A stretch of 48,604 nucleotides of DNA from Geobacteraceae bacterium (GTDB lineage Bacteria; Desulfobacterota; Desulfuromonadia; Geobacterales; Geobacteraceae): NCBI GenBank assembly GCA_024281055.1, contig JAMXLF010000047.1, positions 1-48,604 on the forward strand, written 5' to 3'. How positions within the stretch are numbered: the stretch's first letter is position 1; every line of letters starts with the position of its first letter. Position numbers and translations under genes: made by a program. Under the pieces are notes generated by a model. It was not told the origin of the DNA and did not search any database. It saw only the letters and a list, made by a program, of their open reading frames with translations. Below are positions 1-48,604 of this stretch, piece by piece.

Positions 1-119
1 CTGCTACAGCGTAGTTATAATTGTCGGCATTTGTAGCCGTGTGGGCTGTTTTACGGGGCCTGCCCACACCCCGGCATGCAACCTTTGCTTCCTATCCCCG
101 TCGAAACCTTTACACCCCC
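1..119 (-). ncRNA. ssrA: tmRNA (ssrA), 5' part, cut by the window edge
   Basis: On the minus strand, reading down from about 119, the sequence opens with GGGGGTGTAAAGGTTTCGAC, the 5' acceptor strand and D-loop-like start of a tmRNA. It continues with the TGCATGCCG element and the CCCCGTAAAA segment that are also found in E. coli ssrA. A reading frame then starts at the resume codon GCC (28..26) and runs A-D-N-Y-N-Y-A-V-A before position 1. This aligns codon for codon with the E. coli tag start at the shared Asn-Tyr-Ala. The 3' half (rest of tag, tag stop, pseudoknots, TLD 3' strand) lies outside the window. It sits just downstream of smpB on the same strand, its protein partner in trans-translation. 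The 5' end is estimated from the acceptor stem. Confidence 0.9.
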
Positions 120-133
120 TTAAAATCCGTTCT

Positions 134-198
134 ATGTTCAACGTTCGACGTTCAAGGTTTTTACTAACATTGTACCTTGAACATTGAACCTTGAACGT
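134..198. repeat. Inverted repeat, TTCAA/TTGAA family
   Basis: Between smpB and ssrA, a left arm (134-160) made of short GTTCAA-type units faces a right arm (171-198) made of TTGAAC units, giving a near-palindrome. The same family recurs at 33193-33319 between rtcB and the P-loop gene. It appears to be a dispersed intergenic element of this genome. It has no obvious U-run, so I do not call it a terminator. Confidence 0.7.
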
Positions 199-200
199 CC

Positions 201-659
201 TTAGCCTTTATGTCTTTCCTTCAACGCCTGCGCCACGTCGCGGTGCATGTCCTTGCGCTTCATGTCCTCGCGCTTGTCGTAGAGCTTCTTCCCTTTGGCC
301 AGTCCCATCTCCACCTTGACCAGGCCGTTCTTGAAGTAGAGCCTGAGCGGTACCAGTGAGTATCCCTGCTCTCGTACCTTGCCGAACAGTTTCACTATCT
401 CCTTCTTGTGGAGGAGGAGCTTGCGCATCCGGTCGGGATCATGGTTTTCCCGGTTGCCGAAGTCGTAGGGGGAAATATGAAGGTTGTGAAGAAACGCCTC
501 GCCCCCCTTTACCATGGCGAAGGAGTCGTTCAGATTGGCCTTTCCCTGACGAAGCGACTTCACCTCAGTCCCCACGAGGACCATCCCTGCCTCGAACTTT
601 TCCTCGATGAAGTAGTCGTGGTAGGCCTTCTTGTTGTTACAGATCAGCTTTTCTCCCAT
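201..659 (-). CDS. smpB: SsrA-binding protein SmpB
   Basis: SmpB binds the tRNA-like domain of tmRNA and delivers it to stalled ribosomes for trans-translation. The 152-residue protein has the family's full length. It carries the conserved N-terminal K-A-Y-H-D-Y-F and [15 protein letters not shown] block, the middle H-N-L-H-I-S-P-Y motif and the basic C-terminal tail ([10 protein letters not shown] then a Lys/Arg-rich stretch) that inserts near the decoding centre. The ATG at 659 matches the usual start M-G-E-K; no strong Shine-Dalgarno is visible before it. ssrA follows about 80 bases downstream on the same strand, so RNA and protein partners are adjacent. Confidence 0.97.
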
Positions 660-704
660 ATCTAAATTTTACCAGACCCGTCGAAAGGATGGCAAGGGAA
701 AAGG

Positions 705-1205
705 TCAGCGAGCTACCGTAATCCACTCGGCCAATTCTCTGAAACGCTTGTCGTCGATGCCAGGTACCCGTTTCAGCTCCTCGACCTTCGCGAACTTTCC
801 GTAGGTCTTGCGGTAGGTGAGGATGGAGCCGGCCTCGTTTTCGGTCATCCCGGCAATACCGAGGAGGAGCGGCTTGGTGACGGTGTTCAGGTCCAAGTAC
901 ACCTTCAGGGTGTTTTCCCCCGTAACCGCCACATAGTTCCTTAAACCCTCGTATACCCGCTCGGAAACCCCCTTTACGGAACGCAACTCCTGCGTGCCCC
1001 GGAACGCCCCCTTTGCCTCTCTCGCCTTGACTATTCTGAATGCTATTATCTCACCAACCCCCGGCAGCCTGGTCAGGTCGGCGGACGACGCGGTGTTAAT
1101 GTTGAGCTTGCCCGTATAGACCCGAGCCACCTTGGCCTGGGCAGGCAGGCACAGCAACACAGACAGCAATAGAACGATGAGCAGAGAAAACCCGGTCAGT
1201 CGCAT
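705..1205 (-). CDS. ComEA-like exported helix-hairpin-helix protein
   Basis: The 166-residue protein starts with a signal peptide: a hydrophobic run at about residues 6-20 and A-Q-A before the likely cleavage. Two helix-hairpin-helix units follow. The first (about 34-95) has L-N-I-N-T-A-S and L-P-G-V-G-E, the classic ComEA signature. The second (about 100-165) has L-D-L-N-T-V and a V-P-G-I-D hairpin. ComEA proteins bind double-stranded DNA in the periplasm during natural transformation, but many bacteria carry short ComEA-like proteins of unproven role, and no com pilus genes lie nearby. A GGGGGG stretch before the ATG serves as ribosome-binding site. smpB follows after a 45-base gap, so co-transcription is possible. 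Confidence 0.85.
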   Translation of the reverse strand: MRLTGFSLLIVLLLSVLLCLPAQAKVARVYTGKLNINTASSADLTRLPGVGEIIAFRIVKAREAKGAFRGTQELRSVKGVSERVYEGLRNYVAVTGENTLKVYLDLNTVTKPLLLGIAGMTENEAGSILTYRKTYGKFAKVEELKRVPGIDDKRFRELAEWITVAR

Positions 1206-1340
1206 TTGATACCCCCCTCAATACAATGAAATGTGGCCCGTGGTGAGGCCGATAAGGGAGATTTATACCGGAACTTCTAATGCATTGCAAGGAGACAATG
1301 AAATGACACTCACGAAACTCCGCCGCGGAGAGGGAGGAAG

Positions 1341-2585
1341 TTACAGCTCCAGCGGCACCCCGCCGATGAACACCTCTCCGATCTGTCCCTCCTCGATCAG
1401 GGCTTCGGGGAGTTCGCGCCCGGCGCCGGTGCCGGGGTCCACCACGAGGAAGTCCGCCCGTTTCCCCTCCTCCAGCGAGCCCGCCTCGCCGTCGAGACCG
1501 AGCGCCCGGGCGGCGGTGACAGTCGCCATGGCCAGCACCTCGCCAGGGGTGAAGACGGCGGAGAATTCTTTGCGAAGGAACCGCATTTCGTCCCAGAGGG
1601 AGAGCGAATCGTTGCTCGCCAGGGAATCGGTTCCGAGGGCGAGCGGAATGCCCGCCTTTTTCAGAAGGAGAGCCGGCACCTTGCCGACGTCGAGTCGGTC
1701 GTTGCTCCGCGGGCAGAGAACGGCGGTGACGCCCCGTTTCGCGAGAAGCTCCGCGTCGGACGGGGTGACATGGACGCAGTGAACGACGGCGGTGCGGGGG
1801 GTCAACGCGCCGAGGGAATCGAGGTAGACAGCTGGCGTGGTCCGGCGCGGCGGCGGAACATAATCGTCCCAGCCGGCGAAGGGGTAGAGAAGCTCGGGGA
1901 TCTTTCCGCTGGAATCGTGGAGAAAGGCCATTTCCTCCCGGGATTCGGCGAGATGGATGGCGGTCGGCACCGCATGTCTGGCGGCCAAGGCGCAGACCTC
2001 CTCCATGAACCGGGGAGAGAGGGTGTGTGGCGCATGGGGGGATACGCCGGGGCGGAAGCGGCCAGCCTGGAAGGCTGTCAGGGACCTGTCGATGTCGGTG
2101 AGCAGCTGTTCGCATCGGAGCGGGTCCTGGCCAATGGCCTCGACGTAGAGCCGTCCGGAGAGCGGCGAATCGGTGTAGAGGGAAACGAGGGTCCGGTCGG
2201 TGAGGATCTCGCCAACCGCGGTCGTCCCGCTCTCCAGGGAGACCCTGATCCCCTCCCGGACCGAATGCTCCAACTCGGAGCGGGTCAGAGCGCGCCTGAT
2301 CTTGATAACCTGGATTACCCAGTCCACATAGGTACGGGGAGAATAGTCGATCCCCTTGCGCAGCTTCCACGAAGGGAAGTGGGTAAGCTCCAGGTGGGTG
2401 TGGGCGTTTACCAGCCCGGGCATGATGGCGTGGCCGGGGAACTCAACGTATGGCGCAGGGAAGGCTTTCCGCAGCTCCACCAGCGGACCGACGGCGACGA
2501 TCCGGCCGTTCTCCACGGCGATAGCCCCGCCCTCAACAGGCGGCGCCGATATGGGAAGAAGGTGTGAGGCGGCGAAAATCTCCAT
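1341..2585 (-). CDS. Amidohydrolase, MtaD/ATZ type (possible aminofutalosine deaminase)
   Basis: This is a 414-residue metal-dependent hydrolase of the amidohydrolase superfamily. Visible features are the N-terminal beta sandwich, the metal-binding H-T-H (in M-P-G-L-V-N-A-H-T-H), S-P-H-A-P-H, the barrel His in A-I-H-L-A-E-S, the H-C-V-H-V motif, and the catalytic Asp in G-T-D-S-L-A-S-N. The C-terminus (E-E-G-K-R-A-D-F-L-V-V-D) closes the sandwich. The family deaminates nucleoside-like compounds (SAH, MTA, guanine, chlorotriazines). In Geobacter-type bacteria, which make menaquinone by the futalosine route, relatives are often named aminofutalosine deaminase. That assignment is inference; no mqn gene is in the window. 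The gene stands alone, with intergenic space on both sides. Confidence 0.85.
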   Translation of the reverse strand: MEIFAASHLLPISAPPVEGGAIAVENGRIVAVGPLVELRKAFPAPYVEFPGHAIMPGLVNAHTHLELTHFPSWKLRKGIDYSPRTYVDWVIQVIKIRRALTRSELEHSVREGIRVSLESGTTAVGEILTDRTLVSLYTDSPLSGRLYVEAIGQDPLRCEQLLTDIDRSLTAFQAGRFRPGVSPHAPHTLSPRFMEEVCALAARHAVPTAIHLAESREEMAFLHDSSGKIPELLYPFAGWDDYVPPPRRTTPAVYLDSLGALTPRTAVVHCVHVTPSDAELLAKRGVTAVLCPRSNDRLDVGKVPALLLKKAGIPLALGTDSLASNDSLSLWDEMRFLRKEFSAVFTPGEVLAMATVTAARALGLDGEAGSLEEGKRADFLVVDPGTGAGRELPEALIEEGQIGEVFIGGVPLEL

Positions 2586-2707
2586 GGAGAGTCATCCTCA
2601 AAACAGCGGTTACGGTGGTGTTGTGGACAATTGTACCAGGGGAAAAAGCAAAGGGCAATCGGTTGCACACCTTTTGCCCTTCTCAGCCAATAAACAGTAA
2701 AGCACTT

Positions 2708-2825
2708 GCAACGCGATTTTTCCGCAAGGTCAAGGCGGACGAAGGATGACGCGGAGACGTGGTAGCGCCACGTCGCACAAGGAATCCCGAAGGCCAACGC
2801 CGAGATTGCGGAAAAGGCGCGTTGC
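2708..2825. repeat. Long palindromic element with central hairpin
   Basis: A 20-base left arm (2708-2727, starting GCAACGCG) is matched by its reverse complement at 2806-2825 with only two differences. At the centre is a perfect small hairpin, ACGTGG/CCACGT (2757-2773). The element fills the space between the amidohydrolase and the panP stop codon. No open reading frame is inside. It has the look of a dispersed structured repeat (REP/MITE-like) rather than a terminator, since no T-run follows either arm. Confidence 0.75.
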
Positions 2826-2827
2826 TT

Positions 2828-4513
2828 TTACCAGGCGACCTTCTTGAGGTTCCCCTCCCCCGCCACAGGCTTCGGCTCGCACTGCAGCATCTCTTCCATC
2901 TGGCAAAGCAGAGCCTGAATCTCGGGCTGGTGCACGATCTCGCACTGCTCTTCCAGAACCCCTTCAAGGATCTCATAGGACGTCAACGGGTTGGCCAGGA
3001 CGACGCGCAGGACGGTGAGTTCCTCGCCATAGCGGGCCATGCGCAGCCGCGTCCGGGAGACAAAGGTCTTCCCGGCCTCCCGCTGATATTTCTGTAAGAG
3101 CATGCAGACCTGGTCGAGGAGAGCGTTGATGGCGGTGCAATGATGGGCCGGTGCTTTCTCCAGGGCCTGTTGCACGGCTGGCGGAGCGTAGCGGTAGGTG
3201 AGAATGTTCAGCTCCGGTTCGCTGGTCAGCTCGAAGTCGGGATGGTGCCGGATCATGTTAGCAAAGGTTTTCGCCCGCTCGATCCCCATATCGATGAGCA
3301 ACTCGTATCCCTTGCGGCCGATGATGGAAAAACCCGCATGCACCAGCATCGACATTCCCGGCCTCGACCCTTCCAGGGTATGACTCCCCAGGTCCTTGGA
3401 ACCGTGCCGCAGAATATAGTTTGCATGGTGTTCGATCGCCGACAGTGCAGTGGGGTCCTTGAAGACGACCATCCCCGCCCCCATCGGCACGTAGAGCTGC
3501 TTGTGCGCATCGATGGTGACCGAGTCGGCCCGCTCGATGCCGGCGAGGAGGGAGCGGTACCTGTCGGAAAAGAGGGTCGGTCCGCCCCAGGCCGCATCCA
3601 CATGGAAATGGCAGCCGAGCTCCTGGGCGAAATCGGCGAGCGTCTCCAGCGGATCGACGTTGCCGGTTTCGGTAGTCCCGGCGATGCCGACGATCGCCAG
3701 CGGGAGGATATTCCGGCCCTGGAGGCGCCGGCACTCCTCCCTCAACAGTTTAAGATCGATGCGGTTATGGGCGTCGGTCTGCACCTTGATCAGGTTGTCC
3801 CGGCCGATACCGAGAAGGTCGGCGGCCTTGCCGAAGGAGTAGTGACCACGCTCGGAGACGAGGACGGCAATCCCGTCGGCACCGCGGTGCTTGAGGGCAC
3901 TGGCCAGTCCTTCCTGGGCAATGCCGCGAAAAGCCCCGTCCGGCGCGAAGAGGCGGTTGCGTGCCACCCAGAGCGCCGTGACGTTGGCGATGGTGCCTCC
4001 GGAGCAGAAGGCTCCCAGGGCATGCTGGCTGTTGTGGATCCAGGGGGGATAGAAGTCGTCAGCGCGGCGATAGACCAGATGATGGAGCATGGCCAGGACC
4101 TGCCGCTCCATCGGCGTAAAGGCCTTGGAGGTCTCCACCTTGACCAGGTTCTGGTTGAGGGCGGTCATGAGGCGCGCCAGGGGGAGCATGAAGTAGGGGA
4201 GCGCCGATGTCATGTGCCCGACAAAGCCCGGTGCCGCGGTATGGACCGAATGGGCTACCAGATTCTCCTTGACGAATTCGGTATATTCGGAGACGTAGGT
4301 CGGTTCTTCCGGGATGGTGAACGAGGAGAAATTCGCTTCGATCGCTTCCAGGTTGCGTTCGATGGCAACGATATGGGTCTGCAAAAAGCCGGCGACATCG
4401 TCGGTAATCGCCTGGTCGATGGCACCGAGGGTCGAATCGGGCGCTTCCGGCACGGTGAATATCCGGTACAGGTTTTCCAGGTTGGCGCGGGCTGCGTCAC
4501 GGCTTCTCGGCAT
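2828..4513 (-). CDS. panP: PLP-dependent aspartate 1-decarboxylase (PanP type)
   Basis: This 561-residue group II PLP decarboxylase resembles glutamate decarboxylase. It has the cofactor Asp in F-H-V-D-A-A-W-G-G (about 303-311) and the Schiff-base lysine in D-A-H-K-Q-L-Y-V-P (Lys338). Glutamate decarboxylase-like proteins of this length and N-terminus form the PanP family, shown in Vibrio to make beta-alanine from aspartate when PanD is absent. Here it is the third gene of the minus-strand run panB-panC-panP. Beta-alanine is the substrate of the PanC step next door, so function and context agree. Substrate choice (aspartate rather than glutamate) is inferred from context and overall likeness. 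A weak Shine-Dalgarno (GTGGAA) precedes the ATG. Confidence 0.85.
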   Translation of the reverse strand: MPRSRDAARANLENLYRIFTVPEAPDSTLGAIDQAITDDVAGFLQTHIVAIERNLEAIEANFSSFTIPEEPTYVSEYTEFVKENLVAHSVHTAAPGFVGHMTSALPYFMLPLARLMTALNQNLVKVETSKAFTPMERQVLAMLHHLVYRRADDFYPPWIHNSQHALGAFCSGGTIANVTALWVARNRLFAPDGAFRGIAQEGLASALKHRGADGIAVLVSERGHYSFGKAADLLGIGRDNLIKVQTDAHNRIDLKLLREECRRLQGRNILPLAIVGIAGTTETGNVDPLETLADFAQELGCHFHVDAAWGGPTLFSDRYRSLLAGIERADSVTIDAHKQLYVPMGAGMVVFKDPTALSAIEHHANYILRHGSKDLGSHTLEGSRPGMSMLVHAGFSIIGRKGYELLIDMGIERAKTFANMIRHHPDFELTSEPELNILTYRYAPPAVQQALEKAPAHHCTAINALLDQVCMLLQKYQREAGKTFVSRTRLRMARYGEELTVLRVVLANPLTSYEILEGVLEEQCEIVHQPEIQALLCQMEEMLQCEPKPVAGEGNLKKVAW

Positions 4514-4562
4514 TATCGTTCCACTTTCGTGCCGGCGGTCTTCTTTGACCGGCCGATGAACT

Positions 4563-4627
4563 GTACCCCCCCTGCTTCGCTCCGCTCGCTTCCCCCCTTA
4601 TTTAAGGGGGGATTGAGGGGGGTTAAA
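4563..4627. repeat. C/G-run inverted repeat between panC and panP
   Basis: A CCCCCCTT...AAGGGGGG palindrome flanked by further C-runs and G-runs (CCCCCC on the left, GGGGGG on the right) fills the panC-panP gap. Similar C/G-run inverted elements occur near 26277-26383, 31550-31650 and 44503-44620. It may fold in the operon mRNA, but no U-run follows it on the minus strand. Confidence 0.6.
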
Positions 4628-4640
4628 ATAGCTTTTAGGG

Positions 4641-5516
4641 TCAGTCGGGCTCCCCGAGGATACAGTTGTCGATAAGTCTGGTCTTTCCGATGCGAACGGC
4701 CAGGGCCAGAAGCGTTCCGCTCCCCGCCTGGGCAACCTCTTCCAGTGTTCCCCCGTCCCGAAGCTCAAGATATTCGGAAACCGCCAGCGGCTCGGCAGCT
4801 ATGACAGCCGCAACAGCACCCTTCAGCCGCCCACTCTCCCGCTCCCCGAAGGCAAACAGTTTTCGCGCCTCGACAATTCCGCGACTGAGACAGAGAGCCG
4901 CCCGGCGCTCCTCCGGCGAGAGGTAGCTATTCCTGGAACTCATGGCCAGCCCGTCGACCTCGCGGACGATGGGCATGCCGACGATCTCCAGGTCCATGTT
5001 GAGGTCCGCCGCCATCCGCCGGATCACCGCCAGCTGCTGGAAGTCCTTCTTGCCGAACAGGGCCACGTGGGGCATGACGATATTGAAGAGCTTGGCCACG
5101 ACGGTCGTCACCCCCCGGAAGTGTCCGGGTCGGCTAGCCCCGCACAGGGGAAGCGAGATATCCTCCACGTTCACGTAGGTCTGGTAGCCGGCAGTGTACA
5201 TCTGGGACGCCTTGGGGGCGAAGATCAGATCGACTCCAGCCTCCGCCGCGATCCGCATATCCCGTTCCAGGTCGCGGGGGTAGGCGTCGAAGTCCTCGCC
5301 CGCCCCGAACTGGGTCGGGTTGACAAAGATGCTCATCACCAGGAGATCGGCCCGTTTTCGCCCTTCCCGCATGAGGGAAGCATGCCCGTCGTGGAGATAC
5401 CCCATGGTGGGCACAAGGGCGATGGTCTTGCCCGCGGTGCGCGCCGTCCGGGAGAGGGCCTGCATGTCGGCGGGGGACTCGACGATCCGCATGTCAGTTG
5501 AAGGAATGCCCTTCAT
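4641..5516 (-). CDS. panC: Pantothenate synthetase
   Basis: PanC condenses pantoate with beta-alanine using ATP, the last step of pantothenate synthesis. The adenylate-forming motifs of the nucleotidyltransferase superfamily are present: [11 protein letters not shown] (about 36-46), F-V-N-P-T-Q-F, the F-G-K-K-D-F-Q-Q-L signature and S-S-R-N-S-Y-L. Two starts are possible. ATG 5516 has a GGAGGGGAG stretch in front but lies inside the end of panB. ATG 5492 gives 283 residues, the standard family length, and lies one base after the panB stop. Either way panB and panC are translationally coupled. panP, which makes the beta-alanine, follows. Confidence 0.95.
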
Positions 5517-6297
5517 CGGGGAACTCCCCTCCCTTCACCTCGGCAATGTAACGCGACACCGCATCGGTCATGATGGTTTTCACGTCGGCATATTTTTTTA
5601 CGAACTTCGGCGAGTACTTTTCGCACAGCCCGAGAATGTCGTGGATCACGAGCACCTGGCCGTCGCAGTGGGGCCCGGCACCGATGCCGATGGTCGGGAT
5701 TGTAAGCTCGGCCGTGATCTGCCGTGCCAGCTTGAGCGGAATTCCCTCCAGGACCACGCCAAAAGCGCCGGCCGCCTCCACGGCCCGTGCGTCGGCAAGG
5801 AGCTGCTCGGCCTGGGCATCTCCCTTCCCCTGGACCCGGTACCCTCCCATACGGTGAATCGACTGGGGGGTCAGGCCGATGTGGGCAAGGATAGGTATGT
5901 CCATGTCGACGATGGCCCGGATGGTGGCGGCGACGTTTTCTCCCCCTTCCAGCTTGACGGCGGCGGCCCCTCCCTCTTTGACGAGCCGTCCGGCATTGCT
6001 GCGCGCGGCGGTAAGGTCGGTCTGGTAGGAGAGAAAAGGCATGTCGCTCACCACCAGGGCCTTGGGCTGCGCCCGCAGCACTGCCCGCGTATGGTAGACC
6101 ATCTCGTCCATGGTCACCGGCAGGGTGTTCTCATGGCCGGCGACCACCACCCCGACCGAATCTCCCACCAGGATCACGTCGATGCCACAGCCGTCCATGA
6201 TGCGGGCCGTCGGATAGTCATAACAGGTCAGGACCGAGATCTTTTCCCCCTCGGCCTTCATCTTCTGGATGTCGAGAATGGTCTTTTTCTTGCTCAC
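5494..6297 (-). CDS. panB: 3-methyl-2-oxobutanoate hydroxymethyltransferase
   Basis: PanB adds a hydroxymethyl group from methylene-tetrahydrofolate to alpha-ketoisovalerate, the first committed step to pantothenate. Family motifs are clear: [15 protein letters not shown] (metal-binding Asp), G-H-I-G-L-T-P-Q-S and I-G-I-G-A-G. I chose the GTG at 6297 (V-S-K-K-K-T-I-L-D). It gives 267 residues, the normal length, and has GGAG five bases upstream. The open frame continues further upstream, but that extension shows no family similarity and contains a terminator-like hairpin. The gene heads the panB-panC-panP operon. Confidence 0.96.
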
Positions 6298-6308
6298 GGC
6301 GGCTCCAC

Positions 6309-6341
6309 AAACAAAAAGCGCCTTCCGGAACGGAAAGGCGC
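6309..6341 (-). terminator. Terminator-like hairpin in the panB leader
   Basis: On the minus strand a stem GCGCCTT/AAGGCGC (6318-6341) with an inner CCG/CGG pair is followed directly by TTTTTGTTT, a textbook intrinsic terminator. It ends only about a dozen bases before the panB GTG. It either stops read-through from the chemoreceptor gene about 250 bases upstream, or acts as an attenuator in the panB leader. Confidence 0.75.
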
Positions 6342-6592
6342 GCAAACACGATACACGAGGCTGATCTCTCATCGGCTGGCGGCTATTGCCTCCCGTCCCG
6401 GTTCGGCTGGCGAATCCTGGCGGTATGTTACGAATCAAGACCGGTAGTTGCTCCGCTCGCGTAGCGGGCACGGTCTTCTTATCAATTTTTGATATCTACC
6501 ACAAGGGGAGACATTATGTCCATCTTTTTTCAAGGCCGCAGCCCCATACCCCACAGCCCGTCTGGCTCGTCCAAACCGTTTCCGGGCGGAAA

Positions 6593-8587
6593 CTAGCTGG
6601 CTATTTCCCGCATCAGCTCCAACTCCTTCATCACGGAGTTGCTCTCTTCCCGTCGCTTTTCCATGTCGTCGAAAATCCCCATGACCATGCCGCCTACCGC
6701 TTCGACCGACTTCCTGATTTCGGTCCCGTCCTGGACCTGCCTGCCCGTTGCGCCGACCATCTCCTCGGTCATTCCCTTGATGGACTCGATGGCCCGGCCG
6801 ATATTCTTGGTGGCTTTCGCCTGTTCCTTGGACGCGTTGAAGATCTGGGAGGTCATGGTGCTCACGTCCTCCATGGACTGGGTCACGAGATTCACACTCT
6901 TCGCTTGTTCCTGGGAGGCGGTCTTGATCTCTTCCGTCATCTCCATGGCCCGGAACGAGCTATCGAGAATCACCTGGAGCGCGGCTCCCGTTTCCTGGCC
7001 GAGGTTGACCCCCTTCTGCACCAGGTCCTTGGTCAAGGAGACGTTTTCCGCAGCAGCGCGCGACTCGCCCATGATCTCCTCGATAATGCCCGTTATCTCC
7101 CCGGTGGACTGGCCGGTCTGGAGAGAGAGGTTGCGGATCTCGTCGGCGACCACGCCGAAACTCTTGCCGTACTCGCCTGCCTGGGCCGCGATGATCGAGG
7201 CGTTCAGGGCAAGGAGATTCGTGCGCTTGGTGATGTCGTTGATGACATTGACAATCCCCTCGATCCGGCTGCTGTTGTCGCTCAGGCGCATCATCCCGTG
7301 GTAGGAGAGTTCGACCGACTTCTGGATCTCCGCCAGGGAGGCGATGGTTTCTTCGACCACCGCACGGCCTTTGTCAGCCTGTGCCTTGACCAGGCTGGCA
7401 ACCTTATGGGAAGTGGTGGTACTCTCTTCGACGTTCTTCAGGGAAGCGTTGATCTCCTCCATGGCGGAAACCGACTTATCGACGGTTTCCGACAGACAGT
7501 CGAGATTCCTGCTGACCTGATCGATGGCCACCGAGATTTCCCCGACGGCGGAGCTCGTCTCGTCGACCGAGGCGAGGACGCTTTCGGATGCCGAGGCAAT
7601 ATGGGCAGTGTTGTCGGCCATGGAATCGACCGATTTCTTGAGGCTGAGGACATTGCGGGAATTGAGCTCCCTGTTCTTGAGCATCTCGCTATATGTGTTC
7701 TCCAGTTCGTGGGTCAGGGTGTCGATGGCCTGGAGAAGGTTGATCCTGGTAATGGCGGACGCCGCCTGATCGGCAAAGAGCCTGATGGTATCAACATCGG
7801 TATCGTTCAGGGTGCGGTGAGTGAACCTGTTGTCGATGCCGAACACCCCCACCGATTCTCCCTTGACGACGATCGGGCAGAGAACGAAGCTGCGGGAGCG
7901 AAGCGGCCGAATGGCGTTGTACGGGGGCTGCAGATGGTAGTTCGTCGGATACTTGCTGATGTCCTCGATCAGATAGAGCGTCTTTTCGGCAAAACACTTG
8001 TGGATGACGCCGCTCCGCTCGTCAAGGGGCAGGGATACGCCATTGACGGAAAACCCATCACTTCCCGTCGCCGCCACGAAGTGCAGGGCGGTCCTCTCGT
8101 CATCGGCCATGAGGATGTTCACCCGCTCATAGCCGAGGATGTCGTGCAGACCCTCGGCACACAGGGACAACACCTCGTTCCTGTGGATGGACTTCTGGAT
8201 CCTGCTGCTGATATGATGGAAATTCTTGATGTTGTTGTCGAGTACCTTGTAGCGGTTTTCGAAGATTTCTTTCTGTGAGGCCACTTCGCCGTGGAGGGTA
8301 TCGAGTTCGGCGGCCCGTTCGTGCAACTGGTCGCCGGCCTTGCCGATGAAATAGCCGAGTAAGGACATGACCAGAGCTGTCCCCAGCCCCATGTAGGCGT
8401 AGAGCGCCATATTGTACGTGCTCTTGACGGCGTCGGCAAAAATCTGTTGTCCCAGCGGGAGGTCGTGATCGGGAAAGAATACCAGCCTGAGGACAGTCCA
8501 GGCAATGGGGGCGGTTATCCCGAGAACAAAACCCAGCATCGCGTAAAGGGTGCGTCTGTTCCGTACGGTGATTATCCTTTTATGCAT
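6593..8587 (-). CDS. Methyl-accepting chemotaxis protein with GAF domain
   Basis: The 664-residue chemoreceptor has two transmembrane helices near the N-terminus (about 14-36 and 62-82) with only a short loop between them, so little sensing can occur in the periplasm. A cytoplasmic GAF domain follows (about 130-285), then a long coiled-coil signalling domain. Its hairpin tip reads [20 protein letters not shown] and contacts CheA/CheW. The ligand is probably sensed in the cytoplasm by the GAF domain; no haem motif is seen in it. No che genes are adjacent. AGAGGGG precedes the ATG at a suitable distance. Confidence 0.92.
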
Positions 8588-8723
8588 GAACTTTCACCCC
8601 TCTTGGGAAGGTAGAACAACCTGAACGGCACTGCGACGGCCGGCTTGAAACGCCCGGCGGTTGCGCGGCCGGCAGATAACGGGTGCAGTCTATGTCAGCG
8701 GGTAGCGAAAGTCAATATCTACC

Positions 8724-9812
8724 TTATCTTCCGACCATTATCCCCAGCTCTTCCGCACAACGGACCATCTCGCCTGCCGGGTCCACCAGTTTCAGCCGTC
8801 TGACCGCCCGGGCAATGGGAGCAGCCTTAATGTCGCGACCTTTCAGACAGGCCATCTGCCCGCAAGCCCCCATTTCGATGAGTTCCAGGGCTTTGATACC
8901 AAAACGGCTCCCCAGACAGCGGTCGAAAGTCGAGGGAGAGCCACCTCTCTGCAGATGCCCGAGCACCGTGACCCGGGTGTCCATGTCGAGACAATTCTTA
9001 ATCTTCCTGGCCACGTATTCGCCGATGCCACCCAGCCTCTCGAACGGTTGGGCCGCACCTGCACTCTCCTTGACAACCCTGTCGCCCCCCATGGGGAAAG
9101 CCCCTTCCGCGACGACGATAATGCTGAAACGTCGCCCCTGCCGACGTCGCGCGTCGATCGCACGGCAGATCGCCTCGATGTCGAACGGGATTTCCGGCAT
9201 CAGAATGACATCGGCGCCGCCGGCAATGCCGGATTCCAGGGCGATCCAGCCGGCGTATCGCCCCATGACCTCCATGACCATGACCCGATGATGGCTTTCA
9301 GCCGTGGAATGAAGTTTGTCGAGGGCGTCGGTGGCAGTTTCGAGGGCAGTGTTATAGCCGAAGGTGACATCGGTTTCCATCAGGTCGTTGTCGATGGTCT
9401 TGGGAACGCCGACGATGCAGACCCCTTTTTGTGCCAGCTCCAGGGCGATCTTGAGGGAACCTTCCCCCCCGACGACTACCAGTGAGTCGATTGCCAGCCG
9501 ACGGATGTTCTCCAGCACCAGTTCGGACTTGTCGACGATTTCGATTTTCCCGTCCTTCTCCACCGGACACGAAAAGGGGTTTCCCCGGTTGGTGGAGCCG
9601 AGGATGGTCCCGCCCCGGGGAAGGATGCCACGGACGTCCTCAAGCGACAACGGATGGCATTTGTCAGGGCTCAGCAGGCCGTCGAAGCCGTCCTCGATGC
9701 CGATCACTTCCCAGTGACGCCTGAGGAGCGCCCCTTTCACCACCCCCCTGATGACCGCATTAAGCCCCGGGCAGTCGCCACCGCCGGTAAGTATGCCGAT
9801 CCGTTTTTTCAT
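8724..9812 (-). CDS. pfkA: 6-phosphofructokinase
   Basis: This enzyme phosphorylates fructose 6-phosphate in glycolysis. The PfkA fold is evident from G-G-D-C-P-G-L-N (11-18), G-G-E-G-S (115-119), P-K-T-I-D-N-D (137-143, with the catalytic Asp) and M-G-R-Y-A-G. At the positions equal to E. coli 104 and 124 it has Gly and Lys. Gly104 points to ATP as donor; Lys124 is the residue seen in pyrophosphate enzymes. The Gly/Lys mix is known from ATP-dependent enzymes of trypanosomes and Streptomyces, so ATP is the better guess. ATG 9812 is chosen because GGGGAGGGG lies eight bases upstream. It is the last gene of a HIT-ROK-pfkA run. Confidence 0.94.
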   Translation of the reverse strand: MKKRIGILTGGGDCPGLNAVIRGVVKGALLRRHWEVIGIEDGFDGLLSPDKCHPLSLEDVRGILPRGGTILGSTNRGNPFSCPVEKDGKIEIVDKSELVLENIRRLAIDSLVVVGGEGSLKIALELAQKGVCIVGVPKTIDNDLMETDVTFGYNTALETATDALDKLHSTAESHHRVMVMEVMGRYAGWIALESGIAGGADVILMPEIPFDIEAICRAIDARRRQGRRFSIIVVAEGAFPMGGDRVVKESAGAAQPFERLGGIGEYVARKIKNCLDMDTRVTVLGHLQRGGSPSTFDRCLGSRFGIKALELIEMGACGQMACLKGRDIKAAPIARAVRRLKLVDPAGEMVRCAEELGIMVGR

Positions 9813-9842
9813 TGCTCGCCCCTCCCCAGTCAAGATCAAAAG

Positions 9843-10817
9843 TCACTTTGGCGCATTGCCGGAGAGTTCCCGTGCCAACGCCGCTGCCCCCAGAATGCCG
9901 GCATCGTCGCCCAGTTCTCCCGGCCGGATTACGAGTCTCGCGGCCGGGATGGCGAACGCGCGGCGGTCGACTTCACGGCGTATGGCTGCGTCGAGAAGGT
10001 CAAAGCTCGCCGCCACGCCGCCGCCAACAATGATTGCCTCAAGGTTCAGGAGATTGGCCACGGTTGCCGCCACTATCCCCAGATAGCGGCCTGCCTCCTC
10101 GAACAGAGACCTGGCGAGGGTGTCGCCACGACGGGCGACGGCCGCTATGGTTTCTGCGGACAGCTCGCCGGCAGGGATGTCGGCGAGCATGCCTCCCTGG
10201 TGCTGCACCGACGTAATAGCTGCCCGTGTCAAAGCGGTGGCCGAGGCATACTGCTCCAGACAGCCGCAATTCCCGCACGGGCAGAGGAGTCCTGCCGGTT
10301 CCACCGTGGCATGCCCGTATTCGGCCGCCACCCCGTCAATCCCCGTCCAGAGCGCGCCATCAAGAATCAGGCCGCTTCCCACCCCGGTGCCGAGGGTGAA
10401 CATCAGGAGCGAAGCATACGACCGGCCAGCCCCATAGCGAGACTCGCCAAAGGCGGCGGCATTGGCATCGTTCATCACGACGGTGGGAAGGCCGGTTTCC
10501 GCGCTGACAGCATCCTTCAGATTGAGTCCCACCAGCGGTTCGAGATTTACCGAGGAATGAACGAGGCCCGTTTTTGCAATAAGCCCAGGCACCCCGAGCC
10601 CGACGGCAGCAGTCTCGATTCCGGTTGCTGCCCCCCGCTCGCGCAGGGCAGCAAGGTTTCCGGCAAGCCGGCCGAGAAAATGCTCACGCCCCAAATGAAT
10701 CTCGGCCGGCCAGCGTTCGAGGAGCAGAATGGAACCCGCTGCACCGACCAGGGCCGCCCGCACGTTCGTGCCGCCGATATCCACTCCGAGATATCCTGCA
10801 CCAGCGGAACCGGTCAC
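9843..10817 (-). CDS. ROK-family glucokinase
   Basis: A 324-residue sugar kinase of the ROK family, without the DNA-binding N-terminus found in ROK repressors. It has the phosphate-1 loop G-V-D-I-G-G-T-N (about 11-18), the catalytic Asp in V-M-N-D-A-N-A-A, the phosphate-2 motif T-L-G-T-G-V-G-S-G, and the ROK zinc cluster with E-Y-G-H followed by C-P-C-G-N-C-G-C-L-E. Glucose is the likely substrate, producing glucose 6-phosphate upstream of the phosphofructokinase encoded 30 bases further on. Its start overlaps the stop of the HIT gene by four bases (ATGA), so translation is coupled. Confidence 0.92.
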   Translation of the reverse strand: MTGSAGAGYLGVDIGGTNVRAALVGAAGSILLLERWPAEIHLGREHFLGRLAGNLAALRERGAATGIETAAVGLGVPGLIAKTGLVHSSVNLEPLVGLNLKDAVSAETGLPTVVMNDANAAAFGESRYGAGRSYASLLMFTLGTGVGSGLILDGALWTGIDGVAAEYGHATVEPAGLLCPCGNCGCLEQYASATALTRAAITSVQHQGGMLADIPAGELSAETIAAVARRGDTLARSLFEEAGRYLGIVAATVANLLNLEAIIVGGGVAASFDLLDAAIRREVDRRAFAIPAARLVIRPGELGDDAGILGAAALARELSGNAPK

Positions 10818-11311
10818 TTGGCTACCTCGAAAGCCGACTGAAAGGCGGGAAGGAGCCGATCATAGGTCGTCAGGAGGTTCTCCGGCATGACACGGATATC
10901 GGCGATGACCGACATGTAGTTTGTGTCGCCATTCCAACGCGGGACAACGTGGATATGGACATGCTCATCGACACCGGCTCCGGCGGCCCTGCCCAGATTG
11001 ATGCCGATATTGAAACCCTGGGGAGACGCGGTTTGCTGCAGAATGGTGCGGCAAAGCCGGACGGTCCTGAACAGATCGAGCATCTCGTCATCGGACAACT
11101 GGTCGAGATCGGAAGTGTGCCGATACGGCGCAACCATGAGATGGCCGTTGGTGTAAGGGTAGCGGTTGAGCATCACCAGCGACGCGGCACCCCGGTGAAG
11201 GATAAGGAGCTCGCGGTCCCGGTCCGGACCGTCTCCGACACAGAAAATGCATCCCGAAGGCTTGTCGGCCAGAATATACTCAATGCGCCACGGTGCCCAG
11301 AGTCGTTCCAT
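10814..11311 (-). CDS. HIT-family nucleotide phosphorylase/hydrolase
   Basis: A 165-residue histidine-triad protein. It has the catalytic motif H-V-H-I-H-V-V-P-R-W near residue 115, N-R-Y-P-Y-T-N-G-H-L-M-V-A-P in the middle, and an N-terminal C-I-F-C zinc pair after W-A-P-W-R. This is the pattern of the long bacterial HIT proteins related to Ap4A phosphorylases, which handle dinucleoside polyphosphates. The exact substrate is unknown. ATG 11311 has GGAGG ten bases upstream and fits the family's M-E-R-L-W-A-P-W start. The stop overlaps the glucokinase start. Confidence 0.9.
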   Translation of the reverse strand: MERLWAPWRIEYILADKPSGCIFCVGDGPDRDRELLILHRGAASLVMLNRYPYTNGHLMVAPYRHTSDLDQLSDDEMLDLFRTVRLCRTILQQTASPQGFNIGINLGRAAGAGVDEHVHIHVVPRWNGDTNYMSVIADIRVMPENLLTTYDRLLPAFQSAFEVAK

Positions 11312-11491
11312 CGTCTTGACGCCTCCATTGCTGTAAATATCTCGACGCACCGTCCGAGGAGAGACAGCAAAGACACGGTGCGACTGCGCAAGGATTATCA
11401 ATGAAAAAGGCCTGTTTTACAACCCATTATCACAAAAAATGGCGCATGCGAAGAAAATAAAATGATTTTATATTTTATTATGAATAAACAC

Positions 11492-11520
11492 TTGACTCTA
11501 TGGGGCAAAGGGGGTAGTGT
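11492..11520 (+). promoter_or_regulatory. Sigma-70-type promoter for the malic enzyme gene
   Basis: TTGACT (11492-11497) and TAGTGT (11515-11520) are 17 bases apart within an AT-rich stretch between divergent genes. The downstream ATG at 11630 leaves an untranslated leader of about 100 bases. The -35 is good, the -10 fair. Confidence 0.5.
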
Positions 11521-11629
11521 GATTGAAATTGCCCTACTATTGGCACGGTACGAGTAACAGCAGCACAATGGATGGAGCAGAACGGTTTTTACCAAAAGTA
11601 AAAAGGCACCTTAATGAGGAGGGAAACGA

Positions 11630-13888
11630 ATGACAAAAAAAATGGACGCCCTGGAATATCACTCGAGCGGTCGTAAGGGAAAAATCGAGGTAGTCCCGAC
11701 AAAACCGTGCCTGACCTCCCGCGACCTCTCCCTCGCCTACTCGCCCGGGGTGGCCGAGCCGTGTCTGGAGATCGAGAAGAACCCGGAAGACGCCTACAAG
11801 TATACCGCAAAGGGAAACCTCGTGGCTGTCGTCTCCAACGGCACCGCCGTCCTCGGCCTCGGCAACATCGGCGCACTGGCGGGCAAGCCGGTCATGGAGG
11901 GGAAAGGAGTCCTTTTCAAGCGGTTCGCCGACATCGACGTCTACGACATCGAACTGAACACCGAGAACCCCGACGAGGTCATCAAGGCCTGCCAGCTCCT
12001 GGAGCCGACCTTCGGCGGCATCAACCTTGAGGACATCAAGGCCCCCGAATGCTTCTACATCGAGGAAGAGCTCAAGAAGACCATGAATATCCCCGTCTTC
12101 CACGACGACCAGCACGGTACGGCCATCATCTCCGCCGCAGCCCTCATCAACGCCCTGACGATCATCGGCAAGAAGATCGAGGATATCCGCATCGTCATCA
12201 ACGGCGCAGGGGCTGCCGCTATCGCCTGTGCCAACCTGGTCATCTCCCTCGGGGTGAAACACGAAAACCTCAGCATGTGCGACACCAAGGGCGTCATTTA
12301 CAAGGGGCGCACCGAAGGGATGAACAAGTATAAGGAGCGCTTTGCCGTCGACACCCCGCTACGCACCCTGGAAGAGGCCGCTGACGGCGCCGACGTCCTG
12401 TTCGGCCTTTCCTCCAAGGGAGCGTTCACCCCGGCCATGGTGCGCAAGATGGCGAAAAACCCGATCATCTTCGCCATGGCCAACCCCGACCCGGAAATAA
12501 CGCCGGAAGAGGCCCTGGCCGTGCGCGGCGATATCATCATCGCCACCGGCCGCTCCGATTACCCCAATCAGGTAAACAACGTCCTCGGCTTCCCCTTCAT
12601 CTTCCGCGGTGCCCTCGACGTGCGGGCCACCACCATCAACGAGGAAATGAAGAAGGCGGCAGTGTTCGCCCTCGCCGAGCTTGCCCAGGAGGAGTGCCCC
12701 GATTCGGTCTGCCGGGCCTACGGCAACGTCAAGTTCTCCTTCGGCCGCGAGTACATCATCCCGAAGCCGTTCGACCCGCGGGCACTCCTGCGAGTGGCTC
12801 CCGCGGTCGCCATGGCGGCCATGGAGTCGGGAGTTGCCCGCCAGCCCATCGAGGACATGGAGAAATACATCGAGCACCTGGAGGCACTCCAGGGGAAGGC
12901 CAAGGAAACCCTGCGCATGATCATCAACAAGGCGAAGTGCGATCCGAAGCGGATCGTCTTCCCCGAGGGGGACAACGAAAAGATCCTGCGCGCGGCCCAG
13001 ATCCTCATCGAGGAAGGAATCGCCCAGCCGATCCTGATCGGCAACAGTGACAAGATCCGTGCCGTCATGCAGGAACTGGGGCTCGACTTCAACGGCAGCC
13101 TCCAGATCATCGAGCCGGCCACCTGGGAAAATACCGAAGAGTACGCCCAGGAGTTTTACCGGCTGCGTCAGCGCAAAGGGATAACGCTCTCCGAAGCCCG
13201 GCGCATCATGACCCGCAAGTCGCGCACCCATTTCGGCTGCATGATGGTCCGGATGGGGGATGCGGACAGCCTCCTCTCCGGCATCGACACCCACTATCCC
13301 GAGACGATCCGGCCGGCCCTCGAAGTCATCGGCAAACAAGAAGGGCTCTCCAGCGTCCACGGCCTCTACATGATGGTCTTCAAGAAGGGAATCTTCCTCA
13401 TGGCCGATACCACGGTGTGCATCGAGCCGACTGCCGAGGAACTCGCCGAGACGGCGATCCTCGCCGCCGAAAAGGCGCGGATGTTCGACATAGAGCCGGA
13501 GGTCGCCATGCTCTCCTTCTCCAACTTCGGTTCGGTCAATCACCCCCTGACCCATAAGGTCAAACGGGCGGCGGAGATTGTCAAGGCGAAGGCCCCGGGG
13601 CTCATCGTCGACGGCGAAATGCAGTCGGACACCGCCGTTGTCACCGAAATCCTCCAGAAGAGCTTCCCCTTCGCGGCCCTCAAGGAAGCAGCCAATATCC
13701 TCATTTTCCCCGACCTGAACTCCGGGAACATCTGCTACAAGCTCCTCCATCACCTTGGCGGAGCGGAAGCGATCGGCCCGATCCTCATGGGGATGAATAA
13801 ACCGGTCCACGTCCTCCAACGGGGCGACGATGTCTCCGATATCGTCAACATGGCGGCCATTGCAGTCGTGGACGCGCAGAACAGCTAG
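11630..13888 (+). CDS. maeB: NADP-dependent malic enzyme, hybrid with phosphotransacetylase-like domain
   Basis: The 752-residue protein is a MaeB-type hybrid. Residues 1-160 form the malic N-terminal domain (Y-S-P-G-V-A-E-P and the metal-binding F-A-D-I-D-V-Y-D region). About 160-400 is the NAD(P)-binding domain (H-D-D-Q-H-G-T-A and G-A-G-A-A-A). About 425-750 is a phosphate acetyl/butyryl transferase-like domain (V-F-P-E-G-D-N-E-K). It converts malate to pyruvate and CO2. In characterised hybrids the C-terminal domain is regulatory, binding acetyl-CoA, rather than catalytic. GGAGG lies seven bases before the ATG. The gene is monocistronic: promoter upstream, strong terminator downstream. 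Confidence 0.95.
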
Positions 13889-13954
13889 TTTTCCACCGTC
13901 AAGATGCAACCACCGTTTGCGGATCACTAATTTGATTCCGTTGCAATGTTTTCG

Positions 13955-13979
13955 GGGGCCTTTCGGCCCCTTTTCTTTT
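13955..13979 (+). terminator. Intrinsic terminator after maeB
   Basis: A perfect six-pair stem GGGGCC/GGCCCC with loop TTTC is followed by TTTTCTTTT, about 65 bases past the maeB stop. Confidence 0.93.
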
Positions 13980-14070
13980 GGTTGCCTTTGTGCCGGGATA
14001 TTTGGTACTATTGACAAAAAAGACGGGGCGGGTCAGCGGCGTGGAATGTGCAGTTCAGGATATGCAAGGG

Positions 14071-14787
14071 ATGGAACATTACAGAAGGCCGGGAACGTAC
14101 TTCAGCAGGATGCTCGCCATTTCGCTCGTTGTGCACGTGGCGTTTTTCCTGCTGCTGCTCTTTCCCCGGCATGGGCACTTCGCACCGAATCCGGTTGCCT
14201 GTATCGACCTGAGCATGACGGCACCGGCTTCCGAAGCCATCAAACCGGCAGAAACAAAGAAGTCCGACAAGACGGCAACGAAAAAAACCGCGCCCGTGCC
14301 TCAACCAGAAGCTTCCCAGCAGCCCGCACCGACCGAGTTCGACAAGTTGCAGCATGAAGCCCGCGCGGCACTGGACAGTGCCGCTGCCAAGCCGGAAGCG
14401 ATCGGACAGGCATCCCTGGCGCTTGGCATAACCAACGGCTATTTCAGCAGCCTGGCGGAAGGACAGAGCCTCCACGACGACATCAAAGACTATTATTTCA
14501 CCATTCTGCGGACAGTAAACGAAAAGTGGTGGATTGCCAGCGACAGTCACGCCAACGCACGCAGGAGGGCAATGATAAGCGTGGTTATCGGGAGGGATGG
14601 CAATGTCGTAAAGGCTGAAATCGTGCAGGGGTCCGGCAGCTACTCTTACGACAAGAGCCTTTTGAAAGCCCTTCAAGCCGCCAGCCCCTTCCCGCCCCTG
14701 CCGGCACAGTACAGGATGGCATTTTTCGAAGCACCGCTGGTCTTCAACCCCCCGTTGAACCTGATGGCCACGGGTAACAGATCATAG
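14071..14787 (+). CDS. TonB/TolA-like protein with C-terminal TonB domain
   Basis: About 238 residues. An N-terminal transmembrane helix (about 13-30, rich in Leu/Phe/Val) is followed by a Lys/Pro/Ala-rich linker (about 55-95), then a C-terminal region with W-W-I-A-S, V-V-I-G-R-D-G-N-V-V-K-A-E and A-L-Q-A-A-S-P-F-P-P-L-P, which is the TonB_C fold. Such proteins sit in the inner membrane and reach across the periplasm. No exbB/exbD or receptor gene is adjacent, so its partner is unknown. The start is uncertain: ATG 14071 has AGGA ten bases upstream, ATG 14062 and GTG 14041 are alternatives. Confidence 0.8.
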   Translation: MEHYRRPGTYFSRMLAISLVVHVAFFLLLLFPRHGHFAPNPVACIDLSMTAPASEAIKPAETKKSDKTATKKTAPVPQPEASQQPAPTEFDKLQHEARAALDSAAAKPEAIGQASLALGITNGYFSSLAEGQSLHDDIKDYYFTILRTVNEKWWIASDSHANARRRAMISVVIGRDGNVVKAEIVQGSGSYSYDKSLLKALQAASPFPPLPAQYRMAFFEAPLVFNPPLNLMATGNRS

Positions 14788-14807
14788 CCGACGGCACGGC
14801 AAGCAGG

Positions 14808-17369
14808 CTAATCGAGTTCTTCCACTTCTTCCACTTCTTCTTCCACTTCCAATTCCAGCAGTTCCAGTTCTTCAGCCGCTTTTGCCTCCGAATCTCCGGC
14901 AATGGCAACAATCCTGGCGATTATCTCGCGAAAATCTGAATTTACCGCCCGCACCTCACGGAACAGCTGCAAAGCATCATCCGTACGGCCGATACTTTCC
15001 AGCAAGAGGGCCAGTTCGTACTTAAGACTCAATGCCTCTTCGGTTGACAATCCCGCCAGTGTCATCCCTTTTCTGAAGGCCTCTTCTGCCCTGTCTACGT
15101 CACCCTTGTCCCGATGACAGATCCCCTGCAGGGTGAGACAGTCCGCCGCCCGCTCTGCGGCCCGCGCCGCCGCCTGGAATTCGGCAATGGCGTCGTCGTA
15201 AAGTCCCATCTCCTTGTAAGCGATCCCAAGGTTGTAATGGGTTTCCGTGTCTTCATGATCGAGCTGCTGGTCGACCGCTTCCTTGAATGCGGAAAATAGC
15301 CCGTCCAGGCTGTATTTCCCGGCCGGTCCGGAACCGGGAATATCTTCATCAGGAATTCCGAGCCCTTCCAGGCGCAACTCCTGACCGAGGTCGAACAACT
15401 CGTCACCAACCGGGGCATCTGCCCCCGCATCAGGCATTCCGGTTTCGACAGCCGGCATCTCCAACGTCGGTTCCGATTCGGGTCCGGCGACGTCGGGGAA
15501 GAATTCTTCCGCCGCAGCGGCTTCTTCGAGCAGATTATCCAATGAAAGGGAGGGGGCTTCACCACCAATCTTCACCAGATCGATTTCCGGAAAGGACGAT
15601 CCATCCGCAGCGTACTCAACCTGTGACTCAAAGGTAATGCCGTCCCGGGCCTCTTCCGCGTCAACCTCTAGGTCGATTTCAGAAAACTCACCTGACAGGG
15701 ACAACTCGTCCGAGTCCGAAGCGTGCGGCTCCGGGAGACCACTGTCAGCTGCCTCTTCAACGTCGATCTCCAGGTCGATTTCAGAAATTTCTCCTGACAG
15801 GGACAACTCGTCCGAGCCCGAAGCGTGCGACTCCGGAAGAGCACTGTCAGCATCCTCTTCAACGTCAATCTCCAGATCGATTTCAGAAAATTCGCCAGAC
15901 AGGGACAAATCGCCCGCATCCGAAGCGTGCGGCTCCGGTAGACCGCTGTCACTGTCTTCTTCAACGTCAATCTCCAGATCGATTTCAGAAAATTCGCCTG
16001 ACAGGGACAAATCGCCCGCATCCGAAGCGTGCGGCTCCGGCAGACCGCTTTCTTCAACGTCAATCTCCAGGTCTATTTCCGCAAATCCATCCAGCAGGGG
16101 CGACTCGTCGGCATAGGCGCTCTCCAGTTCGACGCCTTCATCGACCTCTTCCTCTTCGATCTCCAGATCAACTTCTGAATAATCGGCAGACAGGGATGGT
16201 GTCTCTTGTGGTTCGCCAGAATCGGGTCCGGCACTTTCGACCGTGGTCTGTGCAGGCTCTTCAACAACGGCAGTCTCCCCGACGAAGCTGACAGGCAGTT
16301 CGTCAACATCCGGGGCTAAACCTGGCACTCCTTGCTCGTCCGCAAGGGAAAGATCGATCTCCTCCCATGGCTCACCATGACCGGAGTCGCCAGGTTCCGC
16401 CACGACCGGCACTTCATCGGCAGCAGGCCATGTTTCTGTGTCCGGAGACTCCGGTTGCCCCGTCTCTTTCAGGGATACAGCATCAGGGACAGCACCCACC
16501 GCACCGGTCAACTCTCTCTGACCGGCATCAGGGGCATCCTGGCCAAGCTTCTCCGTGAACAGCGATTCTCCGGGAAAGAGGCCGGCCATCCGCTTCAGTG
16601 TCGCGGAACGCCGTTCCTGATCTCCCTGCTGCCCGTAGGCCTCGGCCAGCAATTCCCAGGCACGCCGGTTGTTGCTGTCGTCCCCTGTCATGGCCAAGAG
16701 GTGGGGGATCGCCGTATCGACGCAACCGTCCTCGACCAGGGTGGCCATCAGCTCCAGCATGAAATCCCGTCGGGATGGGAAAAGGGTGATTATCCGATTG
16801 CAGATCTGTCTGAATGCGGAATCATCGCCACTCTTCCCGAGGAACACCGCAAGCCGGGTGAACTGTTCGTATGCCTTTTCATGAATTCCGGCTGTGAAGT
16901 AGGTTTCCGCGTATTTCAGCAGGGTATTGAGGTTGCCGGGATCAACAGTCAGCATCTGCTCGAGGACCTTGATGGCCTCCGGCAGCTGGCGCGTTTTCTG
17001 ATAATAGCTGAGGGCGTTATTATACTCGGCAAGGGCATTGCCGATAAGTCCCTGCTTCTCATTGAGAGAGGCGAGGCTCATGGTTACCTTGACATTGCCG
17101 GAATCGAGCTTCTGGATCTGCTTGTAGACGGCAATCGCCTTGAGGTAAAAGGCATGATCAGAGTAATGCTTGCCGATCGCCTCGTATTCGCCGATTGCCT
17201 CTTCCTTGCGGTTGGCACGCACCAGGAGTTCCGCCAGCTTCTGTCGGTGCCGGATATCTCCCGAATCAAGGGCAACGATCTGCTCGTAATCCTTGATCGC
17301 CCGGTCCAGCTGCCCTTTGGCGATGAATTTCTGGGCGCTTTCCAGCAGTTTGTCTTTTTTTGAGCTCAA
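14808..17369 (-). CDS. TPR protein with acidic tandem-repeat centre
   Basis: An 853-residue protein of three parts. Residues 1-270 are tetratricopeptide helices (A-I-K-D-Y-E-Q, A-I-G-E-Y-E-A, A-I-A-V-Y-K-Q). Residues 300-640 are very acidic and low in complexity, including 34-residue tandem repeats built around S-E-I-D-L-E-I-D-V-E-E (431-573). Residues 690-820 are a second TPR block (H-Y-N-L-G-I-A-Y-K-E-M-G-L-Y-D-D-A-I). The tail is almost pure Glu/Leu. No signal peptide is seen, so it is probably cytoplasmic. The function is unknown; the TPRs suggest a scaffold, and acidic-repeat TPR proteins resemble FimV only loosely. The start codon is TTG with AGGTG upstream and a strong promoter just before it. 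Confidence 0.85.
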   Translation of the reverse strand: MSSKKDKLLESAQKFIAKGQLDRAIKDYEQIVALDSGDIRHRQKLAELLVRANRKEEAIGEYEAIGKHYSDHAFYLKAIAVYKQIQKLDSGNVKVTMSLASLNEKQGLIGNALAEYNNALSYYQKTRQLPEAIKVLEQMLTVDPGNLNTLLKYAETYFTAGIHEKAYEQFTRLAVFLGKSGDDSAFRQICNRIITLFPSRRDFMLELMATLVEDGCVDTAIPHLLAMTGDDSNNRRAWELLAEAYGQQGDQERRSATLKRMAGLFPGESLFTEKLGQDAPDAGQRELTGAVGAVPDAVSLKETGQPESPDTETWPAADEVPVVAEPGDSGHGEPWEEIDLSLADEQGVPGLAPDVDELPVSFVGETAVVEEPAQTTVESAGPDSGEPQETPSLSADYSEVDLEIEEEEVDEGVELESAYADESPLLDGFAEIDLEIDVEESGLPEPHASDAGDLSLSGEFSEIDLEIDVEEDSDSGLPEPHASDAGDLSLSGEFSEIDLEIDVEEDADSALPESHASGSDELSLSGEISEIDLEIDVEEAADSGLPEPHASDSDELSLSGEFSEIDLEVDAEEARDGITFESQVEYAADGSSFPEIDLVKIGGEAPSLSLDNLLEEAAAAEEFFPDVAGPESEPTLEMPAVETGMPDAGADAPVGDELFDLGQELRLEGLGIPDEDIPGSGPAGKYSLDGLFSAFKEAVDQQLDHEDTETHYNLGIAYKEMGLYDDAIAEFQAAARAAERAADCLTLQGICHRDKGDVDRAEEAFRKGMTLAGLSTEEALSLKYELALLLESIGRTDDALQLFREVRAVNSDFREIIARIVAIAGDSEAKAAEELELLELEVEEEVEEVEELD
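15648..16079 (-). repeat. 102-base coding tandem repeat in the TPR gene
   Basis: Five copies of a unit encoding S-E-I-D-L-E-I-D-V-E-E plus a spacer with L-P-E-P-H-A-S-D and L-S-L-S-G. Motif starts are at residues 431, 462, 496, 530 and 564, so the period is 34 residues except for a first interval of 31. DNA identity between copies is high, suggesting recent duplication. Confidence 0.9.
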
Positions 17370-17404
17370 TAGGCACCTGGAAAAGTCTTGGGGTTTATCG
17401 ATTT

Positions 17405-17433
17405 ATATTAGTAGAAACGGTGGGTTATGTCAA
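17405..17433 (-). promoter_or_regulatory. Near-consensus sigma-70 promoter of the TPR gene
   Basis: On the minus strand TTGACA (17433..17428) and TAATAT (17410..17405) are separated by exactly 17 bases. The predicted start of transcription is about 30 bases before the TTG start codon at 17369. Confidence 0.8.
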
Positions 17434-17474
17434 GGCTTATACTCCGTTACGTCACCAACGACGGCGCTCCGCGC

Positions 17475-19403
17475 CTATGAGGACCGCTCCTTCTCCCGCC
17501 GGTCTGCGTTCATGGTCCTGATGAGGTGTCTAAGGGTTCGCAATTCATCGGACGACAATTTCCGGTCACGATAGACAGCCCCGCAATACATGGCGACAAA
17601 ACGGTCGACAGCGGGATTCCCTATGGCCGCGGCCAACTCCAGCAGACCGGTGGCAGGTGTGGTTTCGACCCGGAACCGTTTCCGTGCCACGGCAAGAAAT
17701 TGCGCCACGAGCCTTTCTTCCCGGGAAAACCGCCGCTTTGTTCTGGCGGCGGGAATAAGGCCGATTGCCACAAGCGGAACGAGCCACCACAGAAGAGCCG
17801 GCCGCAGACGACCGGGCAGGGCCACCCCTTTCAAACTGCTGCCGGCGGCGGTGATCACCTGCAGTTGCCGGTCCAGATCGTACGATATGACCGAGAGGTT
17901 CCAGTAGTAATTCAGGGCATCGGCATACATCTGGAGCCGCCTCATGAACCTGGCATGCAGCCTTTCGCTCCTGCCGGCAAAGTTCGCGGCAAAACTGCTC
18001 GGGTCGATTTGTATCCACCCCCGGCCGGTGATGTACGCCTCGACCCAGACATGGGCCATATCGTCACTGACGACGTAATAGCCACCGATATCGTTATACT
18101 CTCCGCCGAGATAGCCTCCCACCAGGCGGGCAGGCACACCTGCCGCACGGAGCAGGACAGCGAACGAAGAGGCAAAATACTCGCAGTGCCCCCGTTTTTC
18201 CACGAAGAGGAACTCATCGAGCGGGTCATCGCCAACCGGAAGATCTTTCGTTGCATAGTCGAGACGCTGCGCACGATAAAATTGCTCCAGCAACCGCACC
18301 TTTTCGCCTTCGTCTTTTCCCCGTTCGCCGATCCGCCTGCCAAGGACCAGCATCCGCTCCGGCACCCGGGGTGGCAACCGGAGATAAAAAGCGCTGTCGA
18401 TCCCCCTGGAGACCGGTATCGTCCTGCTGATAATCGAGACGACGTCATACTTGAGACGTTTGGCCGCAACGCTGGGCAGACCGAGGACGAAGTCGGTCGC
18501 AAGAAACGCCCTTACTCCCTTGACCTGCCTGGGGATATCGAGGGCAAAGAGGTACCGGTTTCTGCTCGGTTCCGGATAGATGGTCTGCCGGACAACGTGT
18601 CCCCGCACCGCGCCGGGCACTTCCCCCGCCGGCACCGCCGTCCTTGCCCACGTACTGCCGTCGAAGGTATTGAGCACGATACCGCGCCAGTAGAGCTCGT
18701 TTTGGGGCAATCTTTCGCAGGTTGCCCGAAAGACGATACTGCGTGCCTCTCCGATGCTTGCGGCGCTGCCGGGGCGCACGCTCTCGGCAAAACCGACCTC
18801 TTTCTTCCCCGCCACATTGAGGAATCCCCAGAGCGGATACTGGGTCCGGGGAAGAATGGCAAAAAAGAGGAACATGAGCGGAACCGCGCCGGCAGGCATG
18901 ATGGCGGCCACGGAGAGAATCTTGCCGAGGCCGGGACGGGAGACCGACAGAGAAGCATCCGCCTGGTAGAAGGTGAGGATAACCAGCGCGAAGGCAATCA
19001 GCACGAGCATGACCATGAGAAAGACGAGAAAGGCGGCGCTCAGACTGAAAAGGGATGAACTCGCCAGGGCGAAGAGGGACAGGGCGAATATCTGCAGGTA
19101 GTGGCGGGGAGTCTTCTCTCCCGCGAGTCGTACTGCAAGGAAGACGACGAGGAGATTGACCGCCGGTCCCACCAGGTTGTCACGATGGAACTGGAGGAAG
19201 TAGTAGCCGAAAAAGAGGAGTGCGGCGCCGGTGAATACCCAGGACGCGGGCCGCCGCCCCGTCCGGTCGGCCGCGATGCCGGCGAAGAAGGCCGCGGGAA
19301 AGACCACAAGGGAAAGCGGGTCGAGATACGGGCAGAGAGGGAAAAAGCCCAGCAGCGCCGTCCCGTAGCCGAGTATGTCAAGTACCGCTCTAATCCTGAT
19401 CAT
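17475..19403 (-). CDS. Transglutaminase-like membrane protein (TgpA type)
   Basis: About 642 residues. The N-terminal third has some five or six transmembrane helices. A periplasmic region and a transglutaminase core follow, with catalytic Cys in K-R-G-H-C-E-Y-F-A, His in A-H-V-W-V-E-A-Y and Asp in I-Q-I-D-P-S-S. Another transmembrane helix lies near residue 550 ([10 protein letters not shown]). It is the third member of a moxR-DUF58-tgpA operon, a widespread set whose substrate is still unclear. ATG 19403 overlaps the DUF58 stop by 14 bases; a TTG 18 bases upstream is an alternative. Confidence 0.9.
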
Positions 19404-20292
19404 ACACTGCAAGTTCCCCAAGGAGCCTGAGCCTGTGGGGCCGTGACACTGCCGGGGCGATCAGACGGCCCCCCAGGCGAAGACCTACCGGGTGGTTCGT
19501 CCGGATAAGCCGGTTTACCATGAAGGCGGCACAGGCGAGGTTTCCCTCGATATCGCGGCCCGCGAACGCCTCGACGTCGAGGACGACCGGTTCCTGGGCC
19601 GTTGCGGTCAACTCTTTGACCTTGAGGGCCTCATGCCGCGCCGAAAGTCGCCAGTGGATGAGCTTGAGTGGCTCCCCACCGCTGTAGTCGGAGATTTTCG
19701 CCATCTCCCCCTCGTAGCCCTTGATGGCTGTGGAGAGGAGGCCGCTCTCTGCGGCATGGGCCCCATCCCCCGCAACGGGACATGGGGCCGGCGCGGGGAA
19801 AACGACCACCTGGTGATCGATGGCGAGGCGAGTGCAGCGGACGAAAAAATTGACGGGAAAGGGGGAGCAGATTTCGGCCGTCGCGATATGCGTTCGCCCC
19901 CGCTCCGGGAACCGCACGATCACCGCGCGTCTCTCCCCCCCCCGCCGGTCGAGGAGATGAAAGCTGGCGGTCGTGCCGCAGACTCGCGCTGTGAGCAGGA
20001 ACGAGGGAAGTCGCTTGCGGTTTGCCAGGCGGACCGTGACGAGAGTATCGAGGCCGCGGTAAATCTCGTCTGGCACGTCGAGCCGCGCGTCCAGCCCCCG
20101 GATATTCAGCCAGCCGAGAACCCCCGACAGGGCCATGAAGCCGAGGAGCGCGGAGACGACGAGGAACAGGAGATTGTTCCCCGTATTGACGGCGGCGAAG
20201 CCGAGGAGCAGCGTCAGGACGATGTAGAAGGCCCCCGCCCGGGTGATGGTCAGGCCAGCGGAACCGGGATATTTTCGAGGATCGAGCCGAAT
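19390..20292 (-). CDS. DUF58 protein, probably started at an ATT codon
   Basis: DUF58 proteins are membrane-anchored partners of MoxR ATPases. The core motif [19 protein letters not shown] is present. The two family N-terminal helices ([11 protein letters not shown] and [13 protein letters not shown]) lie upstream of the first ATG (20136), so that ATG is too late. No ATG, GTG or TTG lies in frame between the helices and well into moxR. An ATT at 20292..20290 sits four bases after GGAGG and gives 300 residues beginning (M)-R-L-D-P-R-K-Y-P-G, a sensible N-terminus. The coding region is firm; the start codon is inference. It overlaps the end of moxR by 43 bases. Confidence 0.8.
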
Positions 20293-21200
20293 AGTTCCTC
20301 CGTGTCGAGGCTTTCGTTCTCCGCCCGGCAGACGAGACGGTGGGAGCTGACCGGCACGGCCACCTCCTTCACGTCCTCGGGCATGACATAGTCCCGCCCC
20401 TGCAGATAGGCGTTGGTCCGGGCGGCGTCCGCAACGTTGATCCCTCCCCGGGTGGAGATTCCGGAGAGGACAAACGGGTTGGCACGGGTCGCGGCAACGA
20501 TGGCGTAAATGTAATCGGTCACCTTCTCCGACAGAAAGACCTGTTCCCTGATGGCGCGCCGGGCCTCAAGGACGTCCTCGCCCCCGACGAGTGGCGGGAT
20601 GTTCTTGATGTCGTCGCGGATGCTCCCGTACCTGATGATCGACTTCTCGATATCCTCCGGCGGATAGCCGATGCCGGTCCTGATGAGAAACCGGTCCAGC
20701 TGTGACTCCGGCAGGGGATAGGTACCCACCTGCTCCATGGGGTTCTGGGTGGCAATCACCAGGAACGGCTCGGGGAGGGAGTAGGTCACTCCTTCCACGG
20801 TGACCCGACGCTCCTCCATCGCCTCCAGCAGGGCGCTCTGGGTCTTGGGCATGGCGCGGTTTATCTCGTCCACGAGGACGATGTTGTTGAAGATCGGCCC
20901 CTTGATGAAACGGAAGCGGTTCTCCTCCCGGTTGAAGATGGAGAGCCCGGTGATGTCGGAGGGGAGAAGGTCGCTCGTGCACTGGACCCGGCCGAACGAG
21001 AGGCCGAGCGCACCGGAGAGTGCCAGGGCCAGGGTGGTCTTGCCAAGCCCGGGGATATCCTCGAGAAGGATGTGTCCGCCGGAGAGAAGGGCAATGAGGG
21101 CGAGCCGGACCGCCCGCACCTTTCCCTTCAGGTAGGTGGCGGCCAGGGTGTCGATCACGTTGAGCATTTCGTCGCGCTTTGGAAGATCCAATGGTTTCAT
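20250..21200 (-). CDS. MoxR-family AAA+ ATPase
   Basis: A 316-residue AAA+ chaperone-like ATPase. It has Walker A in E-D-I-P-G-L-G-K-T-T, Walker B in L-V-D-E-I-N-R-A, the sensor segment I-A-T-Q-N-P-M-E-Q-V-G-T-Y-P-L-P-E-S-Q-L with the arginine finger region D-R-F-L-I-R, and a C-terminal lid. MoxR proteins act with DUF58/VWA partners to mature or regulate other complexes; here DUF58 and a transglutaminase follow in the same operon. ATG 21200 is chosen because GGAG lies six bases upstream and the product starts M-K-P-L-D-L. Confidence 0.93.
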   Translation of the reverse strand: MKPLDLPKRDEMLNVIDTLAATYLKGKVRAVRLALIALLSGGHILLEDIPGLGKTTLALALSGALGLSFGRVQCTSDLLPSDITGLSIFNREENRFRFIKGPIFNNIVLVDEINRAMPKTQSALLEAMEERRVTVEGVTYSLPEPFLVIATQNPMEQVGTYPLPESQLDRFLIRTGIGYPPEDIEKSIIRYGSIRDDIKNIPPLVGGEDVLEARRAIREQVFLSEKVTDYIYAIVAATRANPFVLSGISTRGGINVADAARTNAYLQGRDYVMPEDVKEVAVPVSSHRLVCRAENESLDTEELFGSILENIPVPLA

Positions 21201-21314
21201 CGCTCTCCTTTCGAATACCCGGTCAGAATAGGTAAGTGTATCACAGAAGGCCATCCGGCTGGCAACAGATAATCTGCGACAATGGCGGGATGCGGTTTGA
21301 TCGCTCCAAACAGC

Positions 21315-21343
21315 TTCACATTTGACACCATTGCTGATAGTAT
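21315..21343 (+). promoter_or_regulatory. Possible promoter of thrC
   Basis: TTCACA (21315-21320) and TAGTAT (21338-21343) are 17 bases apart. A perfect TTGACA also occurs at 21322 but has no good -10 at proper spacing. A GGGGG/CCCCC hairpin (21354-21365) lies in the leader. Confidence 0.4.
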
Positions 21344-21399
21344 AGGTTTTTTACGGGGGTTCCCCCGCACATCCCTCTGCAAACCGGAGAAAAGATACC

Positions 21400-22785
21400 A
21401 TGCGTTACATCAGCACGCGGGGACAAATCAGCCCCATCGGCTTCAAGGACGCGGTGATGATGGGGCTTGCCACCGACGGCGGCCTCCTGTTGCCGGAACG
21501 GATCCCGACCGTCAGCCGGGAAGAGCTCGCGGTCTGGCAGGAGCTTCCCTACCGGGAGCTCGCCTTCCGGGTCATTTCCCTGTTCGCCACCGATATCCCC
21601 GCGGACGACCTGAAACGCCTCATTGATCGCTCCTACGACAGCTTCGAGCACAAGGAGATCACCCCCGTGGTCCGGGAGGACGGGATCTACATCCTGGAGC
21701 TGTTCCACGGGCCGACCCTCGCCTTCAAGGACGTGGCCCTTCAGCTCCTGGGCAACCTCTTCGAGTACCTCCTCAGGGAACGGGGCCAGCGGATGAACAT
21801 CGTCGGCGCCACCTCCGGCGACACCGGCAGCGCCGCCATCTGCGGGGTGAGGGGCAAGGAGAACATCAACATCTTCATCCTCCACCCCCACGGCAAGACC
21901 TCGCCGATCCAGGCCCGCCAGATGACCACTGTGCTTGACGCCAACGTCCACAACATCGCCGTGGAGGGAACCTTCGACGACTGCCAGAATATCGTCAAGG
22001 CGCTGTTCAACGACCTCGCCTTCAAAGAAAAATACGCCCTTGGAGCGGTGAACTCCATCAACTGGGCGCGGGTCCTGGCCCAGGTGGTCTACTATTTCTA
22101 CGCCTGGTTCCGGGTAGCCGACGCCGGCGGCAGCGAAATAGTCTTCTCGGTTCCCACCGGCAATTTCGGCGACATCTTCGCCGGCTACGTGGCGAAACGG
22201 ATGGGGCTCCCAATCAGGCGGCTCCTGCTGGCCACCAACGAGAACAACATCCTCACCCGCTTCATCACCGACGGCGACTACTCCGTCGGCCAGGTGGTGC
22301 AAACCGTTTCCCCTTCCATGGATATCCAGGTCGCCTCCAACTTCGAGCGCTATCTCTACTACCTCTTCGACGAGGACCCGGCCCGGGTGCGCAATGCCTT
22401 TGCCCAGCTGGCCGGCGCCGGGCGCATCGACTTCACCCCCCAGGAGCTGGCCCGGGTCCGGGAGGAGTTCTCCTCCCGCTCGGTCAACCAGGAGGATACC
22501 CTGGCGATCATCGCCTCGTTCCGGGAAAAGACCGGCTACCTCCTCGACCCCCACACGGCAGTGGGCGTAAAGGCGGCGCTCGAATGCACCGGCCGCGACG
22601 AAACCCCGGTCTGCCTCGCCACCGCCCATCCGGCCAAGTTCGGCGAGGCGGTCGAGCGGGCCACCGGCATCGCCCCTCCCTACCCGCCCGCCCTGTCCGG
22701 GATCGAGAAGCTCCCGACCCGCTGCGCGCTCATGGAGGCGGACCTGGCCAAGGTCAAGGCATTCATTGAGGAAAAGGCCCGCTGA
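21400..22785 (+). CDS. thrC: Threonine synthase
   Basis: This PLP enzyme converts O-phosphohomoserine to threonine. The 461-residue protein begins with the family hallmark Y-I-S-T-R-G and has G-L-A-T-D-G-G-L-L-L-P. The cofactor lysine is in H-G-P-T-L-A-F-K-D (about residue 110), followed by A-T-S-G-D-T-G-S-A-A and the phosphate-binding S-V-P-T-G-N-F-G-D. Its pathway partner hom lies 1 kb away on the opposite strand, so the two are not co-transcribed. GGAG precedes the ATG by ten bases. An intrinsic terminator overlaps the stop codon. Confidence 0.96.
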   Translation: MRYISTRGQISPIGFKDAVMMGLATDGGLLLPERIPTVSREELAVWQELPYRELAFRVISLFATDIPADDLKRLIDRSYDSFEHKEITPVVREDGIYILELFHGPTLAFKDVALQLLGNLFEYLLRERGQRMNIVGATSGDTGSAAICGVRGKENINIFILHPHGKTSPIQARQMTTVLDANVHNIAVEGTFDDCQNIVKALFNDLAFKEKYALGAVNSINWARVLAQVVYYFYAWFRVADAGGSEIVFSVPTGNFGDIFAGYVAKRMGLPIRRLLLATNENNILTRFITDGDYSVGQVVQTVSPSMDIQVASNFERYLYYLFDEDPARVRNAFAQLAGAGRIDFTPQELARVREEFSSRSVNQEDTLAIIASFREKTGYLLDPHTAVGVKAALECTGRDETPVCLATAHPAKFGEAVERATGIAPPYPPALSGIEKLPTRCALMEADLAKVKAFIEEKAR

Positions 22786-22794
22786 GGGCCTTTT
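22772..22794 (+). terminator. Intrinsic terminator overlapping the thrC stop
   Basis: AAAAGGCCC and GGGCCTTTT pair over nine bases with loop GCTGA, which contains the thrC stop codon TGA; the second arm ends in TTTT followed by CATTTC. Confidence 0.75.
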
Positions 22795-22838
22795 CATTTC
22801 TCATCCTGTCCATGCTGTCCTGATAGATTGGCGTCACT

Positions 22839-23525
22839 ATGATTCTCGACTGGAATGACATCGACACGGTCCTTCTCGACATGGACGGCACCATCCTCGA
22901 CCGCCACTTCGACGATCACTTCTGGCTGGAGCACGTCCCGAAGCGGTACGCGGAGAAGACCGGCATGCCGCTGGAGGAGGCAAAGCCCTTCCTCTACGCC
23001 CTCTTCCGCTCCCAGGAGGAGACCCTCAACTGGACCGACCTCGACTACTGGTCGAAGCGGCTCGGCCTCGATATCCCGGTACTAAAACACGAAGTGGATC
23101 ACCTCATCGCCGTCCACCCGGGGGTGATGGAATTTATCTCCTTCCTCCGCCGTCATGGCAAGGCAATCTGGCTCGTCACCAACGCCCACGCCAAGACCCT
23201 CACCATCAAGATGCGAAAGACAAGGCTCGGCCCCTGGTTCACCGGCATCGTTTCGGCCCATGACCTTGGATTGCCCAAGGAAGATGACCGCTTCTGGGGA
23301 AAGCTGCGGGAGCGTGTCCCTTACGACCCGGCGCGGACCCTTCTCGGCGAGGACAGCGAGACCAACCTCGGCACCGCCGCCCGGTACGGCATCCGCTATC
23401 TCATCCACGTGGGGCGCTTCAGCTCGACCGCTCCCCCGGCCACATCCTCCCGCTTCACCTCGATCCATTACTTCAGCCAGCTCATTCCCCCGCCAGGCGG
23501 CACCTGCGTGAGCATACCGGACTGA
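22839..23525 (+). CDS. HAD-family phosphatase, YrfG-like (GMP/IMP nucleotidase)
   Basis: A 228-residue haloacid-dehalogenase hydrolase. Motif I is L-L-D-M-D-G-T-I-L-D, motif II is L-V-T-N-A-H, a conserved Lys occurs in L-P-K-E-D, and motif IV is L-L-G-E-D-S-E. The patterns D-T-V-L-L-D-M-D-G-T, T-L-N-W followed by L-D-Y-W-S, L-G-L-D-I, T-N-A-H and P-K-E-D run in the same order and spacing as in E. coli YrfG, reported as a GMP/IMP nucleotidase. The substrate is carried over from that likeness. It lies 53 bases after thrC, but a terminator separates them. Confidence 0.85.
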   Translation: MILDWNDIDTVLLDMDGTILDRHFDDHFWLEHVPKRYAEKTGMPLEEAKPFLYALFRSQEETLNWTDLDYWSKRLGLDIPVLKHEVDHLIAVHPGVMEFISFLRRHGKAIWLVTNAHAKTLTIKMRKTRLGPWFTGIVSAHDLGLPKEDDRFWGKLRERVPYDPARTLLGEDSETNLGTAARYGIRYLIHVGRFSSTAPPATSSRFTSIHYFSQLIPPPGGTCVSIPD

Positions 23526-23540
23526 CCTAGAGCAATAGTG

Positions 23541-23717
23541 GAGAGGAGTTGGCGGAGTCTCGGGAGTGGAGCGAAGAGAACGGGCGGCGAGCGGACACTC
23601 GCCCGCTGTGGCAGATGGGGAGATCGCTGCCCACATCGCATAAGCCCTAACGAAGAGGAAGGCGGTAAAGGTCCGCGGCCCGGGATCGAGCGCAACGGAC
23701 GAGGCTCCGCCAACTCC
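23541..23717. repeat. Long inverted-repeat element after the HAD gene
   Basis: GAGTTGGCGGAG plus CTCG near 23541-23558 is matched by its reverse complement at 23699-23716 with one difference. The 140-base interior contains a smaller GCGAG/CTCGC hairpin. There is no convincing coding content. It looks like another dispersed structured repeat, different in sequence from the one at 2708. Confidence 0.65.
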
Positions 23718-23742
23718 GTGTTGCACTCCGTTCTCATAAGAC

Positions 23743-23778
23743 AAAAAAGGCAGATGCCTCAGCGGCACCTGCCTTTTT
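23743..23778. terminator. Bidirectional terminator between the HAD gene and hom
   Basis: AAAAAAGGCAG...CTGCCTTTTT forms a stem extended inward by TGCC/GGCA around loop TCAGC. T-runs follow on both strands, so it can serve the convergent genes on each side. Confidence 0.88.
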
Positions 23779-23813
23779 CATTCCTCCGCAGCTACTTTCG
23801 GCTCCTTAGAAAA

Positions 23814-25124
23814 TCACTCCAGGTTATCCTCGATCCTGATGAAATTCGTCTTCTCCCGGACGATGTCGAAGGCGTCGATCTCCGCCAGGGCGCCCAGGAT
23901 GTCCTGCTCCCGCGCCTCGTGGGTCATGATGACGATGGACACCGTCTCCTCTTCGCTCCGTCCCTTCTGGATCATCGACTCGATGCTGATGGCGAACCTG
24001 CCGAGCACCGTGGAGATCCGCGCCAGCACCCCCGGCCGGTCGACGACGCTGAAGCGGAGGTAGTACTTGCTGACGATCTCCCCCATCGGCTTGATGGCAA
24101 GGGTCTTGATCCGCTCGTCCAGGTAGCCGAGGGGCGCCATGCGCCGGTCGATGCCGGCGACGATGTTGCGGGCGATGTCCATCACGTCGCCGGCCACGGC
24201 ACTGGCGGTCGGGTCCATCCCCGCCCCGCGACCGTAGAGCATTACCGGTCCGACGAAATCGCCGGTAAGCCGGATGGCGTTGAAGGCGCCGTTCACGTCG
24301 GCAAGGGGATAGTTGACCGGGATCATGGTGGGATGGACCCGGGCCTCGATCCGCTCGCCGTCCCGCTTGCCGATGGCGAGGAGCTTGATCCGGTAGCCGA
24401 AATCCCTCGCAAAGTTGATATCCACCGCGGAAATGGCGCTGATTCCCTCCGTGTAGATGTCCGCAAACGCGACCCGGGTGCCGAAGCAGAGGGAGAGGAG
24501 GATGCAGAGCTTGTGGGCGGTGTCGATCCCCTCGATGTCGAAGGTAGGGTCAGCCTCGGCGTAGCCGAGTTCCTGGGCCTTTTTCAGCACGGCGGCGAAT
24601 TCGGCGCCGTCCCGGGTCATCTTGGTGAGGATGTAGTTGCAGGTGCCGTTGAGGATGCCGAGAACGGTAGTGAAGTTGTTCCCGGCCATGTTCCCGCGGA
24701 TGGCAGAGAGGACCGGAATGCCTCCGCCCACCGCCGCCTCGTAGAGGACCTCAACGCCGTTACTGGCTGCGGCCTCATAGATCTCCTCGCCGTGCACCGC
24801 CAGGAGCGCCTTATTGGCGGTGACGATATGCTTGCCATTGGCGATGGCTTTGAGCACGAAGGTTTTGGCCGGCACGTAGCCGCCGATCAGTTCGATGACG
24901 ATGGCGATGTCGGGATCGTTCAGCACCTCGTTGGCATCGGTGGTCAGCACGCCGGGAGGGACCGGCACGCCCCGGTCGGTGGTGATGTCCAGGTCAGCGA
25001 TCTTCTTGAGAACGAGCCGCGCCCCCAGTTTCTCTTCTATGAGCTGGCCGTTCTTCGCCAGCAGCTTCACGACCCCGGCACCGATGGTGCCAAAGCCGAT
25101 CAGGCCGATTTGTATCTCTTTCAT
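23814..25124 (-). CDS. hom: Homoserine dehydrogenase
   Basis: This enzyme reduces aspartate semialdehyde to homoserine, the branch point to threonine and methionine. The 436-residue protein is of normal length. It has the nucleotide-binding G-F-G-T-I-G-A-G near residue 10, the V-T-A-N-K-A-L-L-A motif, the substrate region E-A-A-V-G-G-G-I-P with G-I-L-N-G-T-C-N-Y-I and E-A-D-P-T-F-D-I-E-G-I-D, and a C-terminal ACT domain (about 350-430, R-P-G-V-L-A) that usually mediates feedback by threonine. ATG 25124 has GAGGG close by and gives the family length; an ATG 18 bases upstream lacks a ribosome-binding site. Confidence 0.95.
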   Translation of the reverse strand: MKEIQIGLIGFGTIGAGVVKLLAKNGQLIEEKLGARLVLKKIADLDITTDRGVPVPPGVLTTDANEVLNDPDIAIVIELIGGYVPAKTFVLKAIANGKHIVTANKALLAVHGEEIYEAAASNGVEVLYEAAVGGGIPVLSAIRGNMAGNNFTTVLGILNGTCNYILTKMTRDGAEFAAVLKKAQELGYAEADPTFDIEGIDTAHKLCILLSLCFGTRVAFADIYTEGISAISAVDINFARDFGYRIKLLAIGKRDGERIEARVHPTMIPVNYPLADVNGAFNAIRLTGDFVGPVMLYGRGAGMDPTASAVAGDVMDIARNIVAGIDRRMAPLGYLDERIKTLAIKPMGEIVSKYYLRFSVVDRPGVLARISTVLGRFAISIESMIQKGRSEEETVSIVIMTHEAREQDILGALAEIDAFDIVREKTNFIRIEDNLE

Positions 25125-25231
25125 ATTCCCTCGCAGAATCATTGGATGGGTGATTTCTTCAAACAAAAAGGTTGAATCGTGTGCGGCAGATTTCGAAGAC
25201 TTCTAAACCTCTTAGAAACCCCAGACGAATG

Positions 25232-25303
25232 GGATGAATGCGGATGACACCGAAAAACCGGAGAGGACTTGTGTTGTATCTGCGTTTATCTGTGTGCATC
25301 CGA
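25232..25303. repeat. Intergenic repeat containing TTTATCTGTG
   Basis: The gap between hom and nusB holds GGATG-type ends (near 25232 and 25303) around a segment with TATCTGCGTTTATCTGTG. A related TTTATCTGTGGC motif occurs in the inverted repeat at 29442-29540. It is likely a degraded copy of the same element. Confidence 0.4.
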
Positions 25304-25334
25304 GTTTCAATAGATTGTGGCAATCCCTGTTGCG

Positions 25335-25757
25335 CTAAACCTGCCCCTCTTTGTCGGGAATGGTCGAGGCGACCTCGTCGAGAATGCCGTTGACGAAGGC
25401 GGGGGAATCCTCGGTGCCGAACTTCTTCGCCACCTCGATCGCTTCGTTGATGGTGACGTTCTTAGGTATGTCCGGACGGAAGAGCAGTTCGTACACCGCC
25501 AGCCGCAGGATGCTGAGGTCCACCCGGGCCATGCGGCCGAGGGCCCAGTTCTTTGATTTTGCCTCGATCGCCCCGTCGATGGCCGCCAGATTGGCGACCA
25601 CTCCGGCCACCAGGTCCTCGGCGAAGACGCGCACATTGCCGGGTGCCCGAGTATTGTCCCGGAAGAGCTGCAGGGCTTCCCGCTGCTCAAGCGGGTTGAT
25701 ATCCAGCGAGTAGAGCATCTGCAGCGCCAGCTCCCGTCCTTCCCTGCGCACTCCCAC
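25335..25757 (-). CDS. nusB: Transcription antitermination protein NusB
   Basis: NusB with NusE (S10) binds boxA RNA and supports antitermination on rRNA operons. The 140-residue protein begins [13 protein letters not shown] (basic RNA-binding helix). It has the conserved [11 protein letters not shown], the [12 protein letters not shown] motif and F-V-N-G-I-L-D. It starts with GTG, overlapping the last base of the ribH stop. This is the common ribH-nusB order. Confidence 0.96.
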
Positions 25758-26224
25758 TATTTCAGCTCCTTGAACAGGTTGGCGGTCTCGATGGCGGTCA
25801 TAGCCGCATCGAACCCCTTGTTGCCGGCCTTGGTCCCGGCGCGCTCCACCGCCTGCTCGATGGTGTCGGTGGTAAGAACGCCGAAGGCGATGGGCACGCC
25901 GCTCGCCATGGATGCATGGGCCACCCCTTTGGCTACCTCGGCCGCCACGTAATCGAAATGGGGCGTGGCGCCCCGAATCACGGCACCGAGGCAGATGACG
26001 GCATCGTACTTTTTCCCGTCCGCCAGCCGCTGGGCGGCCAGGGGAATCTCGAACGAGCCGGGCACCCGGACGACGTCGATGTTCTTGTCCGCCGCGCCGT
26101 GGCGGACCAGGGCATCCACCGCCCCCTCCAGCAGGCGCTCGGAAATGAAGCTGTTGAAACGGCTGACGACGATGCCGAACTTCAGCCCGGCAGCGTCCAG
26201 TTTCCCCTCAATATACTTGGGCAT
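25757..26224 (-). CDS. ribH: 6,7-dimethyl-8-ribityllumazine synthase
   Basis: RibH condenses the pyrimidine and the four-carbon unit made by RibBA, and usually forms a 60-mer shell or pentamers. The 155-residue protein has [32 protein letters not shown] (phosphate and substrate binding, catalytic His) and [11 protein letters not shown] 26224 has GGAGG seven bases upstream. It follows ribBA after a repeat-filled gap and is coupled to nusB. Confidence 0.97.
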
Positions 26225-26276
26225 ACAAAACCTCCTTGTCACTTCACTTAAGTAAATCACGACATGTAAAAACTCC

Positions 26277-26383
26277 CTCCCCCTTGATGGGGGAGGGTCG
26301 GGGAGAGGGTGAGATCAGGCTTTTAATTCCGCCGCGATTTCCCCCTCCCCCTCGCCCCCTCCCACCAGGGGAGGGGGAATAAC
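26277..26383. repeat. C/G-run inverted repeat between ribBA and ribH
   Basis: CTCCCCC/GGGGGAG units and a longer pairing of GGGGGAGGG (left) with CCCTCCCC-type runs (right) occupy nearly the whole ribBA-ribH gap. It is the same style as the elements near 4563, 31550 and 44503. Confidence 0.65.
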
Positions 26384-26400
26384 TATTGGGAAGCGTAGTA

Positions 26401-27603
26401 CTAGATATTCTCCAACAGGTGTCCGAGCTTTTCCCTCTTCGTCTTCAGATACCTGATGTTGCTCGAGGTCGGCTCCGCCTCGATGGGCACCCGCTCGACG
26501 ATGTTGATGCCATACCCTTCGAGGCCGATGAGCTTCTTCGGGTTGTTGGTCATGAGCCGGATCTTCTTCACCCCCAGGTTCACGAGGATCTGGGCACCGA
26601 TCCCGTAGTCACGCAGGTCGGCTTTGAAGCCGAGCTCCAGGTTGGCTTCCACCGTGTCCTTCCCCTGGTCCTGGAGGACGTAGGCCTTCAGCTTGTTGAT
26701 CAGGCCTATGCCGCGTCCTTCCTGGCGCATGTAGAGGACGACCCCGCGCCCTTCCGCCTCGATCATCTCCATGGCCCGGTGCAGCTGGTCGCCGCAGTCG
26801 CAGCGGCTGCTGCCGAACACGTCGCCTGTCAGGCACTCGGAGTGAACCCGGACCAGGACCGGCTCCTCCCCCTTGATCTCCCCCTTGACGAGGGCAAGGT
26901 GCTCCAGCTTATCCACATCGTTCTCGAAGGCAATGGCATTGAACTCGCCGTACCCCGTCGGCAGCGCGGCCTCCGCGGCCCGCCGGACGAGCATCTCGTT
27001 GCGCAGTCGATAAGCCACCAGGTCGGCAATGGTGCAGATCTTCAGGCCGTGCTCCCGGGCGAATTTCTTCAGCTCGGGCATTCGCGCCATGGTGCCGTCC
27101 TCGTTCATAACCTCGCAGATCACCCCCGCCGACTTCAGCCCCGCGAGGCGCGCCAGGTCCACCGACCCCTCGGTCTGGCCGGCCCGGACGAGGACCCCGC
27201 CGGGCTTGGCCCGCAGGGGAAAGACATGCCCGGGACGGGCAAGGTCGTCGGCCTTGGCGCCGTCGGCAACGGCGGTAAGGATGGTATGTGCCCGGTCGGC
27301 TGCCGAGATGCCGGTGGTCACCCCCTTCTTCGCCTCGATGGAAACGGTGAATGCCGTGCCGAAGGACGAGGTGTTGCTCGCCACCATGAGCGGCAGGCGG
27401 AGCTGCTCGCACTTCTCCGCCGTGAGGGAGAGGCAGATAAGGCCACGCCCGTACTTCGCCATGAAGTTGATCGCCTCGGGGGTAACCATCTCCGCGGCCA
27501 TGGTGAGGTCACCCTCGTTTTCCCGGTCCTCGTCATCCACGAGGATCACCATCTTTCCCTGCCGGATATCCTCTATGGCCTCTTCAATCTTTGCTACTGG
27601 CAT
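26401..27603 (-). CDS. ribBA: Bifunctional DHBP synthase / GTP cyclohydrolase II
   Basis: This enzyme supplies both riboflavin precursors. Residues 1-200 form the 3,4-dihydroxy-2-butanone 4-phosphate synthase ([10 protein letters not shown] acidic loop, [15 protein letters not shown]). Residues 205-400 form GTP cyclohydrolase II, with zinc ligands in S-E-C-L-T-G-D-V and R-C-D-C-G-D, and the [11 protein letters not shown] signature. Both halves keep their catalytic residues, so the protein should be fully bifunctional. GAGG lies eight bases before the ATG. It is fourth in the nrdR-ribD-ribE-ribBA-ribH-nusB run. Confidence 0.97.
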
Positions 27604-27661
27604 TGTCGAACCTCATTTATCGAAAAACTGCGAAAAAAACACTCTTCAACAAATTAATATC

Positions 27662-28312
27662 TCACAGAAAGCCGCTTTTGGCAAGGATATCGAGGCTGAG
27701 CCCGCTCTTCTCCGCCCTCTCGCCGTCTCTCCCCAGGAGCCGCTCCACGTACTTCGCCAGGATGTCGACCTCGATGTTGACCGCATCGCCGACCGCCTTC
27801 TCCCTGAGCGTTGTCTTCTCGGCCGTGTGGGGAATGACGTTCACGGCAAAGCTGTCCGCGAAGACCGCATTGACCGTAAGGCTTATGCCATCGATGGCGA
27901 TTGATCCCTTTTCCACAACGTACCGGGCAAACTCCCGGGGGAAGGTAAAGGCAAAGACGATGTTGCCGGAGACCTCGCGCCGCTCCGCCAGGGTGGCGAC
28001 GCAGTCCACGTGGCCGGAGACGATGTGGCCGCCGAGCCGGTCGGAGAGGCGCAGGGCGCGCTCCAGGTTCACCGGAGAGCCCGGGTGCAGCACCCGGAAC
28101 GCGGTCCGCTCCAGGGTTTCTGGCGAGACGTCGAACGTGGCAGTGGTCCCGCTCAGAGAGACCACGGTAAGACAGACGCCGTTCACCGCAATGGAGTCTC
28201 CCAGCCGGATCTCCTCGGCAGGAAGGGATGACGCCACCCTTAATCTGGCCGCCGCACCCCCGCGCTCGATTCCCACGACCTTGCCGATTTCCTCGATCAG
28301 ACCGGTGAACAT
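27662..28312 (-). CDS. ribE: Riboflavin synthase alpha subunit
   Basis: The enzyme dismutates two lumazine molecules to riboflavin. The 216-residue protein shows the tandem lumazine-binding repeats: M-F-T-G-L-I-E-E at the start, G-D-S-I-A-V-N-G-V-C-L-T in repeat one and G-S-I-A-I-D-G-I-S-L-T in repeat two, plus G-H-V-D. Its start overlaps the end of ribD by 16 bases, so translation is coupled. Confidence 0.96.
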   Translation of the reverse strand: MFTGLIEEIGKVVGIERGGAAARLRVASSLPAEEIRLGDSIAVNGVCLTVVSLSGTTATFDVSPETLERTAFRVLHPGSPVNLERALRLSDRLGGHIVSGHVDCVATLAERREVSGNIVFAFTFPREFARYVVEKGSIAIDGISLTVNAVFADSFAVNVIPHTAEKTTLREKAVGDAVNIEVDILAKYVERLLGRDGERAEKSGLSLDILAKSGFL

Positions 28313-29403
28313 GCTCTCTCCGGATATCCTTCCACCAGTATATCGTCATCGAACCTGGTGACGGTAATGTCCCGCAGCCGGAAGGCATCCGCCATCCGTG
28401 CGACGCCGGGACCGGCAAACGGTGCGATCCCCTCCCCGCCGACCAGTTTCGGGGCGAAGAAGAGAAGGAACTTGTCGACCAGCCCCTGGCGAAGCGCTTC
28501 ACCCGCCAGGACACCTCCACCCTCGAGGAGGAGCGACTGGATCCCGCGGGCACCCAGCTGTGCCAGGAGGTCCCGCAGATCGACCCTCCCGTCCCGCTCC
28601 CGGCAGGGGAGAATTTCCGCTCCGAGGGACGCCAGTTCGTGAATCGCGGTACCGTCCCGGGAGACCGTGGCAACGAGGGTGCCGGCAGGGGACTGGCTGC
28701 GAAGCATCTGGGCGTTCCGGGGAAAGCGCAGGCCGCTGTCAACCACCACCCGGAGCGGGTCTTTCCCTCCGGGGATGCGCGCGGTCAACTGCGGGTCATC
28801 GGCCGCCACCGTCCCTACCCCTACCAGCACAGCATCAACCATTGCTCGAAGCTTATGCACATATCCGCGCGATTTATCATTGGTTACCCACTTCGAATCA
28901 CCCATGGCCGTGGCGATCTTGCCGTCGAGGGTGAGGGCGCTCTTGAGAATAACAAACGGAAGCCCGGTGGTGACATGCTTGACAAAGGCTTCGTTGAGCG
29001 CACGGCATTCCCGCTCGAGAATCCCGACCACGACCTGGATACCGGCCTCCTCCAGTATCCGCACCCCGCCTCCGGACACCTTCGGGTTCGGATCGACCAT
29101 GCCGGCGAAGACCCGCGCCACGTTGGCGCCGATGAGGGCTTCGGCACACGGTGGGGTCCGCCCGTGGTGGGAGCAGGGCTCCAGAGTCACGTAGACGTCG
29201 GCCCCGGCGGCCTTCTCCCCGGCCATGGCCAGGGCGTGGACCTCGGCATGGGGGGTGCCGGCCTTCCTGTGCCACCCCTCACCGACTATCTGCCCGTCCC
29301 GGACGATAAGGCAGCCGACCGCCGGATTGGGAGAGGTCTTCCCCACTCCTTTGCGGGCCTGCGCCAGCGCCCGGCGCATGAATTTTTCGTGCAATTCTGA
29401 CAT
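28297..29403 (-). CDS. ribD: Bifunctional riboflavin-specific deaminase/reductase
   Basis: RibD carries out steps two and three of riboflavin synthesis. The 368-residue protein has an N-terminal zinc deaminase domain (S-P-N-P-A-V-G, H-A-E-V-H-A, P-C-S-H-H-G-R-T-P-P-C) and a C-terminal reductase domain (K-S-A-L-T-L-D-G-K-I-A, then L-L-E-G-G-G-V-L). ATG 29403 matches the family start M-S-E-L-H-E; the ribosome-binding site is poor. No FMN riboswitch is visible in the 180 bases upstream, which hold an inverted repeat instead. Confidence 0.96.
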   Translation of the reverse strand: MSELHEKFMRRALAQARKGVGKTSPNPAVGCLIVRDGQIVGEGWHRKAGTPHAEVHALAMAGEKAAGADVYVTLEPCSHHGRTPPCAEALIGANVARVFAGMVDPNPKVSGGGVRILEEAGIQVVVGILERECRALNEAFVKHVTTGLPFVILKSALTLDGKIATAMGDSKWVTNDKSRGYVHKLRAMVDAVLVGVGTVAADDPQLTARIPGGKDPLRVVVDSGLRFPRNAQMLRSQSPAGTLVATVSRDGTAIHELASLGAEILPCRERDGRVDLRDLLAQLGARGIQSLLLEGGGVLAGEALRQGLVDKFLLFFAPKLVGGEGIAPFAGPGVARMADAFRLRDITVTRFDDDILVEGYPERACSPV

Positions 29404-29441
29404 ATTCGGGGAAACCCCAGAATCAAGACAAAAACCTTTAT

Positions 29442-29540
29442 AGCCACAGATAAAGGCGGATAACTGCGGATAGAACCTATTAACCTCGAAAAACATAACA
29501 CAAGGGTTTTTATCCGCCTTTATCGGATGTTATCTGTGGC
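29442..29540. repeat. Inverted repeat between nrdR and ribD
   Basis: GCCACAGATA plus AAGGCGGATA on the left (29443-29464) faces TATCCGCCTT plus TATCTGTGGC on the right (29511-29540). The right arm has an extra ten-base insertion. It lies in the mRNA leader of ribD and is followed by a T-rich stretch on the plus strand. Confidence 0.7.
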
Positions 29541-29584
29541 AAAAAAGTTTTTCAGGTTTTAGCCTTCAACTTCCTTCGGAAAGG

Positions 29585-30037
29585 CTACTTTTTCAGCAAA
29601 TCTTGTAATTCCACCATGAACTCGTTGATATCCTTGAACGACCGGTACACCGAGGCGAAGCGGACGTAGGCCACCTCGTCGATGTCGTGAAGCTCGTTCA
29701 TGACCATTTCACCTATTCTGGTGCTCGGCACTTCCCGCTCGCCCGCCTCCTGCAGCCGGCTCTCCAGCCGGTCCACGAACCGCTCGATGGTCTCCACGGA
29801 GACAGGACGTTTCTCGCATGCCTTCTTGATGCCTGCAATCACCTTGAGCCGGTCGAAGGGCTCGCGGCGGCCGTCCTTTTTCATGACGAGGGGCAGGGTC
29901 TCCTCCACCCGCTCATGGGTGGTAAAGCGTTTGCCGCACGCTTCGCACTCCCGGCGGCGGCGGATGGTGGAGCCGTCCTTGTCGGGCCGCGAATCGACCA
30001 CCTTGCTGTCGGAAGCGGAACAGAAGGGACACTTCAC
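29585..30037 (-). CDS. nrdR: Transcriptional repressor NrdR
   Basis: NrdR binds NrdR boxes and represses ribonucleotide reductase genes according to ATP/dATP status. The 150-residue protein has the N-terminal zinc ribbon (M-K-C-P-F-C ... [14 protein letters not shown]) and the ATP-cone domain ([10 protein letters not shown] ... [11 protein letters not shown]). It overlaps the upstream deaminase gene by four bases. Its position before ribD is widely conserved. Confidence 0.97.
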
Positions 30038-30504
30038 GGCTTTTCCTCCCCAGGCGCCCTGCCCGCGTATTTTTCCACCGTAACCCCCGACTCCTCGATC
30101 ATTTCCGCGGCCAGCTGGTCGGAATACCCCTGCTCATAGACGATCCGCCTGACTCCGGCGTTGATGATCATCTTGGAGCAGATGATGCAGGGCATGGTGG
30201 TACAGTAAAGGGTAGCGCCGTCGATGTTGGTGCCGTGCTTGGCAGCCTGGATGATGGCGTTCTGCTCGGCATGGAGCCCGCGACAGAGCTCGTGGCGCTC
30301 GCCGGACGGGATCTGCAGCTTTTCCCGCAGGCACCCCACGTCGAGACAATGGGCTACGCCGGAGGGCGCGCCGTTATATCCGGTCGCCAGGACGTTCTTG
30401 TCCTTGACCACCACGGCCCCCACCTGGCGGCGCAGACAGGTGGAACGTTTGGCAACGAGGTGGGTTATTTCCATGAAGTATTCGTCCCAACTTGGGCGGG
30501 GCAT
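30034..30504 (-). CDS. dCMP deaminase (ComEB-like)
   Basis: A 156-residue zinc cytidine/deoxycytidylate deaminase. Metal and catalytic residues are in L-H-A-E-Q-N-A-I-I and [14 protein letters not shown] and C-R-G-L are also typical of dCMP deaminases (ComEB family). The product dUMP feeds thymidylate synthesis, fitting the neighbouring nucleotide regulator nrdR, whose start it overlaps by four bases. ATG 30504 has GGAG eight bases upstream. Confidence 0.93.
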
Positions 30505-30589
30505 TTTGATTCTCCGCGGGTAAATTCTTATTAAAATACTGCATGCTGCCGAAAAGGTCAAGAAGATAGGGAACTTGCGGAAAGGAACC

Positions 30590-30916
30590 TCACTCGGCAG
30601 GTGCACCGCGGAGCCGCTTCTTGTCGGCTACCCGCCGCTTCTCGGTGAGCCGCTCTTCCTTAGCCCCCTTCGGGACTTTTGTCGGGATCCGCTTCTTTCG
30701 CTTTTTCTCCCGGCGGGCGAGCGCATCCCGCAGTCGCTCCATAGCCAGTTCCCGGTTCTGGGCCTGGGAGCGACGCTCCGATGCCTGGACCATGATGCCC
30801 GTGGGAAGATGACGGATCCTCACGCCCGACTCGGTCACGTTGCGGTGCTGACCGCCGGGGCCGGAGCCGCGGTAAAACTCTATCTTCAGGTCTTCGTCCC
30901 TAATCTCGATTGCCAT
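30590..30916 (-). CDS. Peptide-chain-release-factor-like GGQ protein
   Basis: A 108-residue protein made only of the catalytic release-factor domain. [10 protein letters not shown] carries the GGQ motif that triggers peptidyl-tRNA hydrolysis, followed by [18 protein letters not shown] as in RF1/RF2. The C-terminus is strongly basic ([16 protein letters not shown]), as in ArfB and mitochondrial C12orf65, where a basic tail enters the empty mRNA channel. No stop-codon-recognition domain is present. It therefore probably rescues stalled ribosomes, complementing tmRNA/SmpB. It could be co-transcribed with the dCMP deaminase gene 85 bases downstream, and is divergent from the HD gene. Confidence 0.88.
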
Positions 30917-30928
30917 GGTGCACCCGCA

Positions 30929-30958
30929 TTGACAGATTGACGGCGTCTGTACGATAAT
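30929..30958 (+). promoter_or_regulatory. Sigma-70-type promoter of the HD gene
   Basis: TTGACA (30929-30934) and GATAAT (30953-30958) are 18 bases apart, with the predicted transcription start about 20 bases before the ATG at 30986. Confidence 0.7.
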
Positions 30959-30985
30959 AACCCTAATATCTCCCGAGGTAAACCG

Positions 30986-31531
30986 ATGAATGCGCATCTT
31001 CTGCTGGAAAAATACTTTCCCGGCCCGGAATCTCTGGCCATTGTCCGCGAACACAGCAGGCTGGTAGCGGCTAAGGCCCTCTCAGTGGCGGACGCGCTAG
31101 GAGACACGGCCATCGACCGGCAGTTCGTCGAGGAGGCGGCCCTGCTCCATGACATCGGCGTCTGCCGCACCCATGTGCCGTCGATCGGCTGCACCGGCGT
31201 CGAGCCCTACATCCGTCACGGCCTCCTCGGCCGGGAAATCCTCGAGGCTGAGGGACTCCCGCGCCACGCCCTGGTCTGCGAACGCCACATCGGCGTGGGA
31301 CTCACGGCCGCGGACGTCCGGGCGCAGAACCTACCCCTCCCCGAGCGGGACATGACGCCGCTATCCGTCGAGGAGCGGATCGTCTGCTTCGCCGACCTCT
31401 TCTATTCGAAACATCCCGGTTCTGTTGGCGTTGAGAAATCGATCGAGAAGGTGAGGAAGAGCATCGGGAAATACGGAGAGCACAAGGTAGGGATTTTCGA
31501 TAGCTGGCTCAGGGAATTCGGTTCACGATAA
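30986..31531 (+). CDS. HD-domain phosphohydrolase
   Basis: A 181-residue HD-superfamily protein. The metal-binding pattern is present: E-H-S-R-L-V near residue 22, L-L-H-D-I-G (the HD pair) near 53, R-H-G and R-H-I-G-V-G further on, and the distal Asp in C-F-A-D-L-F-Y. This type covers small nucleotide or cyclic-nucleotide phosphohydrolases; the substrate is unknown. GAGG lies eight bases before the ATG. A C/G-rich repeat separates it from rtcB downstream, so co-transcription with the RNA-repair genes is possible but unproven. Confidence 0.88.
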
Positions 31532-31549
31532 TAACAATCCCTTACCCTG

Positions 31550-31650
31550 TTATCCCCTCATCCGGCCTTCGGCCACCTTCTCCCTAGGGGAGAAGGAATT
31601 TTAACCCTCGCCCTCCGGGAGAGGGTGGCGCGGAGCGCCGGGTGAGGGGT
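31550..31650. repeat. Palindromic repeat between the HD gene and rtcB
   Basis: CCCCTCA near 31554 pairs with TGAGGGG near 31642. Inside are CTTCTCCC/GGGAGAAGG (31579-31597) and CCCTC/GAGGG hairpins. The element is rich in C/G runs, like those near 26277 and 44503. Confidence 0.65.
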
Positions 31651-31729
31651 TCCATATTGTCCCAACCCTCAAGTATGATATAGTTGTACCCATCCATCAC
31701 ACCAGCCATCACGCGCACTGGAGGGAATC

Positions 31730-33187
31730 ATGTCGATACCTTCGGAGCTCAAGAGGATTTCCGATACCGTCTGGGAGCTGCCGCGAAGCTACAAAGCGGG
31801 GATGCTCGTCCCCGCCCGCATCTTCGCCACGGAGCGGCTCATCGCCCAGATGGATGCCGGTGTCTTCGACCAGGTGACCAACGTCGCCTGTCTTCCCGGC
31901 ATCATTGATTACGCGTTCTGCATGCCCGACGGCCACTGGGGGTACGGCTTCCCCATCGGCGGCACCGCGGCCATGGACCCGGAGGAGGGGGTGATCTCCC
32001 CCGGGGGAATCGGCTTCGACATCAACTGCGGCATGCGCCTGGTCCTCACCAAGCTCACCTGGGACGAGGTCAAGCCCCAGCTCCACCGACTGGTTGACCA
32101 GCTTTTCCGCCGGGTGCCGGCGGGGGTGGGGAGCCACGGCTTCGTCAGACTCTCCCACGACGAGTTCTGTCAGGTGGCGGAACAGGGGTCGCGCTGGTGC
32201 CTGCAGCGGGGCTTCGCCCTCCCCCAGGACCTTGAGATGACCGAAGAAGGAGGGTGCTTTCCGGGGGCCGACGCCGAGAAGATCAGCGTCCGGGCCATCG
32301 AGCGCGGCTTCAACCAGATCGGCACCCTCGGTTCCGGTAACCACTACCTGGAGATCCAGGTGGCCCGGCCGGGAAACATCTACGACGAGGCACTGGCCCA
32401 CGACTTCGGCATCACCATCCCCGACCAGGTGGTGGTCATGTTCCACTGCGGCAGCCGCGGCTTTGGCCACCAGGTGGCGACCGACTACCTGCAGACCTTC
32501 CTCGCCGTCATGGGGAGAAAATACGGCATCACGACCAACGACCGGGAGCTCGCCTGCGCCCCGTTCCGCTCCAGAGAAGGACAGGACTACTTCGCCGCCA
32601 TGAAGTGCGCCGTCAACATGGCCTTTGCCAACCGCCAGGTGATCCTCCACCGCATCCGCGAAGTCTTCGCCGACGTCTTCGGTAGGGATCCGCTGGACCT
32701 GGGGATGAATATGGTCTATGATGTGGCCCACAACACCGCCAAACTTGAGACGCACGAGGTGCACGGCCGGCCTCGGGAAGTGCTGATGCATCGCAAGGGT
32801 GCCACCCGCGCCTTCGGCCCCGGGATGAAGGAGCTGCCGGCCTGCTACCGGAAAACCGGCCAGCCGGTCATCATCGGCGGCAGCATGGAGACCGGTTCCT
32901 ACCTCCTCGCCGGGGTCGAGACCGGGAGCGCATCGTTCTATACCACCGCCCACGGCAGCGGCCGGACCATGAGCCGCCACCAGGCGAAGAAGCAGTTCCG
33001 GGGGGAAAAGCTCCAGCGGGACCTGGAGTCCCGCGGCATCTACGTGCGGAGCGTCACCTGGGGCGGGCTCGCCGAAGAGGCCGGCCCAGCCTACAAGAAC
33101 ATCGACGAGGTGGTAGAGGCCACTGAGTTGGCAGGACTCTCCAGGCGGGTAGTGAAGCTCGTGCCGGTTGGGAATGTAAAGGGATAA
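31730..33187 (+). CDS. rtcB: RNA-splicing ligase RtcB
   Basis: RtcB joins 2',3'-cyclic phosphate or 3'-phosphate RNA ends to 5'-OH ends, using GTP and manganese. The 485-residue protein is full length. Metal ligands are visible in D-I-N-C-G (Asp97, Cys100), G-S-G-N-H (His205), M-F-H-C-G-S-R (His239) and D-V-A-H-N (His334). The guanylylated His is in T-A-H-G-S-G-R (His408). GGAGG lies six bases before the ATG. Downstream on the same strand are a P-loop/DRTGG protein and archease, the known RtcB activator, so this is a genuine RNA-repair locus. No rtcA and no sigma-54 regulator rtcR are seen. Confidence 0.97.
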   Translation: MSIPSELKRISDTVWELPRSYKAGMLVPARIFATERLIAQMDAGVFDQVTNVACLPGIIDYAFCMPDGHWGYGFPIGGTAAMDPEEGVISPGGIGFDINCGMRLVLTKLTWDEVKPQLHRLVDQLFRRVPAGVGSHGFVRLSHDEFCQVAEQGSRWCLQRGFALPQDLEMTEEGGCFPGADAEKISVRAIERGFNQIGTLGSGNHYLEIQVARPGNIYDEALAHDFGITIPDQVVVMFHCGSRGFGHQVATDYLQTFLAVMGRKYGITTNDRELACAPFRSREGQDYFAAMKCAVNMAFANRQVILHRIREVFADVFGRDPLDLGMNMVYDVAHNTAKLETHEVHGRPREVLMHRKGATRAFGPGMKELPACYRKTGQPVIIGGSMETGSYLLAGVETGSASFYTTAHGSGRTMSRHQAKKQFRGEKLQRDLESRGIYVRSVTWGGLAEEAGPAYKNIDEVVEATELAGLSRRVVKLVPVGNVKG

Positions 33188-33192
33188 CATCC

Positions 33193-33319
33193 GTTCAACG
33201 TTCAATGTTCGAGGTTCAAAGTTCAAGGCGCAGGTTCCGGATGTCTAAGCTTGCGTTGCACAACCGCCATTTGGCGAGCGGCACAAACATTGAACGTAGA
33301 ACATTGAACCTTGAACATC
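33193..33319. repeat. TTCAA/TTGAA inverted repeat between rtcB and the P-loop gene
   Basis: GTTCAACGTTCAATGTTCGA on the left (from 33193) faces ACATTGAAC/TTGAAC units on the right (33288-33319), with about 60 bases of unrelated sequence between. It is the same family as the element at 134-198. The right arm ends just before the ribosome-binding site of the next gene. Confidence 0.7.
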
Positions 33320-33337
33320 TTTTCCAGGGGGGAAACG

Positions 33338-34429
33338 ATGGCAAAGAAGGTCTTCATCGCCGCCACCGGCCAGAACTGCGGCAAGACCACCATGAGCGTC
33401 TCGCTCATGCACCTGGCGCGACAAAAGTACGACCGGGTCGGCTTCATCAAGCCGATCGGGCCGAAGATCGAGCGCTACGGCGACCTGATGGTGGACATGG
33501 ACGCCGTGCTCATGGCCAAGACGTACGGGCTCGAAGAGGACATCACCCTCATGAATCCGGTGGCGATTCACCCGCACTTCACCCGCGAGTTCCTGAATGG
33601 CGGGATGGACTGCCGGGACCTGAAGCGGCAGATCGTCGAAGCGGTTGAGGCCCTCGACCGGAAGTACGATTTTCTCATCATCGAAGGGGCGGGTCACGGC
33701 GGGGTGGGGTCGGTGATCGGCCTCAGCAACGCCTGCGTCGCCTACACCCTCGGCGCCCCGGTCATCATCGTCACCGACAGCGGCATCGGCAGCGTCATCG
33801 ACGCGGTCCACCTCAACCTCCCCCTCTATGAGAAGGAGGAGGCCCGGGTCCGGATGGTCCTCGCCAACAAGATCCGCGCCGACAAGCGCGAGCAGGTCCT
33901 CGGTTTCCTCCAGAAGGGTTTTCCCGGTCGGCCCATCCAGGTGGGGGGAGGATTCAACTACTCGCCGATCCTCGCCAACCCGACCCTTGGCCACATCTCC
34001 AAGCTCCTCAAGCTCCCCCTCCACGGCGACCCTGAGGGGCGCAGCCGCATCATCCACCACATCCAGCTTGGGGCCGCCTCCTCCCAGCGGGTCGTGGACG
34101 CCCTCGCCGAGGCGACCCTCCTCGTCCTCACCAGCTCCCGGGACGAGCTGATCGTCACCCTCTCCTCCCTCTACCACATCCCGGCCTACCGGGAGAAGAT
34201 AGTCGGCCTTGCCATCGCGGGGCACGTACCGATCTCGGAGATCACCCAGCAGATCCTCGACGACAGCCACATCCCCTACATCCGCGTCCACGAGACCACA
34301 GCCGACGTCTTCACCACCCTCACGGAGGACGTGGCGAAGATCACCGTTGAAGACCAGGAAAAGATCGCCTGGATCCAGGCCAATGCGGAGAACGAGATAG
34401 ATTTCGAAGCAATCGATGCCTTATTATAA
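33338..34429 (+). CDS. P-loop NTPase with DRTGG-like domain, RtcB-associated
   Basis: About 363 residues. The N-terminal half is a BioD/CobQ-type dethiobiotin-synthetase fold: Walker A in A-T-G-Q-N-C-G-K-T-T (9-18), I-I-E-G-A-G-H near 115, and I-V-T-D-S-G-I-G-S-V. The C-terminal half (about 225-340) resembles the DRTGG regulatory domain (L-V-L-T-S-S-R-D-E-L, K-I-V-G-L-A-I-A-G, I-P-Y-I-R-V-H-E-T-T). This two-part layout matches the N-terminal part of long phosphotransacetylases but lacks their catalytic domain. It is between rtcB and archease on the same strand, which suggests a role in RNA repair or its control; the molecular function is unknown. AGGGGGG lies six bases before ATG 33338. Confidence 0.85.
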   Translation: MAKKVFIAATGQNCGKTTMSVSLMHLARQKYDRVGFIKPIGPKIERYGDLMVDMDAVLMAKTYGLEEDITLMNPVAIHPHFTREFLNGGMDCRDLKRQIVEAVEALDRKYDFLIIEGAGHGGVGSVIGLSNACVAYTLGAPVIIVTDSGIGSVIDAVHLNLPLYEKEEARVRMVLANKIRADKREQVLGFLQKGFPGRPIQVGGGFNYSPILANPTLGHISKLLKLPLHGDPEGRSRIIHHIQLGAASSQRVVDALAEATLLVLTSSRDELIVTLSSLYHIPAYREKIVGLAIAGHVPISEITQQILDDSHIPYIRVHETTADVFTTLTEDVAKITVEDQEKIAWIQANAENEIDFEAIDALL

Positions 34430-34430
34430 A

Positions 34431-34520
34431 GGAGGCGCGAGGCGCTGGGCTCTAGGCACTAGACTTGAAAAGATTGCGCTTTTCCTAGCGCCCAGAGCCT
34501 AGCGCCTCGCGCCCGGTTTT
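34431..34520 (+). promoter_or_regulatory. Hairpin lying between Shine-Dalgarno and start codon of archease
   Basis: GGAGG (34431-34435) follows the P-loop gene stop directly. GGCGCGAGG (34434-34442) begins the left arm of a long palindrome whose right arm ends CCTCGCGCC (34505-34513); arms pair over about 28 positions with two mismatches and a G-T pair. CGGTTTT (34514-34520) then leads to ATG 34521. If the hairpin folds, AAAGGA is seven bases from the ATG, normal spacing. No other Shine-Dalgarno is present. Confidence 0.7.
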
Positions 34521-34952
34521 ATGCCCTATCGTTACCTGGAAGAAATCGCCACCGCCGATGTGGCCTTTGCTGCATGGGGGGAGACCCGGGAGGAGCTGTT
34601 CGCCGCCTGCGCCGACGCCCTTGAGAACGTCATGGTGGCGGATCTTGACGCCATCCGCCGCGTTGAAGAGATGTCCGTGCGCCTCACGCACGGAGAGCTC
34701 GACCTTCTCCTGTTCACTTTCCTGAACGAGCTCGTCTTCTACAAAGACGCTCGCCAGCTCCTGCTCCGCGTTGACTCTCTCACCATCACCGGCACTCCCG
34801 GTGAGCTCGTCCTCGATGCCCGCCTCGCCGGCGAGCGGATCGATCCGGACCGTCACTCCCTCATCGTCGACGTGAAGGCAGTCACCCTCCACCGCTTCCG
34901 GGTTTCCGAAACGGCACAGGGGTGGGAGGCTGAGGTCGTCCTCGACATTTAA
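34521..34952 (+). CDS. Archease, RtcB activator
   Basis: Archease speeds RtcB guanylylation and allows multiple turnovers. The 143-residue protein has the family's Y-L-E-E-I-A-T-A-D-V-A-F start, where Asp13 is the expected metal-binding residue. It continues with E-E-L-F-A-A-C-A-D-A-L, F-L-N-E-L-V-F-Y-K-D near residue 70 and a closing E-V-V-L-D-I. It is the third gene of the rtcB operon. Its natural Shine-Dalgarno is separated from the ATG by a palindromic repeat. It ends 44 bases from the convergent ATPase gene. Confidence 0.95.
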   Translation: MPYRYLEEIATADVAFAAWGETREELFAACADALENVMVADLDAIRRVEEMSVRLTHGELDLLLFTFLNELVFYKDARQLLLRVDSLTITGTPGELVLDARLAGERIDPDRHSLIVDVKAVTLHRFRVSETAQGWEAEVVLDI

Positions 34953-34996
34953 CCCATCCTTTTTCTCCCTATCCACCTGAAGAATATCTTGAAGTG

Positions 34997-37609
34997 TTAC
35001 CCCCTCGTCCTCTGAAACACCCGCCGGATGAGTTTCTCTCCTTCCCCCGCGGTCTGGACGATTCCTCCCACGGCGAAGGTGAGGACCAGCTCCCGCCAGG
35101 TGAGCGGCTCGGTGCCGAAGAGGTTGCTGAGCGGCGGGAGATAGACCACCGCCAGTTGGAGGAGGAACGTGGCGAGCACCGCTCCGGCCAGCGGGCGGTT
35201 GCTGAACGGACCGATCTCTGCGAGCGTCTGCCGGTCGGAGCGGACCGACAGGGCCACCGCCATCCTGCTCGTGACGAGGAAGGTGAAGACCATGGTCCGC
35301 CACGGCAGCCCCGCGCCCATGGCCCAGGCCTGGAACCCGAGGGCAACCGCGCCGATCAGAAGGCCGTGCCGGACAACATAGCCCCCCCTTCCCCCGGCAA
35401 AGACCGGTTCGGTGGGATCGGCCGGTGGTCGTTCCATAACGTCCCGCTCGGCAGGTTCCGCCGCCAGGGCCAGCCCAGGGAGACTGTCGCAGAGGAGGTT
35501 GAGCCACAGGATCTGGGCCGGATAAAGAGGCAGCTGCAACCCGACCAGGGGAGCGACGACCGTCGCCGCCAGGGTGCCGAGGTTGGAGGTGATGGAATAG
35601 GTGATGAAGCGAAGGATGTTGCGGTAGATGCGCCGTCCTTCCCGGACCGCGTTGACGATGGTGGCGAAGTTGTCGTCAAGGAGGACCATGGCCGACGCCT
35701 CCTTGGCCACGTCGGTACCGGTCATCCCCATGGCGATGCCGATGTCGGCCCGCCGCAGGGCCGGCGCGTCGTTCACCCCGTCACCGGTCATTGCCACGCA
35801 TTCCCCCCGTCTCTGCAGCGCCTCGACGATCTTGAGCTTCTGGACCGGCGCCACCCGGGCGTAAACCCGGACCTGCCCTACCCGTTTCGCCAGTTCGTCC
35901 AGGGTGAGCTCTTCGAGCTCGCTCCCGGTCATCACCGACCCGGCTCCATCAGCGAGAATTCCCAGTTCCCGGGCAATGACCCGGGCAGTCACCGGATGAT
36001 CGCCGGTTATCATGACCGGCGTGATCCCGGCCCCGGTGCAGAAGGTCACCGCCTCCCGTGCCTCCGGCCGCAGCGGATCCCGCATCCCGACGAGTCCCAG
36101 GACCGTAAGGTCGCTCTCGATCCCGGCCGGGGCAATCTCCCCGGGAAGCTCTTCCCATTCACGCATGGCTAAGCAGACAACCCGCAGCCCGGCGGCGGCG
36201 AGGTCCTCGGCAGTCGCCAGGAGATCATTCCCCCCGTTCCCCTCAACCCTTCCATCGATGAGGACGCCGCTCGCCCGGGGAAGAACGGTCTCGACCGCGC
36301 CCTTGGTGAAGGAGATTGTGCGGTTGCCCCAGCGGTGGCAGGTGCTCATCCGCTTCCGTTCGGCATCGAAGGGGATCTCGGCGATCCGCGGATGATCACG
36401 CTCCAGCTTCTCCTTGAGAAATCCCGCCTGTGCGGCCATCTCGTACAGGGCCTTTTCGGTCGGGTCTCCCAGGAGTCCCCCCCTCCCATCGGGGCGCACG
36501 TCGGTACAGAGGGCCGCGGCAGTGAACAGGAGACTGGCGGAGGGGGTATCTGCCCTATCCCCAGGTTGCCGCGTGCTCCCGTCGCAATGGATTTCGGTGA
36601 CCGACATCCGGTTGCGGGTAAGGGTGCCGGTCTTGTCGGAACAGATGCAGGTAACCGAGCCGAGGGTTTCCACGGCGGGGAGTCGGCGGATGAGGGCATT
36701 TTGCCGCACGAGCTTTTTCGCTCCGAGGGCGAGAGATATGGTGACCACCGCCGGCAGTGCCTCCGGAATAGCCGCCACCGCAAGGGCTATGGCGATGAGG
36801 AGCATGAAGAAGAGGGGCTCTCCCTGGAGGAAACCAAGGAGAAAGACCGCGGCACAGACGAGGAGAATGACGAGGGCGAGGCGCCGGCCAAAGGTGGCAA
36901 GCCTTTTCTGAAGCGGCGTCCGGGTTTCTTCCCCTTCCTGGAGCATGGCGGCGATGCGCCCGAGTTCGGTCCCCATGCCGGTCGCCACCGCGATGCCGGC
37001 ACCCCGGCCGTACGTGACCACCGTCCCCTTGTAGGCACGGTTGGTTCGCTCGCCGAGGGGTAGGTCGGCTCCGGAGAGGGCCTCCGTTCCTTTCTCCACC
37101 GGGAACGACTCGCCGGTCAGGGCCGATTCGTCCGCCTGGAGCCGGGCCGACTCAACCAGGCGCAGGTCCGCCGGCACCACGTTCCCCGCCTCGATGAGGA
37201 CCAGGTCGCCAGGGACGATCTCGGCGGCGGGAACGGCCACGGGCGCCCCGCCCCGGATGACGGTGGCAGTCTGCCCCGCCATTTTCCGGAGCGCCGCCAG
37301 AGCCCGCTCCGCCCGATACTCCTGCGAGAAGCCGATGACCGCGTTGAGAAGGACGATGGAGCCGATGGCGATGGTGTCGGTCAGGTCTCCGATGAAACCG
37401 GAGAGGATGGCGGCGACGATCAGGACGAGGATCGCGAAATCGGTGAACTGGGAGAAAAACATGAGGAGCGGGGTCCGGCGCAGCGCCCGCCGCAGCTCAT
37501 TTGGTCCGTGGAGCGCCAGGCGCCGCTCCGCCTCCGTCGGGGCAAGCCCCTCCCCCGCCGTGCCCAGCTCGGCATAGACTTCAGCGACGGTTTTCTCGTG
37601 CCATTCCAT
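34997..37609 (-). CDS. Cation-transporting P-type ATPase (P2, Ca2+-type)
   Basis: An 870-residue P-type ATPase with the N-terminal cation_ATPase_N domain, so type P2 rather than a heavy-metal pump; no C-X-X-C metal domain is present. Key motifs are L-T-G-E-S (165-168 TGES, dephosphorylation), the membrane motif P-E-A-L-P (282-286), where Ca pumps have PEGLP, the phosphorylated Asp in C-S-D-K-T-G-T-L-T (Asp325), and the hinge T-G-D-G-V-N-D-A-P-A-L. Calcium is the likely ion, with Na/K or other cations possible. It begins 20 bases after the acyl-CoA-synthetase-like gene ends, so it may belong to that transcription unit. Confidence 0.93.
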   Translation of the reverse strand: MEWHEKTVAEVYAELGTAGEGLAPTEAERRLALHGPNELRRALRRTPLLMFFSQFTDFAILVLIVAAILSGFIGDLTDTIAIGSIVLLNAVIGFSQEYRAERALAALRKMAGQTATVIRGGAPVAVPAAEIVPGDLVLIEAGNVVPADLRLVESARLQADESALTGESFPVEKGTEALSGADLPLGERTNRAYKGTVVTYGRGAGIAVATGMGTELGRIAAMLQEGEETRTPLQKRLATFGRRLALVILLVCAAVFLLGFLQGEPLFFMLLIAIALAVAAIPEALPAVVTISLALGAKKLVRQNALIRRLPAVETLGSVTCICSDKTGTLTRNRMSVTEIHCDGSTRQPGDRADTPSASLLFTAAALCTDVRPDGRGGLLGDPTEKALYEMAAQAGFLKEKLERDHPRIAEIPFDAERKRMSTCHRWGNRTISFTKGAVETVLPRASGVLIDGRVEGNGGNDLLATAEDLAAAGLRVVCLAMREWEELPGEIAPAGIESDLTVLGLVGMRDPLRPEAREAVTFCTGAGITPVMITGDHPVTARVIARELGILADGAGSVMTGSELEELTLDELAKRVGQVRVYARVAPVQKLKIVEALQRRGECVAMTGDGVNDAPALRRADIGIAMGMTGTDVAKEASAMVLLDDNFATIVNAVREGRRIYRNILRFITYSITSNLGTLAATVVAPLVGLQLPLYPAQILWLNLLCDSLPGLALAAEPAERDVMERPPADPTEPVFAGGRGGYVVRHGLLIGAVALGFQAWAMGAGLPWRTMVFTFLVTSRMAVALSVRSDRQTLAEIGPFSNRPLAGAVLATFLLQLAVVYLPPLSNLFGTEPLTWRELVLTFAVGGIVQTAGEGEKLIRRVFQRTRG

Positions 37610-37629
37610 GGTCAGGATGTGCTCCGCCG

Positions 37630-40119
37630 TTATTCGCCTCGCCCGAGCGATTCAACCGCCCGCCGCGCTGTCGCGACGATCTCGGCAGGCGATTCCAGGT
37701 TGAAGCGGAGCGGTGTTCCGAAGGTCACCGTCACCCTGCCCCGCCTCGGCCAGTGCCCCCCCTTGGGGAGGACCTTCTCGACTCCGTCGATACTGATCGG
37801 GACCACCGGCACCCCCAGTTCTTTCACCATGAGGCCCAATCCCTGGCGAAACGGGAGGAGCCGGCCATCCCGGGACCGTTCCCCTTCCGGGAATACGAGA
37901 ATGTTCACCCCGCGATCGGCCAGTCGCCCCATGTGCTGAAGAGCCCGGCGGAAGCCGTCCGTCTGGGGGAGCGGAAAGACGCCGAGCGCCAGAGTCGCGT
38001 ACTCGAAGGTGAAGCGTTTCCAGAGCCTCTGGGCCGGATTCCGGAAGTTCCGGAAGAAAAACTCCGCCCAGGCCGCCGTGGCGGTGTTGTAGCGCCAGGC
38101 GGGAGGAAGGGCGAACATGATTGCAGGCTGATCGAGGTAGCTCAGGTGGTTGGCGACGAAGATGACCGGCTCTCGGACCTGGGCAAGATTGTCCAGACCG
38201 GCCGCCTCCAGGGTCACGTACAGACGGAACAGCGGAAGGTGGAGGAGCAGGTCCGCCAGCCGGCGGAGCGCCCGCACCGGCCGGTCCATGGCCCAGAGAC
38301 GCAGGTGGCTCGGGAGTTCCGTCTTTTCCCTGCGGGCGATGATGCTGCGCAACTCCCCCACGGTCGTCTGCGGCCCGATCAGGGAGTCCTCCAGGTCGAG
38401 GCGGAATTCCTGCTCCAGGTAATTGACCAGTTCGAGGCGAGCGATGGAGGTAAGCCCCAGGTCGGCCACGAGTCGCGAATCCTCACGGACCGCGGACGGC
38501 GGAGATCCGGTCAGGCGGGCGACCAGGCTGACAAGAAGGTCCGCTGCGGCCGCCGTTCCCCCCTCCCCCTTTCCCTCCTCGACCCGCTTCCTGACCAGGA
38601 ACTTGCGCACCTTCAGGGTGGTCGTCTTGGGGAATTCAGCCTCAGGCCAGATGGACCAGCCGGTGATCTGGTGGAGGGGATCGAGCCGGGAGTTGGCCTC
38701 GTCGATGATCTCCTGGGGCGGCCGGCCACTGGTGTCGGGAATGAGGACCGCGTGGACCTGCTCGCCCCCCTGCCCGGGCGTGCCGATAACGCAGGCCTCC
38801 CGCACTCCCCTGATCCGGTTGAGGATGCTTTCCAGCTCTTCGGGATAGACGTTGATCCCGGCGCCGGTGACGATCAGCTCCTTGCTCCGCCCCTTGATGC
38901 GCACGTGCCCCGCCGGGTCGATCTCACCCAGGTCACCGGTCCGGAACCAGCCGTCCGCCGTGAAGGACTCCCGTGTGGCTTCATCGTTACCGTAGTAACC
39001 GGGAAAGATGTTCGCCCCCCGGGCGCAGATTTCCCCGTTCACGAGCTTCAGGTCGACCCCGGACAGGGAGGTGCCCACCGAGCCGACCACCTGCTCGGTC
39101 ATGGTGTTGGCGGCGAGGACCGGCGCGCATTCGGTGAGCCCGTACCCCTCGATCACCGTGAATCCCATGGTGTGCCAGAAGCGGAACACCTCGGGGTCGA
39201 GGGCCGCGCCGCCGGAGACAAACAGGGTGAAGTGGGGACCGAATTTCCGCTGCACCGGAAAGAAGAGCTTTCGGCGCAGCTCCACGGGGAGGTTTTCCCC
39301 CACGGCGAGAAGGCGCAGGAGAGCCCCCTCCAGGTGTCGAGCCGCCAGCTCCCGCTCGATGGAGCCCTTGAGGAGCTGGAGCAGCCGCGGCACGGCGATG
39401 ACTGCGTAGATGTCCTCCTCGGCAAGGGCCTCCATGATTGCCGACGGCTTGAGGGTCCGCAGGTAGACGATGGCACTTCCCCGGAAAAGGGGCGTAAAGA
39501 GTCCTCCCATCTGTTCGAACATGTGTGAGAGCGGCAGAAGCGACAGAAAATTGAAGTTGGGGGTGACGATGGGAATGTGCCGGTTCACCTGCTCCAGGTT
39601 GGCCACGAGGTTTCCGTGGGTGAGGATCACCCCCTTGGGATTGCCGGTGGTCCCCGAGGTATAGATGAGCTGGGCGATGTCGTCCGGAACGGCGGATGCC
39701 AGCTCCGGAAGGGGCTCTGTCGCAGGCAGGATGTATTCCAGATCCTCCAGCAGGAGTTCCGTCCCCCAGCTCAGCCGCTCCAGCTTGGCGCGGCTCTGGA
39801 TCACGAGCTTCGCGTCGGTAAGTCCCGCGATGGTCTCCGCCCGCTCCCGCCCCGACATGAAATCGACCGGCACGGCAATCGCCCCGCGGGCCATGACCCC
39901 CCAGAAGGCCACCACCCACCACGGGGAATTGGGCCCCCAGAGGACCACGCGGTTACCCTTCCCCACCCCCATGGCCGCGAGCCGGCTGGCCATCCGCAGC
40001 GACAGGTCATTGATTTCGGCGTAGGAATGGTGAAAGCGCCGCACGCCGGTACGGTGAACGAGGGCGGTCTTGCCGCCGCGCTCCCGGAAGCTGGCGAAAA
40101 GGTCGAGCAGGGTCTTCAT
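37630..40119 (-). CDS. AMP-ligase / acyl carrier / PlsC acyltransferase fusion
   Basis: About 829 residues in three domains. First is an acyl-adenylating enzyme (about 1-520): Y-T-S-G-T-T-G-N-P-K-G motif, G-Y-G-L-T-E-C-A and T-G-D-L-G. Second is a carrier domain (about 530-610) with D-L-G-L-T-S-I, where the Ser takes phosphopantetheine. Third is a lysophospholipid-type acyltransferase (about 640-829): N-H-L-S-Y-L-D and F-P-E-G-E-R-S. Aas enzymes have the acyltransferase and ligase, but in the opposite order and without a carrier domain. Here a fatty acid could be activated, loaded and transferred by one chain. ATG 40119 overlaps the stop of the GNAT-aminotransferase gene by four bases, implying joint function. 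Confidence 0.9.
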   Translation of the reverse strand: MKTLLDLFASFRERGGKTALVHRTGVRRFHHSYAEINDLSLRMASRLAAMGVGKGNRVVLWGPNSPWWVVAFWGVMARGAIAVPVDFMSGRERAETIAGLTDAKLVIQSRAKLERLSWGTELLLEDLEYILPATEPLPELASAVPDDIAQLIYTSGTTGNPKGVILTHGNLVANLEQVNRHIPIVTPNFNFLSLLPLSHMFEQMGGLFTPLFRGSAIVYLRTLKPSAIMEALAEEDIYAVIAVPRLLQLLKGSIERELAARHLEGALLRLLAVGENLPVELRRKLFFPVQRKFGPHFTLFVSGGAALDPEVFRFWHTMGFTVIEGYGLTECAPVLAANTMTEQVVGSVGTSLSGVDLKLVNGEICARGANIFPGYYGNDEATRESFTADGWFRTGDLGEIDPAGHVRIKGRSKELIVTGAGINVYPEELESILNRIRGVREACVIGTPGQGGEQVHAVLIPDTSGRPPQEIIDEANSRLDPLHQITGWSIWPEAEFPKTTTLKVRKFLVRKRVEEGKGEGGTAAAADLLVSLVARLTGSPPSAVREDSRLVADLGLTSIARLELVNYLEQEFRLDLEDSLIGPQTTVGELRSIIARREKTELPSHLRLWAMDRPVRALRRLADLLLHLPLFRLYVTLEAAGLDNLAQVREPVIFVANHLSYLDQPAIMFALPPAWRYNTATAAWAEFFFRNFRNPAQRLWKRFTFEYATLALGVFPLPQTDGFRRALQHMGRLADRGVNILVFPEGERSRDGRLLPFRQGLGLMVKELGVPVVPISIDGVEKVLPKGGHWPRRGRVTVTFGTPLRFNLESPAEIVATARRAVESLGRGE

Positions 40120-41756
40120 TGCCGCACTCTTTTCATAGGAGCTGTGGCTGCAACCGGACATACCTCGGCCAGGCGGTCGAGGAGGGGAAGGAGCATCTCC
40201 CGCGAACATTCTCCCATCAGGCAGATCTGGATCCAGTTGCGCCGGATCAGGTAGACGCTCCGGTAGCTCAGGAGGTATCCCGCCCGCTCGAGCCGGTCAC
40301 CCACCTCGACGGAATCGGTCCCTTCCGGGAGGGCGATGCTCACCACCGCCGGGGTCGCGCTGGCATCATTGGCGATCAGGTGGAATCCCATCCCGGCGAG
40401 CCGTGCCTTCAGCCATGACGACAGCTCCCGGAGTTCGGTGAAGGGTCGGCGCCGGGAGAACCGCTCCAGGGCCGTCTTCAGGGCATAGAGGAGATTCGAG
40501 GGATGGGTGAAGGGGACCCCGTCGCATGCCGCGTAGTAACCGAGGTCCAGGTACCGGGGTACCCTCGGGGAAGAGGCGGGAAGCGGGTGGTCATAGAACA
40601 CCAGCGCCAGCCCGGGGAACGCCCCCAGTCCCTTGCCGCTCACCCCGGAGGCGAACCAGACGCAGTCAAGGTCGACGGGCACCGTGCCGATGGAGCTGAT
40701 GCAGTCCATGCAGAGCCGGATGTTCCGCTCCCCGCAGAGCTCCTTCAGCATGGCCAGGTCGTTGAGCACGCCGGAGGAGGTCTCGCAGTGAACCGCCCAC
40801 AGCCACTCCGCCGCGGGGTTCTCGTCGAGAGCGCGCACCACGTCGCCACGGCCGAGGATCCCGCCCCATTCCACCCGCCAGGGCGCAAAGGCGAGTCCGG
40901 CACGGGTTGCGTGGTCCACCAGCCGCTCGCCGAACTCACCGTTGCTCAGGACCACTCCCGGCTTTTCCAGGAGGGAGAGCTGGCAGGCAACCGCGTCGTT
41001 GGCGAGGGTACCGGTGCCCGTGAGGATCTCCACTCGACTCGCATTCACCAGGTTGCACACAAGCCGCTTCGTCTCCTGGAAATCCGCCATGAACGCCTCC
41101 GAGCGATGGGATACCGGGGTTTCGGCGAAGGCCCTGCGCACGGGGAGGCTGATATTGACCGGGCCGGGCAGAAAATTCATCTGCGGGTGCTCCACCGCCG
41201 GGGCGGACAGGATATCGGCCAGTTGCTCCGACCGCTCCGCGAAGGTCTCCAGGGTGAGGTACATGGGCTGGTAGAGGGCACCGGCCGTCCCTACGAGGGG
41301 ACCGAACGGCACGAAACCGAGGTGGAAGTAGAGTTTCTGCTGCCGCACGGTGCCGGAGATTATGGCGAGGTCATACCCCTTGCCGATGCAGTGCCGTGCC
41401 ACGAACTGCAGCAGCCCCGCGAAGACCGGGCCGCGGCGATGTTCTTCCGCCACCGCGAGGAGGCGTATCTCGCAGACCGAGCGGCCGGCCGGGAGATGGG
41501 CATCCAGGTCGTCAAGCTTCTGGTCGAGTGAAAACGGGCGTTTCCCCCGCACGGCCGCCATCCCGGCCAGTTGGTTGCCGCAGAGGCAGATGAGATAGGT
41601 GTTCTCCGCGTCGAAGCGATCGACGAGCACCCCCCGTGGGTTCGCCGCATGCTGCGGGATCTCCTCCACGAAGGTCCGGTAGTTGAGCCGATGAATCTGC
41701 GCTAACTCCTCCTCCGTGGATGCCACCTTGAAAGCCAGGGGTTGAACCGGTTTCAT
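40116..41756 (-). CDS. GNAT N-acyltransferase / class V aminotransferase fusion
   Basis: A 546-residue two-domain protein. Residues 8-175 are GNAT-like and closest in pattern to acyl-ACP-using enzymes (N-acyl amino acid synthases, OlsB, autoinducer synthases): R-L-N-Y-R-T-F-V-E-E, D-R-F-D, C-E-I-R-L-L-A-V, and Y-F-H-L-G-F. Residues 190-530 are a class V PLP aminotransferase similar to phosphonate- or serine-type enzymes: P-G-P-V-N-I-S at the start, G-T-G-T-L-A-N-D, D-C-I-S-S-I-G and the cofactor lysine in S-G-V-S-G-K-G-L-G (Lys375). An amine made by the second domain could be acylated by the first. It is translationally coupled to the ligase-ACP-PlsC gene. Substrates are unknown. Confidence 0.88.
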   Translation of the reverse strand: MKPVQPLAFKVASTEEELAQIHRLNYRTFVEEIPQHAANPRGVLVDRFDAENTYLICLCGNQLAGMAAVRGKRPFSLDQKLDDLDAHLPAGRSVCEIRLLAVAEEHRRGPVFAGLLQFVARHCIGKGYDLAIISGTVRQQKLYFHLGFVPFGPLVGTAGALYQPMYLTLETFAERSEQLADILSAPAVEHPQMNFLPGPVNISLPVRRAFAETPVSHRSEAFMADFQETKRLVCNLVNASRVEILTGTGTLANDAVACQLSLLEKPGVVLSNGEFGERLVDHATRAGLAFAPWRVEWGGILGRGDVVRALDENPAAEWLWAVHCETSSGVLNDLAMLKELCGERNIRLCMDCISSIGTVPVDLDCVWFASGVSGKGLGAFPGLALVFYDHPLPASSPRVPRYLDLGYYAACDGVPFTHPSNLLYALKTALERFSRRRPFTELRELSSWLKARLAGMGFHLIANDASATPAVVSIALPEGTDSVEVGDRLERAGYLLSYRSVYLIRRNWIQICLMGECSREMLLPLLDRLAEVCPVAATAPMKRVRQ

Positions 41757-41878
41757 GTCCCTCCTCCGCGGAAATCCGGGCTACACCGGGCAGCAATCTC
41801 CCCCGGCGCGCGACATCCGACCGGATCGTCGGATGATGATAATCTTCTCAGCGAGGCCCCACAAGCATATGCCCCGCC

Positions 41879-42508
41879 TCACTCCCCTTCCCTGCGTGGT
41901 CGTCGGGCCGGTACGCCATCGGGCAGGACCGGCAGTTCCGGCTGCTCCGGCGGATAGGTGATGCGCTCCCCCTCGACCCGGGCAAAGGGGGTAAGCCGAT
42001 GCGGCTGGCGCTTCCCCGGGCCCATGATGTGTTCGACCGGAATCCGCCGCACCGTCAGCGCATCGGCAATGAGGGAGCGATGGCACCGCCAGGGAACGGC
42101 CTCGGCGCACATGATCGCGACCCGCTCGCGGCGGGCCACCGCCAGGAGCTTTTCCAGCTCTGTGGCAAACTCCTCGGTCAGCATGTAATCGGCATAGCCG
42201 CGGAAGCCGGGGGTCCGCCACCCGGTATTGGGAGACGTGGCACGGGCATGGCGCAGCCCCCCCAGCCCCTTCATGTGCAGGTACCCGATTCCCTCCGCAG
42301 CCAGGGCGCCCGGCAGGGTGTCCAGGTTGAACTGGGGATTGTGCCGCGAGCGGGGGATCGTCCGCACGTCCACCAACATGGTCACCCCGTGTGCCGCGAG
42401 GAGGGCGATGAATTCCACGAGCGGATGCGTCGAATGGCCGACGGTGAGGACCACGGGAGCCGTCTCCGCCTCGCTCCGCTCACCGCCATGGGTCTGCTGT
42501 CGTGTCAC
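41879..42508 (-). CDS. DUF488 family protein
   Basis: About 209 residues with the DUF488 pattern: L-T-V-G-H-S-T-H, V-D-V-R-T-I-P-R-S-R-H-N-P-Q-F, Y-L-H-M-K-G-L-G-G, and the cysteine region I-M-C-A-E followed by W-R-C-H-R. The Cys/His motif suggests a nucleic-acid- or metal-related enzyme, but no function is established. The GTG at 42508 is chosen for its GGGAGGG ribosome-binding site; an upstream ATG at 42607 would add 33 residues with no clear homology. It is divergent from the thioredoxin/CcdA gene. Confidence 0.85.
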   Translation of the reverse strand: MTRQQTHGGERSEAETAPVVLTVGHSTHPLVEFIALLAAHGVTMLVDVRTIPRSRHNPQFNLDTLPGALAAEGIGYLHMKGLGGLRHARATSPNTGWRTPGFRGYADYMLTEEFATELEKLLAVARRERVAIMCAEAVPWRCHRSLIADALTVRRIPVEHIMGPGKRQPHRLTPFARVEGERITYPPEQPELPVLPDGVPARRPRREGE

Positions 42509-42696
42509 CGTCCCTCCCCCGACCGGTGTTCGATCCACGAGTGCCACTACCTCATAGTTTACCCCCTCCGGGTGGAGCGGACAAGTCGGCGTTGAATTTA
42601 CTGCCATCGATACCGATTTGGGGTAAACTTAAGGTAGCGGCACAAAGGTGCCGTGAGCCGACCGCGAGGTCCTCGTCGGTCGGCGGAAAGGTGCGG

Positions 42697-43968
42697 ATGA
42701 ACCTCGGCCGGCTGTCATCGCACGTCGTACTGCCGCTCCTCATGGGGATGCTCATCGCCACCGGTGCCCTGGCCGAAACGGACCAGCCGGTCTCCAGGGC
42801 GACCCTCTATTTCTTCTGGGGCGAAGGGTGCCCCCACTGCGCCAAGGCCAAGCCCTTTCTCCAGGGACTCGGCACCAGGTACCCCCGGCTCACGGTAAAA
42901 TCCTACGAGGTCTTCGGCAACGAGGAGAACATGAAGCTCCTCGAAAACATGGCCAAGGCCGTCGGCGGCGAAGCCCGGGGCGTCCCCACCTTCATCATCG
43001 ACGGCACCATGCTGGCCGGCTTCTCCCCGGAGATCGCGGAGGCGATCGAGGCCCGGGTCAAAGATGTTCTCGCGACCGGCGAAGAAATGGCCGGAAAGGG
43101 AGCGCCGCGCCCGGAAGAGGAGGTGGCCGTCTCCGTGCCGCTGCTGGGAAAACTCTCCCACTCCGCCGTCTCCCTGCCGGTCTTTACCCTGATCATCGCC
43201 GGTCTGGACAGCTTCAACCCGTGCGCCTTCTTCGTCCTCTTCTTCCTCCTTTCCCTCCTCATCCATGCCCACTCACGGGCCCGCATAGTCCTCATCGGCG
43301 GGACCTTCGTCCTCTTCTCCGGGATCATCTACTTCATCTTCATGGCAGCGTGGCTGAACCTCTTCCTTGTCACCCGCAGTTTCACGGCCATCACCACCAT
43401 CGCTGCACTCATCGCCCTCCTCGTGGCGGTGCTCAACATCAAGGACTTTTTCTTCTTCAAGAAAGGGGTTTCCCTCGCCATCCCCGAATCGGCACGACCG
43501 AAGCTGTTCGAGCGGATGCGCCGGCTCCCCGGCGCCGCCTCCCTCACGGCCATGATGACGGGCACCGTGGTCCTGGCCGTTGCCGCCAACAGCTACGAGC
43601 TTCTCTGCACCGCCGGGTTCCCCATGGTCTTCACCCGGGCCCTCACCCTGCACCGGCTCACCACGGCCGACTACTACCTCTACCTTGCATTCTACAATAC
43701 GGTCTATGTCGTCCCCCTCGCCGTCATTGTTGTATTCTTCACCGTAACCCTCGGCAGCAGAAAGCTCAGCGAATGGCAGGGGCGGATCCTCAAGCTGGTT
43801 TCCGGACTGATGATGCTCGGCCTCGGCCTTGTGCTCCTCGTCGAGCCCGCCCTTCTCTCCAGCGCCATCATCTCAGCCGGGCTACTCGCCGTAACGCTCC
43901 TGGCGGCGTTCATCGTCGTCCGTCTGACCAGGAAATTCGCCCCTCACCTCATACATACGGAACCCTGA
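42697..43968 (+). CDS. Thioredoxin-fold / CcdA-like membrane fusion protein
   Basis: About 423 residues. A signal peptide (M-N-L-G-R then a hydrophobic run, A-L-A) is followed by a thioredoxin-like domain with C-P-H-C at 45-48 and the cis-Pro loop G-V-P-T-F-I. The rest (from about 165) is a membrane domain with roughly six helices, including F-N-P-C-A-F-F and S-Y-E-L-L-C, the two cysteine sites expected of CcdA/DsbD electron carriers. The domain order is thioredoxin first, membrane second. It probably moves electrons across the membrane to periplasmic disulfides, for example in c-type cytochrome maturation; partners are unknown. A nitroreductase gene follows after 15 bases. Confidence 0.88.
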   Translation: MNLGRLSSHVVLPLLMGMLIATGALAETDQPVSRATLYFFWGEGCPHCAKAKPFLQGLGTRYPRLTVKSYEVFGNEENMKLLENMAKAVGGEARGVPTFIIDGTMLAGFSPEIAEAIEARVKDVLATGEEMAGKGAPRPEEEVAVSVPLLGKLSHSAVSLPVFTLIIAGLDSFNPCAFFVLFFLLSLLIHAHSRARIVLIGGTFVLFSGIIYFIFMAAWLNLFLVTRSFTAITTIAALIALLVAVLNIKDFFFFKKGVSLAIPESARPKLFERMRRLPGAASLTAMMTGTVVLAVAANSYELLCTAGFPMVFTRALTLHRLTTADYYLYLAFYNTVYVVPLAVIVVFFTVTLGSRKLSEWQGRILKLVSGLMMLGLGLVLLVEPALLSSAIISAGLLAVTLLAAFIVVRLTRKFAPHLIHTEP

Positions 43969-43983
43969 AAGGAGAAGAACCGC

Positions 43984-44496
43984 ATGGAAGCCCTGGAAAC
44001 GATCTACACCCGGCGCAGCATCCGCACCTTCAAACCGGAACCGGTCCCCGAAGCCCTCATCACCCAGATTCTCGAAGCCGCCATGAGCGCGCCGTCTGCC
44101 GGCAACGAGCAGCCGTGGCACTTCGTGGTGATCAGCGACCGCGCCCTCCTCGACGCCATCCCGAAGTTTCATCCCTACTCCCACATGTGCCACGAGGCCC
44201 AGGCGGCAATCCTCGTCTGCGGCGACGAGACCCTGGAGAAACACAAGGGGTACTGGGTGCAGGACTGCGCGGCAGCCACGGAAAACCTTCTCCTCGCCGC
44301 CCACGCCCTCGGCCTCGGCTCAGTCTGGGTGGGGGTCTACCCGGTGACCGAGCGGGTGGACAGGTTCCGCGAGCTCCTCCGCATCCCGGGACACGTCACC
44401 CCCTTCGCCCTCCTCCCCGTCGGCTACCCGGCCGAAACCCTGCCCCGGGCGGAGCGCTATAATCCCCAGCGGGTGCGTCATAACCGATGGGGGTAG
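43984..44496 (+). CDS. Nitroreductase-family FMN protein
   Basis: A 170-residue member of the nitroreductase fold. It starts with the FMN-binding R-R-S-I-R-T-F and S-A-P-S-A-G-N-E-Q-P-W-H-F-V-V-I, and has A-A-A-T-E-N-L-L-L-A-A-H-A-L-G-L-G-S-V-W near residue 105. Such flavoproteins reduce nitro compounds, quinones or other acceptors with NAD(P)H; the natural substrate cannot be read from sequence. GGAG lies ten bases before the ATG and the gene follows the CcdA-like gene closely, so the two are likely co-transcribed. Confidence 0.92.
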   Translation: MEALETIYTRRSIRTFKPEPVPEALITQILEAAMSAPSAGNEQPWHFVVISDRALLDAIPKFHPYSHMCHEAQAAILVCGDETLEKHKGYWVQDCAAATENLLLAAHALGLGSVWVGVYPVTERVDRFRELLRIPGHVTPFALLPVGYPAETLPRAERYNPQRVRHNRWG

Positions 44497-44502
44497 CAGC
44501 TT

Positions 44503-44620
44503 TACCCCCCTCCTTCCTCCCCCCATAAAGGGGGGAGAACAGAATCTCTTCAAGAGCGAGGAAGGAAGGAGAGGTAAGTAACTTCCCTCTCCCCTGGTGG
44601 GAGAGGGCAAGGGAGAGGGG
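44503..44620. repeat. Two C/G-run inverted repeats before the SDR gene
   Basis: CCCCCC/GGGGGG units at 44505-44540 and CCCTCTCCC/GGGAGAGGG units at 44584-44610 lie in tandem in the 177-base gap between the nitroreductase and SDR genes. Confidence 0.6.
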
Positions 44621-44673
44621 GACAAGAAGCTGACCGGACAGTTAATATCACGAGCAATAAAGGAGAGAGAACA

Positions 44674-45432
44674 ATGTCGCTGCAGGGAAAGGTCGCCGTC
44701 GTCACCGGCGGCGCGCAGGGGATCGGCAAGGCGATCGTGAAGACGTTCCTGGAGAGAAAGTGCACCGTCGTCATCGCCGACGGCGACTGGGAGGCAGGCG
44801 AGGAGACGGCGGAGGAATTCGCCCCCCTGGGGAAGGTCCGCTTCTTCCCGACCGACGTCGCCATCGAAAACGAGGTCCGGGAGATGGTCGGGCAGACCGT
44901 CGGCCATTACGGCCGGCTCGACATCCTCGTCAACAACGCCGGGATCTTCCGCGGCGGGGCGCTGGAGCGGTTTCCCCTCGACGCCTGGAACCGGGTCATC
45001 GGCGTGAATCTCACCGGCCCTTTCCTCTGTGCCCGGCACGCGGCCCCGCACCTGAAGGCGAAAGAGGGCGCCATCGTCAACATCGCCTCCACCCGCGCCT
45101 TCATGTCCGAGCCGGATACCGAGGCTTACGCCGCCTCCAAGGGAGGCATCGTGTCCCTTACCCACGCCCTCGCCGTGAGCCTCGGGCCGGCGGTGCGGGT
45201 GAACTGCATCAGCCCGGGGTGGATCGCGGTGGACGCTTGGGAGAAAACGAGCCGGCGCCGCGAGCCGGAGCTGTCCGCCGCGGACCACGGCCAGCACCCG
45301 GCCGGACGGGTGGGAAAACCCGAGGACATCGCGTCGCTCGCCGCCTGGCTCGCCTCGCCCGAGGCCGGCTTCGTCACCGGTGCGAATTTCGTTGTCGATG
45401 GGGGAATGACGCGGAAGATGATCTACGTGTGA
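44674..45432 (+). CDS. Short-chain dehydrogenase/reductase
   Basis: A 252-residue classical SDR: cofactor motif T-G-G-A-Q-G-I-G (11-18), N-N-A-G near 88, active Ser in I-V-N-I-A-S, and the Y-A-A-S-K catalytic pair, then N-C-I-S-P-G-W-I. The C-terminal V-D-G-G-M-T is also typical. An acidic residue after the second strand (I-A-D-G-D) favours NAD(H) over NADP(H). The substrate is unknown. GGAG lies about nine bases before the ATG. A strong hairpin follows the gene. Confidence 0.93.
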   Translation: MSLQGKVAVVTGGAQGIGKAIVKTFLERKCTVVIADGDWEAGEETAEEFAPLGKVRFFPTDVAIENEVREMVGQTVGHYGRLDILVNNAGIFRGGALERFPLDAWNRVIGVNLTGPFLCARHAAPHLKAKEGAIVNIASTRAFMSEPDTEAYAASKGGIVSLTHALAVSLGPAVRVNCISPGWIAVDAWEKTSRRREPELSAADHGQHPAGRVGKPEDIASLAAWLASPEAGFVTGANFVVDGGMTRKMIYV

Positions 45433-45469
45433 GGCAGCTTGAAGGATTTCGGTGCAGCGCGGTAACTCA

Positions 45470-45509
45470 AACTAAACGGGCCACCTCCGGCAGTGCCGAA
45501 GGTGGCCCG
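45470..45509 (-). terminator. Terminator-like hairpin between the SDR and CsgG-like genes
   Basis: CGGGCCACCT (45477-45486) pairs perfectly with AGGTGGCCCG (45500-45509), with an inner CGGCA/TGCCG pair. On the minus strand TTTAGTTTG follows, so it best serves the CsgG-like gene; on the plus strand no T-run follows. Confidence 0.7.
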
Positions 45510-45529
45510 CGGCATGACAACTGACACGG

Positions 45530-46243
45530 CTATTCGTCGAGGTCGATGGAACTCCTCGTTTTCGCTCTCCGCTTCTCTTCCTTGGCGGCGTATTTTTCCA
45601 GGCAGCTGTCTTTTTCCACCATCGAACAGGTCAGATAATCGGAGATGTTGACAATGCAGGCGCGGATCGCTTTCCCCACGGGGGTCTTCTGCTCCTTGCC
45701 GAGCCCTCCGGAAACGAACCCGGCGCTGCCATGGAAGTTGACTCCGGTGCTCTGCGAGGTCCCCTCGATGGTCCGCGTATCCACGATTTCGCCGGTTTCC
45801 ACGTCGATGACCTTCAGATCGACAGCCAGATAAGCCTTTGAAGATTTCCCCCCGACGCTGACACCGAAGAGCGAAATCCCGCCCCCGTGACTCTCGGTAT
45901 TTTCCTCGAAGCTGGACACCGTTGCCGAAACCAGGTACTGCGCCCCTTTGAGCTTGCGCAGCTTCGCCCGCGTTGAATCATCAACCAGGTCGGACTGGCT
46001 GAGGTTCAACTCGCTGACGACCGAACCGAGCTCCCTGCGTTCCAGGATCCGGAACGCCTTGGTGCTGGCGAGTTCGTTCGTCAGCATGTCGGACAACTCG
46101 TCACCGACGCCCGAGCCCCACCAGCCGGCATGGGCATGGTTCGTAAACCGCAGGACCGCGATCCGCGGCTTTTCGGCAAAGGCCGCAGCCGAGACGGCCA
46201 GGACAGAAACCACCGTCGCAACAAACACCACCAGTTTTTTCAT
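45530..46243 (-). CDS. CsgG/HfaB-like exported protein
   Basis: A 237-residue protein with a signal peptide (M-K-K-L-V-V-F-V then A-A-A-F-A-E). The mature part has the CsgG fold pattern: R-I-A-V-L-R-F, G-D-E-L-S-D-M-L-T-N-E-L, F-R-I-L-E-R-R-E-L-G-S-V-V-S-E, A-Q-Y-L-V-S-A-T-V, D-L-K-V-I-D-V-E-T-G-E-I-V. True CsgG is a lipoprotein pore for curli. Here no lipobox cysteine follows the signal, so it is more likely a periplasmic or peripherally attached relative. No curli genes are nearby. GGAGGGG lies seven bases before the ATG. Confidence 0.85.
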   Translation of the reverse strand: MKKLVVFVATVVSVLAVSAAAFAEKPRIAVLRFTNHAHAGWWGSGVGDELSDMLTNELASTKAFRILERRELGSVVSELNLSQSDLVDDSTRAKLRKLKGAQYLVSATVSSFEENTESHGGGISLFGVSVGGKSSKAYLAVDLKVIDVETGEIVDTRTIEGTSQSTGVNFHGSAGFVSGGLGKEQKTPVGKAIRACIVNISDYLTCSMVEKDSCLEKYAAKEEKRRAKTRSSIDLDE

Positions 46244-46429
46244 GACAGACCCCTCCTTAAAGTATTCCAGTAAAAAACAGTTCTACCGGAGATTTATCAC
46301 ACATTTCCCGTTCTGGAAAGACGTTTTTGGCGCTTTGTCAGCTACCAGTCAATAAATTTACCCATTGAACTGCAACCGGCAGAATTGAGGGTCAGGAAAG
46401 CGACGCTGGTTTGCCTGCTCGATCCGCTT

Positions 46430-46436
46430 GTTGGGT
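46430..46436 (+). other. Possible integron core site GTTGGGT
   Basis: GTTGGGT fits the GTTRRRY core that ends attC sites, in the context CCGCTTGTTGGGT. It marks the edge where composition changes and the accessory genes begin. No matching partner motif is clear upstream, so the evidence is thin. Confidence 0.25.
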
Positions 46437-46449
46437 AGCCGCATGCCGC

Positions 46450-47124
46450 TTACCAGATGTAAGGCACGAGGCGGTAGCGGACTTTGCGACAGTACTCGAC
46501 GTAACCGTCCAGGTTCGCGCTCAGGAACGCCTCCTCATCACGAATTCTCGCTGCAATCACGAGCGCGAGCGGGACGACGAGGGGCAGCGCGACCCACGAC
46601 CCGAGAGCAACAGGTGTGAACAAAAGCAAGAGCATCGCTCCTGCATACATGGGATGGCGAACGACGCTGTACGGTCCGGTCGTAATCACCCGCTGATTAG
46701 CGGAGACCTCGATGGTGCTCCTTGTGTACGTATTCTCGCGAAACGTCAGGAACACAATCAGAAAGCCGAACGCGACGAACACATCGGAGGTGAGGCTTAA
46801 CGCCGGAGGAACGTGAGACCAAGAGAGGCGGAAGTCCAGCCCAGAGACGATGAACAAAGTGATGAAGAAGAGACTGGCCAGGCTCTGGATCACGCGTTGC
46901 ACCGGCCGGGTTTCAGCGACCGGTCCGGCCTGGACTCTACCGGCCAGCAGCTCCCTGTCATAGAGGGCGAGGTAGTTTGTGATCAGGATAGTGCAGCCTC
47001 CGAACACGGCCAGGTAGACCCACGCCTGCCAGTAGTGCATCGACCCGGCAGAAATGAAGAGCGCGGCCCCCATCACGAGCATCAGAAACGCAAATCCCAG
47101 GATCGCTTGAACGATTAAGTTCAC
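46450..47124 (-). CDS. Isoprenylcysteine carboxyl methyltransferase-like membrane protein
   Basis: A 224-residue integral membrane protein with about five helices. The C-terminal ICMT/PEMT signature is clear: T-T-G-P-Y-S-V-V-R-H-P-M-Y-A-G (about 150-165), R-I-R-D-E-E-A-F-L near 193, and L-D-G-Y followed by Y-C-R-K-V-R-Y-R-L-V-P. These residues bind S-adenosylmethionine and the lipid substrate in relatives. Bacterial members methylate unknown lipids or small molecules. It starts with GTG, with GAGGG eight bases upstream. It lies on the AT-richer right flank, between a possible core site and an attC-like palindrome, so it may be an acquired gene. Confidence 0.88.
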   Translation of the reverse strand: MNLIVQAILGFAFLMLVMGAALFISAGSMHYWQAWVYLAVFGGCTILITNYLALYDRELLAGRVQAGPVAETRPVQRVIQSLASLFFITLFIVSGLDFRLSWSHVPPALSLTSDVFVAFGFLIVFLTFRENTYTRSTIEVSANQRVITTGPYSVVRHPMYAGAMLLLLFTPVALGSWVALPLVVPLALVIAARIRDEEAFLSANLDGYVEYCRKVRYRLVPYIW

Positions 47125-47160
47125 TGGTCTTCCCTCACGGACGCCCCCCGTCGGGAGGAG

Positions 47161-47191
47161 AAAAAAGGACAGGCTGCTTTTCTAGCCTGTC
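47161..47191 (-). terminator. Intrinsic terminator (minus strand)
   Basis: GACAGGCT (47168-47175) pairs with AGCCTGTC (47184-47191). On the minus strand the hairpin is followed by CCTTTTTT. It lies upstream of the methyltransferase gene and would block minus-strand read-through from the cassette region. Confidence 0.75.
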
Positions 47192-47198
47192 ACGGGGT

Positions 47199-47258
47199 GC
47201 CCCATGACCCGCCCGCACAGTATTTTCGGGCGGTCGGCGTCCATGGGGCTAGTTATGC
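47199..47258 (+). repeat. attC-like imperfect palindrome A
   Basis: GCCCCATGACCCGCCCG (47199-47215) faces CGGGCGG, CGGCGTC and CATGGGGC (47228-47249), with unpaired bases on one side as in attC sites. It ends AGTTATGC, a GTTRRRY-like core. The inner part matches palindrome B (48278-48340). The left core motif expected of a full attC (GCATAAC-like) is missing. Confidence 0.45.
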
Positions 47259-47281
47259 CCTCTCTTGTTATTGCCCTATTT

Positions 47282-47309
47282 TTGATAACAAACTTTGTCA
47301 TTCTATGCT
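47282..47309 (+). promoter_or_regulatory. Probable parD promoter
   Basis: TTGATA (47282-47287) and TATGCT (47304-47309) are 16 bases apart in an AT-rich stretch, 28 bases before the parD ATG. TATGCTATGCTT contains a short direct repeat that could serve autoregulation. Confidence 0.5.
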
Positions 47310-47337
47310 ATGCTTGAGGCGAAGGAGGAGACCTAAT

Positions 47338-47604
47338 ATGAACGTTTCCCTTACCCCCCAACTTGAGAAACTGGTTAAAAACAAGGTTGATAGCGGGCTT
47401 TACGGTTCCGCAAGCGAAGTTATGCGCGAGGCTTTACGCCTTCTTGAGGAGCGCGACCGGAGACACGCTCTGCGTGTCGAAGAATTAAGGGCCGAGATCA
47501 GGAAGGGCTTGGACAGCGGCGAACCCACCCCTTTAGACGTTGGAGATATTAAGGCTCGGGGTCGCAAACGGCTTGATGCGCGAGCAAGCAAGGCGAACGA
47601 CTGA
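47338..47604 (+). CDS. parD: ParD-type antitoxin
   Basis: An 88-residue antitoxin of the ParD/CopG group. The ribbon-helix-helix DNA-binding part is at the N-terminus (M-N-V-S-L-T-P-Q-L-E-K-L-V, then S-G-L-Y-G-S-A-S-E-V-M-R-E-A-L-R-L-L), followed by a charged toxin-binding tail. It should bind ParE and repress its own operon. GGAGGAG precedes ATG 47338. Its stop TGA overlaps the ATG of the toxin gene by one base. The antitoxin looks intact while its partner is frameshifted. Confidence 0.93.
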   Translation: MNVSLTPQLEKLVKNKVDSGLYGSASEVMREALRLLEERDRRHALRVEELRAEIRKGLDSGEPTPLDVGDIKARGRKRLDARASKAND

Positions 47605-47889
47605 TGGTGAAAATCCTCCTACGTCCCGAGGCTGAAAAGGACCTCAACGAAATCTGGTGGTATATAGCCCAGGATAGCCCAGCCAGTGCGGATAAACTTC
47701 TCGACGAAATTGAGGAAGCAAGCCGTAATCTCGCCTGGGAATATGGGTAGAAACCGGGATGAACTCTATCCGGGACTGCAAAGTTTTCCGGTCGGCAAGT
47801 ATCTGATTTTCTACATGCCGATCAGCGGCGGCATTGAGATTATCAGAGTCTTGCATGGTATGATGGATATCGATGCCTTCTTCCTTTGA
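47604..47889 (+). pseudogene. parE: ParE-type toxin, frameshifted
   Basis: From ATG 47604 one frame encodes 48 residues typical of a ParE N-terminus (M-V-K-I-L-L-R-P-E-A-E-K-D-L, then I-W-W-Y-I-A) and stops at TAG 47748-47750. The next frame over, from about 47740, encodes the ParE C-terminus: N-M-G-R-N-R-D-E-L-Y-P-G-L, F-P-V-G-K-Y-L-I-F-Y, I-I-R-V-L-H-G, ending at TGA 47887. Joined, they make about 96 residues, the family's normal size. One extra base (or two lost) near 47735-47742, a GGG-containing stretch, explains the break. This could be an inactivating mutation, a sequencing error or, less likely, programmed frameshifting. Confidence 0.85.
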
Positions 47890-47893
47890 ACCA

Positions 47894-48259
47894 TTATGCC
47901 TCGATTTCCAGTTCTTTAAAGATTTCCAGCACTCGGTCTTTTGAATCCGCTGGAACGAGAAGACGGGCAGGTGAAATAAAAATGCCCGACATTCTGAAAA
48001 AGTCGCCTGAAAAATGATAGGGGATTCCTTCTTCGTCTAAAACTGATTTTATAATCAAAACTTCCGATTGGTCTAACGTCTGAAACACCTCCACAAGCTC
48101 GCCCGAGTAACTCGCTCCTTCTTCCAAATTTATCTCAGTTTGTGAAGTTTCTGATTGGTCTTCCTTCTGAGGTAGCTCTGCAACTAGGGGAACCGAACAA
48201 TCAGCGCAAGTGTCAAAGCCTTCGCGGTACTCAGTTTTGCATAGTGGGTAGAACATCAT
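47894..48259 (-). CDS. DUF2007-type protein with N-terminal zinc-ribbon-like segment
   Basis: A 121-residue protein. The first 25 residues hold one cysteine, then a C-X-X-C (P-L-C-K-T-E-Y ... D-T-C-A-D-C-S-V-P-L-V), like the short metal ribbons of bacterial prokaryotic-ribbon proteins. After an acidic Glu/Gln linker (about 31-50) comes the DUF2007 fold: V-E-V-F-Q-T-L-D-Q-S-E-V-L-I-I-K-S-V-L-D-E-E-G-I-P-Y and L-L-V-P-A-D-S-K-D-R-V-L-E-I-F. DUF2007 proteins are putative signal-transducing proteins without known activity. It converges on the broken parE with four bases between. Confidence 0.85.
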   Translation of the reverse strand: MMFYPLCKTEYREGFDTCADCSVPLVAELPQKEDQSETSQTEINLEEGASYSGELVEVFQTLDQSEVLIIKSVLDEEGIPYHFSGDFFRMSGIFISPARLLVPADSKDRVLEIFKELEIEA

Positions 48260-48277
48260 TCATCCTTTGTTTCATCT

Positions 48278-48340
48278 GCATAACGGCTCGGCAGTTGACC
48301 CGCCAGCCCCAGTCTTTTCGGGCGGGCGGCGTCTAACTGT
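48278..48340 (+). repeat. attC-like imperfect palindrome B
   Basis: It begins GCATAAC, complementary to the GTTATGC that ends palindrome A. CAGTTGACCCGCC faces GGCGG, CGTC and AACTG, with unpaired bases on one side. Its inner sequence (TGACCCGCC ... TTTTCGGGCGG ... CGGCGTC) is nearly the same as in A. The right-hand GTT core expected for a complete attC is not clear; GTCTAAC is present instead. Confidence 0.45.
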
Positions 48341-48604
48341 CTCTTTGGGAATTCATCTCTAATTTTCCACTTTCAAGGGCTGACCCCTCCGCCTTACTTG
48401 ACCCCTCCGCCTTATTGTTAGAACTCGTATGTGATTGTATTGTTTGTAACGTGATGGTATTTACCTGACACTTGGTCACAGTAGTGTCCCAACGTTTAAC
48501 TGAATAAAATCAGTTGGTTAGAGTTCTGGTTCGGTTCATTTTTGCAGTTGATGTCTGTAAGTGCCTGTAATAATGGAATTCGCTCGAAAATTGTTACGCT
48601 CAAG
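48341..48604. other. AT-rich non-coding end of the window
   Basis: No supported gene is visible. There is a short direct repeat (TGACCCCTCCGCCTTA near 48380 and 48399), then GTTAGAAC (48417), and an AACTG/CAGTT hairpin near 48499-48517. Composition is like the rest of the right flank and unlike the GC-rich core. Confidence 0.6.

Follow-up and report, generated by a model that had tools for sequence, protein, structure and literature searches.

Aas, an acyl-ACP synthetase / 2-acyl-glycerophosphoethanolamine acyltransferase, contains an AMP ligase and a PlsC acyltransferase in one protein. As reportedly described by Cohen et al. 2017, N-acyl serinol synthases carry an aminotransferase domain. 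According to a review table, N-palmitoyl serinol is the product of a Gemella hm-NAS (PMC11271093), and the hm-NAS proteins are members of the family PF13444 (PMC9762135); the papers cited by PMC number are quoted here from excerpts. In the OlsB/OlsA, OlsF, GlsB/GlsA and GluB systems a GNAT enzyme N-acylates an amino acid and an O-acyltransferase, typically PlsC-like, adds the second chain (PMC11631085); the site of attachment of this second chain is a 3-hydroxy acyl chain (PMC12493201). The transamination of dihydroxyacetone phosphate (DHAP) to serinol phosphate is known from the N-terminal domain of RtxA, a DHAP aminotransferase of the rhizobitoxine pathway (PMC3222319). In aaPlsY, the phosphate of G3P is bound by Ser35, Arg45, Lys104 and Asn180, and the 2-hydroxyl by Ser142 and His177 (PMC5700162).

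We analysed positions 1 to 48,604 (forward strand) of contig JAMXLF010000047.1 from Geobacteraceae bacterium, assembly GCA_024281055.1; this whole stretch of 48,604 nucleotides is called the window. It contains a GNAT-aminotransferase fusion (GAT) next to a protein consisting of an acyl ligase, a carrier domain and a PlsC acyltransferase (LIG), while the usual neighbour of GAT in other genomes is an altered PlsY (PlsY*). GAT belongs to the same GNAT family, PF13444, as the hm-NAS of Gemella and of Bacillus sp. 2_A_57_CT2 (MIBiG BGC0001683), and its predicted product is likewise a serinol amide, a likeness drawn from the family and the descriptions; the excerpts of the hm-NAS literature do not mention a PlsY* partner. 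Our model for GAT shares with the Ols, Gls and Glu systems the N-acylation by a GNAT followed by an O-acylation. However, those systems act on amino acids, the excerpts describe no fused transaminase for them, and they have no PlsY. In OlsF the OlsB-like GNAT is joined to a PF19576 domain, whereas the fusion partner in GAT is an aminotransferase, and the second chain would in our model go onto the backbone hydroxyl next to the phosphate. RtxA, which is fused to a dihydrorhizobitoxine synthase where GAT is fused to a GNAT, is likened to GAT by its reaction, the predicted first step, and not by sequence. LIG resembles Aas but differs in the order ligase-carrier-PlsC and in having its own carrier domain.

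Gene layout and domains

The preliminary description of this DNA had claimed two overlapping multi-domain genes. Both are confirmed, on the minus strand and with a four-base overlap, Table 1. The length of LIG is counted from the ATG within this overlap; the longest open reading frame begins upstream, at 40209.

Table 1. Positions of the features in the window, with the evidence for each assignment.
Feature	Positions	Strand	Basis or remark
GAT (GNAT + class V aminotransferase fusion), 546 aa	40116..41756	-	Pfam, alignment, AlphaFold2
GAT FeeM/OlsB-type GNAT domain, residues ~1-180	41217..41756	-	Pfam and secondary structure of the model
GAT class V aminotransferase domain, residues ~190-540	40137..41189	-	Pfam, alignment, fold
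ATGA overlap, GAT stop / LIG start	40116..40119	-	
LIG (AMP-forming acyl ligase + carrier + PlsC acyltransferase), 829 aa	37630..40119	-	Pfam, alignment
LIG carrier (PP-binding) domain	38350..38538	-	Presumed phosphopantetheine Ser558
LIG PlsC domain, HX4D His658/Asp663	37789..38199	-	
P-type ATPase, downstream neighbour of LIG	34997..37609	-	NCBIfam
DUF488 protein, upstream of GAT	41879..42607	-	No sign of pathway membership

In GAT, Pfam identifies FeeM (PF21926, 39.2 bits, cut-off 27, residues 20-155), Acetyltransf_5 (PF13444, 32.4 bits, cut-off 22.4, residues 24-116) and Aminotran_5 (PF00266, 28.8 bits, cut-off 21.5). The claimed fusion of an acyl-ACP-type GNAT to a class V aminotransferase is thus borne out, the GNAT being of the FeeM/OlsB type by Pfam and the PLP residues intact. 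The GAT alignment contains 84 sequences (the window copy, 80 from a scan of genome contigs and three extra). All 84 carry the whole fusion, with lengths of 521-657 aa and about 45-58% identity to the window copy, so the fusion is not an artefact of assembly or chance. The AlphaFold2 model of GAT has a pLDDT of 91.5 and a pTM of 0.68, and a structure search assigns its second half to the AGT/AEP-transaminase fold (Z 41-44 in the best rows). The aminotransferase half filled the fold-search lists, and the GNAT half is identified by sequence alone; the GNAT domain by itself had no match among PDB sequences up to E = 5. Neither GAT nor LIG has a Pfam match at E 0.01 to PF19576, the N-terminal O-acyltransferase of OlsF. 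In the GAT tree the five nearest rows to the window copy by path are from Verrucomicrobiota, and no well-supported set includes it, which suggests that it may have been acquired separately from the other GATs of its order.

The make-up claimed for LIG agrees with Pfam: AMP-binding (248.9 bits, cut-off 29.9), AMP-binding_C (26.8, cut-off 24.5), PP-binding (31.3, cut-off 20.8) and, last, a PlsC-type Acyltransferase (PF01553, 64, cut-off 23). The key ligase residues, the carrier Ser558 and the HX4D residues His658 and Asp663 are conserved in 21 out of 21 aligned copies. Against the NCBIfam models for acyl-[ACP]--phospholipid O-acyltransferase LIG scores 174.4 and 147.5, with cut-offs of 1349 and 1221. 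The same P-type ATPase is found beside LIG in 9 out of 20 LIG-bearing loci, the window included; its best NCBIfam match is a PMR1-type calcium pump, at 697.1 bits and below the cut-off of 798.3. In two loci (L013 and L071) Pfam identifies an MFS-PlsC-ligase protein near GAT, and a third (L079) has a similar match to LIG; the identity of these stretches to LIG is only about 25-26%.

Genes beside GAT

PlsY* lies directly upstream of GAT, on the same strand, in 62 out of 80 loci outside the window, from 11 named phyla. The linkage is seen in 33/35 loci of Verrucomicrobiota, 8/8 of Kiritimatiellota, 4/4 of Bacillota, 4/6 of Planctomycetota and 4/10 of Thermodesulfobacteriota, and in others. A separate draw from Bacilli has PlsY* directly upstream in 17 of 29 loci and no PlsY there in the other 12. 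Among six GAT loci from relatives in the order, three of which (L071, L084 and L094) belong to the 80, it is present in four, and one of the misses is cut by a contig end. The evolutionary distances of GAT and PlsY* are correlated (r = 0.815, n = 62), with none of 1000 permutations as high. Together with the operon linkage, this correlation implies that acyl transfer to a phosphate-bearing acceptor is a regular step. Other neighbours recur in at most 7 of the 78 loci where ORF calling recovered GAT, and scanned representatives of some of them revealed no further common step. No link between GAT and PlsY was found in the titles and abstract starts of the literature among the matches listed.

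PlsY* is not obligatory, since it is missing directly upstream in 18 of the 80 loci (three of these hold fewer than 700 bases upstream) and in the four such genomes examined there is at most one PlsY, a canonical one. It is also absent from the window genome. Of 14 genomes in which PlsY* is linked, 13 encode another PlsY elsewhere. PlsY* also occurs as an orphan in two genomes that have no GAT, so it may act on another substrate there.

GAT and LIG had been proposed to be a dedicated pair, but among the loci examined they are adjacent in the window only, whereas OlsBA-type systems have a conserved adjacent pair of N-acyltransferase and PlsC-type enzyme. LIG is common in the order, with copies in 76 of the 97 genomes searched, and GAT is rare (7 of 97). 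All seven GAT genomes also have LIG, but at the base rate of LIG this is expected by chance with a probability of about 0.17 (hand calculation). In the six GAT genomes of this search other than the window genome the two genes are on different contigs, and LIG was not found in the stretches fetched around GAT in other GAT genomes. A conserved GAT-LIG pair was rejected on this distribution and on the neighbourhoods, the usual partner being the altered PlsY. The LIG carrier domain, proposed as the source of the N-acyl chain, cannot be the rule for loci that lack LIG.

Substrate and acceptor sites

PlsY* belongs to PF02660, the same family as PlsY (5xj5 family). In a tree, 83 PlsY* and 47 canonical PlsY sequences fall without exception on opposite sides of one branch (SH-aLRT 93). 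We counted residues in 65 distinct PlsY* sequences, with 46 canonical PlsY as controls. The phosphate clamp is mostly kept (Ser35 in 61/65, Arg45 in 62/65, Lys104 in 53/65 with Arg in another 11, Asn180 in 51/65), as are His177 (64/65) and, mostly, His92. Position 142 is Gly in 56, Ala in 7, Ser in one and Trp in one, whereas it is Ser in 45 of the 46 controls. The phosphate site is therefore largely retained in PlsY*, and the change falls on the C2 site. In 17 Bacilli PlsY* this position is Gly (11), Met (4) or Ala (2), and the conservation is weaker, with Asn180 in 5/17 and Arg45 in 13/17. At position 41, where the Thr of aaPlsY contacts the carbonyl of the acyl phosphate, 42 of the 65 have Arg, which may point to a different acyl donor as well.

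In the aminotransferase half of GAT, the PLP lysine (Lys375) and Asp351, which faces the pyridine nitrogen, are present in 84 out of 84 sequences. In AGT1 an Arg binds the substrate carboxylate (PMC6797613); at the position of this residue (AtAGT1 Arg347) GAT has Gln510 in 83 out of 84, and the same Gln aligns with an Arg both in an AGT/SerC-like enzyme of its own genome and in 1iug. His217-Arg218 is found in 84/84 and aligns with the HR of that AGT/SerC-like enzyme. The site suits a phosphate-bearing substrate without a carboxylate, as far as the alignment can tell. Two points count against this reading: the His-Arg pair is also found in class V enzymes that act on carboxylates (1iug), and the loss of the Arg leaves the site of the amino donor without an explanation, which weighs on a serinol phosphate model.

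Proposed pathway and alternatives

We propose that the aminotransferase half of GAT would convert DHAP to serinol phosphate (2-amino-3-hydroxypropyl phosphate), and that the GNAT half would transfer a long acyl chain from acyl-ACP onto the amine. The resulting N-acylserinol phosphate would resemble 2-acyl lysophosphatidic acid but have an amide bond. PlsY* would then, in most of the organisms sampled, use acyl phosphate to esterify the hydroxyl that is still free, and the product would be a 2-amide analogue of phosphatidic acid in which one chain is ester-linked and the other amide-linked. Alternatively, PlsY* might act first, on DHAP, with transamination and N-acylation afterwards, leading to the same product. 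In the window genome, to judge from a single locus, another acyltransferase appears to stand in for the usual PlsY* partner: LIG could carry out the O-acylation through its PlsC domain. We propose that it was recruited locally, because GAT would have been inserted upstream of a resident pair of LIG and ATPase genes. Substrates, order of steps, product and the use of LIG in place of PlsY* are what we infer from the domains, linkage and residues above, and we give about an even chance (roughly 0.5) to a pathway in which GAT with PlsY*, or with LIG in the window, builds such an N-acylserinol phosphate-based analogue. The sequence of transamination, N-acylation and O-acylation given in the preliminary description is a fair reading, because a FeeM/OlsB-type GNAT, intact PLP residues and a lipid acyltransferase as the usual neighbour all agree with it; LIG as the dedicated partner did not stand. 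The unusual amino head group that it expected is not favoured either, as the residues place the nitrogen in a glycerol-like backbone instead.

These data suggest that phospholipids in which a fatty chain is attached through nitrogen are made by many bacteria. If so, an amide would replace one of the esters in such lipids, a ceramide-like trait that should confer resistance to lipases and change the packing of the head groups, and the route would run alongside the first committed step of phospholipid synthesis. It would also provide a biological origin for N-acylserinols, reported ligands of mammalian GPCRs, and an exact mass series to seek by lipidomics. N-acylserinols are already known; a link to PlsY* was not found among the literature matches listed. 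More tentatively, and with somewhat less confidence than in the pathway itself, GAT and a dedicated PlsY subfamily might constitute an unrecognised phospholipid branch on serinol phosphate, spread over a dozen or so phyla and ending in the 2-amide phosphatidic-acid analogue, with the N-acylserinol "signals" as breakdown or side products and the ligase-carrier-PlsC protein replacing PlsY in the window lineage. PlsY and PlsY* offer a clean test case for a shift of acceptor by the residue over C2.

On a different reading, the end product of GAT is free N-acylserinol (or some other N-acyl amine) that serves as a signal or is secreted as a metabolite, and PlsY* merely re-esterifies or detoxifies it. 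Bacterial N-acyl serinols are reported to be GPCR-active (PMC10666787, PMC11271093) and the 18 loci without PlsY* directly upstream would agree with this, but the close, co-inherited PlsY*-GAT operon does not, and we consider it rather unlikely. Also unlikely is a dedicated OlsBA-like aminolipid pathway made up of GAT and LIG, with N-acylation from the LIG carrier and O-acylation by its PlsC. The ATGA overlap, the intact key residues of LIG and the PlsC-like O-acyltransferase, e.g. OlsA, that typically performs the second step of known aminolipids (PMC11631085) speak for it; however, LIG is beside GAT at no other locus examined, it is common in the order, and at most of the GAT loci sampled the neighbour is PlsY*.

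An N-acyl amino acid or glycine lipid, for which the AGT-type half would supply glycine, alanine or serine, is quite improbable. AGT/SPT-type enzymes are close in sequence and fold and FeeM-type GNATs make N-acyl amino acids, going by the Pfam name, but the carboxylate-binding Arg is replaced by Gln and PlsY* keeps a phosphate clamp that an amino acid lipid does not need. That GAT acts on 2-aminoethylphosphonate (AEP), giving N-acyl-AEP as the head of a phosphonolipid, is very improbable, although the best NCBIfam match of the aminotransferase half is PhnW/AepZ, the first Foldseek row is an AEP transaminase and the window genome has a PEP mutase above the cut-off, on another contig. The scores against the AEP transaminase models TIGR03301 and TIGR02326, 124.6 and 68.3 bits, are far under the cut-offs of 360.8 and 400.8. 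Some match to PEP mutase was found in 6 of 24 GAT-bearing genome handles (23 genomes, as G046 and G100 are identical), but it exceeds the cut-off of 319.55 only in the window genome, the next best being 263.9 bits; the known route to AEP is therefore closed to most of the GAT genomes searched. AEP was rejected as a general substrate on the score and the scarce PEP mutase. Two sponge phosphonate clusters have BGC0001683 as their closest MIBiG entry, at a low similarity of 0.16 (PMC12795557), a likeness that would fit an AEP-transaminase-like domain in BGC0001683.

The GAT and LIG genes of the window

Pfam confirms what the preliminary description had read in the sequence: two multi-domain genes, GAT (a GNAT fused to a class V aminotransferase) and LIG (an AMP-forming ligase with a carrier domain and a PlsC acyltransferase), overlap by the four bases ATGA, see the table. 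The N-terminal part of GAT is a FeeM/OlsB-type GNAT (PF21926, PF13444), followed by the aminotransferase (PF00266). The predicted structure of GAT is confident (pLDDT 91.5, pTM 0.68), and in a structure search with this model the second half matches AGT and AEP transaminases. The PlsC domain of LIG is intact, with the His and Asp kept in 21/21 copies aligned.

A reading of the two genes as a dedicated pair is not supported: the pairing is local to the window. Among 97 genomes, the window's own and others of the same family and order, GAT was found in 7 and LIG in 76. In this phylogenetic profile LIG accompanies GAT in 7/7 genomes, about the base-rate expectation (0.17, calculated by hand). In the six other GAT genomes the two genes lie on separate contigs, and the stretches around GAT that were retrieved from them showed no LIG. 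LIG proper was also not found in any of the 80 GAT loci sampled outside the window; only L071 (the L013 locus) and L079 match it at E 1e-8, in the AMP-ligase region (25-26%), and the L013 match is part of an MFS-PlsC-ligase protein. Of 20 loci that bear LIG, from the window and 19 relatives, nine have the ATPase gene immediately downstream, the window included. Given how common LIG is, its linkage to the ATPase and the lack of a LIG match at other GAT loci, the most likely history is that GAT was inserted upstream of a LIG-ATPase pair already resident there. By tree path length, the GATs nearest to that of the window are from Verrucomicrobiota.

Among NCBIfam models, the one for RtcB with an intein matches the RtcB-family protein of the window best, at 644.3 bits against a cut-off of 1150; with 485 aa against 961 model positions, the protein seems intein-free.

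Features of the window and of other loci; L-numbers are stretches of other genomes, C70 another contig of the window's genome (G000)
Feature	Location	Strand	Remarks
GAT	window 40116-41756	-	546 aa; GNAT then aminotransferase (Pfam)
LIG	window 37630-40119	-	829 aa; AMP-forming ligase, carrier domain, PlsC acyltransferase (Pfam)
P-type ATPase gene			20 bases after LIG
PMR1-like P-type ATPase + LIG	window 34997-40119		conserved lipid-acyltransferase/cation-pump pair (9/20 LIG loci)
DUF488 gene			upstream of GAT, gap 122 bases
RtcB-family RNA ligase	window 31730-33187	+	485 aa
PEP mutase	G000:C70:32984-33796		397.9 bits, family cut-off 319.55
Class V aminotransferase match	C70:35720-36040		weak; near PEP mutase gene
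Orphan PlsY*	L160:6486-8775, L161:6715-7338		Gly at position 142 by eye; genomes without GAT
Third PlsY of Fredinandcohnia genome	L162:1417-2043		gene of L129; Val35, Ile45, Val142
Lipoteichoic-acid-synthase-like gene	L065:11631-13487, L099:8593-10446, L239:8310-10169, L240:7813-9735		directly downstream of GAT in Bacilli
Gene in PlsY position	L243:5595-6773, L245:4931-6046		similar size in L242, L244, L246, L247

A PlsY-family gene beside GAT

GAT is widespread: a scan with two strict peptide patterns gave 509 encoded relatives. The best 80 were kept, a set biased towards sequences near the query. Of these 80 loci, 62 have a gene of the PlsY family (PF02660) immediately before GAT in the same orientation, with gaps between aligned ends of -26 to +179 bases; 3 of the other 18 hold <700 bases upstream of GAT. 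The gene is found in Verrucomicrobiota (33/35), Thermodesulfobacteriota (4/10), Kiritimatiellota (8/8), Planctomycetota (4/6), Bacillota (4/4), Acidobacteriota (1/2), Chloroflexota and Gemmatimonadota (2/2 each), Thermomicrobiota, Nitrospirota and Krumholzibacteriota (1/1 each) and loci without a phylum label (1/4), with 0/3 in Sumerlaeota and 0/1 in Hydrogenedentota. Distances of GAT and of this protein, PlsY*, correlate over the 62 loci (r = 0.815; 0/1000 permutations as high), which shows co-inheritance, not contact. PlsY* cannot be essential for GAT, because GAT without a directly upstream PlsY* is frequent (18/80 loci; 12/29 in Bacilli).

Of 18 GAT-bearing genomes searched, 14 carry a PlsY linked to GAT, and all but one of the 14 have another PlsY elsewhere (13); the four without a linked gene have one canonical copy or none, and the window genome has a single, canonical PlsY. 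In a quick-search tree of 130 proteins, one branch separates 83 GAT-linked or orphan look-alike copies from 47 canonical ones (SH-aLRT 93). In the solved Aquifex PlsY (PMC5700162), the phosphate of glycerol-3-phosphate is held by Ser35, Arg45, Lys104 and Asn180, and its 2-hydroxyl by Ser142 and His177. We compared 65 distinct GAT-linked PlsY* with 46 canonical controls. The phosphate clamp is mostly retained in PlsY* (Ser35 in 61, Arg45 in 62, Lys104 in 53 with Arg in 11 more, Asn180 in 51), as is His177 (64/65). At position 142, PlsY* has Gly (56), Ala (7), Ser (1) or Trp (1), and the controls have Ser (45) or Val (1). The contact to the carbonyl of acyl phosphate is made by Thr41; this position is Arg in 42/65 PlsY* and Thr in 45/46 controls. 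The linked PlsY of Bacilli (n=17) follow the trend less tightly, with Gly 11, Met 4 and Ala 2 at position 142, Asn180 in 5/17 and Arg45 in 13/17. Judged by sequence, PlsY* forms a subfamily of its own in which the C2 site is altered.

PlsY* occurs without GAT in two genomes. In one of them, L160, the next gene is glycolipid-synthase-like; it encodes a glycosyltransferase that resembles diglucosyl-diacylglycerol synthase, with a score under the cut-off of that model. Another altered PlsY, the third of a Fredinandcohnia genome, adjoins a LysR regulator.

Active site of GAT and a predicted amide phospholipid

The PLP-binding Lys375 and Asp351 are each present in 84/84 GATs. Arabidopsis AGT1 binds the substrate carboxylate with Arg347, which PMC6797613 describes as present in all aminotransferases; the equivalent in GAT is Gln510 (83/84). 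This equivalence comes from a MAFFT alignment with a class V enzyme encoded elsewhere in the window genome, which we label AGT/SerC-like, and an alignment with 1iug agrees. A plain pairwise alignment of GAT with the AGT/SerC-like enzyme scores 155 against <=53 in 100 shuffles, and stops short of Gln510. A His-Arg pair is also kept in 84/84 GATs. Phosphoserine aminotransferase uses this pair to hold the phosphate of its substrate. In the E. coli enzyme the equivalent residues, His41'-Arg42', interact with a substrate analogue through its side-chain group. The pair is permissive, not diagnostic, because it is also found in carboxylate-using enzymes (1iug).

A backbone with a phosphate, without carboxylate or 2-hydroxyl, that is transaminated and then N-acylated points to a route from dihydroxyacetone phosphate (DHAP) through serinol phosphate to N-acylserinol phosphate. 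The aminotransferase half of GAT would convert DHAP to serinol phosphate, GAT would N-acylate this, and PlsY* would then add an ester chain. The same data fit the reverse order, in which PlsY* would act on DHAP first. The transamination of DHAP to serinol phosphate is known from RtxA (PMC3222319); two further papers list N-palmitoyl serinol as the product of a Gemella hm-NAS, an N-acyl synthase (PMC11271093), and place hm-NAS proteins in PF13444 (PMC9762135). Counterpoints to the serinol-phosphate model are that it leaves the amino-donor site unaccounted for and that GAT and PlsY* each occur without the other. In the window genome, GAT is coupled to LIG, whose PlsC domain is intact, and the simplest reading, from this single locus, is that LIG replaces PlsY*.

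The GNAT, aminotransferase and PlsY families and N-acylserinols are already known, and a review speculates that N-acylserinols might be converted to phospholipid-like species by enzymes of the mammalian host (PMC12594153). Among the literature matches listed there was none for GAT in a bacterial operon with its own branch of PlsY, for the residue pattern of that branch or for an amide phospholipid as predicted here; most subscription papers lay outside these searches, which limits the weight of the absence.

On contig C70, the PEP mutase gene and the nearby aminotransferase match are a possible phosphonate gene cluster of the window genome.

GAT loci in Bacilli

A second, separate draw took 398 genomes from Bacilli, the class of a Fredinandcohnia; 49 of them match GAT at E <= 2.1e-89, the query's own genome counted. 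PlsY lies directly upstream in 17/29 loci, the query's own left out. A wider view of ten of the other 12 recognised no PlsY within <=4 genes on either side. In six of these ten, GAT is directly preceded on its own strand by a gene for a protein of 371-398 aa, a ThiO-like FAD oxidase in both copies scanned, which might supply or modify the pool of amines. In two others, L239 and L240, a lipoteichoic-acid-synthase-like gene adjoins GAT; the two such genes that were scanned do not reach the NCBIfam cut-off. L099 is a plasmid of Cytobacillus spongiae, with a TMEM164-family gene just ahead of the PlsY*-GAT pair.
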